A stretch of DNA of 64,000 nt from Lytechinus variegatus (lineage: Eukaryota > Echinodermata > Echinoidea > Temnopleuroida > Toxopneustidae). This document shows, piece after piece, positions 1 to 64,000 of this stretch. The notes below the pieces were generated by a model that made no database searches, was not told the DNA's origin, and saw only the letters and a program-made list of their open reading frames with translations. The stretch spans positions 73,987,856 to 74,051,855 of the forward strand of contig NC_054740.1 of assembly GCF_018143015.1 (NCBI RefSeq). Reading direction: 5' to 3'. The position numbers were made by a program, and so were the translations under genes. Each line of letters opens with the position of its first letter. Within the stretch, counting starts at the first letter, position 1.

Positions 1-314
1 CTAAAAATGTTATTGTTTGGAATCAGATGATCTGTGAAGTTTGCATGGTGGCCCAAAGAAAGGGAAAAAGGGATAGCCTCCCAAAAGAAAGTCAAATGAA
101 GTGAGATGAAGAGAGATGTTAACAAGCTGGATTCTGAAAATTGACTACAAAGTGTGAGGGTAGATGGCATAATTCCTCTTAATGGTGTCCTGAAATGTGC
201 ATGCATTAATAGGAATAGGACTACTCTCCAAGAGCATGGTGTATTCCATGATATTTCAATAGAGGTATTGTTTTGTTAAGGATTTAAGATCTATTTGTAA
301 GATACATCTGATTT

Positions 315-400
315 TGAGGTTCGAGCCCTGGTCCCGTCTTTCGGATGATTATGTTAAAGGTCGGTCCCAGACGGAAATAATTATATGTGATTGATACACG
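315..400 (+). repeat. tRNA-like SINE fragment
   Basis: A polymerase III box-B-like stretch, GGTTCGAGCCC, at about 319-329 is followed by a tail (ctttcggatg..ttaaaggtcggtccc) of a kind I remember from dispersed tRNA-derived SINEs of marine invertebrates. No good box A is visible upstream, so this is a truncated copy at best. It lies in the aminopeptidase intron before the exon at 546. Confidence 0.35.
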
Positions 401-545
401 TCTAAAAAAACTAAATTACACACACATCTGTTTCTCTGTGCCTGCTCTCTAAACGTTTTAAATGTATGTGGATATTAGTGATCATTTGAGACATGAGCCA
501 AATACGAAGTGGTCTATTGGCCTCACTACCTTGTCGTGTATACAG

Positions 546-698
546 GAGCACGTACGATCACAAGACACCGTGTTTGTGATCAGCGGAGTGACCGGTACAA
601 AGACGGGGCGGGAGCTGGCATGGCAGTTCCTGCAGGATAGATGGTCGGAGCTCCATGAAAGATTCTCTGGTGGTTTCCTTCTAGCGAGACTTGTACAG
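546..698 (+). CDS. NPEPPS: NPEPPS-like penultimate coding exon
   Basis: Acceptor TACAG ends at 545 and donor GTAGGT begins at 699; both boundaries are phase 0. The exon encodes 51 residues, from EHVRSQDTVFVISGV to GGFLLARLVQ, matching the family segment EEVRPQDTVSVIGGV..GGFLISRLIK. The open frame extends upstream to an ATG at 462, but residues before E(546) do not resemble the family and are read as intron. Confidence 0.88.
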
Positions 699-2190
699 GT
701 AGGTCTGAGGAGAATTCTTAGAACTCTACAACGTTCTTGTCCTAGAATGGGGGGGGGGTCTTCAGGAAGGTCGAAAACGGCAATCAGTAAATCTAGACTT
801 CAAAACTACTATTCTATCGAACAGGAATTTAGTAAACTTGAGAAAAAAATTCCATGGAGGGGAATACAATCAAGAGACAATGTTGCCTATTGGGTTCTCA
901 ATGTGTATATTTATTGGCCATACAATGCAGTAGATATTATTTTACATTCATAAACAACACCAGTTGTCCTGGACAAAATTTGATTCAGTATAACACTTGC
1001 TACATATATATCTAACAATATATGCATAAATGTTATGAGAAAACACAGACATATTTGCAGCAGCATTGAGCAGAAGCAATAATAGCTCCAGTTGTACTAG
1101 AAGTATCAGTTGTGGCAGTTGCAGTAGCAGCAGCAATAGGAGTAGTAGTAGTAGAAATAGTAGTAGGAGTAGTAGTAGTAGTAGTAGTAGTAGAAAAAGT
1201 AGTGGTAGTAGTAGTAGTAGTAGTAGTAGTAGCAGCATCAAAAGGAGTATTGGTAGTAGTATGAGCAATCGCATGAGCAGCAGTAGTATTATAACAGTAG
1301 TAGTACCATCATTAAAGGGATGGTTCAGGCTCAAAATATGTCTAAATGAATAGAGTATAATTCACAGAGCAAAATGCTGAAAATTTCATCGATTGGATAA
1401 CAAGTAACAAAGTTATTGAATTTTAAATTTTATCAATATTTTGAGAAGACAGTTATTTGCACATCGTCATGAATATTCATTACATGTAGGTGGGCTGATG
1501 ATGTCACATCCCCACTTTCCTTTTTCTTATGTTATTAAATGAAATCATACATGTGTAAATGATGTGTCTCCATTATGATGAAATAAGTTGCGGCAATAAA
1601 TAACTAATGTATGTAATCAGTTGTCAATCCACTTGTTTTAGTTCTTGGTAGAAATATTTTCAATAAACCTAATTTCATATAATAAAATACAAAAGAACAA
1701 GTGGGGATGTGACATCATCAGCCCACCTTATGAATATTCATAAAGACATGCCTAGAACTGTTTTGCCGGAATAATGCAAATTTTAATATTAAAAAACTTC
1801 ATTATTTGCTATCCGATTTTCAGCATGTTGCTTTGTGAATTTTACTCTATTTATTGAGATATATCTCAAGCCTGGACCGTCCCTTTAATCGTTGTCACAA
1901 TCATTAGGGCCATTACCAGTGTTATGAGGAGAAGGAAGTATACTATTCTCATCCGCATACATTTATTTCCATTAACATGAATTATTTGTTTTGTTTTGCA
2001 GTCCTGCACCGAGGGTTTCACTACGGAAGAGAGGGCCGTGGAGGTCCAAGCCTTCTTTGAAGCCCACCCTGCCCCTGCGGCTGAAAGAACCGTCCAGCAG
2101 TCCCTAGAGAACATCCGACTCAAGGCCAAATGGTTAGCCAGGGATGGAGACAGCATCGGTCAGTGGCTTAGGAATAAGGTCTCGCCCTAA
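546..2190 (+). CDS. NPEPPS: Puromycin-sensitive aminopeptidase, C-terminal end (partial gene)
   Basis: These are the last two coding exons (546-698 and 2002-2190, 113 codons plus stop) of an M1-family zinc aminopeptidase of the puromycin-sensitive type. The family is cytosolic and trims peptides from their N-termini. The visible part is the end of the ERAP1-like C-terminal helical domain, so the catalytic HEXXH and GAMEN motifs lie upstream of the window. The run HPAPAAERTVQQ followed by WLARDGDSIGQWL matches the vertebrate tail (HPAPSAERTIQQ..WLKRDAESIHQYL) nearly residue for residue. The splice is phase 0. An AATAAA at 2391-2396 is a possible poly(A) signal. The gene converges tail to tail with the minus-strand lectin gene ending at 5901. 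Confidence 0.88.
1086..1300. repeat. AGT/AGC trinucleotide microsatellite
   Basis: About 200 bases of imperfect AGT, AGC and AGA triplets within the 1.3-kb intron of the aminopeptidase. It produces Ser-rich and Leu-rich pseudo-frames on the two strands. It directly abuts the MITE that starts at 1316. Confidence 0.9.
1316..1884. mobile_element. TTAA-flanked MITE, family 1 copy a
   Basis: A 569-bp non-autonomous element with long terminal inverted repeats: AGGGATGGTTCAGGCT at the left and AGCCTGGACCGTCCCT at the right. TTAA lies at both edges (1312-1315 and 1885-1888). Arms mirror each other well inside, including GGTGGGCTGATGATGTCACA at about 1490 and its complement near 1710. It sits in the aminopeptidase intron. 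A related copy is at 16345-16900, a partial one ends near 43065, and a sister family is at 35847. Confidence 0.85.
2002..2190 (+). CDS. NPEPPS: NPEPPS-like terminal coding exon
   Basis: Acceptor TTTTGCAG ends at 2001; the stop TAA is 2188-2190. It encodes 62 residues starting SCTEGFTTEERAVEVQAFFE. It lacks the short C-terminal extension after the last helix that vertebrate PSA carries, ending in NKVSP. Confidence 0.9.
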   Translation, partial: SCTEGFTTEERAVEVQAFFEAHPAPAAERTVQQSLENIRLKAKWLARDGDSIGQWLRNKVSP

Positions 2191-5100
2191 AAGCAACCAA
2201 CACTTACCCTTCTTTCTTTCTCTTATCATTCTTGTCCGAGACCTATGTACTCATTGTAATCTTATGTGTAACTTTTTCTTTGAGAGTGCAGTTAAAACAA
2301 ATAAGTGTTAAAGGGGAAGTTCAGCCTGCCATCAAGATGATTTTAACAAATGTAGAACAATGATATTAACATACAATTAAAGGTTTGAAAAATAAAATCT
2401 CTTAGAGAATAATATTCTAGGTTTGATGACACATTCAAGCAGGTCACCCATTTTTCATAAATATATATATTCCATACATTCCCATATTTTACTGGTTTAT
2501 GATGACTGAAGAAAGTTTGAAATATTGTCTCTGATGATATAACCTTAAAGTAATGTTTTATTGAATAAATGTTAAATGATATATTAGGGTATGTTTGCAT
2601 ATGACATAGAATTCAATTCTAAATATTTAAAACTGCATTACCCAAAGGAGTATGTTGCCAAACCCTCAATATGTCTATCATTTCCATTTCTTCTGCTTTT
2701 ATTGAAACCATATTGAGTGGCGGGTGAACATTTTGGAATCGGAAAATGCAAATGCATGGGGCAGTTTGCAAATCATCTGTACCACATGTTGAATTTGGCT
2801 GAATATTTCAGAATTGCCTCAGAATTACAATACTGGAATAGCAAACCTTCTCTGCAATCCTGTCTGTGTCAATTTGAAACTACATATAAAGCCTTTATTT
2901 TTCCCATTATACTTATGACATAAAGGGCCGTATTCTGAAGTCGGGTTTAACTCAAATTCAGGTTTAAAGTTGTGGTTTAAGTATGAAAAGCCAATTGCTA
3001 CATAAATCACTAATAGTAAAGATATACTCGGCTCATTTGGCTCTCAAATCATTCATAATTGTCTAGGAAGTATAAATAGATGATTGTCTTCACCATCGAT
3101 GAATCAGAAAAGAGCACAGTGAAAAATTAGAAACATACAACTTAATAAAAATTTTGTCACTTTTGGCTTCCCATAATTTTAGCACAGAGTTAGACCATGG
3201 TCTAAGTTAAACCTGACTTCAGAATACGGGCCAAAGTTTCATGTTTTTGTCCGACAAATCTATTCTCCTAAACTAACTTGATAATCTAATTTTCAATATT
3301 GAGTGGTGGATTCTAATTGTTATTGTCCCTACTTTAGTGCATAACAGAGAGAACCATATTGAACTTTGTTTTTACATGAATCACAATATCTCGTTATGGT
3401 TCAAGAGCCATGCTTTGTTTCACCATATATTCCACTACAAGATTTTTTGCTTTGCTTTTCATGATAAATAGTTATTGTGTTTTCCTTCATTGTGAACCTC
3501 CTTTCTGTAGTGTTATTTAATTTAGTGTTGTAGCTGGTGTGTAATTTGGTTGCGTATCTCTCTATTTCTTTTGCATTAGCCTCTCATGATCTTTCTTGAC
3601 CACAACATAAATAAAACGAGCATGAAAAGAGATAGAATTAATGGGAAAATAAGATGGAATTGAACTTTGTTAGTGATATGAAAGGGGAAGGGCTGGAGCA
3701 TGTGGAAAGCTCAGTTATTGATGATGGCGTGGTTTCTAAGATTTATTGTGATGATGAATTTGTAAATTTCGGCCCTACAAACTAATTCAATTGAATTCAT
3801 TTCTTCTTTTCCATTGAAAACATCAAAATATGTCCAGTTAAAATACACATGTATATACAAATAACAAATCAAATACATAAGCATAGCAAATTAAGATTAT
3901 AAGTAAGAGAAATAAATGGAAAATGGAACACCTGTATGAAGCCTTTAAAAAAAAAGCTTTTATGGCAGGAGTGCAAAGATAAAATACAAATATAATAATG
4001 ATAATAATAATAATGATAATGATAATGCTTATGTTACAATGCTCTAGATATAAAATGAAATGGCTTTCAATAAGCTGTATCAGTAGGTATCAAACTTGGC
4101 TTGAATGTAACAATGCATATCCTATAATTGCTGTTTTAGTTAATCTTTACAGTATGAACATACCAAACAGACAGAAATAGTTCTAAAAGGGAAACAAAAG
4201 CGGATTGAACATGTATTACTCAACAATACTAATGTGCAGAAATATTTAAGGTCATATGCATGATTTTTATTTCTTGGAAAGAATAATAATAATATGTAAT
4301 TGTTTTCAATACATGAGGTAAGAGTTTGATGAAACAACCCAGCTAATTCTGCAGGGGTTTTTGCAATTTTAAATTCGAATTAAAGAACCTCGTTCACAGT
4401 TTGGATAGAATTTTGTAAAAAATTTCAAATTTACTTTGAAGAATAGAGTGGGGGTACTCTTTTACTCCCTTGTGTGTGGCCATTTAACACTAATACCCCC
4501 CCCCCCCTCATTTTTTTCATTATAAATCTTCCACACATACAAAAAAAAACTGATTGTGCCACTCACTCACTTTTTAGACCAAATTTGTGATGCACAGGTA
4601 TGCAGTTATGAAATGACATCATTATGTAAGTGCATGTCAAACCCAAATTTGTGTTTTCAGCTAAAAATTCAAAAATGAGTGATTAGTTTTGCCTTTATTG
4701 ACAACAGTCATTCAAGTTTTGCCCCCCCCCCCCAAAAAAAAAAAAACAATAAGAATAAAAAGTTAAAAAAGAAAAATATATAAGTAAGTTAAAAAAAACA
4801 AGAATTGATTTAAATACCAGAAATTTTAAGATTAAAATTGTTAGGAATGCTATAAAGAACGTTTACTCCAAAAATTAACATTCTAGGAATTTTATTTAGT
4901 CCATTAGAACAAAAATGTATGATTATATGAATACATAAGCATAAAATACTGTGTAATAAATCTACAATGGAATATATAAATTCAGAGATATTTACCTATG
5001 CAAGTGTGTAGATTACATTCTCTATCATGGTGCAAATTTTTGTTGCATTTAATCGCAGATCTTAGGGGGAACCATCCCCTCCCCCCACCCCCACCCCCCG

Positions 5101-5900
5101 GTATTGACAAGGATCAAATACCCAAAGAGTGTTAGGGTTAAGCAATTACAATGCAAGTCATATACTACATTATTATACAACTATACACAGTGTATTTTCT
5201 TCAGCTATGAGTTGAAATTCATAGGTTTAAATCTTTTCTTCATGTTTTGTTTTGGTTATGTTTAATTTTATGATATTGTTTGTATGTTTTCTTCATTTTT
5301 TCTGCAATAGACTTGTTTCCTTATTTGGTAGTCTATTCTAAGAATGGTCCAATTCTTCATCATACTTATTCCATCAAATTGATTGAAACACTTCAAGTGA
5401 CTTTGTCTGTATAATTAATAATGTTTTTTCATCAATGAAGTTGTAATTATGATCTCTCACCATTAAGTCCAAATAACACTGAAGTCAGTGGTGACGTGAT
5501 TGCAATAAATTTGATAAAGTGTGCAAATTCTACTTCATTAAATGTGAAAATCTAACAAACACTCCTGAGCTTTTTTTTTTTTTACTGGATGTAATAGTGA
5601 TTATTGTCAGAGAGTGACTGTAGTAGCTATTTGATTCAAAGTGACATGAGCGAAGTTTTGATGTAAAATTAGTGATGGCATTAATGTGAATGATAGCATA
5701 ATTATGTTTATGGTATTATTGATGGTGATTACTGATGTTGATGATGATGATGACAATGAGAATGGGTTTGATAACGATGATTATTTTGATGATGGTAATG
5801 ACACTGAGGTAGAAGCTAGCTATGAAAATAATTGAACCATACTTGATATACAGCACTAAAATGCAAATATCTAGACTTGCAGTGTATTATATTTTCATCC
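2191..5900. other. Intergenic region between convergent genes
   Basis: 3.7 kb between the aminopeptidase stop and the stop of the minus-strand lectin gene. It holds one MITE (2925-3232), an AAT/ATG microsatellite near 3990-4030, and several poly-C, poly-A and poly-T runs (about 4500, 4720, 5080, 5570). No other coding exon is recognisable. Confidence 0.7.
2925..3232. mobile_element. Short palindromic MITE (GTATTCTGAAGTC ends)
   Basis: 308 bp bounded by GGGCCGTATTCTGAAGTC at the left and its near-perfect complement GACTTCAGAATACGGGCC at the right; GTTTAACTC/AAGTTAAACC continues the pairing inward. No coding capacity. The target-site duplication is not resolved (AAA on both sides at most). Confidence 0.8.
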
Positions 5901-6148
5901 TTAGACAGAAACCATCAAATAAGTCGTAGCCCCACGGTGTCTCTCGAAGCGTGATGATGTCCCATGCATTTCACCTAGCAAGCATAATCTTTCAGTTGGA
6001 ATAAATGCAAAAGCCGTGCACATGACGTTTGCGAGGCATCGTTGGGCACATCCGATGTGTGATGATACAGAATATGATGAATGAACGTAGTCAGCGATGA
6101 TCGTTGAATTGCTGGCTAGTAGTCTGAAATTTGTGCTTCTCGCGTATT
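5901..6148 (-). CDS. CTLD-PAN gene exon 4: PAN/apple-like module
   Basis: 248 nt ending in TAA (5903-5901). It encodes a PAN-like module with cysteines spaced C-x3-C-x5-C-x11-C: GCAQRC, LANVMC and TAFAFIPTERLCLLG. The acceptor may be CAG ending at 6149 or, three bases upstream, AAG; both keep the frame. It aligns across its length with the last exon of the neighbouring gene. Confidence 0.8.
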
Positions 6149-9100
6149 CTGCTTCAAATAGTAAGTAGTAAAACAAAGAAACATGCTTATTGGGCCTCGG
6201 AACAGTGCTGTGAAAGCCTTGATTAAAAACAGCTTTGGTGTCATGTTGGAACTCCAAAAGCTTCTATGTTCTTTGAAGGTCTGTAAGTGTACTATTCAAG
6301 AATGCCACTGTCAAAACAAACTTGATAGTTTTCAACATGTTTTTTTTCTTGGGGCGGAATTGAAAAACCCATTTCTTGAAAAAAGGATCCATTTTATCCA
6401 ATGTTCTCTTTTTTCATAAATGGCATCTTTGACTGACATCTATGATTGGGCATAACAAAATAATCCTAGAGCAGCACCCTTCCCCGCCACCACCACACAG
6501 TATTTTCCCTTTACTGTGCTTTATATCTGGTAAAATCAATATGAATATATAATAAATCATGCTTAGCTGTTCAAATACGAGTATGGCACCTAAGAATGTA
6601 AAAGAAGCTGAAAATGTATATATTTGCGTATGGTTGAAAAATAAATGCAATTTACTAATGTATTCACATGTTGGAATGAAAATTATAAAAGGACTGGAAA
6701 CGGCTGTTTTAAACAGGTATAGTACTTACCACGTTTGCCATGATAAGAGGTTGCGAAATGTGTAGTAGGTGTGACTGTCAACTTGCTTGTTGGTTGGTAA
6801 GATTTAGAGGTAAAACGACCTTCTGTGGTCCAAGATAAAGATGATCGTGGTGCAGTTGATGGTGGTGAGGAGGACAATGGAGGTGTCGCCATGGTTGTGT
6901 TGTTTGTATCATAGATAAAACCATCAGCCGTCTCCAATGGCGCGAATGTTGACATACTGGCTGGAGTCGCAGAAGAAGCACCCGTATTGGCATGTAAGGA
7001 TGCAGATGTGTCCATATTTTGGATCGTCTGAGTTGCATCAGATGAAAGAATTGAGATCGGGTCTATCGACGTTGTTCCTGTATAAAGCGTGCAAGTAGGG
7101 GTCTCTGCAGACGTATCTGGGCACACTACAATTTAAGAGCGATACAAAATATGAAATTGCCATGGCTCGACTAAACGCTATCTTTCTGCTGGTGCGGATT
7201 TGAAGATCCAGACCGGACCCGAAATGAAATTGACAAATTATATACCAATCGAAAGCTTATAAGCTACTAAATACAGCAAGGTATGCTCTATGCATTTTCA
7301 CCGCTTCCCAGCTGAGTATTTTGCTTAAGAATATTCCAATTATCTGACTTCGAACCCCGCTTAGAAAATAGGCTTTATTGTGCTTTTCACCTGCCTCGAG
7401 ACCGTGACGTCACGTTGTGTAAGAAGCGTCGCGATTCCATAGGTTTGTACACAGAAAAACTGGGTGATTTTTTGCTTTCCAGAGAACGCATTTCATTCTC
7501 TTCACTTCTATCACAGAGGTATATCTTATATATTTTTTCTAAAAAAAATTTTCTAGAATTTATGAAATCTACAGTTTTGAACTAGTTTTTGCCATATTTT
7601 ATTTCCTGCTTATTTGGCGCAGATTTCAATTCTATCTGCATTTAGATTATGTATAACAACTTTTCCTGACAGCAATTTAGGCCCAATAAGACCCAAACAA
7701 AGAAATCACAAAAAAGGTAGTGAATAGTTGTAGGTTTACAACAATTTGAACAGTGTATAATTTTGAGTGCCATTTTCATCTAAAAACGAAAAAAAAAATG
7801 GATTCATAACATGGAAATGTAAGAAAATACCCAATGCTTTTGTACACAAACCTATGGATTCACAACCCTCCAGACACAACGTGACGTCATCATTTCCAGG
7901 CGACGTGGGGGTGCTCAATCGAAGCGTACTTTGTAGGAGCAGTTTCTTTGATTTTTATTTAATATTTTTTAACTATTGGAAGGAGATATATGTAATATTT
8001 TTGGTATATTTGTATTGTATGAATCATTACCTTTATTTTGATATATGATTGTTTTTACACCGGTCAGGGTCTTTAACATTAGAATGGACGTAACTTTACA
8101 TTCAGACAAAGTGAGTGAGCAAACTCTTCGTAAACTCGCATTTGATTTCTTATTTCGATCTTCATTTCAGCCCATCTTCGGAAGAATATTTGTATAGTGA
8201 AACAAGTTTCACGAGATAACAGCAAAGAACGGGAAAAATACATGTACAGTATACACAGCCCAAGTAAATACTTCGAATTAGCAAAAATGGACTCACTGGT
8301 TTTCCTTTCGCAGATGTAACGATATAGGTTTGAGCAGATCTGGTCATACCAAGTGTAGTTCTTTGATGGTCGTATTCTGAAACAAAGGCCTCCATCATCA
8401 AATACATGTACTTCATCCATGCCATAGTTACTATATGTCACATTTGTACCGTCCGACCACACTTGGTTTCCGTTACCATCAGCAGTTAACCCTATCCAGT
8501 GGTTTACGTCGGGGTTCAGTAGATTGTCCACTACAAAGTCCTGTTCCTCAGGAGTTTCTATGGCAACCAAGTAGAGGCCGATGTCATGACACGATTGGTT
8601 TGCGTCGGAGTTGTTGGCCACACTGGTCGAGAAATAATAACAGGATCCGTTGTGTTCCACGTGGTTTGAATTGCATGCTTCGACAGAGAGGGAAAGAAAT
8701 AGATAAGCTAACGGACGGACTGAGACAAAGTGATAGACAGAAAAACAGGTGATGGAGACAGAGGGGGTGATAGGGGGTAGTTAGGGACCTGAGCCGAGAG
8801 GTTTGGCCAAAGGGGAAGGAGGGGTTGAGCGACGAGGGAAGACCAGTTCGAAGTTACTTCATGGACAATATTGGTCAAATGACCTTTCATATCTTTCATT
8901 ATGATAGGCAGATTTCAAAGCAAGATATTACGTAAGTTTGCCTTACATAGCAGGATGAAGAAATTGAATAGACCATGTGACTAGAATAGCACACCAATGA
9001 ACACTTTATGAAGGTATTTGTTGCATTCCTACTTTGAATGCATATCACAGCATGTTGCTTAATGTACTTGGCAAAATGAAATACTAGTCGTTCGTGGATG

Positions 9101-9871
9101 CATTGTTGTTTTGTGTGGATGTAAATGAAACCACAATTCAAAACAATATATGAATAATCAAGACATTAAATTTGGTGCTTATCTCATTAGATTTTTAACC
9201 ACCATGTCACTTTAGTACAAATGACCTTCCTCTGATCATGCGTAGAATCTTTTGATCATGCGCAGAAATGAACTACGAACTGGCTTATTAGCCATTATCA
9301 ATAGTGTCGTCTGTGCAGAATCGATTTAAATTTGTATCAATCATCACCAAAACAGGCGATATTTAAGTTAAAGACTGAAACGAATCGGATGCTGTTTTGC
9401 ACACTAACTTGTCTTCTTTGTTTCGTTTTTTTCTAAAGTACAATCTAAATACATTTATGGGTTTTTTCCTTTTGTATTACATTCATATATTATTTAGTTT
9501 CTTGTTCCCCTTTTTTAGAGAGCGTTCATCGTATTTGTTTTTACCCCGATTATACATTTTTTATTCATTATTCATGAAAAATGGCTTTTATCTGACAGCA
9601 AGGTATATTTAAAGGTCGGAATTAAAAAAAAGTTGTATTTATTTTTATTCATTCATATATTTATTTACTAATTTTTCTATTTATTTATTCAATTATTTAT
9701 TCATTTTGTAAAACTGATATCGCTTTCGATGTGCAAACCATTTTATTTTTATAAACGTATTCTATTTAAGTGCGCAACAATTAACTTACCCCTGCATAGC
9801 TCCTGACCATCCGATGCATGTATGAAGACGATATGGAACACACAGAGGATGAAATAAAACGTCGTATCCAT
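5901..9871 (-). CDS. Secreted C-type lectin / Ser-Thr-rich / PAN protein
   Basis: A complete four-exon gene assembled by splice phase: 9871-9790, 8677-8297, 7125-6730, 6148-5901 (1107 nt, 368 aa). Layout: signal peptide (about 1-19), C-type lectin domain (about 28-153), Ser/Thr/Pro-rich linker (about 155-287) and a PAN/apple-like module (about 290-360). All three introns are phase 1. No transmembrane segment or GPI signal is visible at the C-terminus, so a soluble secreted glycoprotein is likely. CTLDs bind sugars or proteins; PAN modules bind proteins or carbohydrate. The role is not known: innate recognition, mucus and egg-coat functions are all possible. The gene lies head to tail with the SUEL-lectin gene at 12933-19233, which has the same plan. 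Confidence 0.83.
6730..7125 (-). CDS. CTLD-PAN gene exon 3: Ser/Thr/Pro-rich linker
   Basis: 396 nt in phase 1-1, joining lectin and PAN modules. It encodes a Thr/Ser/Pro-rich stalk (for example ATPPLSSSPPSTAPRSS) with only two Cys near its start, expected to be O-glycosylated. Acceptor TTGTAG ends at 7126; donor GTAAGT starts at 6729. It takes the place that the much longer Thr/Gln mucin exon holds in the neighbouring gene. Confidence 0.75.
7390..7905. mobile_element. Palindromic element in CTLD-PAN intron 2
   Basis: Inverted arms at about 7390-7454 and 7836-7905 share GACGTCACGTTGTG and CCATAGGTTTGTACAC in opposite orientation, separated by AT-rich sequence. It looks like a MITE; exact ends and target duplication are not clear. 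Confidence 0.6.
8297..8677 (-). CDS. CTLD-PAN gene exon 2: C-type lectin domain
   Basis: 381 nt in phase 1-1 encoding one CTLD. Landmarks in order: HNGSCYYFS near the start, AIETPEEQDFV in the first helix-loop region, the family-defining WIGL, NQVWSDGTNV, GLCFRI, YTWYDQIC, and the final RYICERK. The cysteine pattern includes an extra N-terminal Cys (long-form fold). The Ca2+/sugar triad EPN or QPD is absent and the usual WND reads WYD, so classical mannose/galactose specificity cannot be assumed. Confidence 0.9.
9790..9871 (-). CDS. CTLD-PAN gene exon 1: signal peptide
   Basis: ATG at 9871-9869 opens MDTTFYFILCVFHIVFIHAS, a typical hydrophobic secretion signal with cleavage likely after HAS. 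The donor GGGGTAAGT lies at 9789. An upstream in-phase-shifted ATG six bases earlier gives no hydrophobic core, so this start is preferred. The exon is 82 nt (27 codons plus 1), the same as exon 1 of the neighbouring paralogue. Confidence 0.8.
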
Positions 9872-12800
9872 TTCATGTGAAAATTACAAATACTCTCAAA
9901 AGAATTATGACTTCAATTTTCTCGGAGGAATATTGTTTTTTATCTCCCGAGGATCGATAGCGAATATCTGAACCAGGTTAGGAATATGTTTGCAGATATC
10001 TAATGCTTTAGAATGCTTGTTTCAGTGAAATATCCTCTATATATGTGATCTAAATATTGGTAGAGAGGGGAAAGTTTAAAATGGGATTAACACCCCCAAA
10101 ATACGCTCGTCTAAAAATGACGACCTTTTAGAATAAGTATAGGATGTACCCACTGATCCGTATATTTCAGTAGATGTACCCAATTGTAGTCAAGAGATTA
10201 AATAATTACGTGACAATGCACACAAAATTGCCAATTTTGAATTCGTGTTTATGGACATTATGGTAATTGCGCTCGAAATAATTATGTTGAAGCGATTGTG
10301 ACGAACGCAATCAGCCCACGTGGTGACTTCAAATTAGTGTTCCATACATCACTGATTGCTTGTGTATTGTTTGTTTAATTGCCCATACTTATCATTACTA
10401 TAAATTATACTACACATACTGAGAAAAGTGAATCGGGTGATGAATTTTATATTCGGCCTTCATTCAAAAGATGACGTGCTGCTTTTCGCTGATCCCTCAA
10501 GTTGATTTAGATCTTTGTAATCACAGTGACTATAACCATTATTATCTGGAGTATGCGCAAAATGAAAATGTGTTGCATCCCAGAGTTTGCTAAAGGTTCG
10601 TTGCACTGTTTACTATCTCAATCATACATTCCTTAACTAAGCTTTAAATGAGCGGCAAAATATGTCCCGCTTCTTTTTATATTTATTTCTTTTCGTATTC
10701 GGGATAGGCGTATAAAGCAAGTAATTAGTCACGTTTTGAGTTCAGTGGATAGAAAAATTATCACTTCCTCGGGGTGATTATATGCACTAGTGCAGTCATT
10801 TTAGATTATGGAAGTAGCTAGATATTATGTTGTCTCAGCGAGATATTAATATTATTTTAGTTCAGGTATGGTCGTATAAAATGGGGGCGGGAAGGGAGAC
10901 GGTTCTGCCCCCCCCCTCGGTTTTTTACTAGCTTATTTAATTTCATTGGGGGGGGGGCACAAAAGTACACCCCAAATGTGTCCACAGACCCCTCAATTAA
11001 GTCTTCATACTAAGCATATTCTTAAGAAAATCCCGCATATGGTGATGACATCAGGAATTTTGTCAGTGACAAACATTGAATTAGTAATTTAAAATTTCAC
11101 ATCGACATGTGTATGGTTGTAATTCATCTGATTATGTTTATATACGTTGTGTAAGCAGCTATTGCGTAAATATATGGATACAAATGTGAATCAATTGTAT
11201 AATGAAAAAACAAGGAGACGAGAAAAACATAAATTGAAAGACCAGAATAAATATTCAACAATAAGGAGTTGATTTCGAGAATGATTTATTTTGTACCCAT
11301 AATCAAAACGCATAATAGTGAAGCTGGGTTTTTTCCTTTTTTTTTTTTTTTTAGATAAACGATTATCCCTTACATAATTCAAGTGATTTGCAATCCGAAA
11401 AGTAATTTCTTACATAATCATAATTAAGAATTTTAAACTAGACGTGTTGTCTACAGCACTGGGTACTTTGCCGATATAAGGCCAGGGTGCCCTTTTGAAA
11501 ATTTGCATTTTTCATGTAGTAAACAGTCTCAAACTCTGGATTCTTCTCATAAATAGCAACATTCATGTCAGTATCCAACAGAAATTTGTACAAAAACACC
11601 AAAATTCTTGAATTAAAAAAATAAGAAGAATATGGATGATATGAGAAGGGTTATGTTATAAGTCTGTAGACAAAGTTGTAACAGACCGGTCCGGACGATA
11701 GCCTCTTTGAAATAGCTGTTTGAAGGTTAAATTAAAGTCAAAATTTTGTGAAACTAATCTGGGGCCAGTTAAAAAAACCTTAGCAATGTTTAGAACAATT
11801 TTAATGATTAATTTCATTGAATACAATGTACAAACAATTGTGAAAATCGCTAACCTTTGTGTAAAGGGACGCTGAATTACCACCCCCTTTCGGCAAGGGG
11901 GGGGGGCTAGGGACAAAGGATTACCCCCTGCAATTCTATTCTGGTCGTAATATCATTATTTACCAAAAAAAATTGTTGGGGTTGATTTGTTAGGGGGTTG
12001 AAACCCTGTGACCACCTCCTGCGTACAAAATGTGCTTTAAAAATATTAAGGGGGTTTGAACCCATGTAACACATCCCCTCCCCCCCCCCTGCGTAAACCC
12101 CTGCTAAACATGGTAAAAATTACTTGTACTATTGCACTGCAACACATCTCTGCATATAATTTCTGGAAATAAAAAAAACATGGCAATTATTGAATTTGAT
12201 ATAAAAGGTTGGGTTTCAAGAGAGCGAACTCAATAAACCGAGAAATTAAATAATTTTCAACCCATTTTCAAAGTAAATTTTTATTTTCCAAAATAACTTT
12301 TCGTAATGGAGCTAGTACATATAATGTTTCTAATGCTATGACACTCCACGACCACGACATTGTTATGAATTTCGGAACACGTGAGGAGAAGAAAAATGTA
12401 CACATGCAATAAGTTTCATCTTTTATCAGTCCGTTGATAACTGCATTTTCGGTGTCAATAAATCCATATACACAAGTTCGCTGTTATTAAGGGTTTAATT
12501 GATTTCTAATATCTACAGATATTTCAAAACAAGGTCTCTTTTTCGACTTAAAGCAGTCACAAAAAGTAGCGAAGTTGCCCGGCAGAGGTGATATATCTCA
12601 CGAATGGCGGAAGAGGCAAACCGTAGAGAATGTAACACGTTTCAACTACGCGCAACTAGAGGCAAGTCGTTTCATTCGCTTTCCCTTTTTGTAAGTCACG
12701 TATACGCTGCTCCATTGCCAAGAAGAGTTCAGTTTGGATTGTAGATTCGTTCTTGCTCATCTTAGATTTTCCGATATGTGTTTTTTTTTTTTTTTTTTTT

Positions 12801-12932
12801 TAAATGATCCTCATCCCCACACACATGACACACTTATATCAATTTATATAAGGAACTGGCTAATTCGTTCATGTCGTATTCTTTCACATCCATCCTTTTC
12901 TCTTGATCTAAAATCCATGTGGATTCGAACTT
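9872..12932. other. Spacer between the two lectin-PAN genes
   Basis: 3.1 kb between the start codon of the CTLD gene and the stop codon of the SUEL gene, so it should contain the promoter of the CTLD gene. No further exon is recognised. It has G/C homopolymer runs at about 10900-10960, 11890 and 12070 and poly-T near 12780. Confidence 0.6.
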
Positions 12933-13171
12933 TTACAAATTAAGCTCGCTTGAATAGGTCTTAGCCCCCTGGTGTAGTTGAAGCATGTTCAGGGCTGAAT
13001 GCTCGCCTATTAAGCACAATCTATCACTTTTGATGTATGTGAAAGCAGGACACGAGGCCTCATCGAAGCATATTTGACTGCACTGGATGAATGACGTCAC
13101 ACCAGGGAGTGCGTATGAGGCATCGAGTGCGGCGTTGTCTGCAAGAAGCCAGTATCTTCTGAATATCTTAT
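12933..13171 (-). CDS. SUEL-mucin-PAN gene exon 4: PAN/apple-like module
   Basis: 239 nt ending in TAA (12935-12933). It encodes YWLLADNAALDASY, then QCSQIC, FDEASC and PAFTYIKSDRLCLIGE, with cysteine spacing C-x3-C-x5-C-x11-C identical to the other gene, ending in TYSSELNL. Acceptor TTGCAG ends at 13172. The module is too short in this frame to be noticed as a long open frame; it was found by splice phase. Confidence 0.85.
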
Positions 13172-16100
13172 CTGCAATTGAAGTAAATCACACACATTTA
13201 ATACAACGACACTTATTCATGGTATGGTATTACTGATCAATTAATCAGTATGGTCGGAAAAGATTTTTTTTTAAATCGTGGTACGGATGCCACATATCGC
13301 ATTTTATACCCTTTTAGATGTAACAGGGAAATAAACAACAAATATACTTGTTAGGTCCATGTTGAAATTAATTCTCGAAAAAGGATTTTAAGTAAAAAAT
13401 TGTTCCTTATTATTCTTACATTTTTATTTTGTTTTCTTGGATGCAAAACCAGTTTAAAGGTGCTTCAACCAAATTTAGCTTATGTTGTAACACCTTTGTA
13501 TGTTCATTATTTACTTGTGTTTTATATATATTTATATATTATCTGTGTATTTTTTTACATTGTACATTGTGAACATGCATGAATAAATAAATAAATAAAT
13601 CATATCCAATTGAGCAAGGCCCAATGAGTAATACGATACAGGAGCCTTTCCCTAGGAATACCCCCTCAAAAAAAACACAACAGAAATCAGCTTTTAGCGG
13701 AAGATTATAGAATATCGATGAAAATATTTTCCGCCTCCCCCGATATTGGCGAATGCTTGATCCGCCCCTGCCTTTGTGTGATCCTGGCATGGCGTGAATT
13801 ACATGGAAAAATTGTTATATTTTGGTTTAAGTTTCAAACTTACATTTTGATGGCAATTTTCTCTGCGTTGCTCTTGCTTGATATATTTCTGCGGTCCCTG
13901 ACGTTGTCTGTCGTCCGATTGATGAATAATGCGTCGTCGTTAGCTGCTGTATTTGTGTTGTTGATGGCTGCGTCGTTTGCATTAACAGTGTTGGGGTTGA
14001 TGGCTGCGTTGTTGATTTTTGTGTTGTGCTTTGTCGTGCCGAAGACTGCGTTCTTGTTTGCTGCTGCGTCGTTTTTTCTTGCTCTGATGTAGTTTGCTGA
14101 TGGTTTGTTTGTTGCGGTTCTGATGTTGTTCGATGTTTCGTTGATGCTGACGAATGTGATGTCGTTTGTTGTTGCATTGACGATGAGAATAACTGCGTTG
14201 TTCGCTGATGTATTGTGGTTGATTGTTGCATTTGTGATTGTTCCTGCAATAATGTCGATGCATGCATTGTTTGCTGTTGCGTTGAAGTCGATGGCCACGT
14301 TGTCGTTTGATGTTGTGTCGACGTCTCCTCATGCTCTGTTGCTATCACTGTTTCCATTGTTGTTTCTTCATTTGTTGTTAATCTTTCCGTAGAAATTTGC
14401 TGCTGCAATGTTGTCAAGGGTTGCAGTGTAGTTTGCAGAACTACTGTTGTTGATGGCTGTGATGTTTCTTTCGTTCCTATAGATGTATGAGGCGGGGTTA
14501 TTGTTGTTTCTTTATTCACTGTTGTTGATGGCTGTCTTGTTTGCTGCTGGTTTGTTGTTGAAGGTTGCGTTGTTCTTTCTTTATTTGATGATGAAATCTG
14601 CGTTGTTGACTGCGGCTGTGTTGTTGTTGAAGATCTAACTGTCGTTTGTTGGTGACTTGTTCTTGGTGGATGTGTTATGAGTTGCTGCTGCGATGTTATT
14701 GAGAGCTGGGTCGTTGTATCTTCATTTTGTTTTGATGTCTGAGTTGGCGTTTGCTGCTGTGTTGTTGTCTCTTCATTTACCGTTGACGTCTGCGTTTTCG
14801 TTTGTTGCTGTGTTGTTATTGATGGATGTATTGTAGATTGCTGTTGTGTCGTAGTTTGGGATGGTTTCATTGATGTATCTTCATTTGATGTTGTTGTTTG
14901 TTGCTGTGTTGTTGTTGGCAAATGTGTTTCTTTATTTACTGTTGATGTCTGCGTTGTTTGGTCACGTGTTGTTGATGATCCAACTGTCGTTTGTTGCTGT
15001 GCTGTTGTCGATGGATGCGTTTTAGGTTGCTGTTCCGGTGTTGTTGAGAGATGAGTCGTTGTATCTTCATTTTGTTTTGATGTCTTTAATGACGTTTGCT
15101 GCTGTGTCGCTGTCTTTTCATTTTCCGTTGATGGCTGCATTGTTGTTTCTTGATATGATAAAGCTTCAACTGTCGTTTGTTGCTGAGTTGTTGTCAATGG
15201 ATGCGTTGTAGGTTCTTGCTGTGGTGTTGATGGTCGCGTGACTGTTTCTATATTTGTTGTTGATGTCTTTGTTGTTGTTTGCCGTTGTGCTGTTGAAGAT
15301 CCAACTGTCGTTTGTTGCTGTGCTGATCTCGATGGATGCGTTGTAGTTAATCGCTGTGTTGTTACTGGGGTTTGTGTTGTTGTGCCTTTATTTGTCGTTT
15401 GTTCCTGCGTTGCTGTTGTAGATGGATGCATTGTAGGTTTCTTCTGCGGTGTTGATGAGGGTTGCATTGTTGTTTCTTTACTTGCGGTTGATGTCTGTTT
15501 TGTTGTTTGCTGCCCAGTTGTTGTTGAAGGGCCAAACGTTGTTTGCTGGTGCGTTGCTGTTGTAGATGGATGCGTTGTAGGTTGCTGTTGTGGTGTTGTT
15601 GAGGATTGCGTTGTCATTTTTCTATATGATGTTGATGTCTCCGGTGTTGTTTGCTGCCCTGTTGTTGTTGTTAAAGGGCCTACCGTCGTTTTCTGTTGCG
15701 TTGGTGTTGTAGATGGATGAGTTGTAGTTTGCTGTTGCGGTGTTGATGGTTGCGTTGTTGTTTCTTCATTTGTTGTTAAAGGGTCCATCGTCGTTTGCTG
15801 TTGCGTTGGTGTTGTAGTTTGCTGTTGCGGTGTTGATGGCTGCGTTGTTGTTTCTTCATTTGTTGTTAAAGGGCCTACCGTCGTTTGCTGTTGCGTTGGT
15901 GTTGTAGGTTGCTGTTGCGATGTTGATGGTTGTGCTGTTGTTTCTTCATTTGTTGTTGATATATGCGTTGTTTGCTGCTGTGTTGTTGTTGATGGTGCCT
16001 TCATTGTAGTTTGCTGCTGTGTAGTAGTTGGTGGTATTGTTTGGGCTTGCGCTGTTGTCAGTGTCGTACCTCCTGAATGTGATGCCAAAATGAAACAAAA

Positions 16101-19100
16101 ACATATATAAGTAGATGATATACTTTGAATCAAATCTTCATTGCCATGCAATTGAATATATCATTTTTGTTTTTGCTATGCATTGATTTAAATAATACCG
16201 GCTCCGTCCCCGTGCCGTCCCCCCCCCTACCAGTATTCACTTGTTGAGAGACAATATAATAATCAGGTATTTGACATCTTAAGCCTTACTAATTAATCTG
16301 ATTATGTTGACAGTTTATTTTTCAATCTAAGTGGTCCGACATAAAAGGGGTGGACCGGCCTGAAAATATTTATATCTTAATACATAGAGTAGAATTTACT
16401 CAGCAAAATAGCATAAATTTCATCAAAATCGGATAAGAAAGTTATTTATTGTTAAAGTTTAGCAATATTTGTGAAAACAGTCGTCATGAATATTCATTAG
16501 GTCGGCTGATGATGTCACATCCCACTTGTTCTTTTGTATTTAATTGTTACATGAAATTCGGTTTATTCCATTTTTTATCCTCCAAGAACTAGAAAAATTG
16601 GATTGACAACTGATTTAGTGCATTAGATATTTATTGCTGCAACTTATTTCATTATAAGGAAGACGTATTACTCACACAAGTATGAAATAATGAAAAAAAA
16701 TGATTTCATGTAATAACATAGGAAATTGGAGGTGGAGATGTGACATCATCAGCCCATCTAATGAATATTCATGACGACTGTTATCACAAAATATTACTAA
16801 ACTTTAAAATTCAATAACTTTGTTATTTGTTATCCTATTTTGCTCAGTTAATTCGACTCTATGTATTAAGATATAAATATTTTCAGCCCGGACCATCCCC
16901 TTAACTGTTTATGATTGTGGTGGGTATTGTTAGGAGTACAGATATTTTTTTCACCGAATCTTCAAACCAAAGAAGAGATCTATTTAATGTGTGCAAAAAA
17001 GGTGTATATTCATGGATCATAATGTTATTAACAATATGTTCATCTCTCCATTACCTGTCATTCGTGTTTTTATTATTAATATGTCATCATTATTAATAGT
17101 TGTAGTCGAAGTATAGTATCATTATTATTTTCTATATTCTCTTTATTATTATTGTTGTTATCATTATTAAAGTGGTGGTAGTAGTAGTAGTAGTAGTTGT
17201 AGAAGTATCTTCAAGATTGACATCATTCCGTTATGTGATTGGCGAAATGGAATATTAAATCGTACAGTAAAAACAAATAAATAAATCTTCAACGTATATG
17301 CAATTACCTATACATATGTAATTAACTTCTAGGTATTTTTCGACTCCGCTGCAAGGATCTCCAAAGACTTCATTATCGGCTTCAATGGCACACGTAATGT
17401 GGCCACTGCAGGATGCGGTCAGGAGAGAGGTTACGTCTGAAACACAATTAGTACTGCGACTCTGACCGCAGGTTTCTGAATTAGTTCGTCCATAGTTAGC
17501 TGTGGAGATGATGATGATGCCATCGCCGCAGTCGATCGCTCCGGAATCACGTTCACATAGAATGAATGTTAGTTCTGAATGAGAGGGAATTCAAGCATGA
17601 TTGAAAAATCTATCGCTCTCGTAGTTTGTAGTTTCATAGTTTCAGCATATATTTATTTCAAATATTTTCATTGTATGCGCTTTGGGCCTTCCGGAAAAGT
17701 GCCGTATAATAAGTATTTTTATATTACTATTATTATTGTTATTATCATATACAATTGAAACTTCAATATTCATAAACCAACAATATGAAATGAAGAATCA
17801 GTGTTTCTTCTCTCATAGCATTTTCTGCTGTTGATGACTCATTCAATAAGCGCAAAATTTTGAAATCCACGCAAGAAAATGAAGACTAAAGTCTTTGGTT
17901 CATAATCCTCAATAAGATAAAGCAGGCATTTTATTGTAATTGGTCTCTTTTTCCGCACGCAACACGTCCTGGAAATCTGGTAGGTATTATTAAAGGCAGA
18001 AATGTTATGAAAATGAACATTTTTAAGGAAAACTTCTTATTTTGTCCTTGTCAAATTTCTCCGGACCGAAACCACCTTTATTTTGGATTGAAAGCTTTTT
18101 TTTCTTTTTGCTTGTAAAAATCACTACAGCACCCCAACTCAAAAATCGTTCCCAGGGCCTTGGTGGCTCGTAAGAATACAACCAAAAAATGTTTACGTTA
18201 AGTTTAAATCTGAAAACACCCTTTTTCATCAATAGTGAAGCGGGCATGATGGCTCAGTGCTAGAGCACCCGCTTTGTGATTTTATTATACCAAAAATCTT
18301 GAAATTTCCGGGGTTTTTTTTAATCAAAACTGGCACTCAGACACAAAGTTACATGTAGTGTTTAGCCAAAGGCCAACAATTTTCATCGATAATTTTGATA
18401 TACAGACCTTTTCACAAGACAATGGCGGACATATTCAATATTTTGTTGTTTCTGGCATTTGTCTAGTGACAAAAAATGCAATGGACATTTGGATCTTTAT
18501 TGAAAATGGGTGCTTTTGAACTTTCTACACTTATTTTGTCCATGGCATGATAGTATGGTGTGAACGGTGTAAGGATTAGCGGGAAAGTATAGGTTATTTT
18601 TTCTTGGGTATATAGGCTTAAATATCCTAATACATGTATTTCATTAAAAATCTTGCTTTCTCGGCAAAGAACCGTGTATGGACTTGAGCTGACACTATTT
18701 CAAAGTGACTTTAACTTTTAAAAAAAAAAGATTTTCCTTATTCCAATTCAACAATCTAAAAAAATATGTTACAAAAATACAAACAAGCAAGGATTATGAA
18801 TAGACAAATAAAGGCGTTACATAATATGAGGACCCCTTGGTAGACCAGCAGCACCATGATTGATGCTGCTGAGTAGGGCCATCCTCCCATTTCCATAATA
18901 TATGAATTCACATGTTTCATTTTATATATATTGTTGTTTGGTTTTTAACGGAAATGAATTCAATTCAATTCAAATTATTTTACGATAAAAATGTGAAGAT
19001 TTGGATTATCTACAACATGAATTAATACTAAATGGTCCTTTACATTATGCATGCCAATAATTAACCCCACCCCTATATGACCACCCCCCCCCCCCCCCTC

Positions 19101-19233
19101 CATCATTAAAAACTTTTCAGACTGTAACTGAGAGTGTGGACCATATCTTACCAAATATTGGAAGTACAGCAATTCCACAAAGACATACATGTACGTTGAA
19201 CAGCACGAAAATGCAGTATTGTAGTATTCCCAT
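12933..19233 (-). CDS. Secreted SUEL-type lectin / Thr-Gln mucin / PAN protein
   Basis: A complete four-exon gene assembled by phase: 19233-19152, 17574-17308, 16072-13844, 13171-12933 (2817 nt, 938 aa). Layout: signal peptide (about 1-22), SUEL/rhamnose-binding lectin domain (about 28-117), Thr/Gln/Ser-rich repeat region (about 118-858) and C-terminal PAN-like module (about 862-930). All introns are phase 1. SUEL domains bind galactose or rhamnose; the repeat region should be heavily O-glycosylated and extended. No membrane anchor is seen. It shares its frame, first-exon length and last exon with the CTLD gene downstream, differing in the lectin head and in mucin length. Likely a secreted mucin-like lectin; the tissue role is unknown. 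Confidence 0.85.
13844..16072 (-). CDS. SUEL-mucin-PAN gene exon 3: Thr/Gln-rich mucin repeats
   Basis: A single 2229-nt exon (phase 1-1) with no stop over 742 codons, made of degenerate repeats such as TTTQQQTT, NEETTTQPST and HPSTTTQQQTTVGPS. Cysteine is absent until the very end (KCKF near the donor). Thr is the dominant residue, then Gln and Ser: a PTS-type mucin stalk with Gln where Pro is usual. Acceptor TTCAG ends at 16073; donor GTAAGT starts at 13843. The DNA is a GTT/TGC-rich tandem repeat, so length is probably polymorphic and assembly collapse is possible. Confidence 0.85.
16345..16900. mobile_element. TTAA-type MITE, family 1 copy b
   Basis: 556 bp within intron 2 of the SUEL-mucin gene. 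Ends are AGGGGTGGACCGGCCTG and CAGCCCGGACCATCCCC; TTAA at the right (16901-16904), ATAA at the left. Arms include GTCGGCTGATGATGTCACAT and its complement around 16735, as in the copy at 1316. Confidence 0.8.
17308..17574 (-). CDS. SUEL-mucin-PAN gene exon 2: galactose/rhamnose-binding lectin domain
   Basis: 267 nt in phase 1-1 encoding a whole Gal_Lectin (SUEL) domain of about 88 residues. Diagnostic motifs appear in order: LTFILCERDSGAIDCG, IIIISTANYGR, the paired Cys run SETCGQ..TNC, the Cys pair in ASCSGHITC, ADNEVFGDPC, and GVEKYLEVNY followed by IC. ANYGR and the FGDPC..KYL core are the most conserved family features and are intact, so sugar binding is likely preserved. Confidence 0.93.
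18239..18290 (+). repeat. tRNA-like head of a SINE or tRNA fossil
   Basis: GGCATGATGGCTCAGTGCTAG followed by AGCACCCGCTTTGTGA resembles the acceptor, D-arm and anticodon arm of a tRNA, with a good box A (TGGCTCAGTGCTAGAGC). No T-arm follows within the expected distance, so it is not a functional tRNA. Confidence 0.4.
19152..19233 (-). CDS. SUEL-mucin-PAN gene exon 1: signal peptide
   Basis: ATG at 19233-19231 opens MGILQYCIFVLFNVHVCLCG, a secretion signal; donor GTAAGA begins at 19151. 82 nt, leaving one base (G) that the next exon completes to Glu. Phase and length equal exon 1 of the CTLD gene, which supports this otherwise short call. Confidence 0.75.
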
Positions 19234-22200
19234 CTGTATAAATAAATGAAGTTATTATATAATTCATGATTCATGTGTACGTACAATAAAAAGGGGGAGG
19301 TTCTATAGCCTTATACAGAGGGGTATAAAGAGATGGAATAATGTAGAGTGATAGGGTTCCAGCCCCCCCCCCCCCCGCCACCACTTCTCCATGGGCACGT
19401 ATATAACATTATAACTGTAAAAGTATTTTTTTCTTAAATATCCTATATAAAGACGAATTCCGCACCAATGGTCAATGAAAGTAAACAAATAGAGATGAAA
19501 GAAGCATAACGCGAAGATTTACTCGAACTTGAATGTTAAATTTGAAAAAGCTATGGCGTTTTAAATGTCTACTAATATTTTTTTATAAAAATGTTATGTA
19601 CACTACAGTGCATATGCTCACTAACTTATTACTTTTGTATTTCATTTATGAATCTTATATTTTAGTTTTGAAAAATTTGACATTATGGAGACTCTTCATT
19701 TGATCACAATATTATGTAAAAATGTATGCAACGTAATGCGATATAATTTATTATGCTCTTAATAATCCCTATACATGTATTATGTTAAAATATAAATGTT
19801 AAGCGATTAGAAACTATTGTAATAATAAGCGCTATATAAATGTACATTATTATCATTATTATTAAAAGCAATGCAAATATCAGGGAGTAATTTAAATTTT
19901 TATATTTAAGTAAAGAATAGATTAAAACTGTATTTAATAAGACAAAAGAAATAGTGAGCTTATTTGATATAAATCAACTATTTGTTTTGGTAGACTACCT
20001 TTTAAAACTCTGAATGGGAATTAACGTACATAAATTATTTTAGTCAAAATGATATTCATTTCATGCATTTCTATTTGCATCCCGACCCTAAACGAGTTGA
20101 ATTTCGATATAACATGCCCTAACCCCATCCCTCATGGAATTTCAGATTGCAAGAAAAACATGAGTGAATAACACAATCAGTATATTAACCCCACTAACAC
20201 ACACCTTCCCTGATTTTCGAACCCCTTCTCATTTTGTTTTACATGTAAGTGTTTGGCACCTTAAACCTAAACGCACGAGCTGAAAATACTTTTAATTAAT
20301 AATGCGTAATTCTGTTTAGTATTCACATATTACAGAACATATCTCTAATGACCATAACGTGAAATTTGAAATGTTTTTAGAAAAGGTCGCTAGATTTTAT
20401 GAATGGAACGTCAATTATTGTCTCTCGCGGCTGCTATTATGAAATTTGCACGATAAGCAAACCATGAAGTTTTACTCAGTTTGATGTCAAGTATAATAAT
20501 AGCAAGCACTACTCGTTATATAACCTTTAATCAATCACTGCCTAAAATTCATTGTATTCTTTATTCTAAAAATTGCTAGTATTTACTGCTATCATAAATA
20601 TAGTATTACCAATGATTTAAAGACTGTAGCTCCTATAATAGGGGACCTGTGTATATATATATAACATGCTACGAAGATTTGTGAAATTTGGTAGAAATCA
20701 AAACTTACCTCAATGAATAGCTTCACAGCTTCAAACGCATCTTGATGATTTGACTTGCTAATAAAATTTGTCAAAAACCAACTTCGCTTCAGCAGCCTCT
20801 CACTTTGATTAAAAATCAAATTGCTATGAAGTTGCCGGCGTATATATTGATATACATGCAGTTAGTAAGAAGAAATATTATCGACAATGCTCTTGCTATC
20901 TTTGCTTCATAGTATTTAAATTTCTACACCTGTGCAAATTGAGATGAAATTGATCGATGAATCGTTATCAAACTTTCTTGCTTAATCCTTTGGTGTCGTC
21001 ACAGTTGTGGTGGTGTCATATTAAGGGCAAAACCTAATGAAAATTATCAGCATAACTGAATATTTGAAGTAGAGTGAGCAGTTCAACAGTATTTGTGGGG
21101 TTTTATCATCCAATCACAGCTTCCAATTATTAAAGTATACGACGCATAGCAAACTCTGATGATTGACAAAACAAACCAACCAACCAAGAAAAACACTCCA
21201 TGGATGATTTTATGTTCTCCACTTTACAATGGGCAGCTTCAATTGAAAAACAAAAGCGCCGTGTCCACAATAGGGATGTTTTCTTTAATTATTATGAACT
21301 GGCAGTTAATTAATGGCTTAGTTTCAGTCAGGTCACGTGATCGCAAGATATCCTTGGCAAACCTTTGATGTATTTGCCTGCTGGGCGCCCTAATCGATAG
21401 ATTCTTTCTTTTCAGATTAATGGAAATGTACACTTCAAGAATATATTTGTTATGGCGATTAAAATTTAATCATCGCATCTTCGTTTCCTCCTCATGTTTT
21501 TTGATGAAGCGTATCATGGAGAAAGCTATATACCGTCAAAGAATTCTTACTGAATGAAAGTTCTTATTTCTTCCAATAAACCTGAATATGTCGTATTTTA
21601 GTCCTATTGCATAATTCTTCTTACTTTCAACCTGAATTAAATATTATTCCTTAAGTCCTTTGTCCCTCTTAATTAAATTAGAAGATGCCAAATTGTTTGA
21701 AGAGTTAGATTATTTGGGGAAATTCACTTAAATCTCTTTAATTTAAAATTTCATCATCAAAATAATTTAGGGCTGTTTGTTGATTTCACGAAAATAATGA
21801 TCATCAAGGTCATGACTACTCAGAATCAATAAATGATGAAAAATTTGTTAATTGATGAATCGAAAATGATGGATAACAAATTAGGTAGATTTCGTCTATT
21901 TTAACTTTGATTTACATGAGCATTTTTTAAACTTGCATATTGCGAGGTGTTGATCGTTGAAACAACAGGGTCCCGTCTTACAAAGAGTTAGATATTCTAT
22001 CAACCGCTCCTCTGACAAGGTATCTCTGCCATGGCAAGCGTAAAGTGATACACCGTTATACAATCTTGGGCGTATGCTACTAGTATTTTGTTCTATACTA
22101 TTGACATTAGAAAAAACCCTGAAAATGCAATTTAATGATTTATGTTTTACAGTGTCGTTTTTAATAAAAAAAATGTTCAAGAATGTAATGAATAAAAAGT

Positions 22201-24180
22201 TGAATACAAACTTTCCTTATCCCTATTAATGGAAATAATGAAAGCAAAAGACACCCAAAAGATTGAATATTTCCCCTTCCTTCACTACCCCTTCTATCTC
22301 CCCCCCCCCCCCCTCTCCCTCTCCCGTTCTGAAAGTATAGCAAATCTTGGGGCTGGGGAAATTTATCAGAAGACTAGTCCGTATTTTAATATACGAAAAA
22401 GATCAACATAATTCATTGAACATGTTGAAGAATACAAAATAAATGCTACCTTGAATAGATAACATTTTACGAAATTTACTTTGTGTATATTCATGAATGA
22501 TATCTGGCTTGGCATTTAGATGAAAGAAAAAATGACAGGGGCATTTTTCTCATTAAAAAGGAATTAACGGACCAACATGAATCGCGATTGAATAGGTGGT
22601 TCTCGGGAGGTGCAAAAAATGGAGGTTAGTATATAGGTTTTCATTATGTGGCGTATAGCCAAGAGAGAGAGACAAAGATATTTCTTTGGATGGTCGTATG
22701 TCAAAGAAAGTATTTACATTCCTCGTTAGCGTATAGCGCTCACATTTGACCCAAACGGTAAATTAGGAAGGGATGGGGGTAATTCTAGCACACTCTTTCT
22801 AGGATTTATTTTGAGGTATAGTATAGACCTATTGGTGAGATAGAAGCAGCAAATGGGAAAGGAGAGAAGAAACAAAATTGGGTAGAGAAATACAAAATAC
22901 GGGTACACAATATCCACAATTTGATTGTGTTTTCACGCACAGACACCCGCCTTAATATTTAGTACACATAAAAACCATGTTCATAATAATGTGTTAAATC
23001 TCAAAATTCATCTGGATATTTTTGGATTTTTTGCCATCCACAGTCGAGTTGGCAACTATCAATTACTCAAAAACTAACTTTGGATCTTTTCCAACTTCTT
23101 TCTGTCTAGAGGCTCTTTTGGTAAGCTTTAATGTATCCACCTCTTTGGTAAGGAACTAATATTTGTTTTTGCACACGATCACAAAGGTGTCAAAAAATCG
23201 CTCGACCAATGCCGGAAGTCTGACGGCAACGTTTCTCAAAGATGTGATATTGCTGTCACCAGAGGGAGTACTGAATTTTATTTGATGGATCACACCTATC
23301 CAAGTTAACCCGATAAAGCTTTGGTATATATTCTAATAATCTAATTTATACTCGAGTATCATTTAAAATTGCAATAATTACAAGTGTTAATGTTCTGTTT
23401 TCTTAATTCGAATTTGTCATTTTTTGCCTTTTGAAAACAAAGCACACACGCTTTGATACCAAGAATGCTTCAAGATAGCATTTCCATTCATTTGAATGTA
23501 GGATGAAAGAGAACTGTAGAATATTAATGCCTTGCTTATGGACCAGGTGACGTGACCTGGGATTGATCCCCGGATTTTCATGTGGCTAGTCAGGCGCCCG
23601 AGACCACTCGGACAGATTCACCTCCACAATTTACATTTGACATTTAGCGCCATCTCTCGGTGATGATTTTTGTCTATGTAAAAAAAATAATAAGCCCCTT
23701 TTACACCTTCATGGATCCAACACGGATCATCCCGGATTTTCAATCCGGGTTCCTCCGTGTACAGTCTGGGATTACCGCGTACCGGCTACTCATCCGGCGC
23801 CGTCCTTGATGTACCAGCATATCCTGGAGAAAAAATTAGCATGCTCAATTTTTCATCCCGGAGTACACGGACGGGTGATCATCCGTGTAGCTACCTTGTA
23901 CGTCCGTGTCGCTACCGAATGCTTCCGGGGGCTTCTTATTTTTTTTTCTTATAAAAGGGACATCCCGATAGTCCGCGGGTCCGATAGTACGCAGTGTGTG
24001 TAAAATTATAAATTGAGTTTCAGTTTGATGTTTAATTATCCAAAAAAAGTATATTAAACAAAACATTGCGAAACTTAAAGTTTTATAAAGGTAATAAAAG
24101 GATAAATGGGACCAGAAAATAACATGAAATGCATGAAATCAGGATATATCAAATGTCATCGAGAGGTCAAAGGTCAAATG
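19234..24180. other. Intergenic region upstream of SUEL-mucin gene
   Basis: No coding exon is recognised in this AT-rich stretch. It should include the promoter of the SUEL-mucin gene near 19240. Visible features: poly-C runs at 19364-19376 and 22301-22312, a MITE-like remnant (GGGTCCCGTCTTACAAAGAG) around 21970-22080, a tRNA-like fossil at 23546, and a GC-richer repeat fragment at about 23700-23960. A short minus-strand open stretch at about 20702-20819 ends in a good donor (GAG|GTAAGT) but matches no family I know. Confidence 0.5.
23546..23627 (-). repeat. Degenerate tRNA-Leu-like fossil
   Basis: On the minus strand GTCCGAGTGGTCTCGGGCGC matches the D-arm of leucine/serine tRNAs, TAG falls in the anticodon position, and GGGATCAATCCC resembles a T-arm with a 7-base loop. 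The ends AGGTGA and TCACCT pair as an acceptor stem. The anticodon stem and variable arm do not fold cleanly, so it is a tRNA pseudogene or SINE head. Confidence 0.45.
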
Positions 24181-24254
24181 ATACTAGACCATAGGATTCT
24201 ATCAGGCGCAGATCCATGGGACGAGCCAAGGGGGCATTGCCTCTCCCCCACCCG

Positions 24255-24425
24255 CTAAAAAAACTAGGAAGAAGAGGGGGAAAGAAACAGAAGAAAACAT
24301 AAAGAGAAAATGGGGGGAAAAGAGAAGGAAAAGAAGAGAGAGGAAGAGGGGGAAAGGGAGAGAAGAAAAAAGAGAAAGGAAGGTGGGCAAAGAAGAGAAT
24401 AAAAAAGAGAGAGGAAGGGGGGGGA
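24255..24425 (+). repeat. Polypurine tract with GC-rich head
   Basis: About 170 bases almost purely A/G on the plus strand. It follows a head at about 24205-24250 (CAGGCGCAGATCCATGGG, then pyrimidine runs). Similar head-plus-purine units occur near 39935, 53643 and 62847. Confidence 0.7.
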
Positions 24426-24695
24426 GAGTAACCGTTATAATGCTGTGCCGTTCACATAGCATATAAAAAGTCTCGGTCACAACTAAGGATTCATCAAAAG
24501 TTATTTATTTTATTCACTCACTCACTCACTCACTAAATCAATCATCATCTCAACCACTTATGCATTCGCTTACTAACTTATTCAGGATATATTTATCCTC
24601 TAAAACGAAATTATAAAGACTGAAGTGTCATCTTATTTGGCGTACCACTCACTCACACTAAATCACTAACTATCTCACACTCTCGCCCACACACA

Positions 24696-25612
24696 AGCCA
24701 GGCTGACACTTGCACGACTTTTGGCCACGATTTTGTCTTGGCAAGTCGTGCCATTTTGGGGCACGAACTGGGAGGCTCTCGCACTGTTTACGACTTGTTC
24801 ACGCATAGTTCACGACGAGTTCACGAATAGTTCACGAATGCGTGCCCGTCAGTGTCCACATTGACACGAACTGGCACGACGAGTTCACGCATAGTTTACG
24901 CACTTCCCGCATTGGCACGACGAGTTTGCGCAATTCGGACGGTGTCGTGCTGAACTATTCGTGAACACGACGTGAGCTGTTCGTGAACTATTCGTGACAG
25001 TTGTGGCATGGCGCGCACTGGCACGCATCCTCCCGCATCGTCTCGACGAGTTCACGACGAGTTCACGAACAGTTTGCGCATAGTTCACGACCCGGTCGCT
25101 AAATTTTGTCGTGACCAAAATTTTGAACATTTTCAAAATTCTCGTCCCGACATGGCACGCAGTCACGACGTGTTTTATCACACTTCACGCCAGTTCACGA
25201 CTAGTTTGCGCACTGGCACGACTTGAGTCGTGCCAATGCGTGACACAAAATCGTGCAAGTGTCAGGCTGGCTTTTATGCGCAAATCGTGAAATCGTCGGG
25301 ACGATGCGGGAGGTTGCGTGCCAGTGCGTGGCAGTGCGCGCCATGCCACGACTGTCACGAATAGTTTACGAACAGCTCACGTCGTGTTCACGAATAGTTC
25401 AGCACGACACCGTCCTAATTGCGCCAGTTCGTGTCAATGCGGACACTGACGGGCACGCATTCGTGAACTATTCGTGAACTCGTCGTGAACTTGTCGTGAA
25501 CTATGCGTGAACAAGTCGTGAACAGTGCGGGAGCCTTTCAGTTCGTGCCCCAAAATGGCACGACTTGCCACGCAAAATCGTGGCCAAAAGTCGTGCAAGT
25601 GTCAGCCTGGCT
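24696..25612. mobile_element. Long palindrome with CACGA/TCGTG arms (fold-back element)
   Basis: 917 bp. The two ends are complementary over about 40 bases (AGCCAGGCTGACACTTGCAC and its complement GTGCAAGTGTCAGCCTGGCT), and the arms mirror each other for over 300 bases. Each arm is built from variants of GTTCACGA, in opposite senses on the two sides. A second copy of the terminal motif lies inside at about 25254-25275, suggesting an internal rearrangement. It sits in a (CACT)n-rich stretch, so no target duplication can be assigned. Coding capacity: none. Confidence 0.85.
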
Positions 25613-28600
25613 ACTCTCTCACTGATCATCATTTGATCACTCATTCACTCAGGGTATGGTTATATCCTCTAAAACGAAATGATAGCGATTGAAGTGCGAA
25701 CTCATTTGACATTGCGTTAAGTAGGTATCTAAATGTTTACAACTGCCATCTCATTTGGGGCACTATCACAGACCCACTCACTCACTCATTAATCTGAACA
25801 TACTTTTATATTGTACTTTCCCTCAATTTGTCTGTCTCATTACCCAACTGTCTACTACTCCTGCTATTAAAATATACTTTTGATATAGATTATGATATGA
25901 ATAGTAGCAAATTAATGAATGTAGTTTCAGAAAACGTGGATAGAAATTCTCGCAGCATCGACATTGATATTATTTTAACAACATGCAGTTTCTCATCTAT
26001 TTGACTACAAAATAAGGCACTTGCATGAGTATGGTTTTGTTAAAATAGTCATACAAATTGAATTCACTGTATAATGTGAAATACAAAACAAAGATATCAC
26101 CAATCATTCACTGAACGAAAATAATGATAATAATGGTAGACACAAAAATGTAGCGTATGATTTTTTCATCAGCTATCTTGGAGGTGCAATAAAAAGGAGA
26201 CAAATTTGGTATCTAAACAAAACCTACATGTATATCATTTTCAACCAATTAATTCAACCACATGTCACAAAAATCGAAAAGCCCTTTCCCTGAGCCGAGA
26301 AAGAAATAATCGTAAATGGCTCATTCCGTCTGACGTCACATGTATTTAGTACATTCTAGTCGCCGCCGTTCTACAGCAAAGAACATAAAAGCGGCAAAGA
26401 AAATTGTGCCTTAAAAAGTGAAAAGTAAAATGATAAAAACACACACACACAACAACAACAACAACGATTGATATCTAGTTTACGATATGAATACTAATCT
26501 GCTGGCTTAGATTTGTAAGATTCGTGTGTTTACCAAATGTATTTCCCCAAGTATTTTTTTCTTTCTGACCCTGGCGAGATTATAGTGTTTGCAATTGATC
26601 CCGTCGTGTCCTTTTTCTAGTATAATTTTGTTCGGAACTCGATGCTTTCTCTGTGCGTCAAACGTAGCTTATAACCTAAGTAGAGGTTATCATCTTTGCT
26701 ATTACACTAAACGAAAGCGATATGAGGTATATTACAAAAATATTTATTCATGTGACCTCATTACGTCATTTAATTTATTCATGCTGTCCCTTTTCTTTTC
26801 GCATAACATCAATGGTCCTCCAGTGAGTACTATTATCTTAGTTGATATTGCCACGTGAGTTCATATATTTACAAAATTTTATCTTACTTTTTTATGATCT
26901 AAGGTATTCTTTTAGTATTCGGAAGTTTGCCACCGATTCTTTGTAACCCCCTTCCCATAATCTTTTGGTCTGTAGAACTGCATGGAGGTTTTCTTCGTGG
27001 TACGGTGTGGTTTTGCCGCCATGCCAAGTATTTTTAATGGGTTTCAGGCCGGTTTGCCATTAAATAATTTCTGGATTTGATTTAGACCAAAAACTTCGGT
27101 CTCTGTCATGTTGGCTGTTCAGCTGAACTCCGTTGGCTTCACTCACCAAATACAGACACCGAAGTTCTTGCGCGATCTGTACAGGGGACTCAATGGCCAT
27201 ATGTTTATGTACTATAAGTTCGGAAAAAACAGGAATTGAAGTTGCGCAACAGCCGAGGTAAATTACTGTTTTTTGTTCCTTTTAACTTGATTTTTCCTCG
27301 TTTTTGGCAATTAATGCTAGAGGGAATATTAATTTGCATTTCTGTCGTGTTAAATTTCAAAATTTTGATTCATTAAGGACAAAAATTAAAAAGCCCCGAC
27401 GGGGGGATTTTGCATTGTAAGTCCCCTAATGGTAGCTGCACGATAGCGAGCCGTCTGTGTATATGAGGAGAACAGCTGCCTGCTGTTTAGATTTGATTCA
27501 GCTCCATTAAGGATGAACCCAAATAATGACACAATATCTCCGATCGATTAATATTGGTCTTGATATGATTTACGTTAATTCTAGGCTGTAAATCTTGAAA
27601 CACGAGTTTCTTTCCATTTTAGAGGATATCTGATCTAACTAAAAGTTTGAGATATATCTACAGTAGATATAAACTCATTTGCAAACAAACTGTCCAAACT
27701 CAGTGAATTTATTTCTTGTTCCATGCATAAATTTAGTATGGAAGTAAGCTATGTATGTCGATCGGTCACCATATTCAGAAATCAAATTACAAATAAGATA
27801 ACCTCAGGCATTGGTTAATACCGTGGGGGGGAGCACTCTCCCACAATGGCAGTAAGGGTATGTACGGCCCTCAAGACCCCCTTTTCAACGCCTTTCAAGC
27901 CGTTCCTACTCACATAATTTTCACCATTTTCATTGGCCCCGTTATAAGCCCCTTCAATTCAGTCGTCAGTTCTCAAGACCCCCCCCCATATCATGTTATG
28001 AGCATAAGTCTAGGTGTATGTAACTTAGAAATACTCCATAACACTCCACAACATTGACTGCTCAACCATTATCAGAATCTGGAGCAAAGTGAAATTGTCG
28101 CGGTTAAGGCTTTAAACGTACCCTAAATAAATGTTATTGAAATTAGAAGTATTTGATTTGTGACGTCATATACGAGCAGCTAGCCGCCCCAGATGTTATG
28201 TTATATAAAAAGCATGAACTTCAGTTTTTTAATGGTTCATGATTACTTAATTTTTTTTTTCAGGAGCGGCTGTATTTTTTTCTGTTGATATATTGAAGAT
28301 ACAATAAAACACATTTTAATTTTTTGGAGAAAATTTTATTTCAATTCATTTCTTTTATTCGCGATATAGGCTAAGGGAAGCTGCTCATATATGACGTCAA
28401 AAATAAAAACGCAAAAAATTCTGATAATTATTGTAATATCCTTTTTACTAAACCTTCACCAACATTTTGTAATATTTTTTTTCCTCCTATTTTTACGATT
28501 TTGTAAGGATGAGCCTTTTCTTTATCTAAACAGTTATTGAGAACCTCGGGTAGATGTTCTTACTTCTTAGTGTCGCGCGTTGTAGTACGTTACGGTACGT

Positions 28601-29295
28601 CGGCAATAACGAATTAAATTAAAGTCGTTTAGAATAAGACTGGCCTAATTTTGCACACATTATTCTTTGTTTATTTATTGGAAGAAGGATATTTTTTTCA
28701 CTATTTTTTTTGTCGTTGCAACAAACAAAGAACCCATTTGAATTTGATTTGTCTTGTTTCAAGTCAAATTGTCAACTTTATTTGCCCCTAACCAAAACAG
28801 TATTATTCCTCCCTTCTTTTTTAGTTTTCATCAATGTTCTTTTTCCTTCCTCGTATCTTTCTTTTTTTGTTACACTGGTCCGAGGACAGGGTCATCCGCC
28901 TGGATCCCCCTACACAAGTTTATCTGTATTCTGTAAATTTAGATTTGGCAATCTTTAAGAACAGAGTTTAAAAAGTATTGGTTCAAAAATCCTTACGTAA
29001 GCCTACTAACATGAATATATAGAAAAATACACGTGCATTCAAACTTATTTGTGTTTTAGACATAATTCTGTAATTCATCGGTCATATAGTTATTATACTC
29101 CGGCGCTGTCACCACTCAAACACAAAGTTCATTGTTCCAGCATCAGGACTCCCTTTCGGTCCCAACTTCATGAAGTTGAATGTTAGACTAATCCTGCGCT
29201 GGATGGTGCGGGATAACCATGATAACTGGGAAGCACAGTAATTCAAAATGGTGGTTTGATCCTTATCTTACACTGGCTCACCCATCTCTTCTGCT
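25613..29295. other. Intergenic region downstream of the SLC22-type gene
   Basis: No coding exon recognised. It includes an imperfect hairpin at 27088-27166 (AACTTCGGTCTCTGTC against GACACCGAAGTT), inverted arms around 28160-28185 and 28370-28400 sharing GACGTCATAT and AGCTGCTC, and a minus-strand AATAAATAAAC near 28670-28680 that could serve as a poly(A) signal for the transporter. Confidence 0.5.
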
Positions 29296-29371
29296 CTATG
29301 ATACAATGTAGTTGTTATCAGAATACTTTGAATCATCCACGCTGGGACCTTTCATCCTTGGTGCAGCTTTC
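29296..29371 (-). CDS. SLC22 gene last exon (C-terminal tail)
   Basis: 76 nt after acceptor ACTACAG, in phase with the preceding exon. It encodes KAAPRMKGPSVDDSKYSDNN then YIVS and stop TAG (29298-29296). A hydrophilic tail of this kind is usual for the family. Found by phase and acceptor only, so less certain. Confidence 0.62.
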
Positions 29372-32300
29372 CTGTAGTTATTCATTAATATACATGAGAG
29401 AAAGGCCTTGTATAAGTATTGTATAAAAAATATGATAATTTGTCATGACAAAATCATTTACTAAAGTGATTCAAATTGTTCAAGATATGTGTCTTTTGTG
29501 TGTAAGATATGACGATGTTCCGTTGTTTTGCAAACGGAGCAAATAAAATCCGAGACGCTGCCGAGTGCAGTCAGCAGAAAGTTAACCATGTTAACTGTTT
29601 AAACAGGTTAGGCTGGAGTTGTTTTGAGAATATCTCACCATTTTTTACTATGATTCAAGTAAGACTTCTCGACAATCATGCCATTTCATAATGCCCGATA
29701 CACATGAAGCCTATTATATGCGATGATTTTCAAAGACTTTCAAATAAAACAGAATACTGCTACCCGAGCTCTTACCATCCTATGTTTTCTCCCTCTTCCA
29801 TCGTCTCTGGTATTTTCTTGCCTCTGGTTTCGGGAAGGAAGTAGGAAAGTGCTGCCCCAACTATAGCAAAGGCTCCAAATATCACCAGGGGAAATGGAAT
29901 CCACACATCGGAAAGAAGAAGGATCAGTGGGGCGAGGGTGTTGGACATGTTTGAACAAAATGTGCACATACCAAGGGCAGAGTTCCTGGAATGAAGAACA
30001 TTTGTACATGAACATGATATATAACGACTGAAAGAATAATAAGTTAATGATATGATTATGATAGAGCTATCGCTTTTGGGAATTTTACAAATGACAAGTT
30101 TAACGCATGATTAGTTTGTGCAGAACATGGTTTATCTTTTGTAAAATTACTTAGAAGCGAGTGTAGCGGATATTGGAGGCAAGAGCTCCAGCCACCACTT
30201 ACAGGGAGTGCATAAAAAGGGCAAAAAAGAAGAATGAATAATCAATATGCCTACTAGAGAGTTGAATCTGAAAAAGGAAAGGGACGTGGATTTCATAGCA
30301 CTTGTTGTCAAAGGCCTTAGAGATGCTCATAGGGCTAAAGTTATCACTGACTTTAGATTTTTTTTCAACAAATGAGAGAATAGCATGAGATTTAAAATGG
30401 TTTTGGTAGAATCCAAATTGAAAGTCCTAAATTATATTATAATTTCTCCAAGAAATTTTAAAGTCTGTTTAGATCACCCAACCACCATTTCGTTGTCATC
30501 GTACAATTTGAATAGATAGATAATTTGAAGATGGATGTTTCATAAAGCTGTTTGTATAATAAGAGCGACTTAAAGAACGACTGGTGAACCTTTTGAACGT
30601 TATAAATCATCACCAATGAGCATTTGGCGTTTACCACAATAATACTGATATTACACTTGCACGATTTTGGCCCCGACTAGTTGCGACATGTTCACGCATT
30701 GAATCTTGGCAAGTAAGTTCCTTGTCGTGGAGTGTGCGAGCTACAATGCTTGAAGTGTTGTGCCCCCCCCCCAAAAAAATCTAAAATTCTGGCACGAAAC
30801 ATTTCGGGATTATTGGCGTGAACTATTTGTAAACTGACAACCTCGTCTGGCCAAATTGTGCCTAAGCACGAGTGGCACACATTCCACGACAAGTTCACGA
30901 AAGGTTTATATCTAATTTACGACTCTTAACGACAAGTTCACGACTAGCTTATGAATAGGTTACGTTTTCCCGCAAATATCAGAATTGCTCGCCTAAAAGG
31001 CATACGCATGCGCAGTTTGGCTATAACACACGACAGTTCATGGAGTTCGATTTTATGCTCCAGAGAATGATGATGAATGGAATGACGTGACAGTGCGTGA
31101 CCCCTATATCGAACTTCAATTGGGCGCTCCTACATTGTAGGTGAGACATCATTTCGGCTCCCCCTATGTACGCCCCTGGTTAGAACATAAATTCGACCCC
31201 CTTTGGTTGAATATCAATTCGGTGCCCAGTTGTCGAACATCACTTCGGCACCCTCTAGGTCGAGCATCAATTCGACGCCTCTCTTCTAGGTCGGACATCA
31301 ATTCGGCACCCCGAAGTAGAACATCAATTTGGCGCCCCTATGTCAAACACCAATTCGGCGCCCCCTAGTTCAAACATAAATTTGGCGACCCCTATATCAA
31401 ACTTCAATTGGACCATCCTAGGTGAAAAATCAATTCGGCTCCCCCAATATCGAACATCAATTGTGCGCCCCTAGATAAAACATAAATTAGGCTCCCCGAG
31501 GTTGAACATCAATTCGGTGCCCGTATGTCGAATATCACTTCGGCACCCTCTAGGACGAGCATCAATTCGACGCCCCATATATCGAACTTCATTTCGTCGC
31601 CCCCTAGGTCGAACATCAATTCGGCGCCTCTGTGTCGGACATCAATTCGGCGCCCCGAAGTAGAACATTAATTTGGCGCCCCTATGTCGAACACCAATTC
31701 GGTGCCCCCTAGGTCAAACATAACCAAGGATGTGCTTAGTGTCTCGCATTGTCAAGAATTTGCACGGTAGAATCGTTGCATTGCGGGAACTTCAAATCTT
31801 GCAAATGTAATAGCAGCATCAGAAAGGGTCACCAGTCGTTCTTGAAGTCGCTCATAACTTATAAACAGCTCTATGAAACACTCACCTGGTTATAGAGGTG
31901 TGATAGTGTTAAGGGTCTCTGTTTCAAAATGGCTGTAATGAAACGATGTATTATTTAACATTATATGTAAATGCAATTACGGAATTAAGAGTCGATATAT
32001 ATATATATATATTTATTTAATTATTTATTTAATCATATCATTCTACTCAGTAATGACTATGTTCTTAGTCATTGACAACTAAAATAGTTTTAGAAAATGT
32101 TACTCTAAAACTAAAATGGGAGTTGCATCCAGTTGATCCATATATATACGTTTCTTGTGGGACCCCTATTTTAGAAGAAGGATTATGTTATGAAGGGAGA
32201 ATTACCTGACGGGAGTAGGAATAATCTCACAAGCGTGAAGGTAGACTACGCAGAAGGAAGACGTAATGGCAAACTTGCCAATCATCGCCACCGCGGCCCG

Positions 32301-35300
32301 TCCAATGCCATACGCTATAAAGCAAACAGAATGATTAATTACTTCATTGGTTTTAGGAGGGGGACGACCCCCCAAAAAAAAATAAATTAATAAATAAATG
32401 ATCACTTTTTTTTGCTCGTCAACAAAATTTGGTGGTCCCCCTAATTTTTTTGGCTTCCGCCGCCAGTGCCTTCATGATTGATCATTGTTGTTTTAGCGTT
32501 TAGTGATTGCGATAAGAAAGACGTCAGATTTTTATACAATGCTTTATATTCAGTATTTAAGTTACAACCACAATACAAAGTTTACGCCATTTAACACGTT
32601 CAAGATGTCCTGTTCAATAACACCATACTATTATTGCGAATTCTTCCATTGAACTCCTTTCCACCTTCATAATTATGGGGCGTGCCGCAGTGCTTTTGCA
32701 ATGGACCCTATTTTAGAGAAGTGTGTAATGTAATGGCCCATCCACTCATTGTGTCTATAAACATGGTAATCAATTATTATATTTTGTTGGTCGTAGATAT
32801 TATCTACATGAATAATCTTTTGGCATACGTATATGCATTGTAGGATGAATGAATTGGATTATAAACTTACGAATGAAAATTGTTGTCAATATCGCGACTC
32901 CACACAGGATCATGAAGAAGATATAAACCGGTCTTCTACCCCACCTCTCAATGGGATAGACAAGGCAAAAGCAAGCAGGGATCTCAACAGCACCCGCGAT
33001 AGCGAAAGCTATGTATTTGTTGACTCCAAGTTGATCGGTGCTAATCGATATTCCGTAATACACTACCGTGTTAACGCACCTGTAGATGAGAGTAAAGAGT
33101 AGACGGTAGTTAAAGTGATAATAAACAGTTGGTGATAGCAGAGAGTAGATGATCATATAAATTAAGCAAAATTGATTAGGCCTAAAGTGATGTGACAAAA
33201 CATAATTTGGATATAGCCATCTCTCAGAAGCAGAGGGAAGATAGCGCCTACACATTGCCGAGTATCATCCATTTAAACAAGAAGTTGATTATATATCTAT
33301 ATATATATGAAATATAAATTAAAACTGAAATAGTGGATAAACTCGGGTAAAGCTAACGAACATAAATGTCTACTAGATATATATATATATGTTTGCTTTT
33401 TGCCTATGAAATTTTCGTGCTTTTACATGATGCTAGAAACTGTATACTTACAGTTGAAACATGATGTTTACAGTGTAGAGCCGTAAGCGAGGTCTGCGGA
33501 GCAATTCAATCACGCCCTGTTTTCCATTTCCTTCGACTTTCTGTGCAAAAATGGAGTAGTCAAGGTTAGAAATACTGGATGAAAAGGGTAAACATTACTA
33601 TTTGTCAAAAACAGTAGGCTAAATATATTAAGCACTTGACTATTATCAGAGTTGATTTGAAAGAAAGATGACAGGATGGGAACCATGGACCATACAGTGT
33701 ATGGAGGCATTAAACGCGCTATATTATGGGTACCAAGGAGGGAATGGAGAGAATTCTACGTAGATATATTAATGGCTTGAGGATAATACAAAACATATTC
33801 ATTCTCAATTGATGAATTAAACTCACTTTGGGGTCATCTTATTATATCATATATATCATAGCCCCTTCAGAATCAACTGAACAGATATTCAAAGAGATCA
33901 ATGGAGAGGCTAAGGGAACGAGAGAGAGGGAGAGAAGAGACACGCAGAGAGAGAGGGGGAGAGGTACAGAGAGAGAAGGGGGTGGAACAATTATCGACTT
34001 ACTATGTCAGCTTCAACATCATCCAAATTAAATGTCTCTTTGATTGTGACTCCATTGACCTTTCCTAATCTTCTCATGACCTTAGTTGCTTCCTCAACAC
34101 GACCCTTTGACAACAACCAACGTGGGGATTCAGGAGCGAGCCTTTTAACAAATACAGATTTTAAATTAAAAATCATTACTTGATATACAGTATAGACATA
34201 AACAGATCTATGATTGATATGGATATTCAAGATAATAACAATCAAATTATTAGTAAGGTTCTATAGTGAATTAGAAATCCCGATTTTTGACGAAATTTGC
34301 TGGTTATTCTTTAAAATTGTCTTGATGATCAGCTTAAAAAATATCGATCACAGCTATTCTTGGCACACTACTTCATATTTATCTCCGGTATAATCAGGAG
34401 TCAAAGTGGGAGGGGTGGATAGAGTGCCCCCTTTGATATTTTTTAATCCAAATTTTTGCCTTTCAATGTCCATGGCTGACCGTAACCCATTGCTTATGAC
34501 AAGTGGAACGCCTCTGGCAGTCTAGCCTGCATTGCGCAATTTAATATAGCAGCAGTACTAACTTTGAAAACTACTATAGAATAATCATTCACAAAATCAC
34601 CATTCATACAATGACAAAATACCACGTTAATTGACCATAAATTACACATTTGAACAATGACCTAAGAATTTTTCTTTGTATTTGATTATATAAAAATATG
34701 AACAATTCCGTCTTTAGTAATAAGTTATTTATCAAATCAACTCTTGATTAACTTACTTTTTATTGTACATCCGATTTCAATGACACTTCAGGTTAGGCTC
34801 GTTTATTATTTCTTTTGAATAATTTAAGTCGCTGAGGTGTACCTGGCCTTAAAAATGCCAAACAATGATTCATTACTCCCATTTGGATGTTTCTCCAGCC
34901 CCTACCGAATACCAGCACATCAGCGGGAATAATCAAAGAAGGAGGGGTTTCTTACACGTAAATGATGAGAAGAACCGCGGGTAATAAAGAAACAATCAGC
35001 TGCAGGTGACGCCAATTCCTGATGTAAAATGCGAAGAGGGACAATGTCATGTAGCCTACTGCAAAGTGAACCCATATCACGTTACCAGCAATGGCTCGCT
35101 TGGAAGGACCTATCATTTCATTTGCTGAAAAGGGGGGAGACATAGAGACATGTTCCATTGTATTAATCATTAGTAACCTATGAAATTCATGATTTTACTC
35201 TTTTTGGCCTTCTCTCAATTTTTTTCTCAAGAGTGTATGACTCCTGTTAACTTTTTTAAAAATATATATTTACAAAAGAATGCTTTATTTCAAACCCTAC

Positions 35301-38300
35301 AGATATATAAATTGCGGTATATAGCAGTCGGTATTAACGAACACAATATTTTTGTTGAAAATACCAAAAGTATTCTTGTATTTCCTCTTCTTCTTCCGCT
35401 ACTTCTCCTCCTACTTCTACTACTGCTACTACTACTACTACTACTACTATATACTACTTATAATACTACCACTTCTTATATCACCACTACAACTACTACG
35501 ACAACGAATGCAGTGCACCCTACCAAGTATAAAGGCTGATTGCACCATTCCAACCGTAAATGCTCCTGTGATCATTCTAAGGACCATGAACATCCAAATG
35601 TTGACCGAGAAAGCGAGAGTTGTTCCAGAAACTATAACAACACACATGCAGGTGAAAAGGGTTCGACGACGGCCAAATCTTCAAAGAAAAAAATACAGGG
35701 AAAGAAGAATTGACGATGAGGATGTGAAGTCAACACATGTTTCAGTTGAGTCTTATGTTTGCACACACACAACCAGCAAAGCACTCTGAACTGATTTGAA
35801 TAAACACCCCCCCCCAAAAAAAAAAAAAAAAAAAAAAAAACCTTAAAGGACAAGTCCACCCTAACTAAAAGTTGATTTGAAAATATAAGAGAAAAATCCA
35901 AAAAGCATAACACTGAAACTTTCATCATAATCGGATGTAAATTAAGAAAGTTATGAAATTTTAAAGTTTCGCTTAATTTCACAAAACAGTTGCATGCACA
36001 TCCTGGTCGGCATGCAATGGGGAGACTGATGATGTCATCCACTCACTATTTCTTTTGTATTTTATTACATGAAATATTCTAATTTTCTCATCATTGTAAA
36101 GTAAAACAACGATTAATTCCTCCATGAACATGTGGAATTAGCATTGTTTAATACTATACATGCTATATGGTTAAGTCAAGTTGGTCCTTAATGTCTAATC
36201 TGTAAAAAAATGAAATATTATATAATTGAAACAATGAAAATACAAAAGAATTAGTGGGGGAGGGACATCATAGTCTGTCACATTTGCATGTCACAGAGTT
36301 GTGCATATCACCGTTTTGTGAAAAATAATCGAAATTTTAAAATGTTACAACTGTCGTATATTACACCCAATTTTGATGAAATTTTCAGCGTTATGCTAGT
36401 TTAGTTCTTCTCTATTTATTCAAATCAACATTTTTCGGGGTGGACTTGACCTTTAAAACATGTTGAATAACCTTTCTGGTCCATGATTATCGTAACCAGT
36501 TGTGATCGATTCATTGCCATGCATGGCAAATAGCTGACTACCGTCTGACTTTTAGGCATATAAATATAATTTTCACATAATAAATAATTACAAGAAATTA
36601 TGAATTAGTATTGCACACGAAATGTTGGCACCCTGAAATTAGAAATCATGACAATAGCATGCATGGTTAAAACACATCATAAAACTAATATTAAGAAATT
36701 ACGAAAGACAAAATTGTAAGGGCAAGCGAAACTAGTAATGAGAACAATTTATTGTCGCATATTAGAAGTAAACATTGTAAATGAGGGTACATTAGCACCA
36801 TTAGCATAATTACATCAGGTTTAGAGTTTGACTTCTAACATGAAAAGACTAGTCGGATTATGAAAAATCTCAAACAATTTAACATGCGGCGGAATGGGCG
36901 GGGGTTGTTATGTATTTCATCTTGTGAAAATATTTACTTCTTCTTTCATTCATTTTGTTTTCGTCCCTGAAGGGGCACGTATATACTACAGGAAATATAT
37001 AATTGGGTGAATTATATTCAAATAATACTTTATGCCTCATACGGTGCACTTGTATCTCATCTTAATGCCCACAAATTAAGCCCTCCTATAGTTTGCCCAC
37101 TAAACCCTAATTTCACTTAAATGAATATATACCTTTTTCTAAGTTAAATGCTCCTGTATTATTTGTACCCGAAGTGAGTGAAATGAAACATGTTTCGAAA
37201 TATTATTCGTCATTGAATGTGATTTTCCTTTAATTTTGTAATTATTTCATTTATTTTTCCCATGATGGGGGATGTCAAGTTTCAGATATGTATTTTCGTG
37301 TCCAGAATTTTGTTTTGAAAAATGTTGCAATAACAAATAAATGAAATACGAAAGGAAATAAATGCCTGAAATGAAATTTGAGTTTGAAAAAAAAAAAATA
37401 TATATATATTGATGTAGTGAAAGGAAGCAGCTTGTCTATCAATTTTCGAGGAGGGGGGCGGGGGTGCTCAGAGACTTGCGGAGTATAAGTAAATTATATT
37501 TTGCATGATACAGTATTATCCACATGTAAGCAAGATAATCATAATCAATTGCAAACATGTACAACATCATTAATTATCTAGATGTATAAACAGTATGTAT
37601 CAAAGGTCTTCAGGGAATGTTGAACTCGTTCGTGTGCAATATTACGTGTACAAATCTAAACGTGTCTGAACACAGGCCATAAAATAAGCAATTCAGCAAA
37701 GCGAAGTTTTGAGAACATTGGATATGCCATTATTAGTCTCGGGGGGGGGGGGGCACTCAGTATTTAATGCATAGTGGGTATGTGCCGCGGAGGGGACCCC
37801 CATTTTTACACCCAAATTTCCGTTCCAAGGCATATCATTTTTGTCTTATTGAGAAAAAAAAGAAAGCCGCTCCAAGGCATAGCATTTTGGTCTTATCGAG
37901 AAAAAAGAAATCCGCTCCAAAGCTTCGCATATTATTCGCCCTTCCGGTCGCATTGATCTGCTGCAATTTTGGTGAAAAGCGGCCGCCGAGCGCTGTCCGA
38001 CCATCGTCTCTGGGCGAGCGCACCCGGCGGAGGCCGCGCTAGCTGCATCATGCACGCATACCCGTTCCATAGGGGTGCATACGCACGTACTCACACGCTG
38101 GCGATCCGTTCCAAGGACCCCCGTTTTCACAAAATTGTAGTTCCGAAGCCCGTTCCGAGGACCCTCCTTTTTACAATAAGCCCGCTCCAAGGCCCCCGTT
38201 TTTTGTCTCGCCCGCGGCACACCCCTACCACTTTTTTGGTCGAGTGCCCCCCCCCCCGGGTTATTAGTAGACCAGCCAAAAGTCCAAAAGGGCTCTAGGT

Positions 38301-41300
38301 AAGGATTCGACGGCAAAATTTGTTAATGTTTGGCGTCCCAGCTTAAAGCCTTGCTAAAACACTAAGGAAGAGCGTACGGCTGGATGCCAAGCGCACTTTT
38401 GCGTGAAAGTGTCATTTTAGTGTGAAATGTGAAGGAATGTCAAAAATCACGCATTTTGATAATTTGACGGAATAGGTTGAAACTTTTATTACCTTTGATA
38501 TGCGATCCTTTTTATTTGGATTTTTAAATTATGAATCTGATATTAAAATATACATTTCAAATTTGAATATTACACACACTTATCTGGCACAGTGAAACAT
38601 AAAACCGCGATTTCCTCAAAATAAAAGTTTGTGAAAACTATCAATAGTTTTAAGTTTTTTTACACGTTAAATTCTTTGGTTTAAATGCGTTTACCCATTG
38701 GATGTATAGTAAGAAAATCGTGGGAGCAAGAACTCCCCCTTGAGGTACCCCTACAGAAAGTTTTTTTCTCGGCAGAAAGCTTTCCTTGTGAAAAAAACAT
38801 CCTGATTTCTATTCTAAGGGTAACATGTTAACCACTTAAGCATATTTCCTACTATTGTTGCATCATAAGAGTAGAATCTCATGGTCTATATACACAAACG
38901 AAACATTTCGATATATCTAAAAAAAAAAACATGCTCCTATTTTTTCTTTTAAACTCGTCTATTTTAACGCGTTAATCGAATAAACACAAAATTCATGATA
39001 ATTGTCATGTCACTATATAGTGAAGTTGTAAGATATATCATTTGTTTGCTATCCGAAAGATAATAATGTACATTTACCGGATGCGCATTAAAAAAAATCC
39101 TAATCCCAATCTCTAATCCTATAAAGGAACTTCTAGGGCTCAATCAGCACAATAGGCACCATCACCTTATAATAAATTTTGAGGTGACTAAAGATATATT
39201 TTTTTATTCGAATCGAATATTTTAACAGAATGTTCTCGATTGCGTAATGCTAGTCCAGGGGCCTGTTGCAGAAATAGTTGCGTTTAAAAACAACTAAAAA
39301 TCCATTCTAAGTCATTAACCATGCATCCCTTTGGTTTAAAGTCAATTTCATGTGTGATTAATCACGTTTGATTAAAGATGTCATGGCTATCTTCTTAAGC
39401 CTTCGTGTTTTCAAATATAAGTATCGGCCTGCAGGTTGTTGGCTGAAAATCTAAAAAAGGAAATAAAAATAGTGAATGAAGACATGATTGGGTGTGTACT
39501 TTATTCAACGCAATAACGAAGCTTGGATTGAGAGTTCTGACAAAAGACTTATAGCTCTGTGTTTAATGAATCATATCGCATGAAATTCAAGCCAGTTGTA
39601 TGGAAAAATGCTAATTTACGATTACATAAATTATATACAATAGGATTTAGTAATTTCACATTATAATATACTCTATTAAAGTGCCATTCACAATTTTGTA
39701 GGACACGTTGCAGGTACAATGCTTGGCATGATCATCCTCTTTAAACACCGGCGATGTAGTTTTAACCGTATCAGGACATCTACCCCTGGACATCCACCCC
39801 CGGACATCCACCCCCGGGACATCTATACCCCCCGGAGATCTACCCCCGGATATCCCCCCGGATATCTCCCCGGACATCCAGCCCCGGATATCTACCCTCC
39901 GGACATCTAACCCCAAGACATCTACCCCCCCCCCCCATCCAGGGGGCCCGGGCCCCTCTATTGGCGGAGCAGAAAAAAAGAGGGGGAGAGAAAGTAATAG
40001 AAAAGGCAAATAGGAGGAGGAAGACGAGTGAATAAAATAAGATGAGGGGAAGAAAATATATTTAAAAAATAGTGTCACTATGTATGATTTTCGATCTCGC
40101 TTCGCGCTCTCATTGCCTGGTCAATGATATATATCTTTTCAAATGTTTAGGCTGACGTAGAGCTTAAAATATCAAATTTGAAGTCATTATGCGAAACATT
40201 ATTCAACTCGGACATCGTGCTTTGTAAAATTCCGTTTTATGGTCTGAATATCAACATTTTCAGCTCGTGCTGCGCGCTAGTTTTTTTGATTCGCCAGGTA
40301 CCTTCGTTGTGTATTCCATGAAGTTCTAAATGTATCCCTTTTCAGATCTGATTTTTTATCGGTCAAAACTTATCAGTTAGCGCTATGCGCTCGTATTTTG
40401 AATAAGTTATGTATATCTCTATAATAATTCTATAACAAACTTTTTAAAATCCCCTTTTCATGACAGTTTATCAATGAAAAATGTCGACTCGTGATTTGCG
40501 CTCGCATGATCAATTATGAAAAATATGTTTACCCATGCATCAAATCAATAATTAAAACACGGCTTAACATGGCAAGTTTTTGGGGCCTTGGATTCAGCAA
40601 ATTTCGCGCTCTCATAAAGCTTATAAGATCAATAAATAAGATAACATTTTTATGAATTCCTATGAAGTGTCCCTTTTTTCAGAATGGAATATCGGCAAGT
40701 TTCATCTCGCGCTTATACGAAGATGAATAGGAGGATAGTCATCATTTTCATATCATGAATGTTCTTAGAATCTCCCGGACGTAGGTCAAAATCATATTAA
40801 CAAAAAAAAATCAGCTCGCGCTTCGTGTTCGCATCATTTATTTAGTGCAGTCCATATCCACTTCACAATTTCCTTACACGGTTCTTAAAATAGTACTTAG
40901 ATTGAGCCTTTTTGAGATCGGAATATCAAATGTTTTCATTGATCTTCATGATAAAAAATATAGAGTGCCCAGATTCTAGGTCCAAATCTCGAGCATGCAC
41001 ACGCATTTTTATTGAGATAAACAGTTTGTTCATTATTTAAAACGTGCTTAAATTATCCATTTTCAGATAAGAATATATAAAACTTTCTTCTCGTGATTCG
41101 CGCTCGTATTGTTTATTTAGGAAGATACCCACCTGCCCAGTTTTCCTGATTTTCAAAGCATGAACTAGAATATCCCCTTTTGGTCTAAATTTCAATTTTT
41201 CTTTGCTCACGCTTCGCGCTCGCATCAATCGGGTCCAGGGGGGGGGTAGAAGTCCGGGGGGTAAATGTCCGGGGGTAGATGTCCGGGAGTAGATGTCCTA

Positions 41301-44300
41301 GGGGGTACTTGTCCTAGGGGGTACTGGTCCTAAGGGATTGGATTTCCGGGTAGTGGATGTCCGGGGGTGGATGTCCAGGGGGTAGATGTCCTGGAATCAG
41401 TTTTAACTGTTTTTTTTTAACAGCACACAAACAAATTATTTTAGTTGTGGCCGTATGCTCATGATTGACAAAATCTCAAAACTCAAAATTTAAAGAAGAA
41501 AAAGTAATTGTAAACAAAGTCCTTGATCATTTTCAAAACCGATTCAGATAAATCCATGTTTATGAATATTAACAATACCATACACCCAAAATTCAAAAGT
41601 TCATAGCGAAATATTATATCATCATGTTGGTGTCTGAGCTTACAATCAGAGCAAAGAGTCCTGTAATTGTCTGTATATAGATTGAGAATTGCAATTAAGT
41701 AATTGCAGTAGACACGGTAGAGCAAGGCATTGATATTTCAACAAGTATAGTCCAAGAAGCAATTCGGTAGTGTGCCGGTGGCAAGAGATATTTCTTGTCA
41801 CAGGCACACAGGTATCATTTTAGAGTAACGTATATTGAAAACATACGTGGTATTTTGTTAAAAAAATATTTTTTCCATAAAAATTCAAAGATGGGCGTCA
41901 TTATTGCAAATTGTGAATGTTCATCTGCAATGAAAACGTACAAATTCATTCGCGAGACACTTTAGGGTATACATTTTTTTGATGGTCCAAATGTAATGAT
42001 ACACCGAAAACCGGCTCTTTCTGACTCAAATATTTTGGAACCGTCTGTAAAAAAAAAAGTGAAAGTGATTATAATCCACTTTGTCTGTTTATACTTATAT
42101 GAACTTCTCTCTTGCAGTGGGTTGAAAATTTTACTAACACGACGAGGCCAATTTATTTAGTGTAGCAGCTAGGTTCTGTCAACCATTGGAACAACTCCTT
42201 TTCGGGTCTAATTGTCAAAACTCATAGCTCTGCATGCTCGCATTTTATATATACTTTTATAATTATTCTAAAAACTACTTAAAACCCCCTTTTCATATTA
42301 GTTTATAACAAATTCCGACTCGCGTTTCGCGCGCGCATTAATAGATAGAAATATTCATTAATACGCGCATCCTGATTTTCAGGTATGAACGTAATAGATC
42401 GCACTCTCAGGCCAATTAATTCACGAGATATATCTTTTCATGAATTCCTAATAATAGTCCTAGATCGGAATATCAAATAGTTTCAGAGAGCATGCACTTC
42501 GAGCTCGCATCATTGAAAATGTGTGATATTTTTCTGGTTAAATTTCCCCCTTTTTAGATCGGAATATCAAAATTTCTCAGCCCGCACTCGCATAATTCAT
42601 CTAGGAAGATACTTACCCTTTATCATGATTAAGGAGGGATATGTAGAGAAAGTTATTATTCTTCTCCTCCCTATTGGAAATCGTATGAAAACTTCAAATA
42701 AAATCAATTACATGTAACAGAAAAAGAAGGTAGGAACATGACATCATGAGCCCACCTACAGGGGCCGCTGAGCCAGAAGTGGAGGGGGGGGGGCTGACCA
42801 TGCAAACAATTGCAATCATATATTGTCATTTTTACGTTTTTGTACACGGTTTTTGAAAAAAAAAGTGGGGGTGGCTGAAGCCATCCGCTTCCGCGGCCCC
42901 TGACCTATATATTACGACGGCTGGTGTATAAATGTTTTCACAATGCTAATTTAAAAAAATCAATAACTTTGTTATTATCAGATCATGCCACATGCGTTTT
43001 GCACAGTAAAATTTTCCTTTTTTTTCTTTATTTAATGAGTTAACTATTTTCAACCCGGAGTATGATCAGTGTCAAGTGTTTACAGCATTGGTAAGAGTTA
43101 AACACCACTTTAAAAATGATATAAATAATTTAACCTCTGATTGTCATAATTATTCACATCAGCACCCACAGTAAAAAAAAAATCGTTGCCAGGGCCGGGG
43201 GGGGGGCAGGAGCAGTTGCGGTCATAAATTTTGTAACTCATTTTAAGTATGTACTTATACATGTAATTATGTTTATATTAAACTTTACCTTCAAAATGCC
43301 CACCCGATAAATGATGCATGACCCCTTTCGGATAACATACAATGATGGATCTTCCATCTTACCCGAACATTTCTTTAATATTTGTAATATTAGGTCGATT
43401 GATAATATATTAGATAAACGCATTTAAATCAAAGAATTTAAGTTAATTTAATTTGAAAAAAAACTTCGAATTATTGATAGTTATCACAAACTTATTTGAG
43501 TAAATCAGGATTTTATGTTTCATAGTGCCATCTTATGTGTGTGTCTTATTCCAATTTGAAATGTATATTTATTAAACTTATACTTTGAAACTCCAAATAA
43601 GAATGATCGCATATCAAAGGTAGTAAAAAACTTTAAAATATTCCATCAAAATATCCAAATGCATGATTTTCGACATTCTTTCAGATTTTACGCATATCAA
43701 AGAATCGCATATCAAAGATAATAAATAATGTTAACATATTCCGTCAAAATGTCAAAATGCGTGATTTTCTACTTTCTTTAAGAATTTACGCTAAAAATGA
43801 CACTCTCACGCAAAAGTGCGCTTGGCATTCAGCCGTACGCTATTTCAGGATAATTTTGCAAGACTCTTTCCGGGATGCCAAACATTAGCAAATATTATAC
43901 CTCGGTTACATTTGTTCTTTGGCGGCCGTACGGCAAGTCGAAAACAGCTGTTTAAAAAAAAATTATACCAGCAACATAGGTGATCTGAATAAAAATGAAT
44001 AAAATGGCCGTTTTCGACTCGCTGTACGGCCGCCGTAGACCACATGTGACCGAGGTATTAACAAATTTTGCCGTCCAACGTATTAGAAAAATCGTTTTGG
44101 CCGGTCTACAATATATAATTGACAAAAATATTGGCAAGAGGATTGATGGGGATATGATTGCTATTTTTTTTCTTTATTTCTTACGTACCTGTCAGAAAAT
44201 AGTCCAAAGGTCAAAGATCCGGCGGCAGTACCAGCAAAGAAGATTGACTGATTGATACCCTGAACCGCAAACTAAATTGAACTTTTAGAGAATGATACAA

Positions 44301-47300
44301 TGCTATAAATTAAATGTTTTTAAGTAATGCTTTACTAACATTCCCAATTGGGCCAAATTCTTTAAAAGGCGAAGTGATTTATTTGACCATGGAATATGAA
44401 CCCAAATGGGATTCTAGGTTGGATAACAAGTGAGTTATATCAATTTTCAGTGAATGACGGCCATCTTGGACGCCATCCTGGACGCCATCTTGAAAATAAC
44501 TACTTTCCCATATGCGGATTTTGGTAGATTTTAGTATGTTATTCCTGAGGTCAAATAGTACAAAAAACCGTTGAAAAATCATTTGTTGCAATTTGTTCCG
44601 GGTCAAACCATAATATTGACCCGTCTAAATATAGAGAATAGCAGCAGAGTCCGTGGAAAATTATGTTATCCACAAGGTCTAACAAATGTTGGACTAATTC
44701 TCCGCTTGTCTAATAACACATGGGCTTAACCCATTTTGATCTGCTAATAATTTGGTCTAATATATACTTGGTCTCATTCTCGTTTGGTCTAATGACCAAA
44801 TCTTCTGATTGCAAAATAGTTTAATTGCATTTGCAACTCTACATGACCTGTTTTGTTTGTTTGTGAAATGGGGCGACAATCTGTGGTACCCCATCCTCCA
44901 AAAACTGTCGCCTAAATGAGGCGACAATTCGTTCAGGGGTGACAATATTGTGGTGTCGAATTGTGCACAAAATTTTGGTGCAACAGACGTGGCTAATGTG
45001 CTTATGCAGTACTACCTCATCTCGTTGTTGCTGCCCCAACGCACCCATTGGCAGACATCAAATAAAAAAGTATCTATGTAGAAATGTCTAAAGTGTTGAA
45101 TTCAATGAGCATTTTCGTTTTATTTCCGCTGTTAACTTACGTCCTGCTCCACGGTCCTTTCAGCTCCATGGGTGTCATAATACCAACCAGCATCGCAGGA
45201 GATTTCATTGGTTCCATAAAGACTGAGATCTGGGCTAAAATCAACTCCACTGATATTATATCGTCTACAAGATGAATAAACCTTTGTTTTAGTATCATCA
45301 GTGTAGTTCCATGGGATGCCAACCTCTCTCTTTGCAAGAGCACATTCTCTTGATGTGTTAAATCCATAGCTTCCACAATCGACAGGATCCCAGTCTGGTA
45401 TCTTAAAACAAAACGCATTTACCGGAAACTAAACGTTAGTTTTAAGATCACTTATTGTTTTTTTGCTATTGGTATTACTATTATTATTATTCTCATTACT
45501 ATAATCACCGTCGATATTATTATATTGCAGTTATTTCTATTTTAATTCAATTGTTTATATTTGATTACGGAAGGTGTTTCTAAGGTTATTTAGAGGGGTT
45601 GTTACAACCGATAATGTCGCACCAACGCATAATGGCGTAGTTTTTCTAACGCATAATGTCACATGCCGCAACGCATAATGTCACAGCGGTATTTTCTTCA
45701 GGACTCGAGCTACAGATAACATATAAATCATGCTTTCACTTAGTATTTTGAGACACGAGAAAGAGAATTAAATTATTTGGATATCAGGATTACTCTGTGT
45801 ATGGATATTTATCGGTTTATTGCCATTTCGTCTACTGCCTTTTTCCCCACTATCGCATGGTCTGATATGATATCATTTCGTCTACTATTAGTCAACTATC
45901 AACAGAGTCCAATAACCATTTCGTCTAACTACCATTTCGTCTAATAGCCAGTTGGTCTGATAGCCGTTTTGTTTATCATCATTTAGTCATTTTTTTACTT
46001 GGTCCAATATCATTACGTCTATTACCTTTTGGTCTTTTAGCCAATTGGTCTAATAACCACTTGGTGTACTCTCATTCCGTCCATGTTCAATTTGGTCTAA
46101 CTTCAGTTGGTTCGCTATCACTTTGTCTAAACCCATTTCGGCTAACAATCATTTGGTATTGTTGCTATGGGTTCAATCACCCGTTCTATGACAATTACCT
46201 CCCGGACAATCACCCTTCCGGACATTCCCCCCTGACAATTACCCCCTGGACAATTACACCCCTGAGGACAATTACCCCCCGAGGTCAATTACCCCCTGGA
46301 CAATTATCCCCTGGACAATTACCTCCCGGACAATTAGCCCCCTGGACAACTACCCCCCGAGGACAATTACCCCCTGGACAACTACCCCCGAGGACAATTA
46401 CACCCAGGACAACTGCCCCCGAGGATAATTACCCCCTGAGGATAATTACCCCCGGACAATTACCCCCTGGACAACTACCCCCGAGGACAATTACCCCTAG
46501 GACAATTACCCCTGAGTTATTTACTCCCCGGACAATTACCCCCTGGACAACTACCCCCCCCCTCGAGGACAATTACCCCCCCCCCCGGACAATTACCTCA
46601 GGTGTAATCCTCGGGGGTAATTGTCCTCGGGTGGTAATTGTCCTCGGGGGTAATTGTCCTCAGGGGGAAATTGTCCTTGGGTAGTAATTGTCCTCGGGGG
46701 TAATTGTCCGGGGGTAATTGTCCTCGGGGGGGATTGTCAGGGGGTAGTTGTCCGGAAGGTGATTGTCTGGGGGGTAATTGTCCTATAACCAGTGATAGGA
46801 CCTATTAGTGATTGGACCCATGGCAACGATACCAAATGATTGTTAGCCGAAATGGGTTTAGACAAAGTGATAGCGATCCAACTGAAGTTACACCAAATGG
46901 AACATGGACGGAATGAGAGTACACCAAGTGGTTATTAGACCAATTGGCTAAAAGACCAAAAGGTAATAGACGTAATGATATAGGACCAATTGAAAAAAAT
47001 GACTAAATGATAATAAACAAAACGGCTATTAGACCAACTGGCTATTAGACGAAATGGTAATTAGACGAAATGGTTATTGGACTCTGTTGATAGTTGACTC
47101 ACTAATGGTAGACGAAATGATATCATAGCAGACCATGCGATAGTGGGGAAAAAAGCAGTAGACGAAATGGCAATAAACCGATAAATATCCATACAAAGAG
47201 TAATCCTGAATTCCAAATAATTTAATTCTCTTTCTCGTGTCTAAAAATACTTAGCGAAAGCATATTTTGTATGTTATCTGAAGAAAATACCGCTGTGACA

Positions 47301-50300
47301 TTATGCGTTGCAACATGTGACATTATGCGTTGCGACATGTGACATTATGCGTTAGAAAAACTACGACATTATGCGTTGACTGCGACATTATGGTTTCACG
47401 GGCCTAATTACTAGTGGCAGGCCATAGATATTCATTCGAGCCAACCCATTGTTATTTTTTTTATTTTGATATAGCTGATTGACAAAGTGTATGCATATGA
47501 TTGTCCATCTAACGCTGATTCTATTTTGGTAATTACTGAACTTCCTTTTCCCTAATTGGGAAGAAATATCACCAATTTTGGACTATATTTTGACTGGCGG
47601 AAGGATTAGGGCTATTTTGCTGTTTGAGTTGATGAATCTGCTCCCCCCGACGATGTCTTCAAACACGCCAATTTATTTTTAAAATGAGATGGTCGAGGGA
47701 CCCTTTTCTGGTCAGATATGGATTGCCAGATATAAATCCTATCCACTGGTAGTAAACATTCGACCCCCGAATTTCATCCTTATTTTTTATGAATTTTTTA
47801 AAGTGCAAATTTAACACATGAGTCTATGGGGAATGAATTAGGCCTGTGAGACCTATAACCTTGACCATAGCCTATTACATGGGGAATTCCCTAGTGGAAG
47901 AAATACCTGCCCAAATCTTCAGTAGCAGATTGCTTTCACTAGTATACATGTTTCAATCATCAAGGGGTCCAAAAACTGAACTTCTTGGCTATATACAAGG
48001 CTACAAAGGGGGTATAACAGGTAACAAGTTGTTATTAGTAACTAACTCTGTGTTTGTGTACCTAGGCTAGGCTTTGCGTGTGTTTGTCACTGGGTTGCTT
48101 GCAATTTGCATGTTGTCGTGTGTTTTCGTATACCGACGAGCGCTGCTGTAAATCGTGTATTGCACCCATCACAAGATAAAGTACACATTAGATAGGCCTT
48201 GCATCAATTGCGCTTGTGAAATTGGTTCATGGGGAAGGGAATGAGAAGAGAAAACTTTAGAATTTGGCTGAAGAGTGGTGGATTCAAGAGGGAGGGGGGT
48301 AGAGAAAAGCATAGTTAGTATGTTGGGGGGCTGAGAATGAGTTCTACTGCTATCTTGTTCAACTTTTACTGACTTCTGTAGCCCCATTCCATTTAGAATA
48401 CAAGCCATCTAACCCCCTCTCTCCCTGTCTCTTTCTCTTACACCCTGGCTTGGGCCCTTGTCATAGGAAGATGTGAATGTATAGTATGCTTGTATGTTGA
48501 TTCTCATTTCTTTTTATTGTTATCTAATTAAACTCATGTGAATCTGGTATTTATATTGTGGGCAGATCTTGAATCCAGATATGCACACTATTCATATCTA
48601 CAATTTGCATTATAGGATTTGGGCTCTACATTGCATCCATTGTTGAGCTACATATAGGCATGTATGATGTGTGTAACTCCATAGGGCACAAGACATTAGG
48701 AGTAACATTAGAAATGGTCATTACATAACACATCTGTATATTTCATGCATTTCTTTGTGATAAAGTGAGTGTACAGATGTTAAAGAAAAGCCAGGAAGGT
48801 AAATTAAAAAGATATCTTCATGTGCCATACAATACAGGTTTCACGGGCCTAATTACTAGTGGCAGGCCATAGATACATGTATTCATTCGAGCCAACCCAT
48901 TGCTATTTTTTTTATTTTGATATGGCTGATTGACAAAGTGTATGCATATGATTGTCCATCTAACATCACTGATTCTATTTTTGGTAATTACTGAATTTCC
49001 TTTTCCCTAATTGGGAAGAAATATTACAATTTTTTACTATATTTTGACTGGCGGAAGGATTAGGGCTATTTTGCTGTTTGAGGTGATGAATCTGCTCCCC
49101 CGACGATATCTTCAAAACGCCAATTTATTTTTAAAATGAGCCGGTCGAGGGACCCTTTTCTGGTCAGATATGGATTGCCAAATATAAATCCTATCCACTG
49201 GTAAACATTCGACCCCCGAATTTCATCCTTATTTTTTATGAATTTTTTAAAGTGCCAATTAAACACATGAGTCTATGGGGAATGAATTAGGCCTGTGAGA
49301 CCTTATGTGTCGGACGCTCTTGGCATAATGTCGCCATCTGCGAGATTATGCGTTGGTGCGACATTATCGGTTGTAACAGGGGTCCTCACAATACAAGCAC
49401 TGCTTTTTAGTGGATCCCTCCATTTTCTCAGAATTTTAGTTTATAATGTTTGATATTTTACTTATATAATGCTCTGTTTTGGGTTACTTATAAATATCAT
49501 ATATTGTACATGCCTCAATTTATATTGTCTGTATAAGTTCATTGTAAATATTTCGACCACTTTACTTTGTTCTGTTGAAAATGCAATAAATTGAAATCAA
49601 AAAAGGGAAATTAAGGTCTATTAACAATAACAAGTCCCATGATAGATAATAAACCTACCTGTGAATATGATGAATGTGCATAGAATGATATATCTGTAAA
49701 TTTACAATTGACACACACATACACCCTCACACAAAAACAAAACGCAAACGTATCTTCTAAAAAGAATAAGCATTTGGAGCAATTTTTCATTCGCAAACAG
49801 ACGCAATCTTTAAGTGCACCAACAACACCCTTCTTCCTCTGTATTATTTCTGTTTCTCTTCCCCTCTCTCCCTTTTCTTTATCTATCTTTCTCCCCCCCC
49901 CCCCCCCCTCCCCCGTCCCAATATTTAATTGAATTATTTAAGTTTTACCAAATTTTATCTTGTCATATTTTATTACTGTTTCAACGTTCCCATGTGCTAC
50001 TTGACTTCCCCCATTACTTTAAAACGAATCCATTAAATATATTTCTATATTATATTCAGCGATGATAACCCTATATATTCTGGATTATTGACAGATTATG
50101 CATTGATTAATCGTGCACAGAATATTGATGAAATTACCTACATTACCAATATGATAAGGGATGGGACAGTGGCGGCACCCGAGTTTTAACCCAAATAGAC
50201 TGGGCTATTTCGACGCCTTAGAAGACGGGGGGGGGGGGTAATCTCGGCCGTCGATTTTGGCGCGCACATTAAACCTGTGAGATTAAATTCTGCGGAAAAT

Positions 50301-51039
50301 CTCATTGCTAGATAATTATTATGCACAAAGTCAAAAGTTTGCTCTAATTAACTAAATAATTGCCTTAAAGTGCTAATTTTCAATACACAGACTCTTTATA
50401 GGAATCTGATTAAACGTATTTTAAAAAAACATCACATTTATTTATTTTTTTTTCGACTTTTTTTATATTTTTTTCATTGGAAATTGTCGGGGACTTTATT
50501 TTGACCATAAACAAAATGGAATTAAGTCACGTTTGGCGATTTTTTTTTGTCTGCATGCACTTGTTGCGTAATTTCGGAACCGCTTACCCGGGGTTTGCAA
50601 TTTTGGTCTCAAAAGTTGCACCAGAAAGTAAAAAATCAGTGAGCGACGCTGTCAAATAATTTGCGCGGCGGATTTATCGCGAAATATATTGAGGGGGCTG
50701 AATCAGCCCCCAGTCTTCTTAGGTTAAGCCTTTATCCCGTCAGTTGGGGTAGGTTACTCAGATATGGTCATGATGGTATAGACATGATAGACAGTGATTC
50801 GCCAGTAAAATCACCCACCCAGTCATTTCCTTTTTTACAATAACAATACGTATACCTGACATAGCATTAATGAGGGTCCGGTTATCTCATTGCCTATTCA
50901 ATAGCGCACCATTTTAATACCAAGAATTGTAAGCCGTCCCACACATATAGAACAATAAGTTGTAGATCCATATCTGATACCGACCAAACTCTCCAAGCTC
51001 TATAAGCACATCATCAAACTTCCTTCCATCTTGCTTCAT
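29296..51039 (-). CDS. SLC22-type organic cation/anion transporter (MFS)
   Basis: Eleven coding exons placed by phase: 51039-50921, 45401-45141, 44271-44189, 35678-35524, 35124-34956, 34141-34003, 33540-33452, 33079-32871, 32314-32206, 29985-29776, 29371-29296. Together they give about 539 residues, near the family's usual 550. SLC22 proteins are plasma-membrane transporters with 12 helices for organic cations, anions or carnitine. Signatures in order: FDDVLIELGEFGRYQ at the N-terminus, a Cys-rich extracellular loop, LFSDRFGRRR, PSKRAIAGN, APESPRWLLSKGR, PIERWGRR, ACEIIPTPVRN and LPETRGKKIPETMEE. One short exon ending the first helix (expected ..HxC) was not found. All joins from exon 45401 onward are phase-consistent. 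Subtype (OCT, OCTN or OAT-like) cannot be told. Confidence 0.9.
29776..29985 (-). CDS. SLC22 gene exon: helices 11-12 and PETRGK
   Basis: 210 nt from NSALGMCTFCSNMSNTLAPL to FLPETRGKKIPETMEEGENI then GW. If the donor GTAAGA at 29775 is used, two bases TG remain and the next exon completes Trp. If the intron is retained the reading is also Trp followed at once by TAA. Confidence 0.9.
30655..30965. repeat. Diverged fragment related to the CACGA fold-back element
   Basis: ACACTTGCACGATTTTGGCC at the left resembles the terminus of the palindrome at 24696, and GTTCACGA-type motifs recur to about 30950. The mirrored right end is not present. It lies in the intron between the last two large transporter exons. 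Confidence 0.55.
31093..31735 (+). repeat. About 27-bp minisatellite (ATCAATTCGGCGCCCC type)
   Basis: Roughly twenty degenerate head-to-tail units around a consensus like CGAACATCAATTCGGCGCCC plus CTAGGT, in the transporter intron 29986-32205. Spacing is fairly regular. There are no unique spacers and no coding sense. Confidence 0.85.
32206..32314 (-). CDS. SLC22 gene exon: helix 10 and ACEIIPTPVR
   Basis: 109 nt encoding YGIGRAAVAMIGKFAITSSF and VVYLHACEIIPTPV. The motif before the last helices (usually TEL(Y/F)PTxxR) is present as CEIIPTPVR. Confidence 0.88.
32871..33079 (-). CDS. SLC22 gene exon: helices 7-9
   Basis: 209 nt encoding CVNTVVYYGISISTDQLGVN, then IAGAVEIPACFCLVYPIERW followed by GRRPVY. 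ERWGRR is the second MFS motif between helices 8 and 9. Confidence 0.9.
33452..33540 (-). CDS. SLC22 gene exon: loop to helix 7
   Basis: 89 nt encoding KVEGNGKQGVIELLRRPRLR then LYTVNIMFQ, entering helix 7; ends with two bases of a Leu codon. Confidence 0.85.
34003..34141 (-). CDS. SLC22 gene exon: PESPRWLL and central cytosolic loop
   Basis: 139 nt encoding LAPESPRWLLSKGRVEEA and the large central intracellular loop to LDDVEADI; donor GTAAGT at 34002. PESPRWL is the sugar-transporter-fold signature after helix 6. Confidence 0.9.
34956..35124 (-). CDS. SLC22 gene exon: helices 5-6
   Basis: 169 nt, (A)NEMIGPSKRAIAGNVIWV then FAFYIRNWRHLQLIVS and LLPAVLLIIY. PSKRAIAG is the family's conserved loop. 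The donor GT|GTAAGA leaves two bases completing Val with the next exon. Confidence 0.88.
35385..35507. repeat. CTA/CTT trinucleotide microsatellite
   Basis: About 120 bases of CTT, CTA and ACT triplets, lying just inside the transporter intron, next to the donor of the exon 35678-35524. On the transcribed strand it is a TAG/AGT repeat. Confidence 0.85.
35524..35678 (-). CDS. SLC22 gene exon: RFGRRR motif and helices 3-4
   Basis: 155 nt beginning (R)FGRRRTLFTCMCVVIVSG, the MFS cytosolic loop after helix 2, then MVLRMITGAFTVGMVQSAFIL. The intron upstream, 8.5 kb, is largely mobile DNA. Donor GTAGGG lies at 35523, about 16 bases before a CTA-type microsatellite. Confidence 0.88.
35847..36452. 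mobile_element. TTAA-flanked MITE, family 2
   Basis: 606 bp with inverted ends AGGACAAGTCCACCC and GGGTGGACTTGACCT, bounded by TTAA at 35843-35846 and 36453-36456. Its body (GATGATGTCATCC, ATGAAATTTTCAGCGTTATG) is related to the family at 1316. In the 8.5-kb transporter intron. Confidence 0.85.
37738..38260. mobile_element. GC-rich MITE with 8-bp target duplication
   Basis: 523 bp with G-run/C-run inverted ends (GGGGGGCACTC and GAGTGCCCCCC), flanked by perfect TTATTAGT at 37730-37737 and 38261-38268. The interior has repeated CCGCTCCAAGGC/CCGTTCCAAGG motifs. An 8-bp duplication fits hAT-type insertion. No transposase. Confidence 0.88.
39767..41398. mobile_element. Fold-back element with minisatellite arms (TU-like)
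   Basis: Left arm (about 39771-39930): units of about 15 bp, GGACATCTACCCCC. Right arm (about 41236-41392): the complement, GGGGGTAGATGTCC. Between them is a block of GCTCGCGCTTCGCGCTCGCA units. A 9-bp direct repeat AGTTTTAAC flanks the whole (39758-39766 and 41399-41407). Known sea urchin TU elements also have long inverted repeats made of short tandem units; the match to TU is by structure, not sequence. Confidence 0.82.
40080..41235. repeat. Tandem block of about 115-bp units with GCGCTTCGCGCTCGCAT
   Basis: About ten degenerate units, each with a variant of CTCGCGCTTCGCGCTCGCAT followed by sequence like AGATCGGAATATCAAA. This is the core of the element 39767-41398. The same unit recurs at 42170-42600, 54050-54740, 57430 and once inside the hAT-like element at 52737. 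Confidence 0.8.
42170..42600. repeat. Second block of GCGCTTCGCGCTCGCAT units
   Basis: Three to four degenerate units, including GACTCGCGTTTCGCGCGCGC, without the 15-bp minisatellite arms. Inside the 5.8-kb long-TIR element. Confidence 0.65.
42640..43065. mobile_element. Partial MITE, family 1 copy c, with nested insertion
   Basis: GACATCATGAGCCCACCT and the right-hand half (AATAACTTTGTTATTATCAG, TTTTCAACCCGGAGT) match the MITE at 1316; the left arm is missing. It is split by the 144-bp element at 42759-42902. Confidence 0.65.
42759..42902. mobile_element. 144-bp GC-rich MITE nested in another MITE
   Basis: Ends CAGGGGCCGC and GCGGCCCCTG are perfect 10-bp inverted repeats, flanked by ACCTA at 42754-42758 and 42903-42907. 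The interior has a G-run at about 42784 and no coding sense. Confidence 0.75.
43894..44057. mobile_element. Short MITE inserted in the right arm of the long-TIR element
   Basis: Inverted ends TACCTCGGTTACA and TGTGACCGAGGTA, and arms sharing GGCGGCCGTACGGC and AGTCGAAAAC. It interrupts a sequence that is continuous in the opposite arm at 38315-38330. TTAGCAAAT and TTAACAAAT flank it as an imperfect target duplication. Confidence 0.82.
44189..44271 (-). CDS. SLC22 gene exon: helix 2 and start of MFS loop
   Basis: 83 nt encoding FAVQGINQSIFFAG then TAAGSLTFGLFSD, ending in AG so that the next exon's first base completes Arg. The common FDLVC segment that normally follows the loop is missing between this and the preceding exon; either a tiny exon was missed or the loop is short. 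Confidence 0.8.
45141..45401 (-). CDS. SLC22 gene exon: large extracellular loop
   Basis: 261 nt, phase 0-0, donor GTAAGT at 45140. It encodes the glycosylated loop between helices 1 and 2, from IPDWDPVDCGSYGFN to WYYDTHGAERTVEQD, with five cysteines and NYT and NIS sequons. The usual WxYD motif is present as WYYD. Confidence 0.85.
45600..49378. mobile_element. 3.8-kb fold-back element with three minisatellite layers (TU-like)
   Basis: Inverted ends TGTTACAACCGATAATGTCG and CGACATTATCGGTTGTAACA, flanked by GGGGT (45595-45599 and 49379-49383). From the outside inwards the left arm has an ACGCATAATGTC array, a unique segment, an array of TTTCGTCTAATAGCCA type, then about 15-bp GGACAATTACCCCC units; the right arm mirrors this from about 46600 to 47390. 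A separate repeat-flanked insertion (47393-49302) splits the right end. No gene. It occupies the transporter intron 45402-50920. Confidence 0.85.
47393..49302. mobile_element. Short LTR-pair-like element nested in the fold-back element
   Basis: Two direct repeats, 47393-47853 and 48838-49302, near-identical apart from small indels, enclose about 980 bp without a recognisable gene. A 5-bp target duplication TTATG lies at both edges (47388-47392, 49303-49307). Each repeat begins GTTTCACGGGCC and ends GGCCTGTGAGACC, so it has short inverted ends but not the canonical TG..CA. It resembles a small non-autonomous LTR element (TRIM-like), a gene-less fossil, younger than its host element. Family unresolved. 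Confidence 0.6.
50921..51039 (-). CDS. SLC22 gene exon 1 (N-terminus)
   Basis: ATG at 51039-51037. It encodes 39 residues plus two bases: MKQDGRKFDDVLIELGEFGR then YQIWIYNLLFYMCGTAYNS, the cytosolic start and first half of helix 1 typical of SLC22. The donor GTATTA after position 50921 is weak; reading on gives a stop at once. The exon it should join was not located. Confidence 0.72.
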
Positions 51040-51983
51040 CGTCGCTTTTTGCAGTCAAAATCTTGAAGCTGAATCCCAACAAGGTCTTGTTGCTTCAAAG
51101 ATCATGCAGACAATGATTGGTAAGTTTATTGCACCGGTGCTACCACGCTGTACCGAAACAGCGTACAAGGTCCCGGTCATACCCAACGATTCTTCAAAAG
51201 TTATTTAAACATAACCTTGACATTGGCAAACGTACAGAATGAGAACTTAATGAGGCCTAATTATTGCCTGTGGGGGTAACCTAGGAGAAAGAGTTAGGTG
51301 AATGTGGCACACGACAATCATTTTTTTTATGGATGAACATAAAAGAAAGAGATCGTTGTTAGAATGGTCATACAGAATAATGATTTACCGGGGTGAATTA
51401 GATTTAGGTCTATATTCCCGGCCTTTCGTGCAATATTTCTTTATATCATTGTGCACATCATGGGTATTTGAGAATATATTGCTCTCATTTTTATAGATGC
51501 ATCACTGTTGAATTAGTATTCAACATTTTTATATGAAAAGGTTTGAATGAATAAGCAATCCCAAATTTGCCTTGCGACGTTTCTTATTTCATATTAGTTC
51601 AATTCGATCTATATCAACGATGCTGCCATTAAGTTCTATAATTCAAAGTATATTATATGTACCTTTATTGTGACAGAATCGCTGGAGGGGAAGGGTGATT
51701 CGGTCCGCCGGCAGCCGCTCTTGTCAGGATGCCTGCCGCCGGCAGGTGCCTTGCCACGTCGATTTCCAAACTTTAGTCGCGGATCCGTTCGGCAGAGATA
51801 TACTGCCGCAGTTAACACTTGCACAAGCCTCGATCCTGCCAGTAATAAAACTAGGCAACCTCCAGACGGCTACACTTTTTTGTCAGCTAAAACAGCTCAC
51901 CCGACCATAATTATGCATCTAGCTTGTGTAGTTGAGCTCTCTCGATCATATGCATCTGATTCCTGTGGTTTAATTAAGATCTC
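51040..51983. other. Region upstream of the SLC22 start codon
   Basis: Should hold the 5' UTR and promoter of the minus-strand transporter; no clear TATA box or further exon is identified. A GC-rich stretch at about 51680-51830 contains CCTGCCGCCGGCAGG, an inverted repeat, but no recognisable gene. Confidence 0.4.
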
Positions 51984-52500
51984 TCGACCATAGGTATGGG
52001 TTCCTCTGTAGTCAAGCTTCCACAGGCATACCCATGGACTCTGCTCTACATATAATTTCCTCCGTCGTCTGCTCCGGACTTCCGTCTGTCTGCTTCAGAC
52101 CAGTAACCACGTCTGTTTAGTAGAGCAACCACGTCTGCTCCGTACTGCAACCACGTCTAAATTCAGTACAGCAATCATGCACGTCTGTTCGGCACTGCAA
52201 CCACGTCTGTTCAGTAGTACCACGACCACGTCTGTGTCTGTATACTACTGCAACCACTGACATCTGTTCAGTTCCGGAAACTACGTCTGGTGCTTCGACC
52301 ATATGTATGGGTCCTTCTGCAGTCAGGCTCTCACGACCATACCCATTGGCTCTGCTCTACTTGTAGTTTCCACCGTTGTCTGCTCCAGACCTCCGACCGT
52401 CTGCTTCAGACCAACAACCATCCGCTTCAGATCAACCCGTCTGCTCCGGACCACCAGCCGTCTGCTCCAGACTCCGATCCGTCCGCTTCCAGACCAACCA
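51984..52500. repeat. Direct repeats and CACGTCTG minisatellite
   Basis: A segment of about 125 bases (51984-52108) recurs at 52295-52420 (period 311): TCGACCATA..TATGGGT, TCTGCTCTAC, GTCTGCTTCAGACCA. Between them are degenerate units of CAACCACGTCTGTTCAGTAC type, and after the second copy shorter CCGTCTGCTCCAGACC units. No gene. Confidence 0.75.
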
Positions 52501-52522
52501 GACTACCAAAAGAGCAAGCCAT

Positions 52523-52682
52523 GGGGGACCGTTTCATCAACATTTTTGTCCGACAAGTTGTCAGATCTGACATCTTTCCTTGATTCTGATTGGCTGAGAG
52601 TCACTGTTTCTATGGTAACTGTCGGATAAAACAGGACTTGTCGGATAAAACGTCCGATAAGTCCTTTCATGAAATGCTCCCC
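52523..52682. mobile_element. 160-bp MITE with CCGACAAGT palindromes
   Basis: Inverted ends GGGGGACCGTTTCATCAAC and TTTCATGAAATGCTCCCC, with several TTGTCGGA/TCCGACAA motifs and the segment TATGGTAACTGTCGGATAAA. It matches a dispersed marine-deuterostome repeat from memory. Target duplication not clear. Confidence 0.65.
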
Positions 52683-52736
52683 TGGTATATTCTCTTGCCG
52701 GCGTGCAAAAGACCCAACATACAAGGAAATCTAACC

Positions 52737-53171
52737 CAGTGTTTCCACTTTGAAGGAAATTACCCGAATTCCGGGAAATCCAGACGTTTTCCAGATAATT
52801 TCCGGGAAATGAAAAAATTCCAGGAAATTCAGGGAAATCCGAAAATTACAATGAAACAACAATTAAATATAGCAACTATTAATATTCATGTTATGTTTAC
52901 ATGATTTTAACCTCCATATCTGTAGCTAAAAAATTTTCGATCGCGCTCCGCGCTCGCATTTCGTAAAGTTGTTCCTATTTTTAAAGAGGGCGGGAACAAA
53001 AAAAAAAAAAAAATTCCCTGATTTTTGCCACCTGGAACAAATTTACACTCGTTGTGTTATTGCCCGATTTTCGTTAAAAATCAAACTTGAAAATTCCAGG
53101 AAATATTTATGAATTTCAGGAAATTTGGAATCCAATTTCGCGAAATTTATTTTGGAGCTGTGGAAACACTG
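52737..53171. mobile_element. hAT-type MITE, 8-bp target duplication
   Basis: 435 bp with 12-bp inverted ends CAGTGTTTCCAC and GTGGAAACACTG and a perfect 8-bp duplication ATCTAACC (52729-52736 and 53172-53179). CAGTG-type termini plus 8-bp duplications are the hallmark of hAT elements. No transposase. One GCGCTCCGCGCTCGCATTTC unit sits inside. Confidence 0.88.
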
Positions 53172-54743
53172 ATCTAACCACAGCCGTCGCCTAGGACCAG
53201 GAATCCATCTTAGGTATCCACATGGAAAGACATGCAGGAACGATCATATAAATCATTTCGATCGCATCCACCAGCTTTATTTATTGCATAGCGAATCCAT
53301 ATCAATCTGCATAGTTTTAGTGCAATGCACCCCGTGGGCGCCGTATTTCAACAGATCATCTGCAAAGCCTCACGAGTTCAAAAACTCACAAACAAATTAT
53401 AAATTTTCTGTTTTTTCTGTGTTTTTTTCTTCAAGAAACCGTATTTAACCCGTGCTGTGAACTTGACTTGATAACATACTAAACCTCGACCTTAACAATT
53501 AAGAACAATTAATAATTAATTAATAACACACACACCATTTCTAATAAAAAAGAATTACATGCAGCCGCGCCAACTGCATTAGTATTAGAAAGACTCAACC
53601 CATGCATAGAACTGATTCGAAGATTTGTTATTACAGGCAGTGCAGTGGCGTAACTACGGGGGGCATGGGGGGCACGTGCCCCCCCCCCCCATCGGCTGGC
53701 AAAAAAACGGGGGAAAGGAGAAAAAGAGGGAGAAAGGAAGAGAAACGTAGTGGGAAAGAAGAAATTATTGTTCATTATAGTTATAGTTATACTTAAATTA
53801 TGTTATATTAAATAAGAAACATTTTTTCATGACTTTATGAAACATAATTTGCTCAGGGCCTATGTCTTCATTGTTCCTGGTTCTCACATTGTCTGTTTAA
53901 CGAGATATATATTCCTGTTGTACTAAAACCTCCGGTTTTCAAGTCAATATACACCAAGTACATTTCCTCGCAATTCGAGTTATTAGTCTTATATGTAGTG
54001 ACATATGCTTCATTTTCATGACTACCTAAAGTGATTGCCCAATTTTAAGGTTTTAAAATAAAACATTTCCTGTCCGTGCTTACGTTCGTATTAGTGGATT
54101 AGAGATATAAGTCTGCTCTTCATGAATTCCTAAAATCAGTCCCTAAAATGTCCCCTTTTCTAATCTGAATATCAAAAGTTTTCAGCTCGAGCTTCGTGCT
54201 CGCATCATTTGGTTAATGAAATACGGATGGTCTTAATGAATTCCTACAAACAAGCCTTAGAGTGCCTCTCTTCTGGTCTGAATTTCCTACATGCATATTC
54301 ATTTATATATTCGCAATATAAATACCTTATATTATTATTATTATTCTCGCGCTCGCAATATTTGATTAATGAGGTGCGTATGTTAATCATGATTACAAGT
54401 GCTTCTTGTGTCCAGATGTAATTCTAACAAAATCAGCAAGCGCTTCGCACTCGCATTAGATGACCTTGGTGAGATATGTATACTCTTAATGGATTCCTAA
54501 GATACAGTATTTAAAATGTCCCTGTTTGGGGTAATATATATACAAAAATTTCAGCTCGAGCTTTGCGCTCGCATTAGTTTGTTTAGCGAGACATTTACAT
54601 TTCATGATTACACAAATTGACTTATAATGTCCCTTTTTAGGTCTGAATATCAATTGTTTTTAGCTCGCGCTTCGTGCTCGCATTATTTGATCAGTGACAT
54701 ACATATCTGTTTAATGACACTGTCCTTAAGCTGTCTCTATTAT

Positions 54744-57409
54744 AGTCCAGGAAAGGCCCAACAGAAACTTGACCAAACCTTGTTTTTTATATATATGTAT
54801 AATATTTTTTGATGGTTTCTTATTAATTCGGGGGTGCTGATTACGAATCTAGATGATGCCACTCGTGTAACCTTGAGCATTTTCCACAAATTGGCAAATC
54901 CAATATGGCCGCCAAAATATGCAAATTACCCATGAAAATCATAAAATGTCCGCACATTTGCTATGAAATGCATGAAATCGTGTGGCAGGAGTGAAATACT
55001 CTCTGAAAAAATATTTTTGACAAAATATTTATTTTCCTGATATTCAAAATGACCGCCATAGGCAATTGCATACTCTATTATGTACAATATTATTAGTAGA
55101 GACTAATTTTCACAAAAAATGAGCACTAACCGCAAAAAATCGCGATGTATGAACGAAGTAATGTATGCAAATCACATTTGCTAACGAGATATGCCATTTA
55201 TTATGCCATTTATGGGAACATTGCTGTATTTTGATATCTAAAATAGCCGCCACTTTCCCAAAGATTATTATGTACACTAGCAATGGCCGGGGCCAAAAGA
55301 ATGACAAGAGTTAGCGCTAAAATGCATATTATTAAGATATACGAGTGGAATACTGACTAAAGACATCATTGTTAATATGCCATTTATGTGATAACTGCTG
55401 TATTTTGAAATTCGAAATGGCCGCCATATGCCCTATGTTTATCATGTGCAATGCGGATGGAGAAACTAATTTTCATACGAGTAAGAAACATAAAATGCAT
55501 GTAATTGTGATCTACGAGTAAAAATATTGTCTGACAACATGTTTATAGCAAGACATATCATTTCTTTTGTCATGCATGAGATGAATGTTGTATTATGAAA
55601 TTTATAATAGGTCCCAACAGTATTATCTACAATGTGAATGGGGATATATAATTTTGTAAGAATTTGGATTTGCATGACTAGGAGATCCATATAATCCTGT
55701 TGTATGATTAAAATGTTATTTAAAAACATATATTTTTTTAGAATTAGAGCATTTCTTCAGCCATATAGGTGATAAATACTGTATTTTGAAATTCAAAATA
55801 ACCTCTACAAGCGCTAACTATTTTATGTTACATGCGAATAGGGAAACTTATTTTCACAAGAGTGAGAATTATAAAATGCATATAACCATGCACTGTTAGA
55901 AAAAATAAAAGAAGTTCCTGCAGCAGAGTCTCAAGAACACCTGTAATCTTACCGAATTGCGTAATCTTACAGGAAATTGGTATTTGATGTACGGAATCTT
56001 ACAAATTTCCTTGAATAAAACACCCTTTTCCCTTTTTAAACAGACCTGTTCTGTTAAATTGCAGAAAAATTCTTGTTTTATGAATTTACAGAATGATTAT
56101 TACGCAATTCGGTAAGATTACAGGTGTTCTCTAGACTCTGCTGCAGGAACTTCTTTTATTTTTTCTAACAGTGTGATAACTGTGATGTACGAGTAAAATA
56201 TTGTCTTAAACATGATTTCTAATTAAATACATCAAATATTGGTCGTGGAGGTGATAAATGCTGTACTTTGAAATTCAAAATGGCTGCCATAGGTCCTAAA
56301 AGTATTGTTTTACATTATTTGGGACATTTAATTTTGACAGAATTCGGCTTTGCTTGACTCTAAATATTGCAATTGTGAATTGTAATATAAGGGTGAAATA
56401 TTGTCTAAAACCATGGTTTCTAACGAGATCTATCATAATGTTGTGTACTTAAGGTGATAAATGCTGTATTTTAAAATTGAAAATGATGCACCATAGGCCC
56501 TTATCGTATAATATCCAATTTGAGTGGAGACAATTAATGTTCACCAAAATGGCATATGTCAGCCATTTTGAATGTTGAAATACAGTATTTATCACCTTAA
56601 TTACATAAGATATGATATATTTGTTATAGATTATGTTCTCAGACAATATTTTACTCATACATCACCATTTTGGCCAAGCAAAGCCAAATTCTGTTGAAAT
56701 GATTTGTTCCCATTCACATTGTGCATAATACCGTAAAGGCCTGTAGCGGCCATTTTGACTTTCCAATAACAGCATTTATCACCTAACTGGCAGAATAAAT
56801 GATATATCTTACTAGAAATTATGCTATTTTATTCATAGATCACTATTACGTGCATTATATGGTGCTCACTCCTGCGAATATTGGTTTCCCATTTTGCATT
56901 GTACATAATACTGTTAATGTCTATGGCGCCATTTTGAAAGTTTAAATACAGTATTTAACATAAAATTGAAACCTGAATGATGTATTTCGTTAGAAAATAC
57001 ATTTTTAGACAGTATCCCATTGATTTATCACATATATATACGTTTTAGTGCTCATTCTTGTGATTTCTTTGCTCCTCGATATCATTGTGCACAATAATTT
57101 TAGGGCCTTTGGCAGCCCTTTTGAATATCAAAATACAACATTCAATCACATAATGGCATATTAATAATATATTTCGTTAACAATTATGTTTTAAGACAGT
57201 ATTCTACTCGTTTAGTGTTCCCAGACATGATAAATTATACATCTCGTTAGTAATGATGATTTGCATATATGACGTCATTCATATATCATACAAGGTTACA
57301 CGATTGGCATCATTCAGATTCGTAATCAGCACCCTCGAATTAACAAGAAACCATTAAAAAATAGTGTATATATTAAAAAAAAAATGTTTTGCATCTTCTA
57401 TCCTGGACT
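54744..57409. mobile_element. 2.7-kb fold-back element with tandem-repeat arms
   Basis: Inverted ends AGTCCAGGA and TCCTGGACT with ATTAT on both sides (54739-54743 and 57410-57414). Outer arms pair over long stretches: AATTCGGGGGTGCTGATTAC and its complement near 57330. Each arm is a series of about 190-220-bp units with ATTTTGAAATTCAAAATGGC, TTATCACCT and ATGCATAT motifs, running in opposite sense on the two sides of a centre near 56510. The arms are unequal, partly through the nested MITE at 55891. Non-coding. Confidence 0.85.
55891..56173. mobile_element. 283-bp MITE nested in the fold-back element
   Basis: Inverted ends CACTGTTAGAAAAAATAAAA and TTTTATTTTTTCTAACAGTG, continuing inward as AGTTCCTGCAGCAGA and TCTGCTGCAGGAACT. 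It interrupts a repeat unit that is continuous elsewhere in the arm. Flanks ATAACCATG and ATAACTGTG may be a diverged target duplication, though two bases on the right side are unassigned. Confidence 0.8.
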
Positions 57410-57512
57410 ATTATGTCAGTATACTTAGAAATTGATCGCGCTTCGCGCGCTCACTAATTTACTCAAATATTTTGCTGGTGCCCCCAAAGCCGTGACCCAC
57501 GGTACGCCATTG

Positions 57513-60500
57513 ATCGCAGGTATTTTTGAGAAATAATGAATGGATGTAATTTTTCCAATTCTAACGATATTGTTGTTCTCTTTGATTAGTCAATGTTTGT
57601 GACTATTGTGTCATTCATCTGTCTTTAATTAGGATAGCATTGTCATGATTGTAGAAATATGCCCTACTTTATGAGTTGTTTGATTTAGATAAGTTCTTTG
57701 TTTAAAATGGCTAGTGCAAAGTAAGTCCTTTTTAATCTTCAGTTGCTGGGAAGCAGAAAAAAAATAGAGGAGAGTCGTGAAGAAAAAAAATTGATTGAAT
57801 CAGGCCAATAATGTAAGGAAGTTTGAAATGATAACAATGGAAGGCTGATTTTATTTGGTCAACACGGTGAATATCTCTTAGATTTGTTTACCCACTCACT
57901 CACCCAAGGTATGGCGCTGGCATAGCGATGGGAGGTGGGTGGTGGCTTGGGGAACATGGCCAATAATTTATTTAACGACCATGAAAAAAGGTGAAAAAAT
58001 GGGGAAAAAAAGGTGTGAACTATAATATCATTTACAGAATAGTATGCAAAATTATATCACAATGTTTTATTTTCGTATAAAGGTTTTTTTTCAGCTTTTA
58101 GCAAATTTTGCCCCATACGCCATAACTGGCACAATCAAAATGTTGGGGGTCATTACGCCATGGGTATGATTTTTATCAATCCTCCTGATTGCAACATAAC
58201 AACATGGCAAGAACATAACTTTGTAAATTCCGAAGTGTCAAAGTCTTTACATGGACAACTGAAAATGAGGGAAATGAACTGTGTGTGGTCTCTCATTGAC
58301 TGTGTGTTATAATACATAGTATTAAAATATACGTTTTCAGATATCTAATAATACTACAGAGAATAAATTGACCTATGATTGTATTTGAATAGAGAAACTA
58401 AAATATTTTTAGAGGAAAAGAAATGGTTTTGCTGCTGGGGAGCATAATTATTGCGGTATAAATGGATCGAATAGTTAATTAGCAAGTTACATGTATCCTC
58501 ATTCAAGTTGGTCTATATTACTAGACTACACTAGCACTCCGGGTAAGAAAACTGGCCAGGAATGAGTAGTTGAGGACTCGAGATGGCAATATTGGTTTGT
58601 ATCTACTTTAAGTTGTTATTGATATCGTTCTGTGATGGTTTTTATTATATGCATACAGAAATAAAACGCATATACGTGAACAATAGGGCATTAGTTCAAA
58701 TTCCGGCTTGACTGAGATGCGCAGTAAAATCAGTACAGCCATGTATTACTCAAGTTGACTTGTAGGCAATTAAATTAAAAACAATTGATTTCTAGAAGCC
58801 AAATGGTCCAGGTACATAGGCATACACAATTTCCTTGCAATTGGGGGTATATTTTTTGCTTCTTTATTTTGTATTAGTGGGGATGGGGCGCATTACACTA
58901 TCATGGATCATCGAAGAATACTCGCAATCATTATTTCTTATATGCATTATTATCTCAGCGGTAGATTCATGAATTTATCCCTTTTCAGTTATCATTATTA
59001 GTTATTTTAATGCATATTCCTTATAAAAGAAATACACATGATCATATTAGGCATAAACCATTTTATTTCGGAAGGGAGAGGGGTGCCTTCCTGGGCTTTA
59101 AAAATAAAGAAAGACAGTGATGGATATAGGGGGAACAATCAGCTGTCATTCACGAATTCGATTTAAAAAACACTCCAAACAGTTAACATCCTAAATATTG
59201 GGTAAATTATTTCAACTAACCTACTTATGCTAGGGGTCGGTGACCAGTATCTAATCGAAGTTCGGATATCAATAAAAGATATCGCCTACTTGTATGTTTT
59301 ACCAACACACATAACATGCATTGGTGAATATGGTGTAAAGTGTTCGTCCCAAACCATTGTGGTGTTTCAAGAATCTTATTATTTCTTGTCATGTGGAATC
59401 GTTAAGAATAAAAGAATAGGGCGGTAGTCTGGAAATTGTATTTCCTTAATATTCTATTTTTCATAAAAGATGTATCAAATTTATGATAAAATGTCATTTT
59501 GAAAGAATACCACCACATGATCTTTTATAACATCATACTCACTTTTAAATAGGCGAGAAAGCGAGAGGCAGGCCAGTCTAGTTAATACGAGTAGAAAAAA
59601 CCCAGTGGGACGTATATGTATCTTACAAGCCGATTTCGCCAGGGTGATAAGACAAGTAATGAGAACGATAATAAATCGTCTTTTAGATTTCGTTAGGCTG
59701 AGAATACAATCTTATGTATCACACTGTATCATTTCGAAGAGGACAAGAAGGCAAGAATCAGGTCAGCTCATTCAAGATGGGAATAGATCCAGGGTCCTAT
59801 TACTAGTAGTCGATTTTGTGAGGACGATGAAATTTTATCTTAATATGTAATTCAAATTTCTACTTAAATTTTGAATATCTATCTGAATTCTTAATTAAGA
59901 CTTTTTTTCTTACTGTGCCACATGTACTATATACCACATGTACAGTAAGACAGATGACAGAACAAATAAGTACATGTAGAATATTCCACATTTTTGAAAT
60001 ACAATCATTTACATTGTGGTAAGACTCCAGAGTTCAATGCACCATAGACTAAATTCATATTGATGAGAAAGTCTGTTTGCATTTGATCTTGAATGTACTG
60101 CCTGCAGAAATTTGAAATAAGCACTTGGGCACGTTTCCTCAAGTGCTATCAAGAAATAAAAAACAAGGTCAATAAAACTTTTTATAGATATACAGTATAT
60201 ATTCAACTGTGAAATAATTTGTTCGTGTCATTTTGTTTGAAAATTGATATATGAACGTCCGTTCGTCAACATGGGCTCTGTTTTATTTACCTCGTATTTA
60301 ATATGGATATTTTTGCTTTATTATAACAACTCATAAATGAGTGTAGAACCTTTACTTCCTACTGTGATTCAGATGTCTGGTGGCAAATGAACTTTGATGT
60401 CTCCCTTTTTAATGTGTAAACATATTTGAAAATATTAGTCCATGAAATTGTGCTTGTTGAAAGAAGCCTTAATTTATTGATAACTGAGCAATGAAATAAC

Positions 60501-62089
60501 ATACCGGCACTAAAATCATGTAGAATACATTGAAAAGATATGGAATATGGTACGAAAAATATTAATGATCTACACAGGGCTGTGATACACATCATAGGGA
60601 CCCCGGGGAAGAACAGGTTGGCTATTCCTGACCTTTCGTTGGAGAACGCGAACGCCTATTTGCGACGGTAGTTGATTTCGGAAGAGACTTTTGGGCCCGT
60701 CGTCACGGTTGTAAAACTCTTTCCTGCAATGCAAATTGTGTGACATAAGGTTATTTTTTCGTTTCGCATCTGGAAAGCAAACATTAAATCTGCGTTTCGT
60801 GTGAAAAATTCTGGTTGCTACTATGGTAACTGCGATATATCCGATTTAGGACTACTTTCCAAAGCCACATTTGGTTCGTAATGTACATGCATATGTGGTG
60901 CGGGTGTCTCGGGAAAGAATTTTGCACACGAAAAGCAGATCTGTAGGGCCTAAAACCCCTGTAACACAAAGCTTAGCATCGATTGTAGAGCAATTTTCTA
61001 CACTTCATTCTATTGACTATAATGTACAATCAATTTAAAAAATCAAGTGAGGATTGCGAAAGGTGACTATTGATAGCCAATCTGAAACGGGTCTCTCCCT
61101 ACGATTCTGTATTACATATATTACCGTTATATTGTTAATTTGTTAGATTGTTTTTAATTATTTGATCATGTAATTTTGATGTTTATTTTGTTTATACAGT
61201 GTCGGCCGCGGGAAACGTCACAGTGCCCCCTAGAGTGAACGCGGTAGCCCGTGCGAACAATTGAGCGGAGCGGACGAGGGAAGACGCCCGCGATTTATTC
61301 CCTAGGGCATGAGTGCCCTAGGGCAGCGCCCGAGGGTAGTGTCCGCGGTTATCCTAGGGTGTTTCCCTAGAGTGTTCGGCCGTGCATTCTTGGTCGAAAG
61401 AAGAGGTCTGATTTGACACATTGGTTCAAGACTGCAGGCGATTTTTATCTCATATCAAGCATAAGTTTTCGAAGCCATTTTCTCATCATTTATCGTGGAT
61501 AAAATCTGTTATGAAAATTACAAAGTTTTGGGTTGATATCTGGGATTTTAGGCTTTTTCACCGAATGACTTTATCTATTACACACTGGCACCAGCGTAAA
61601 TGGTCCTTTCCTGTAAATATTCTTCCCGTGGTGTCCGTTATTTCATACACTGGCATGGTTAGTCGTGATCGTAAATGAGTTTCTGACAATGGAGCTGGCA
61701 TTTGTCGATATTGACCAGTCAGACTGCAGGTCCCAAGAATGTGGCTTCTTTCATCGAAGTGATATTCATGACTTAAGATGTTTTGCATACTTAATGAGCT
61801 TGATGCGGACCAAAATACCCCTTTTCATTCGGTCATTGCTGCTCTAATTGTGCATCGAATTTCATGAATTTGGTACCATTGTAAAGAAGAAGAATCATTC
61901 TTTCAGGTCATGTGTTTGGATGTATTCAAAGATTTTGTAATATAGGTTAAAATTTTGGTCTAAAATATGCTACAAAACAAATATTTTCACCCGACAAAAG
62001 CTGCTATTTTCACACTTTTTTTTGTTTGAGCCCAAATAAAGCTGAATATCTATGCTTTGAAATGATATAGGTTTCAAAATAAGAATTGG
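57513..62089. other. Region without recognised genes
   Basis: AT-rich sequence. A plus-strand open stretch at 59605-59850 and a minus-strand one at 61558-61788 match no family I recognise; the former overlaps what looks like two copies of a roughly 185-bp repeat (starting near 59557 and 59741). A GC-rich patch is at 61200-61400. Confidence 0.45.
61200..61400. repeat. GC-rich patch with CCCTAGGG palindromes
   Basis: A 200-base GC-rich island in AT-rich DNA. CCCTAGGGCA (61300-61309) and TGCCCTAGGG (61314-61323) form a perfect 10-bp hairpin with a TGAG loop; further CCTAGGG/CCCTAGAG motifs follow. No coding frame. It could be a transposon end or a satellite remnant. Confidence 0.5.
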
Positions 62090-62386
62090 TTTAATCGGGT
62101 AAAGATCACACTTTTTATTTGCCAAGTACATAAAGCAGTTTGAAAACAAGAATACTGCACTCTGATTGGTCAAAGAGACCACACAATGGCAAATTCCACA
62201 GGTTCCAGTGCCTGGGTTCGTGGGAAGGTCACACTTCACATGTGGTAATCTCCTCAAATACCCCGCGCCTGTTGTTCTATAAACCTTATCCAGCCAATCA
62301 CATCTCTTGATTTCATGCAAGTACAAAATTTCAGAAATCTCGTCTTGTACCTTGGTGGGAAAAGTGTGATCTTGACCCGATTAAAA
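62090..62386. mobile_element. 297-bp MITE with TTTAATCGGGT ends
   Basis: Inverted ends: TTTAATCGGGTAAAGATCAC then ACTTTT at the left, AAAAGTGTGATCTTGACCCG then ATTAAA at the right, about 26 bp with one mismatch. The target duplication is not resolved. Confidence 0.75.
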
Positions 62387-62865
62387 GGTGCCGCATATCA
62401 AGAGGGGCATTGTGAGAAAGTATAGAAGTTCAACTCTATGGTGATATAGACATCATTGAGGCTCAAAATAAAGTTTTGCACAATTTGCAAAAGAAAACAG
62501 AGGAAGAAAAATCAGTTTTGAGGCACATTTTCAGGCCAGAAATTTATTTATTTAACAAAATATTGTATAAAAAATAAATGACCAATATGAAAGAGTAACT
62601 TTTACTCTATCTGATCGTGCAATAATATTTCTTTCAACTGGAGGTTAAAACAAGTAAATTCTTAGAGAAAGAAAATCTCACGAATCACGATATTTTGCAA
62701 GGAGGAGGATGGCCTTTTTGCTCATTAGCATAGTGACCTGCGGTCTGACTGTGACCCTACATTACGGAGGTCGTCCTAGAACTATTTTCTCTATTATTTC
62801 CCTGCATGGTCATGATTTATTATTCTACACCCTGATATGCCTTTCAGGCGTGGATCTACGAGATG

Positions 62866-63360
62866 CAGATAAAGGGGAGAAGAAGAAAGCAAAAATGAAA
62901 GAAAAAGGCGAAAAGGAAGGGATGGATTGAAGACGAGAAGGAAAGACATAAGAGAAATAGAAAAAGTGAGAGAATGGAAAGGAAGAGAATAAAAGAAGGG
63001 GAAAGGGGAGAAGGATAAAATAGAAGGGGCGAAGAGGAGAAAGAGGGAGAGGGGTAAAGAAAAGAAATAAGGAAAAGGTGAAATTGAGAAGAATCGGAGG
63101 GGAGAAGAAGAGACAAAGGAAGAAAAGGAAGAAGGACGGAGAGGGAAGGATAAGGACAGGGAAATTAAATAAAATGAAGAAGGGAGACATAATAAAATGG
63201 ACTAAAAGGGGGAAGGAGGGAAGAGAAGGAAGGGTGCAGGAAAAGGTAAGAAGGACAAGGACAAAAGAAGTGGGATTTAAGAAAAGTAGAGGAAAAGAGA
63301 GAAAGCGGGAAGAAAAAAATGCGAAATTGTCCAGTTTTCAATGTCAGAAAATACTTTAGA
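62866..63360 (+). repeat. About 500-base polypurine tract
   Basis: Nearly all A/G on the plus strand, following a head at about 62847 (CAGGCGTGGATCTACGAG) like that at 24207. Long Lys/Arg/Glu-rich and, on the other strand, Phe/Ser/Leu-rich open stretches here are compositional, not genes. Confidence 0.8.
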
Positions 63361-63648
63361 AACTCGCATCTGCCCATTTGTACGCTGATGACAATTATTG
63401 AAATCAGGGAAATTAAATAAAATGAAGAAGGGAGACATAACAAAATGGACTAAGAAGGGGAAGGAGGGAAGAGAAGGAAGGTGCAGGAAAAGGTGTGAAG
63501 GACAAGGACAAAAGAAGTGGGATTTAAGAAAAGTAGAGGAAAAGAGAGAAAGCGGGAAGAAAAAATTGGGAAATTGTCCAGTTTTCCATGTCAGAAAATA
63601 CTTTAGTAATTCGCATCTGCCCATTTGTACGCTGATGACAATTATTGA
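63157..63648 (+). repeat. Tandem duplication, period 248
   Basis: CAGGGAAATTAAATAAAATG at 63157 recurs at 63405. The two units run in parallel through the purine tract to GCCCATTTGTACGCTGATGA and CAATTATTG; only a few small differences separate them, so the duplication is recent. Confidence 0.85.
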
Positions 63649-64000
63649 ACATTCTTGGGTTCAATCATGTGATTATTTTTTCTCACCATGCCCACAATTT
63701 CCTGCTCTCGTTGCATGAATTGAAAACTTGTCCGGAATCAGTCCGGTTACTTGTTTTGAATTACCTACTTTTCTCCGACCCACCGCGCTCTCAGCGGAAC
63801 GCAGATTAGTGCCTGCGCCGACGCATCCCGGGACTTAGTGCCCTAAAGAGAAAGCTCGATGGCCGGTCCGCACGAGAGTTTAGCTAAATATCCAGTTTTC
63901 TAAAATAATGACGTCAGAATATTGGTAAAGAGAAAAATATATATCGAGGCCTGACGTCACGCAACATCAGAGTTGTAATATATTCGGTCACTTGATGCTA
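63649..64000. other. Right edge, no recognised gene
   Basis: A GC-richer patch at about 63770-63890 (CCACCGCGCTCTCAGCGG, ACGCATCCCGGG) and a GACGTCA motif at 63911 and 63952. Nothing codes in a recognisable way before the window ends. Confidence 0.4.

Follow-up and report, generated by a model that had tools for sequence, protein, structure and literature searches.

A SUEL-headed and a C-type lectin-like-headed member of a proposed PAN-tailed mosaic protein family, predicted side by side in the sea urchin Lytechinus variegatus

PAN modules have been described as protein- or carbohydrate-binding, and class IV of a nematode lectin survey comprises proteins that combine a C-type lectin-like domain (CTLD) with a CW/PAN module, 16 of them in C. 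elegans (PMC5297725). For the SUEL domain, the text of a survey on rhamnose-binding lectins lists as companions the PAN module, the C-type lectin domain and F5/8C. The same source presents the rhamnospondins of Hydractinia, which are diversified by duplication and for which a role in immune recognition has been proposed (PMC3269628). Among the adhesive proteins of sea urchins, Nectin carries six discoidin domains, SUEL domains are present five times in an alpha-tectorin-like protein, and a small protein with a CTL domain has also been reported (PMC10057474). With these systems we compare two predicted genes in a window of 64,000 nucleotides of Lytechinus variegatus (contig NC_054740.1, positions 73,987,856 to 74,051,855 of the forward strand).

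Genes 1 and 2 lie next to each other with four predicted exons each (Table 1). A preliminary description had reported two adjacent minus-strand genes with the order signal peptide, lectin, Ser/Thr-rich stalk and PAN, and this was confirmed: the models are open, the Pfam domains agree and the positions are right. All exon joins are predictions from the sequence. Joined, the exons yield predicted products of 368 residues for gene 1 and 938 residues for gene 2, each with one terminal stop. AG..GT is present at every internal junction, and the exact boundaries place all six introns in phase 1, as had been described before; being located at the domain borders, these phase-1 introns (6/6) make the domains class 1-1 exons. 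It is improbable that the SUEL exon, the Thr/Gln-rich stretch and the PAN exon belong to separate transcripts and were united by the gene model alone. The joins are predicted and a low-complexity stalk could be open through its composition; however, consensus and phase fit at all junctions, the stalk of gene 2 is an open exon of 742 residues, the exon order recurs in other members of the family, and no competing tail candidate was seen for the SUEL exon. A 3' splice site stands immediately before the ATG of gene 2 and is absent at that of gene 1. Therefore a 5' UTR exon is likely for gene 2, and its true first exon is probably located further upstream of the ATG exon.

Table 1 Predicted exons of genes 1 and 2; positions are counted from the first nucleotide of the window
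Feature	Position	Strand	Evidence and remarks
Gene 1 exon 1 (from ATG), signal peptide	9790..9871	-	82 nt; donor gtaagt; phase 1; hydrophobic leader
Gene 1 exon 2, C-type lectin-like domain	8297..8677	-	Pfam Lectin_C 55.9 bits; both ends phase 1
Gene 1 exon 3, Ser/Thr-rich stalk, 131 aa	6730..7125	-	38 % S+T; composition and junctions
Gene 1 exon 4, C-terminal PAN, stop codon	5901..6148	-	Pfam PAN_1 27.0 bits (cut-off 21.4)
Gene 2 exon 1 (from ATG), signal peptide	19152..19233	-	82 nt; 3' splice site abuts ATG
Gene 2 exon 2, SUEL / rhamnose-binding-lectin domain	17308..17574	-	Pfam SUEL_Lectin 65.2 bits; PDB 5h4s, 2zx0; motifs
Gene 2 exon 3, Thr/Gln/Ser-rich stalk, 742 aa	13844..16072	-	43 % S+T; 19 % Gln; no Cys; internal tandem repeats
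Gene 2 exon 4, C-terminal PAN, stop codon	12933..13171	-	Pfam PAN_1 24.6 bits (cut-off 21.4); homologous to gene 1 exon 4

Heads and tails of both genes score above the Pfam gathering scores used as cut-offs (Lectin_C 22.6, SUEL_Lectin 31.4, PAN_1 21.4 bits). The two PAN exons are beyond doubt true homologues: their alignment has a Smith-Waterman score of 128, against a maximum of 46 in 1000 shuffles. The cysteine spacing C-x3-C-x5-C-x11-C, earlier pointed out as identical, is indeed present in both. It occurs, however, in 15 of 15 aligned PANs of the subfamily, an alignment that took in 15 of the best 19 members, versus one of eight generic PANs of the same genome; as a trait of the whole subfamily it was rejected as a sign of common descent of the pair. 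In comparison to solved structures, the PAN profile matched TgMIC4 (4a5v, 1.7e-9) and factor XI (6.8e-7) over a core of about 31 to 48 residues. The predicted PAN model was weak, with a mean pLDDT of 61.3. Foldseek with this low-confidence model gave no match at E<=0.001 among 91, with the PANs of SML-2, TgMIC4, HGF and plasminogen within the first 16.

The heads differ from each other. The SUEL exon aligned with solved rhamnose-binding lectins (5h4s, E 9.4e-41; CSL3, E 3.6e-30), and it keeps eight cysteines as well as the two motifs defined for rhamnose-binding lectins, YGR (ANYGRTN) and DPC (DPCSGVEKYL), the latter with V and E where the consensus has T and Y (PMC3269628). Between the lectin exons of genes 1 and 2 no similarity was detected, 860 of 1000 shuffles scoring as high. 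Calcium-dependent sugar-binding C-type lectins are marked by EPN or QPD, plus WND. None of these motifs, and neither QPN nor EPD, was present in the CTLD of gene 1 or in nine other CTLDs of the family (0/10). Since the canonical sugar motifs are missing, gene 1 encodes a "lectin" by homology only, and its lectin role appears doubtful. Both heads had been termed sugar-binding; the SUEL head with its YGR and DPC motifs is in line with that term, the CTLD of gene 1 is not.

A mucin-like stalk is Ser/Thr-rich and tandemly repeated. Besides its composition, the stalk of gene 2 has repeats of 51, 90, 105 and 144 bp; for the stalk exon of gene 1 no repeat array was reported. Elsewhere in the genome, Ser/Thr-rich open frames between CTLD and PAN were found in both genes at C1:85.5M and in two of the three genes at C15:3.7M. 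No such frame of at least 60 residues lies between CTLD and PAN at C8:38.27M, and none of at least 55 residues separates the discoidin domain from the PAN on C2 and C16; shorter frames could be missed in either case. The stalk seems to be absent from some members of the PAN-tail family.

The family was delimited in the window's own genome, one species with 869,567,369 bases in 33 contigs. At E<=1, the PAN exon of gene 1 had 26 matches and that of gene 2 had 24. The best 19 of the 26 matches of gene 1 were taken as the PAN subfamily; the seven with weaker scores (E 0.005 to 0.7) were left out. At least one of the latter, C1:77578781, also has a CTLD match upstream. Among the best 19, the heads were 15 CTLDs, two discoidin domains and one SUEL (gene 2), and one PAN had no recognised head. 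The CTLD exons of these 15 PANs share their strand and lie 1.0 to 4.9 kb upstream of them, at eight separate places; thus gene 1, by its predicted exons, does not stand out within a CTLD-PAN family. Within 8 kb on the same strand a CTLD was located upstream of 15/19 PANs and downstream, as control, of 5/19, the latter because of neighbours in clusters. As CTLD places, the best 58 of 106 matches were used, and counts from such best candidates, here and for the SUEL domains, are lower bounds. The discoidin heads at C16:1.31M (89.4 bits) and C2:63.15M (89.1 bits) are three-exon F5/8 type C domains according to Pfam; 10 of 120 discoidin matches entered the proximity count, and the other 110 were only checked visually against the positions of the 19 PANs. 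No recognised head was found in the 10 kb examined at the PAN of C14:30.13M, where two of 52 open frames of at least 40 residues were analysed by Pfam and the rest by eye. Uniform placement predicts, as a crude estimate, about 0.008 CTLD-PAN and 0.005 SUEL-PAN pairs. The phase of the introns is the same in the relatives: phase 1 was observed in 4/4 CTLD donors and in 3/3 PAN acceptors of the exons examined. The exon frame is, on these boundaries, common to the family and not just to genes 1 and 2. The CTLD, by far the commonest head, may have been the original one.

SUEL domains were counted at 36 places, from 36 of 51 matches, excluding 14 additional domains in C4 genes that were already represented and one match below the cut-off. 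A PAN within 40 kb downstream was found at one of these 36 places, namely gene 2, which is the only SUEL chimaera among them; SUEL-stalk-PAN is a single case in the one genome examined. At two SUEL places on C17, a generic PAN lies some 32 kb upstream.

With a probability of roughly 0.75, genes 1 and 2 are members of one family, whose products are secreted mosaic proteins composed of signal peptide, head, an optional Ser/Thr-rich stalk and a C-terminal PAN, assembled by class 1-1 exon shuffling, and gene 2 is its SUEL-headed chimaera. Gene 1 would then present the usual C-type-lectin-like head of the family on the PAN tail, and in gene 2 a single-exon SUEL lectin would have taken the head position on the same tail.

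For the origin of gene 2, the preliminary description had proposed a duplication followed by replacement of the lectin exon. The proposal is supported in part: unrelated heads, homologous PANs, class 1-1 exons and the neighbourhood of the genes agree with it; descent as a duplicated pair is unsupported by the trees. In its strict form, gene 1 would have been duplicated in tandem and the CTLD exon of the copy, now gene 2, replaced by SUEL via the phase-1 introns, a course of events that we regard as conceivable, at less than even odds. The genes are adjacent, on the same strand and of the same plan. The gene 2 PAN has its best genome match in the gene 1 PAN (43.3 bits; next 39.0), which is also the PAN of highest identity in both tree sets (37 % and 36 %). 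The gene 1 PAN, however, is matched better by four PANs elsewhere (C8:38268550 with 46.6, C8:40517619 with 44.9, C16 with 44.3 and C8:38277098 with 44.0 bits) than by the gene 2 PAN (43.7 bits). Phylogeny of the PAN exons had been suggested as a check, and it neither joined nor separated the pair. Two PAN trees do not join genes 1 and 2, but the forced union was kept by the AU test (p 0.314 and 0.353); a clade of the gene 2 PAN and the two discoidin PANs had p 0.236 in the first tree set, all four together p 0.403. The PAN exons, with about 80 residues, are too short for trees to settle the kinship of the pair, and the AU test rejects nothing; inner branches are open in 9/18 cases of the first and 6/9 of the second tree. 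Against the replacement speak further the signal exons, which are not similar (an equal score was reached by 305 of 1000 shuffles), and the DNA comparison of the two loci, with no convincing match outside the exons (best E 0.09). The stalk of gene 1 begins with the x-Cys start of the C1:85.5M genes, that of gene 2 does not.

Other shared features were considered as signs of common descent and rejected. Introns in phase 1 throughout are general for shuffled extracellular modules, class 1-1 exon shuffling being the general route to the extracellular mosaic proteins of animals (PMC8001218). The equal first exons of 82 nt, as had been described, hold if counting starts at the ATG; a splice site abuts this ATG in gene 2, and candidate signal exons in two other family members have 73 nt, also in phase 1, which weakens the agreement as support for a replaced head.

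The chimaera may also have arisen from the opposite side, by a SUEL gene beside gene 1 to which one of the PAN-tail genes contributed its PAN exon, either alone or together with the stalk. Such a capture of the tail is conceivable, at less than even odds. The best relative of the SUEL exon, C2:29.40M with 52 % identity, has no PAN in the 2.3 kb examined downstream, and the rarity of a downstream PAN at the SUEL places (1/36, from 36 of 51 matches) as well as signal and stalk exons of gene 2 unlike those of gene 1 would fit this origin. On the other hand, no PAN-free SUEL gene remains beside the locus, the relative at C2:29.40M was seen in part, and a single genome cannot give the direction of an exchange.

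For a mosaic family with gene 2 as its SUEL-headed chimaera, a working of the proteins can be outlined. The products of both genes would be secreted. The SUEL head of gene 2 may bind rhamnose- or galactose-type glycans, and the long stalk, probably O-glycosylated, would space this head from the tail. The PAN tail would be the protein contact common to all members, through which they assemble with other copies or dock to a partner that they share. A wider reading, which we find less likely than not, sees in the one PAN tail a common docking or assembly module with exchangeable heads, many of them CTLDs, two discoidin domains and one SUEL. The neighbours gene 1 and gene 2 would then display the exchange, so that a single downstream partner is served by two ligand specificities. 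If docking is indeed the shared task of the tail, recognition proteins of echinoderms would have been diversified by head exchange on a constant tail. Genes 1 and 2 are also a clear case for asking whether such chimaeras arise by exchange of heads or by capture of tails.

Parts of this architecture have counterparts in the described systems. The class IV proteins of nematodes likewise combine CTLD and PAN; their PAN is of the CW/PAN_3 type (PMC5297725), whereas the urchin tail scores as PAN_1 and is also found under discoidin and SUEL heads. The superfamily of rhamnose-binding lectins also uses SUEL as a module, and the survey text lists the combinations without naming a protein, a stalk or a CTLD-PAN neighbour (PMC3269628). 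The rhamnospondins of Hydractinia are similar in being secreted and in having a serine-rich region together with one single-exon RBL domain, but they possess thrombospondin repeats instead of PAN, and their RBL domain is C-terminal (PMC3269628), that of gene 2 N-terminal. The adhesive proteins of sea urchins are secreted, echinoid and equipped with the same kinds of heads, but the term "PAN" is absent from the main text of that study (PMC10057474). The apicomplexan Apple/PAN lectins TgMIC4 and SML-2 resemble the urchin tail as top structure matches of the PAN profile and are among the weak fold matches; the sequence match is, however, limited to the core. In the openly licensed literature no paper was found that pairs C-type lectin and PAN in sea urchins, or rhamnose-binding lectin and PAN domain, an absence of little weight. 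The preliminary description knew of no family with SUEL-mucin-PAN and CTLD-linker-PAN members side by side. Both CTLD-PAN proteins and the combination of SUEL with PAN have been published before, and the modules taken singly, like most of their pairs, are not new. New, so far as the openly licensed literature shows, are SUEL-stalk-PAN beside CTLD-stalk-PAN and the presence of three kinds of heads on one PAN subfamily in one genome.

In the alignment of 15 of the 19 PAN-subfamily exons examined in the genome, some members carry an extra cysteine pair, seen as CSC together with one cysteine about 5 residues past the fourth cysteine. The pair is absent from both window PANs, i.e., the C-terminal exons of the CTLD- and the SUEL-headed gene, from the discoidin PANs, which follow an F5/8C head, from two PANs on C8 (C8:38268 and C8:40517) and from the two PANs at C1:85.5M. 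These two C8 PANs are almost identical and belong to two blocks of CTLD-PAN genes that are alike and lie about 2.25 Mb apart; the blocks represent either a recent duplication or two assembled haplotypes. In one CTLD-PAN gene located at C1:85.5M, one short unit, repeated many times, makes up the Ser/Thr-rich stalk region, and the stalk may vary in length among individuals.

All four modules are present in a region on C17, as a cluster or as one large mosaic gene: six SUEL, five CTLD, five F5/8C and two generic PAN matches are intermixed. These PANs were absent among the genome matches to either window PAN in searches with both exons.

Coordinates of the features in the window and elsewhere in the same genome (G000)
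Feature	Position	Strand	Evidence
CTLD-PAN block, first of pair	C8:38268550-38294545		PAN and CTLD genome matches
CTLD-PAN block, second of pair	C8:40517619-40546738		PAN and CTLD genome matches
CTLD-PAN gene, repeat-built stalk	C1:85526439-85529300		
SUEL/CTLD/F5/8C/generic PAN region	C17:9829410-9913079	minus	interleaved matches over 84 kb
LINE-like open frame, 488 aa	L052 ~5239-6700 (C16:1.31M)		by eye
Sugar_tr stretch	window 32800-33264	minus	Pfam, 23.8 bits (cut-off 22.3)
SLC22-like stretch	window 29772-30110	minus	by eye
SLC22-like stretch	window 45132-45428	minus	by eye

An open frame resembling, by eye, a LINE reverse transcriptase is located between discoidin-domain exons of the C16 locus (L052). 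Two window stretches, for which Pfam gave nothing above cut-off, resemble, by eye, pieces of an SLC22-type transporter; a third was matched to Sugar_tr.
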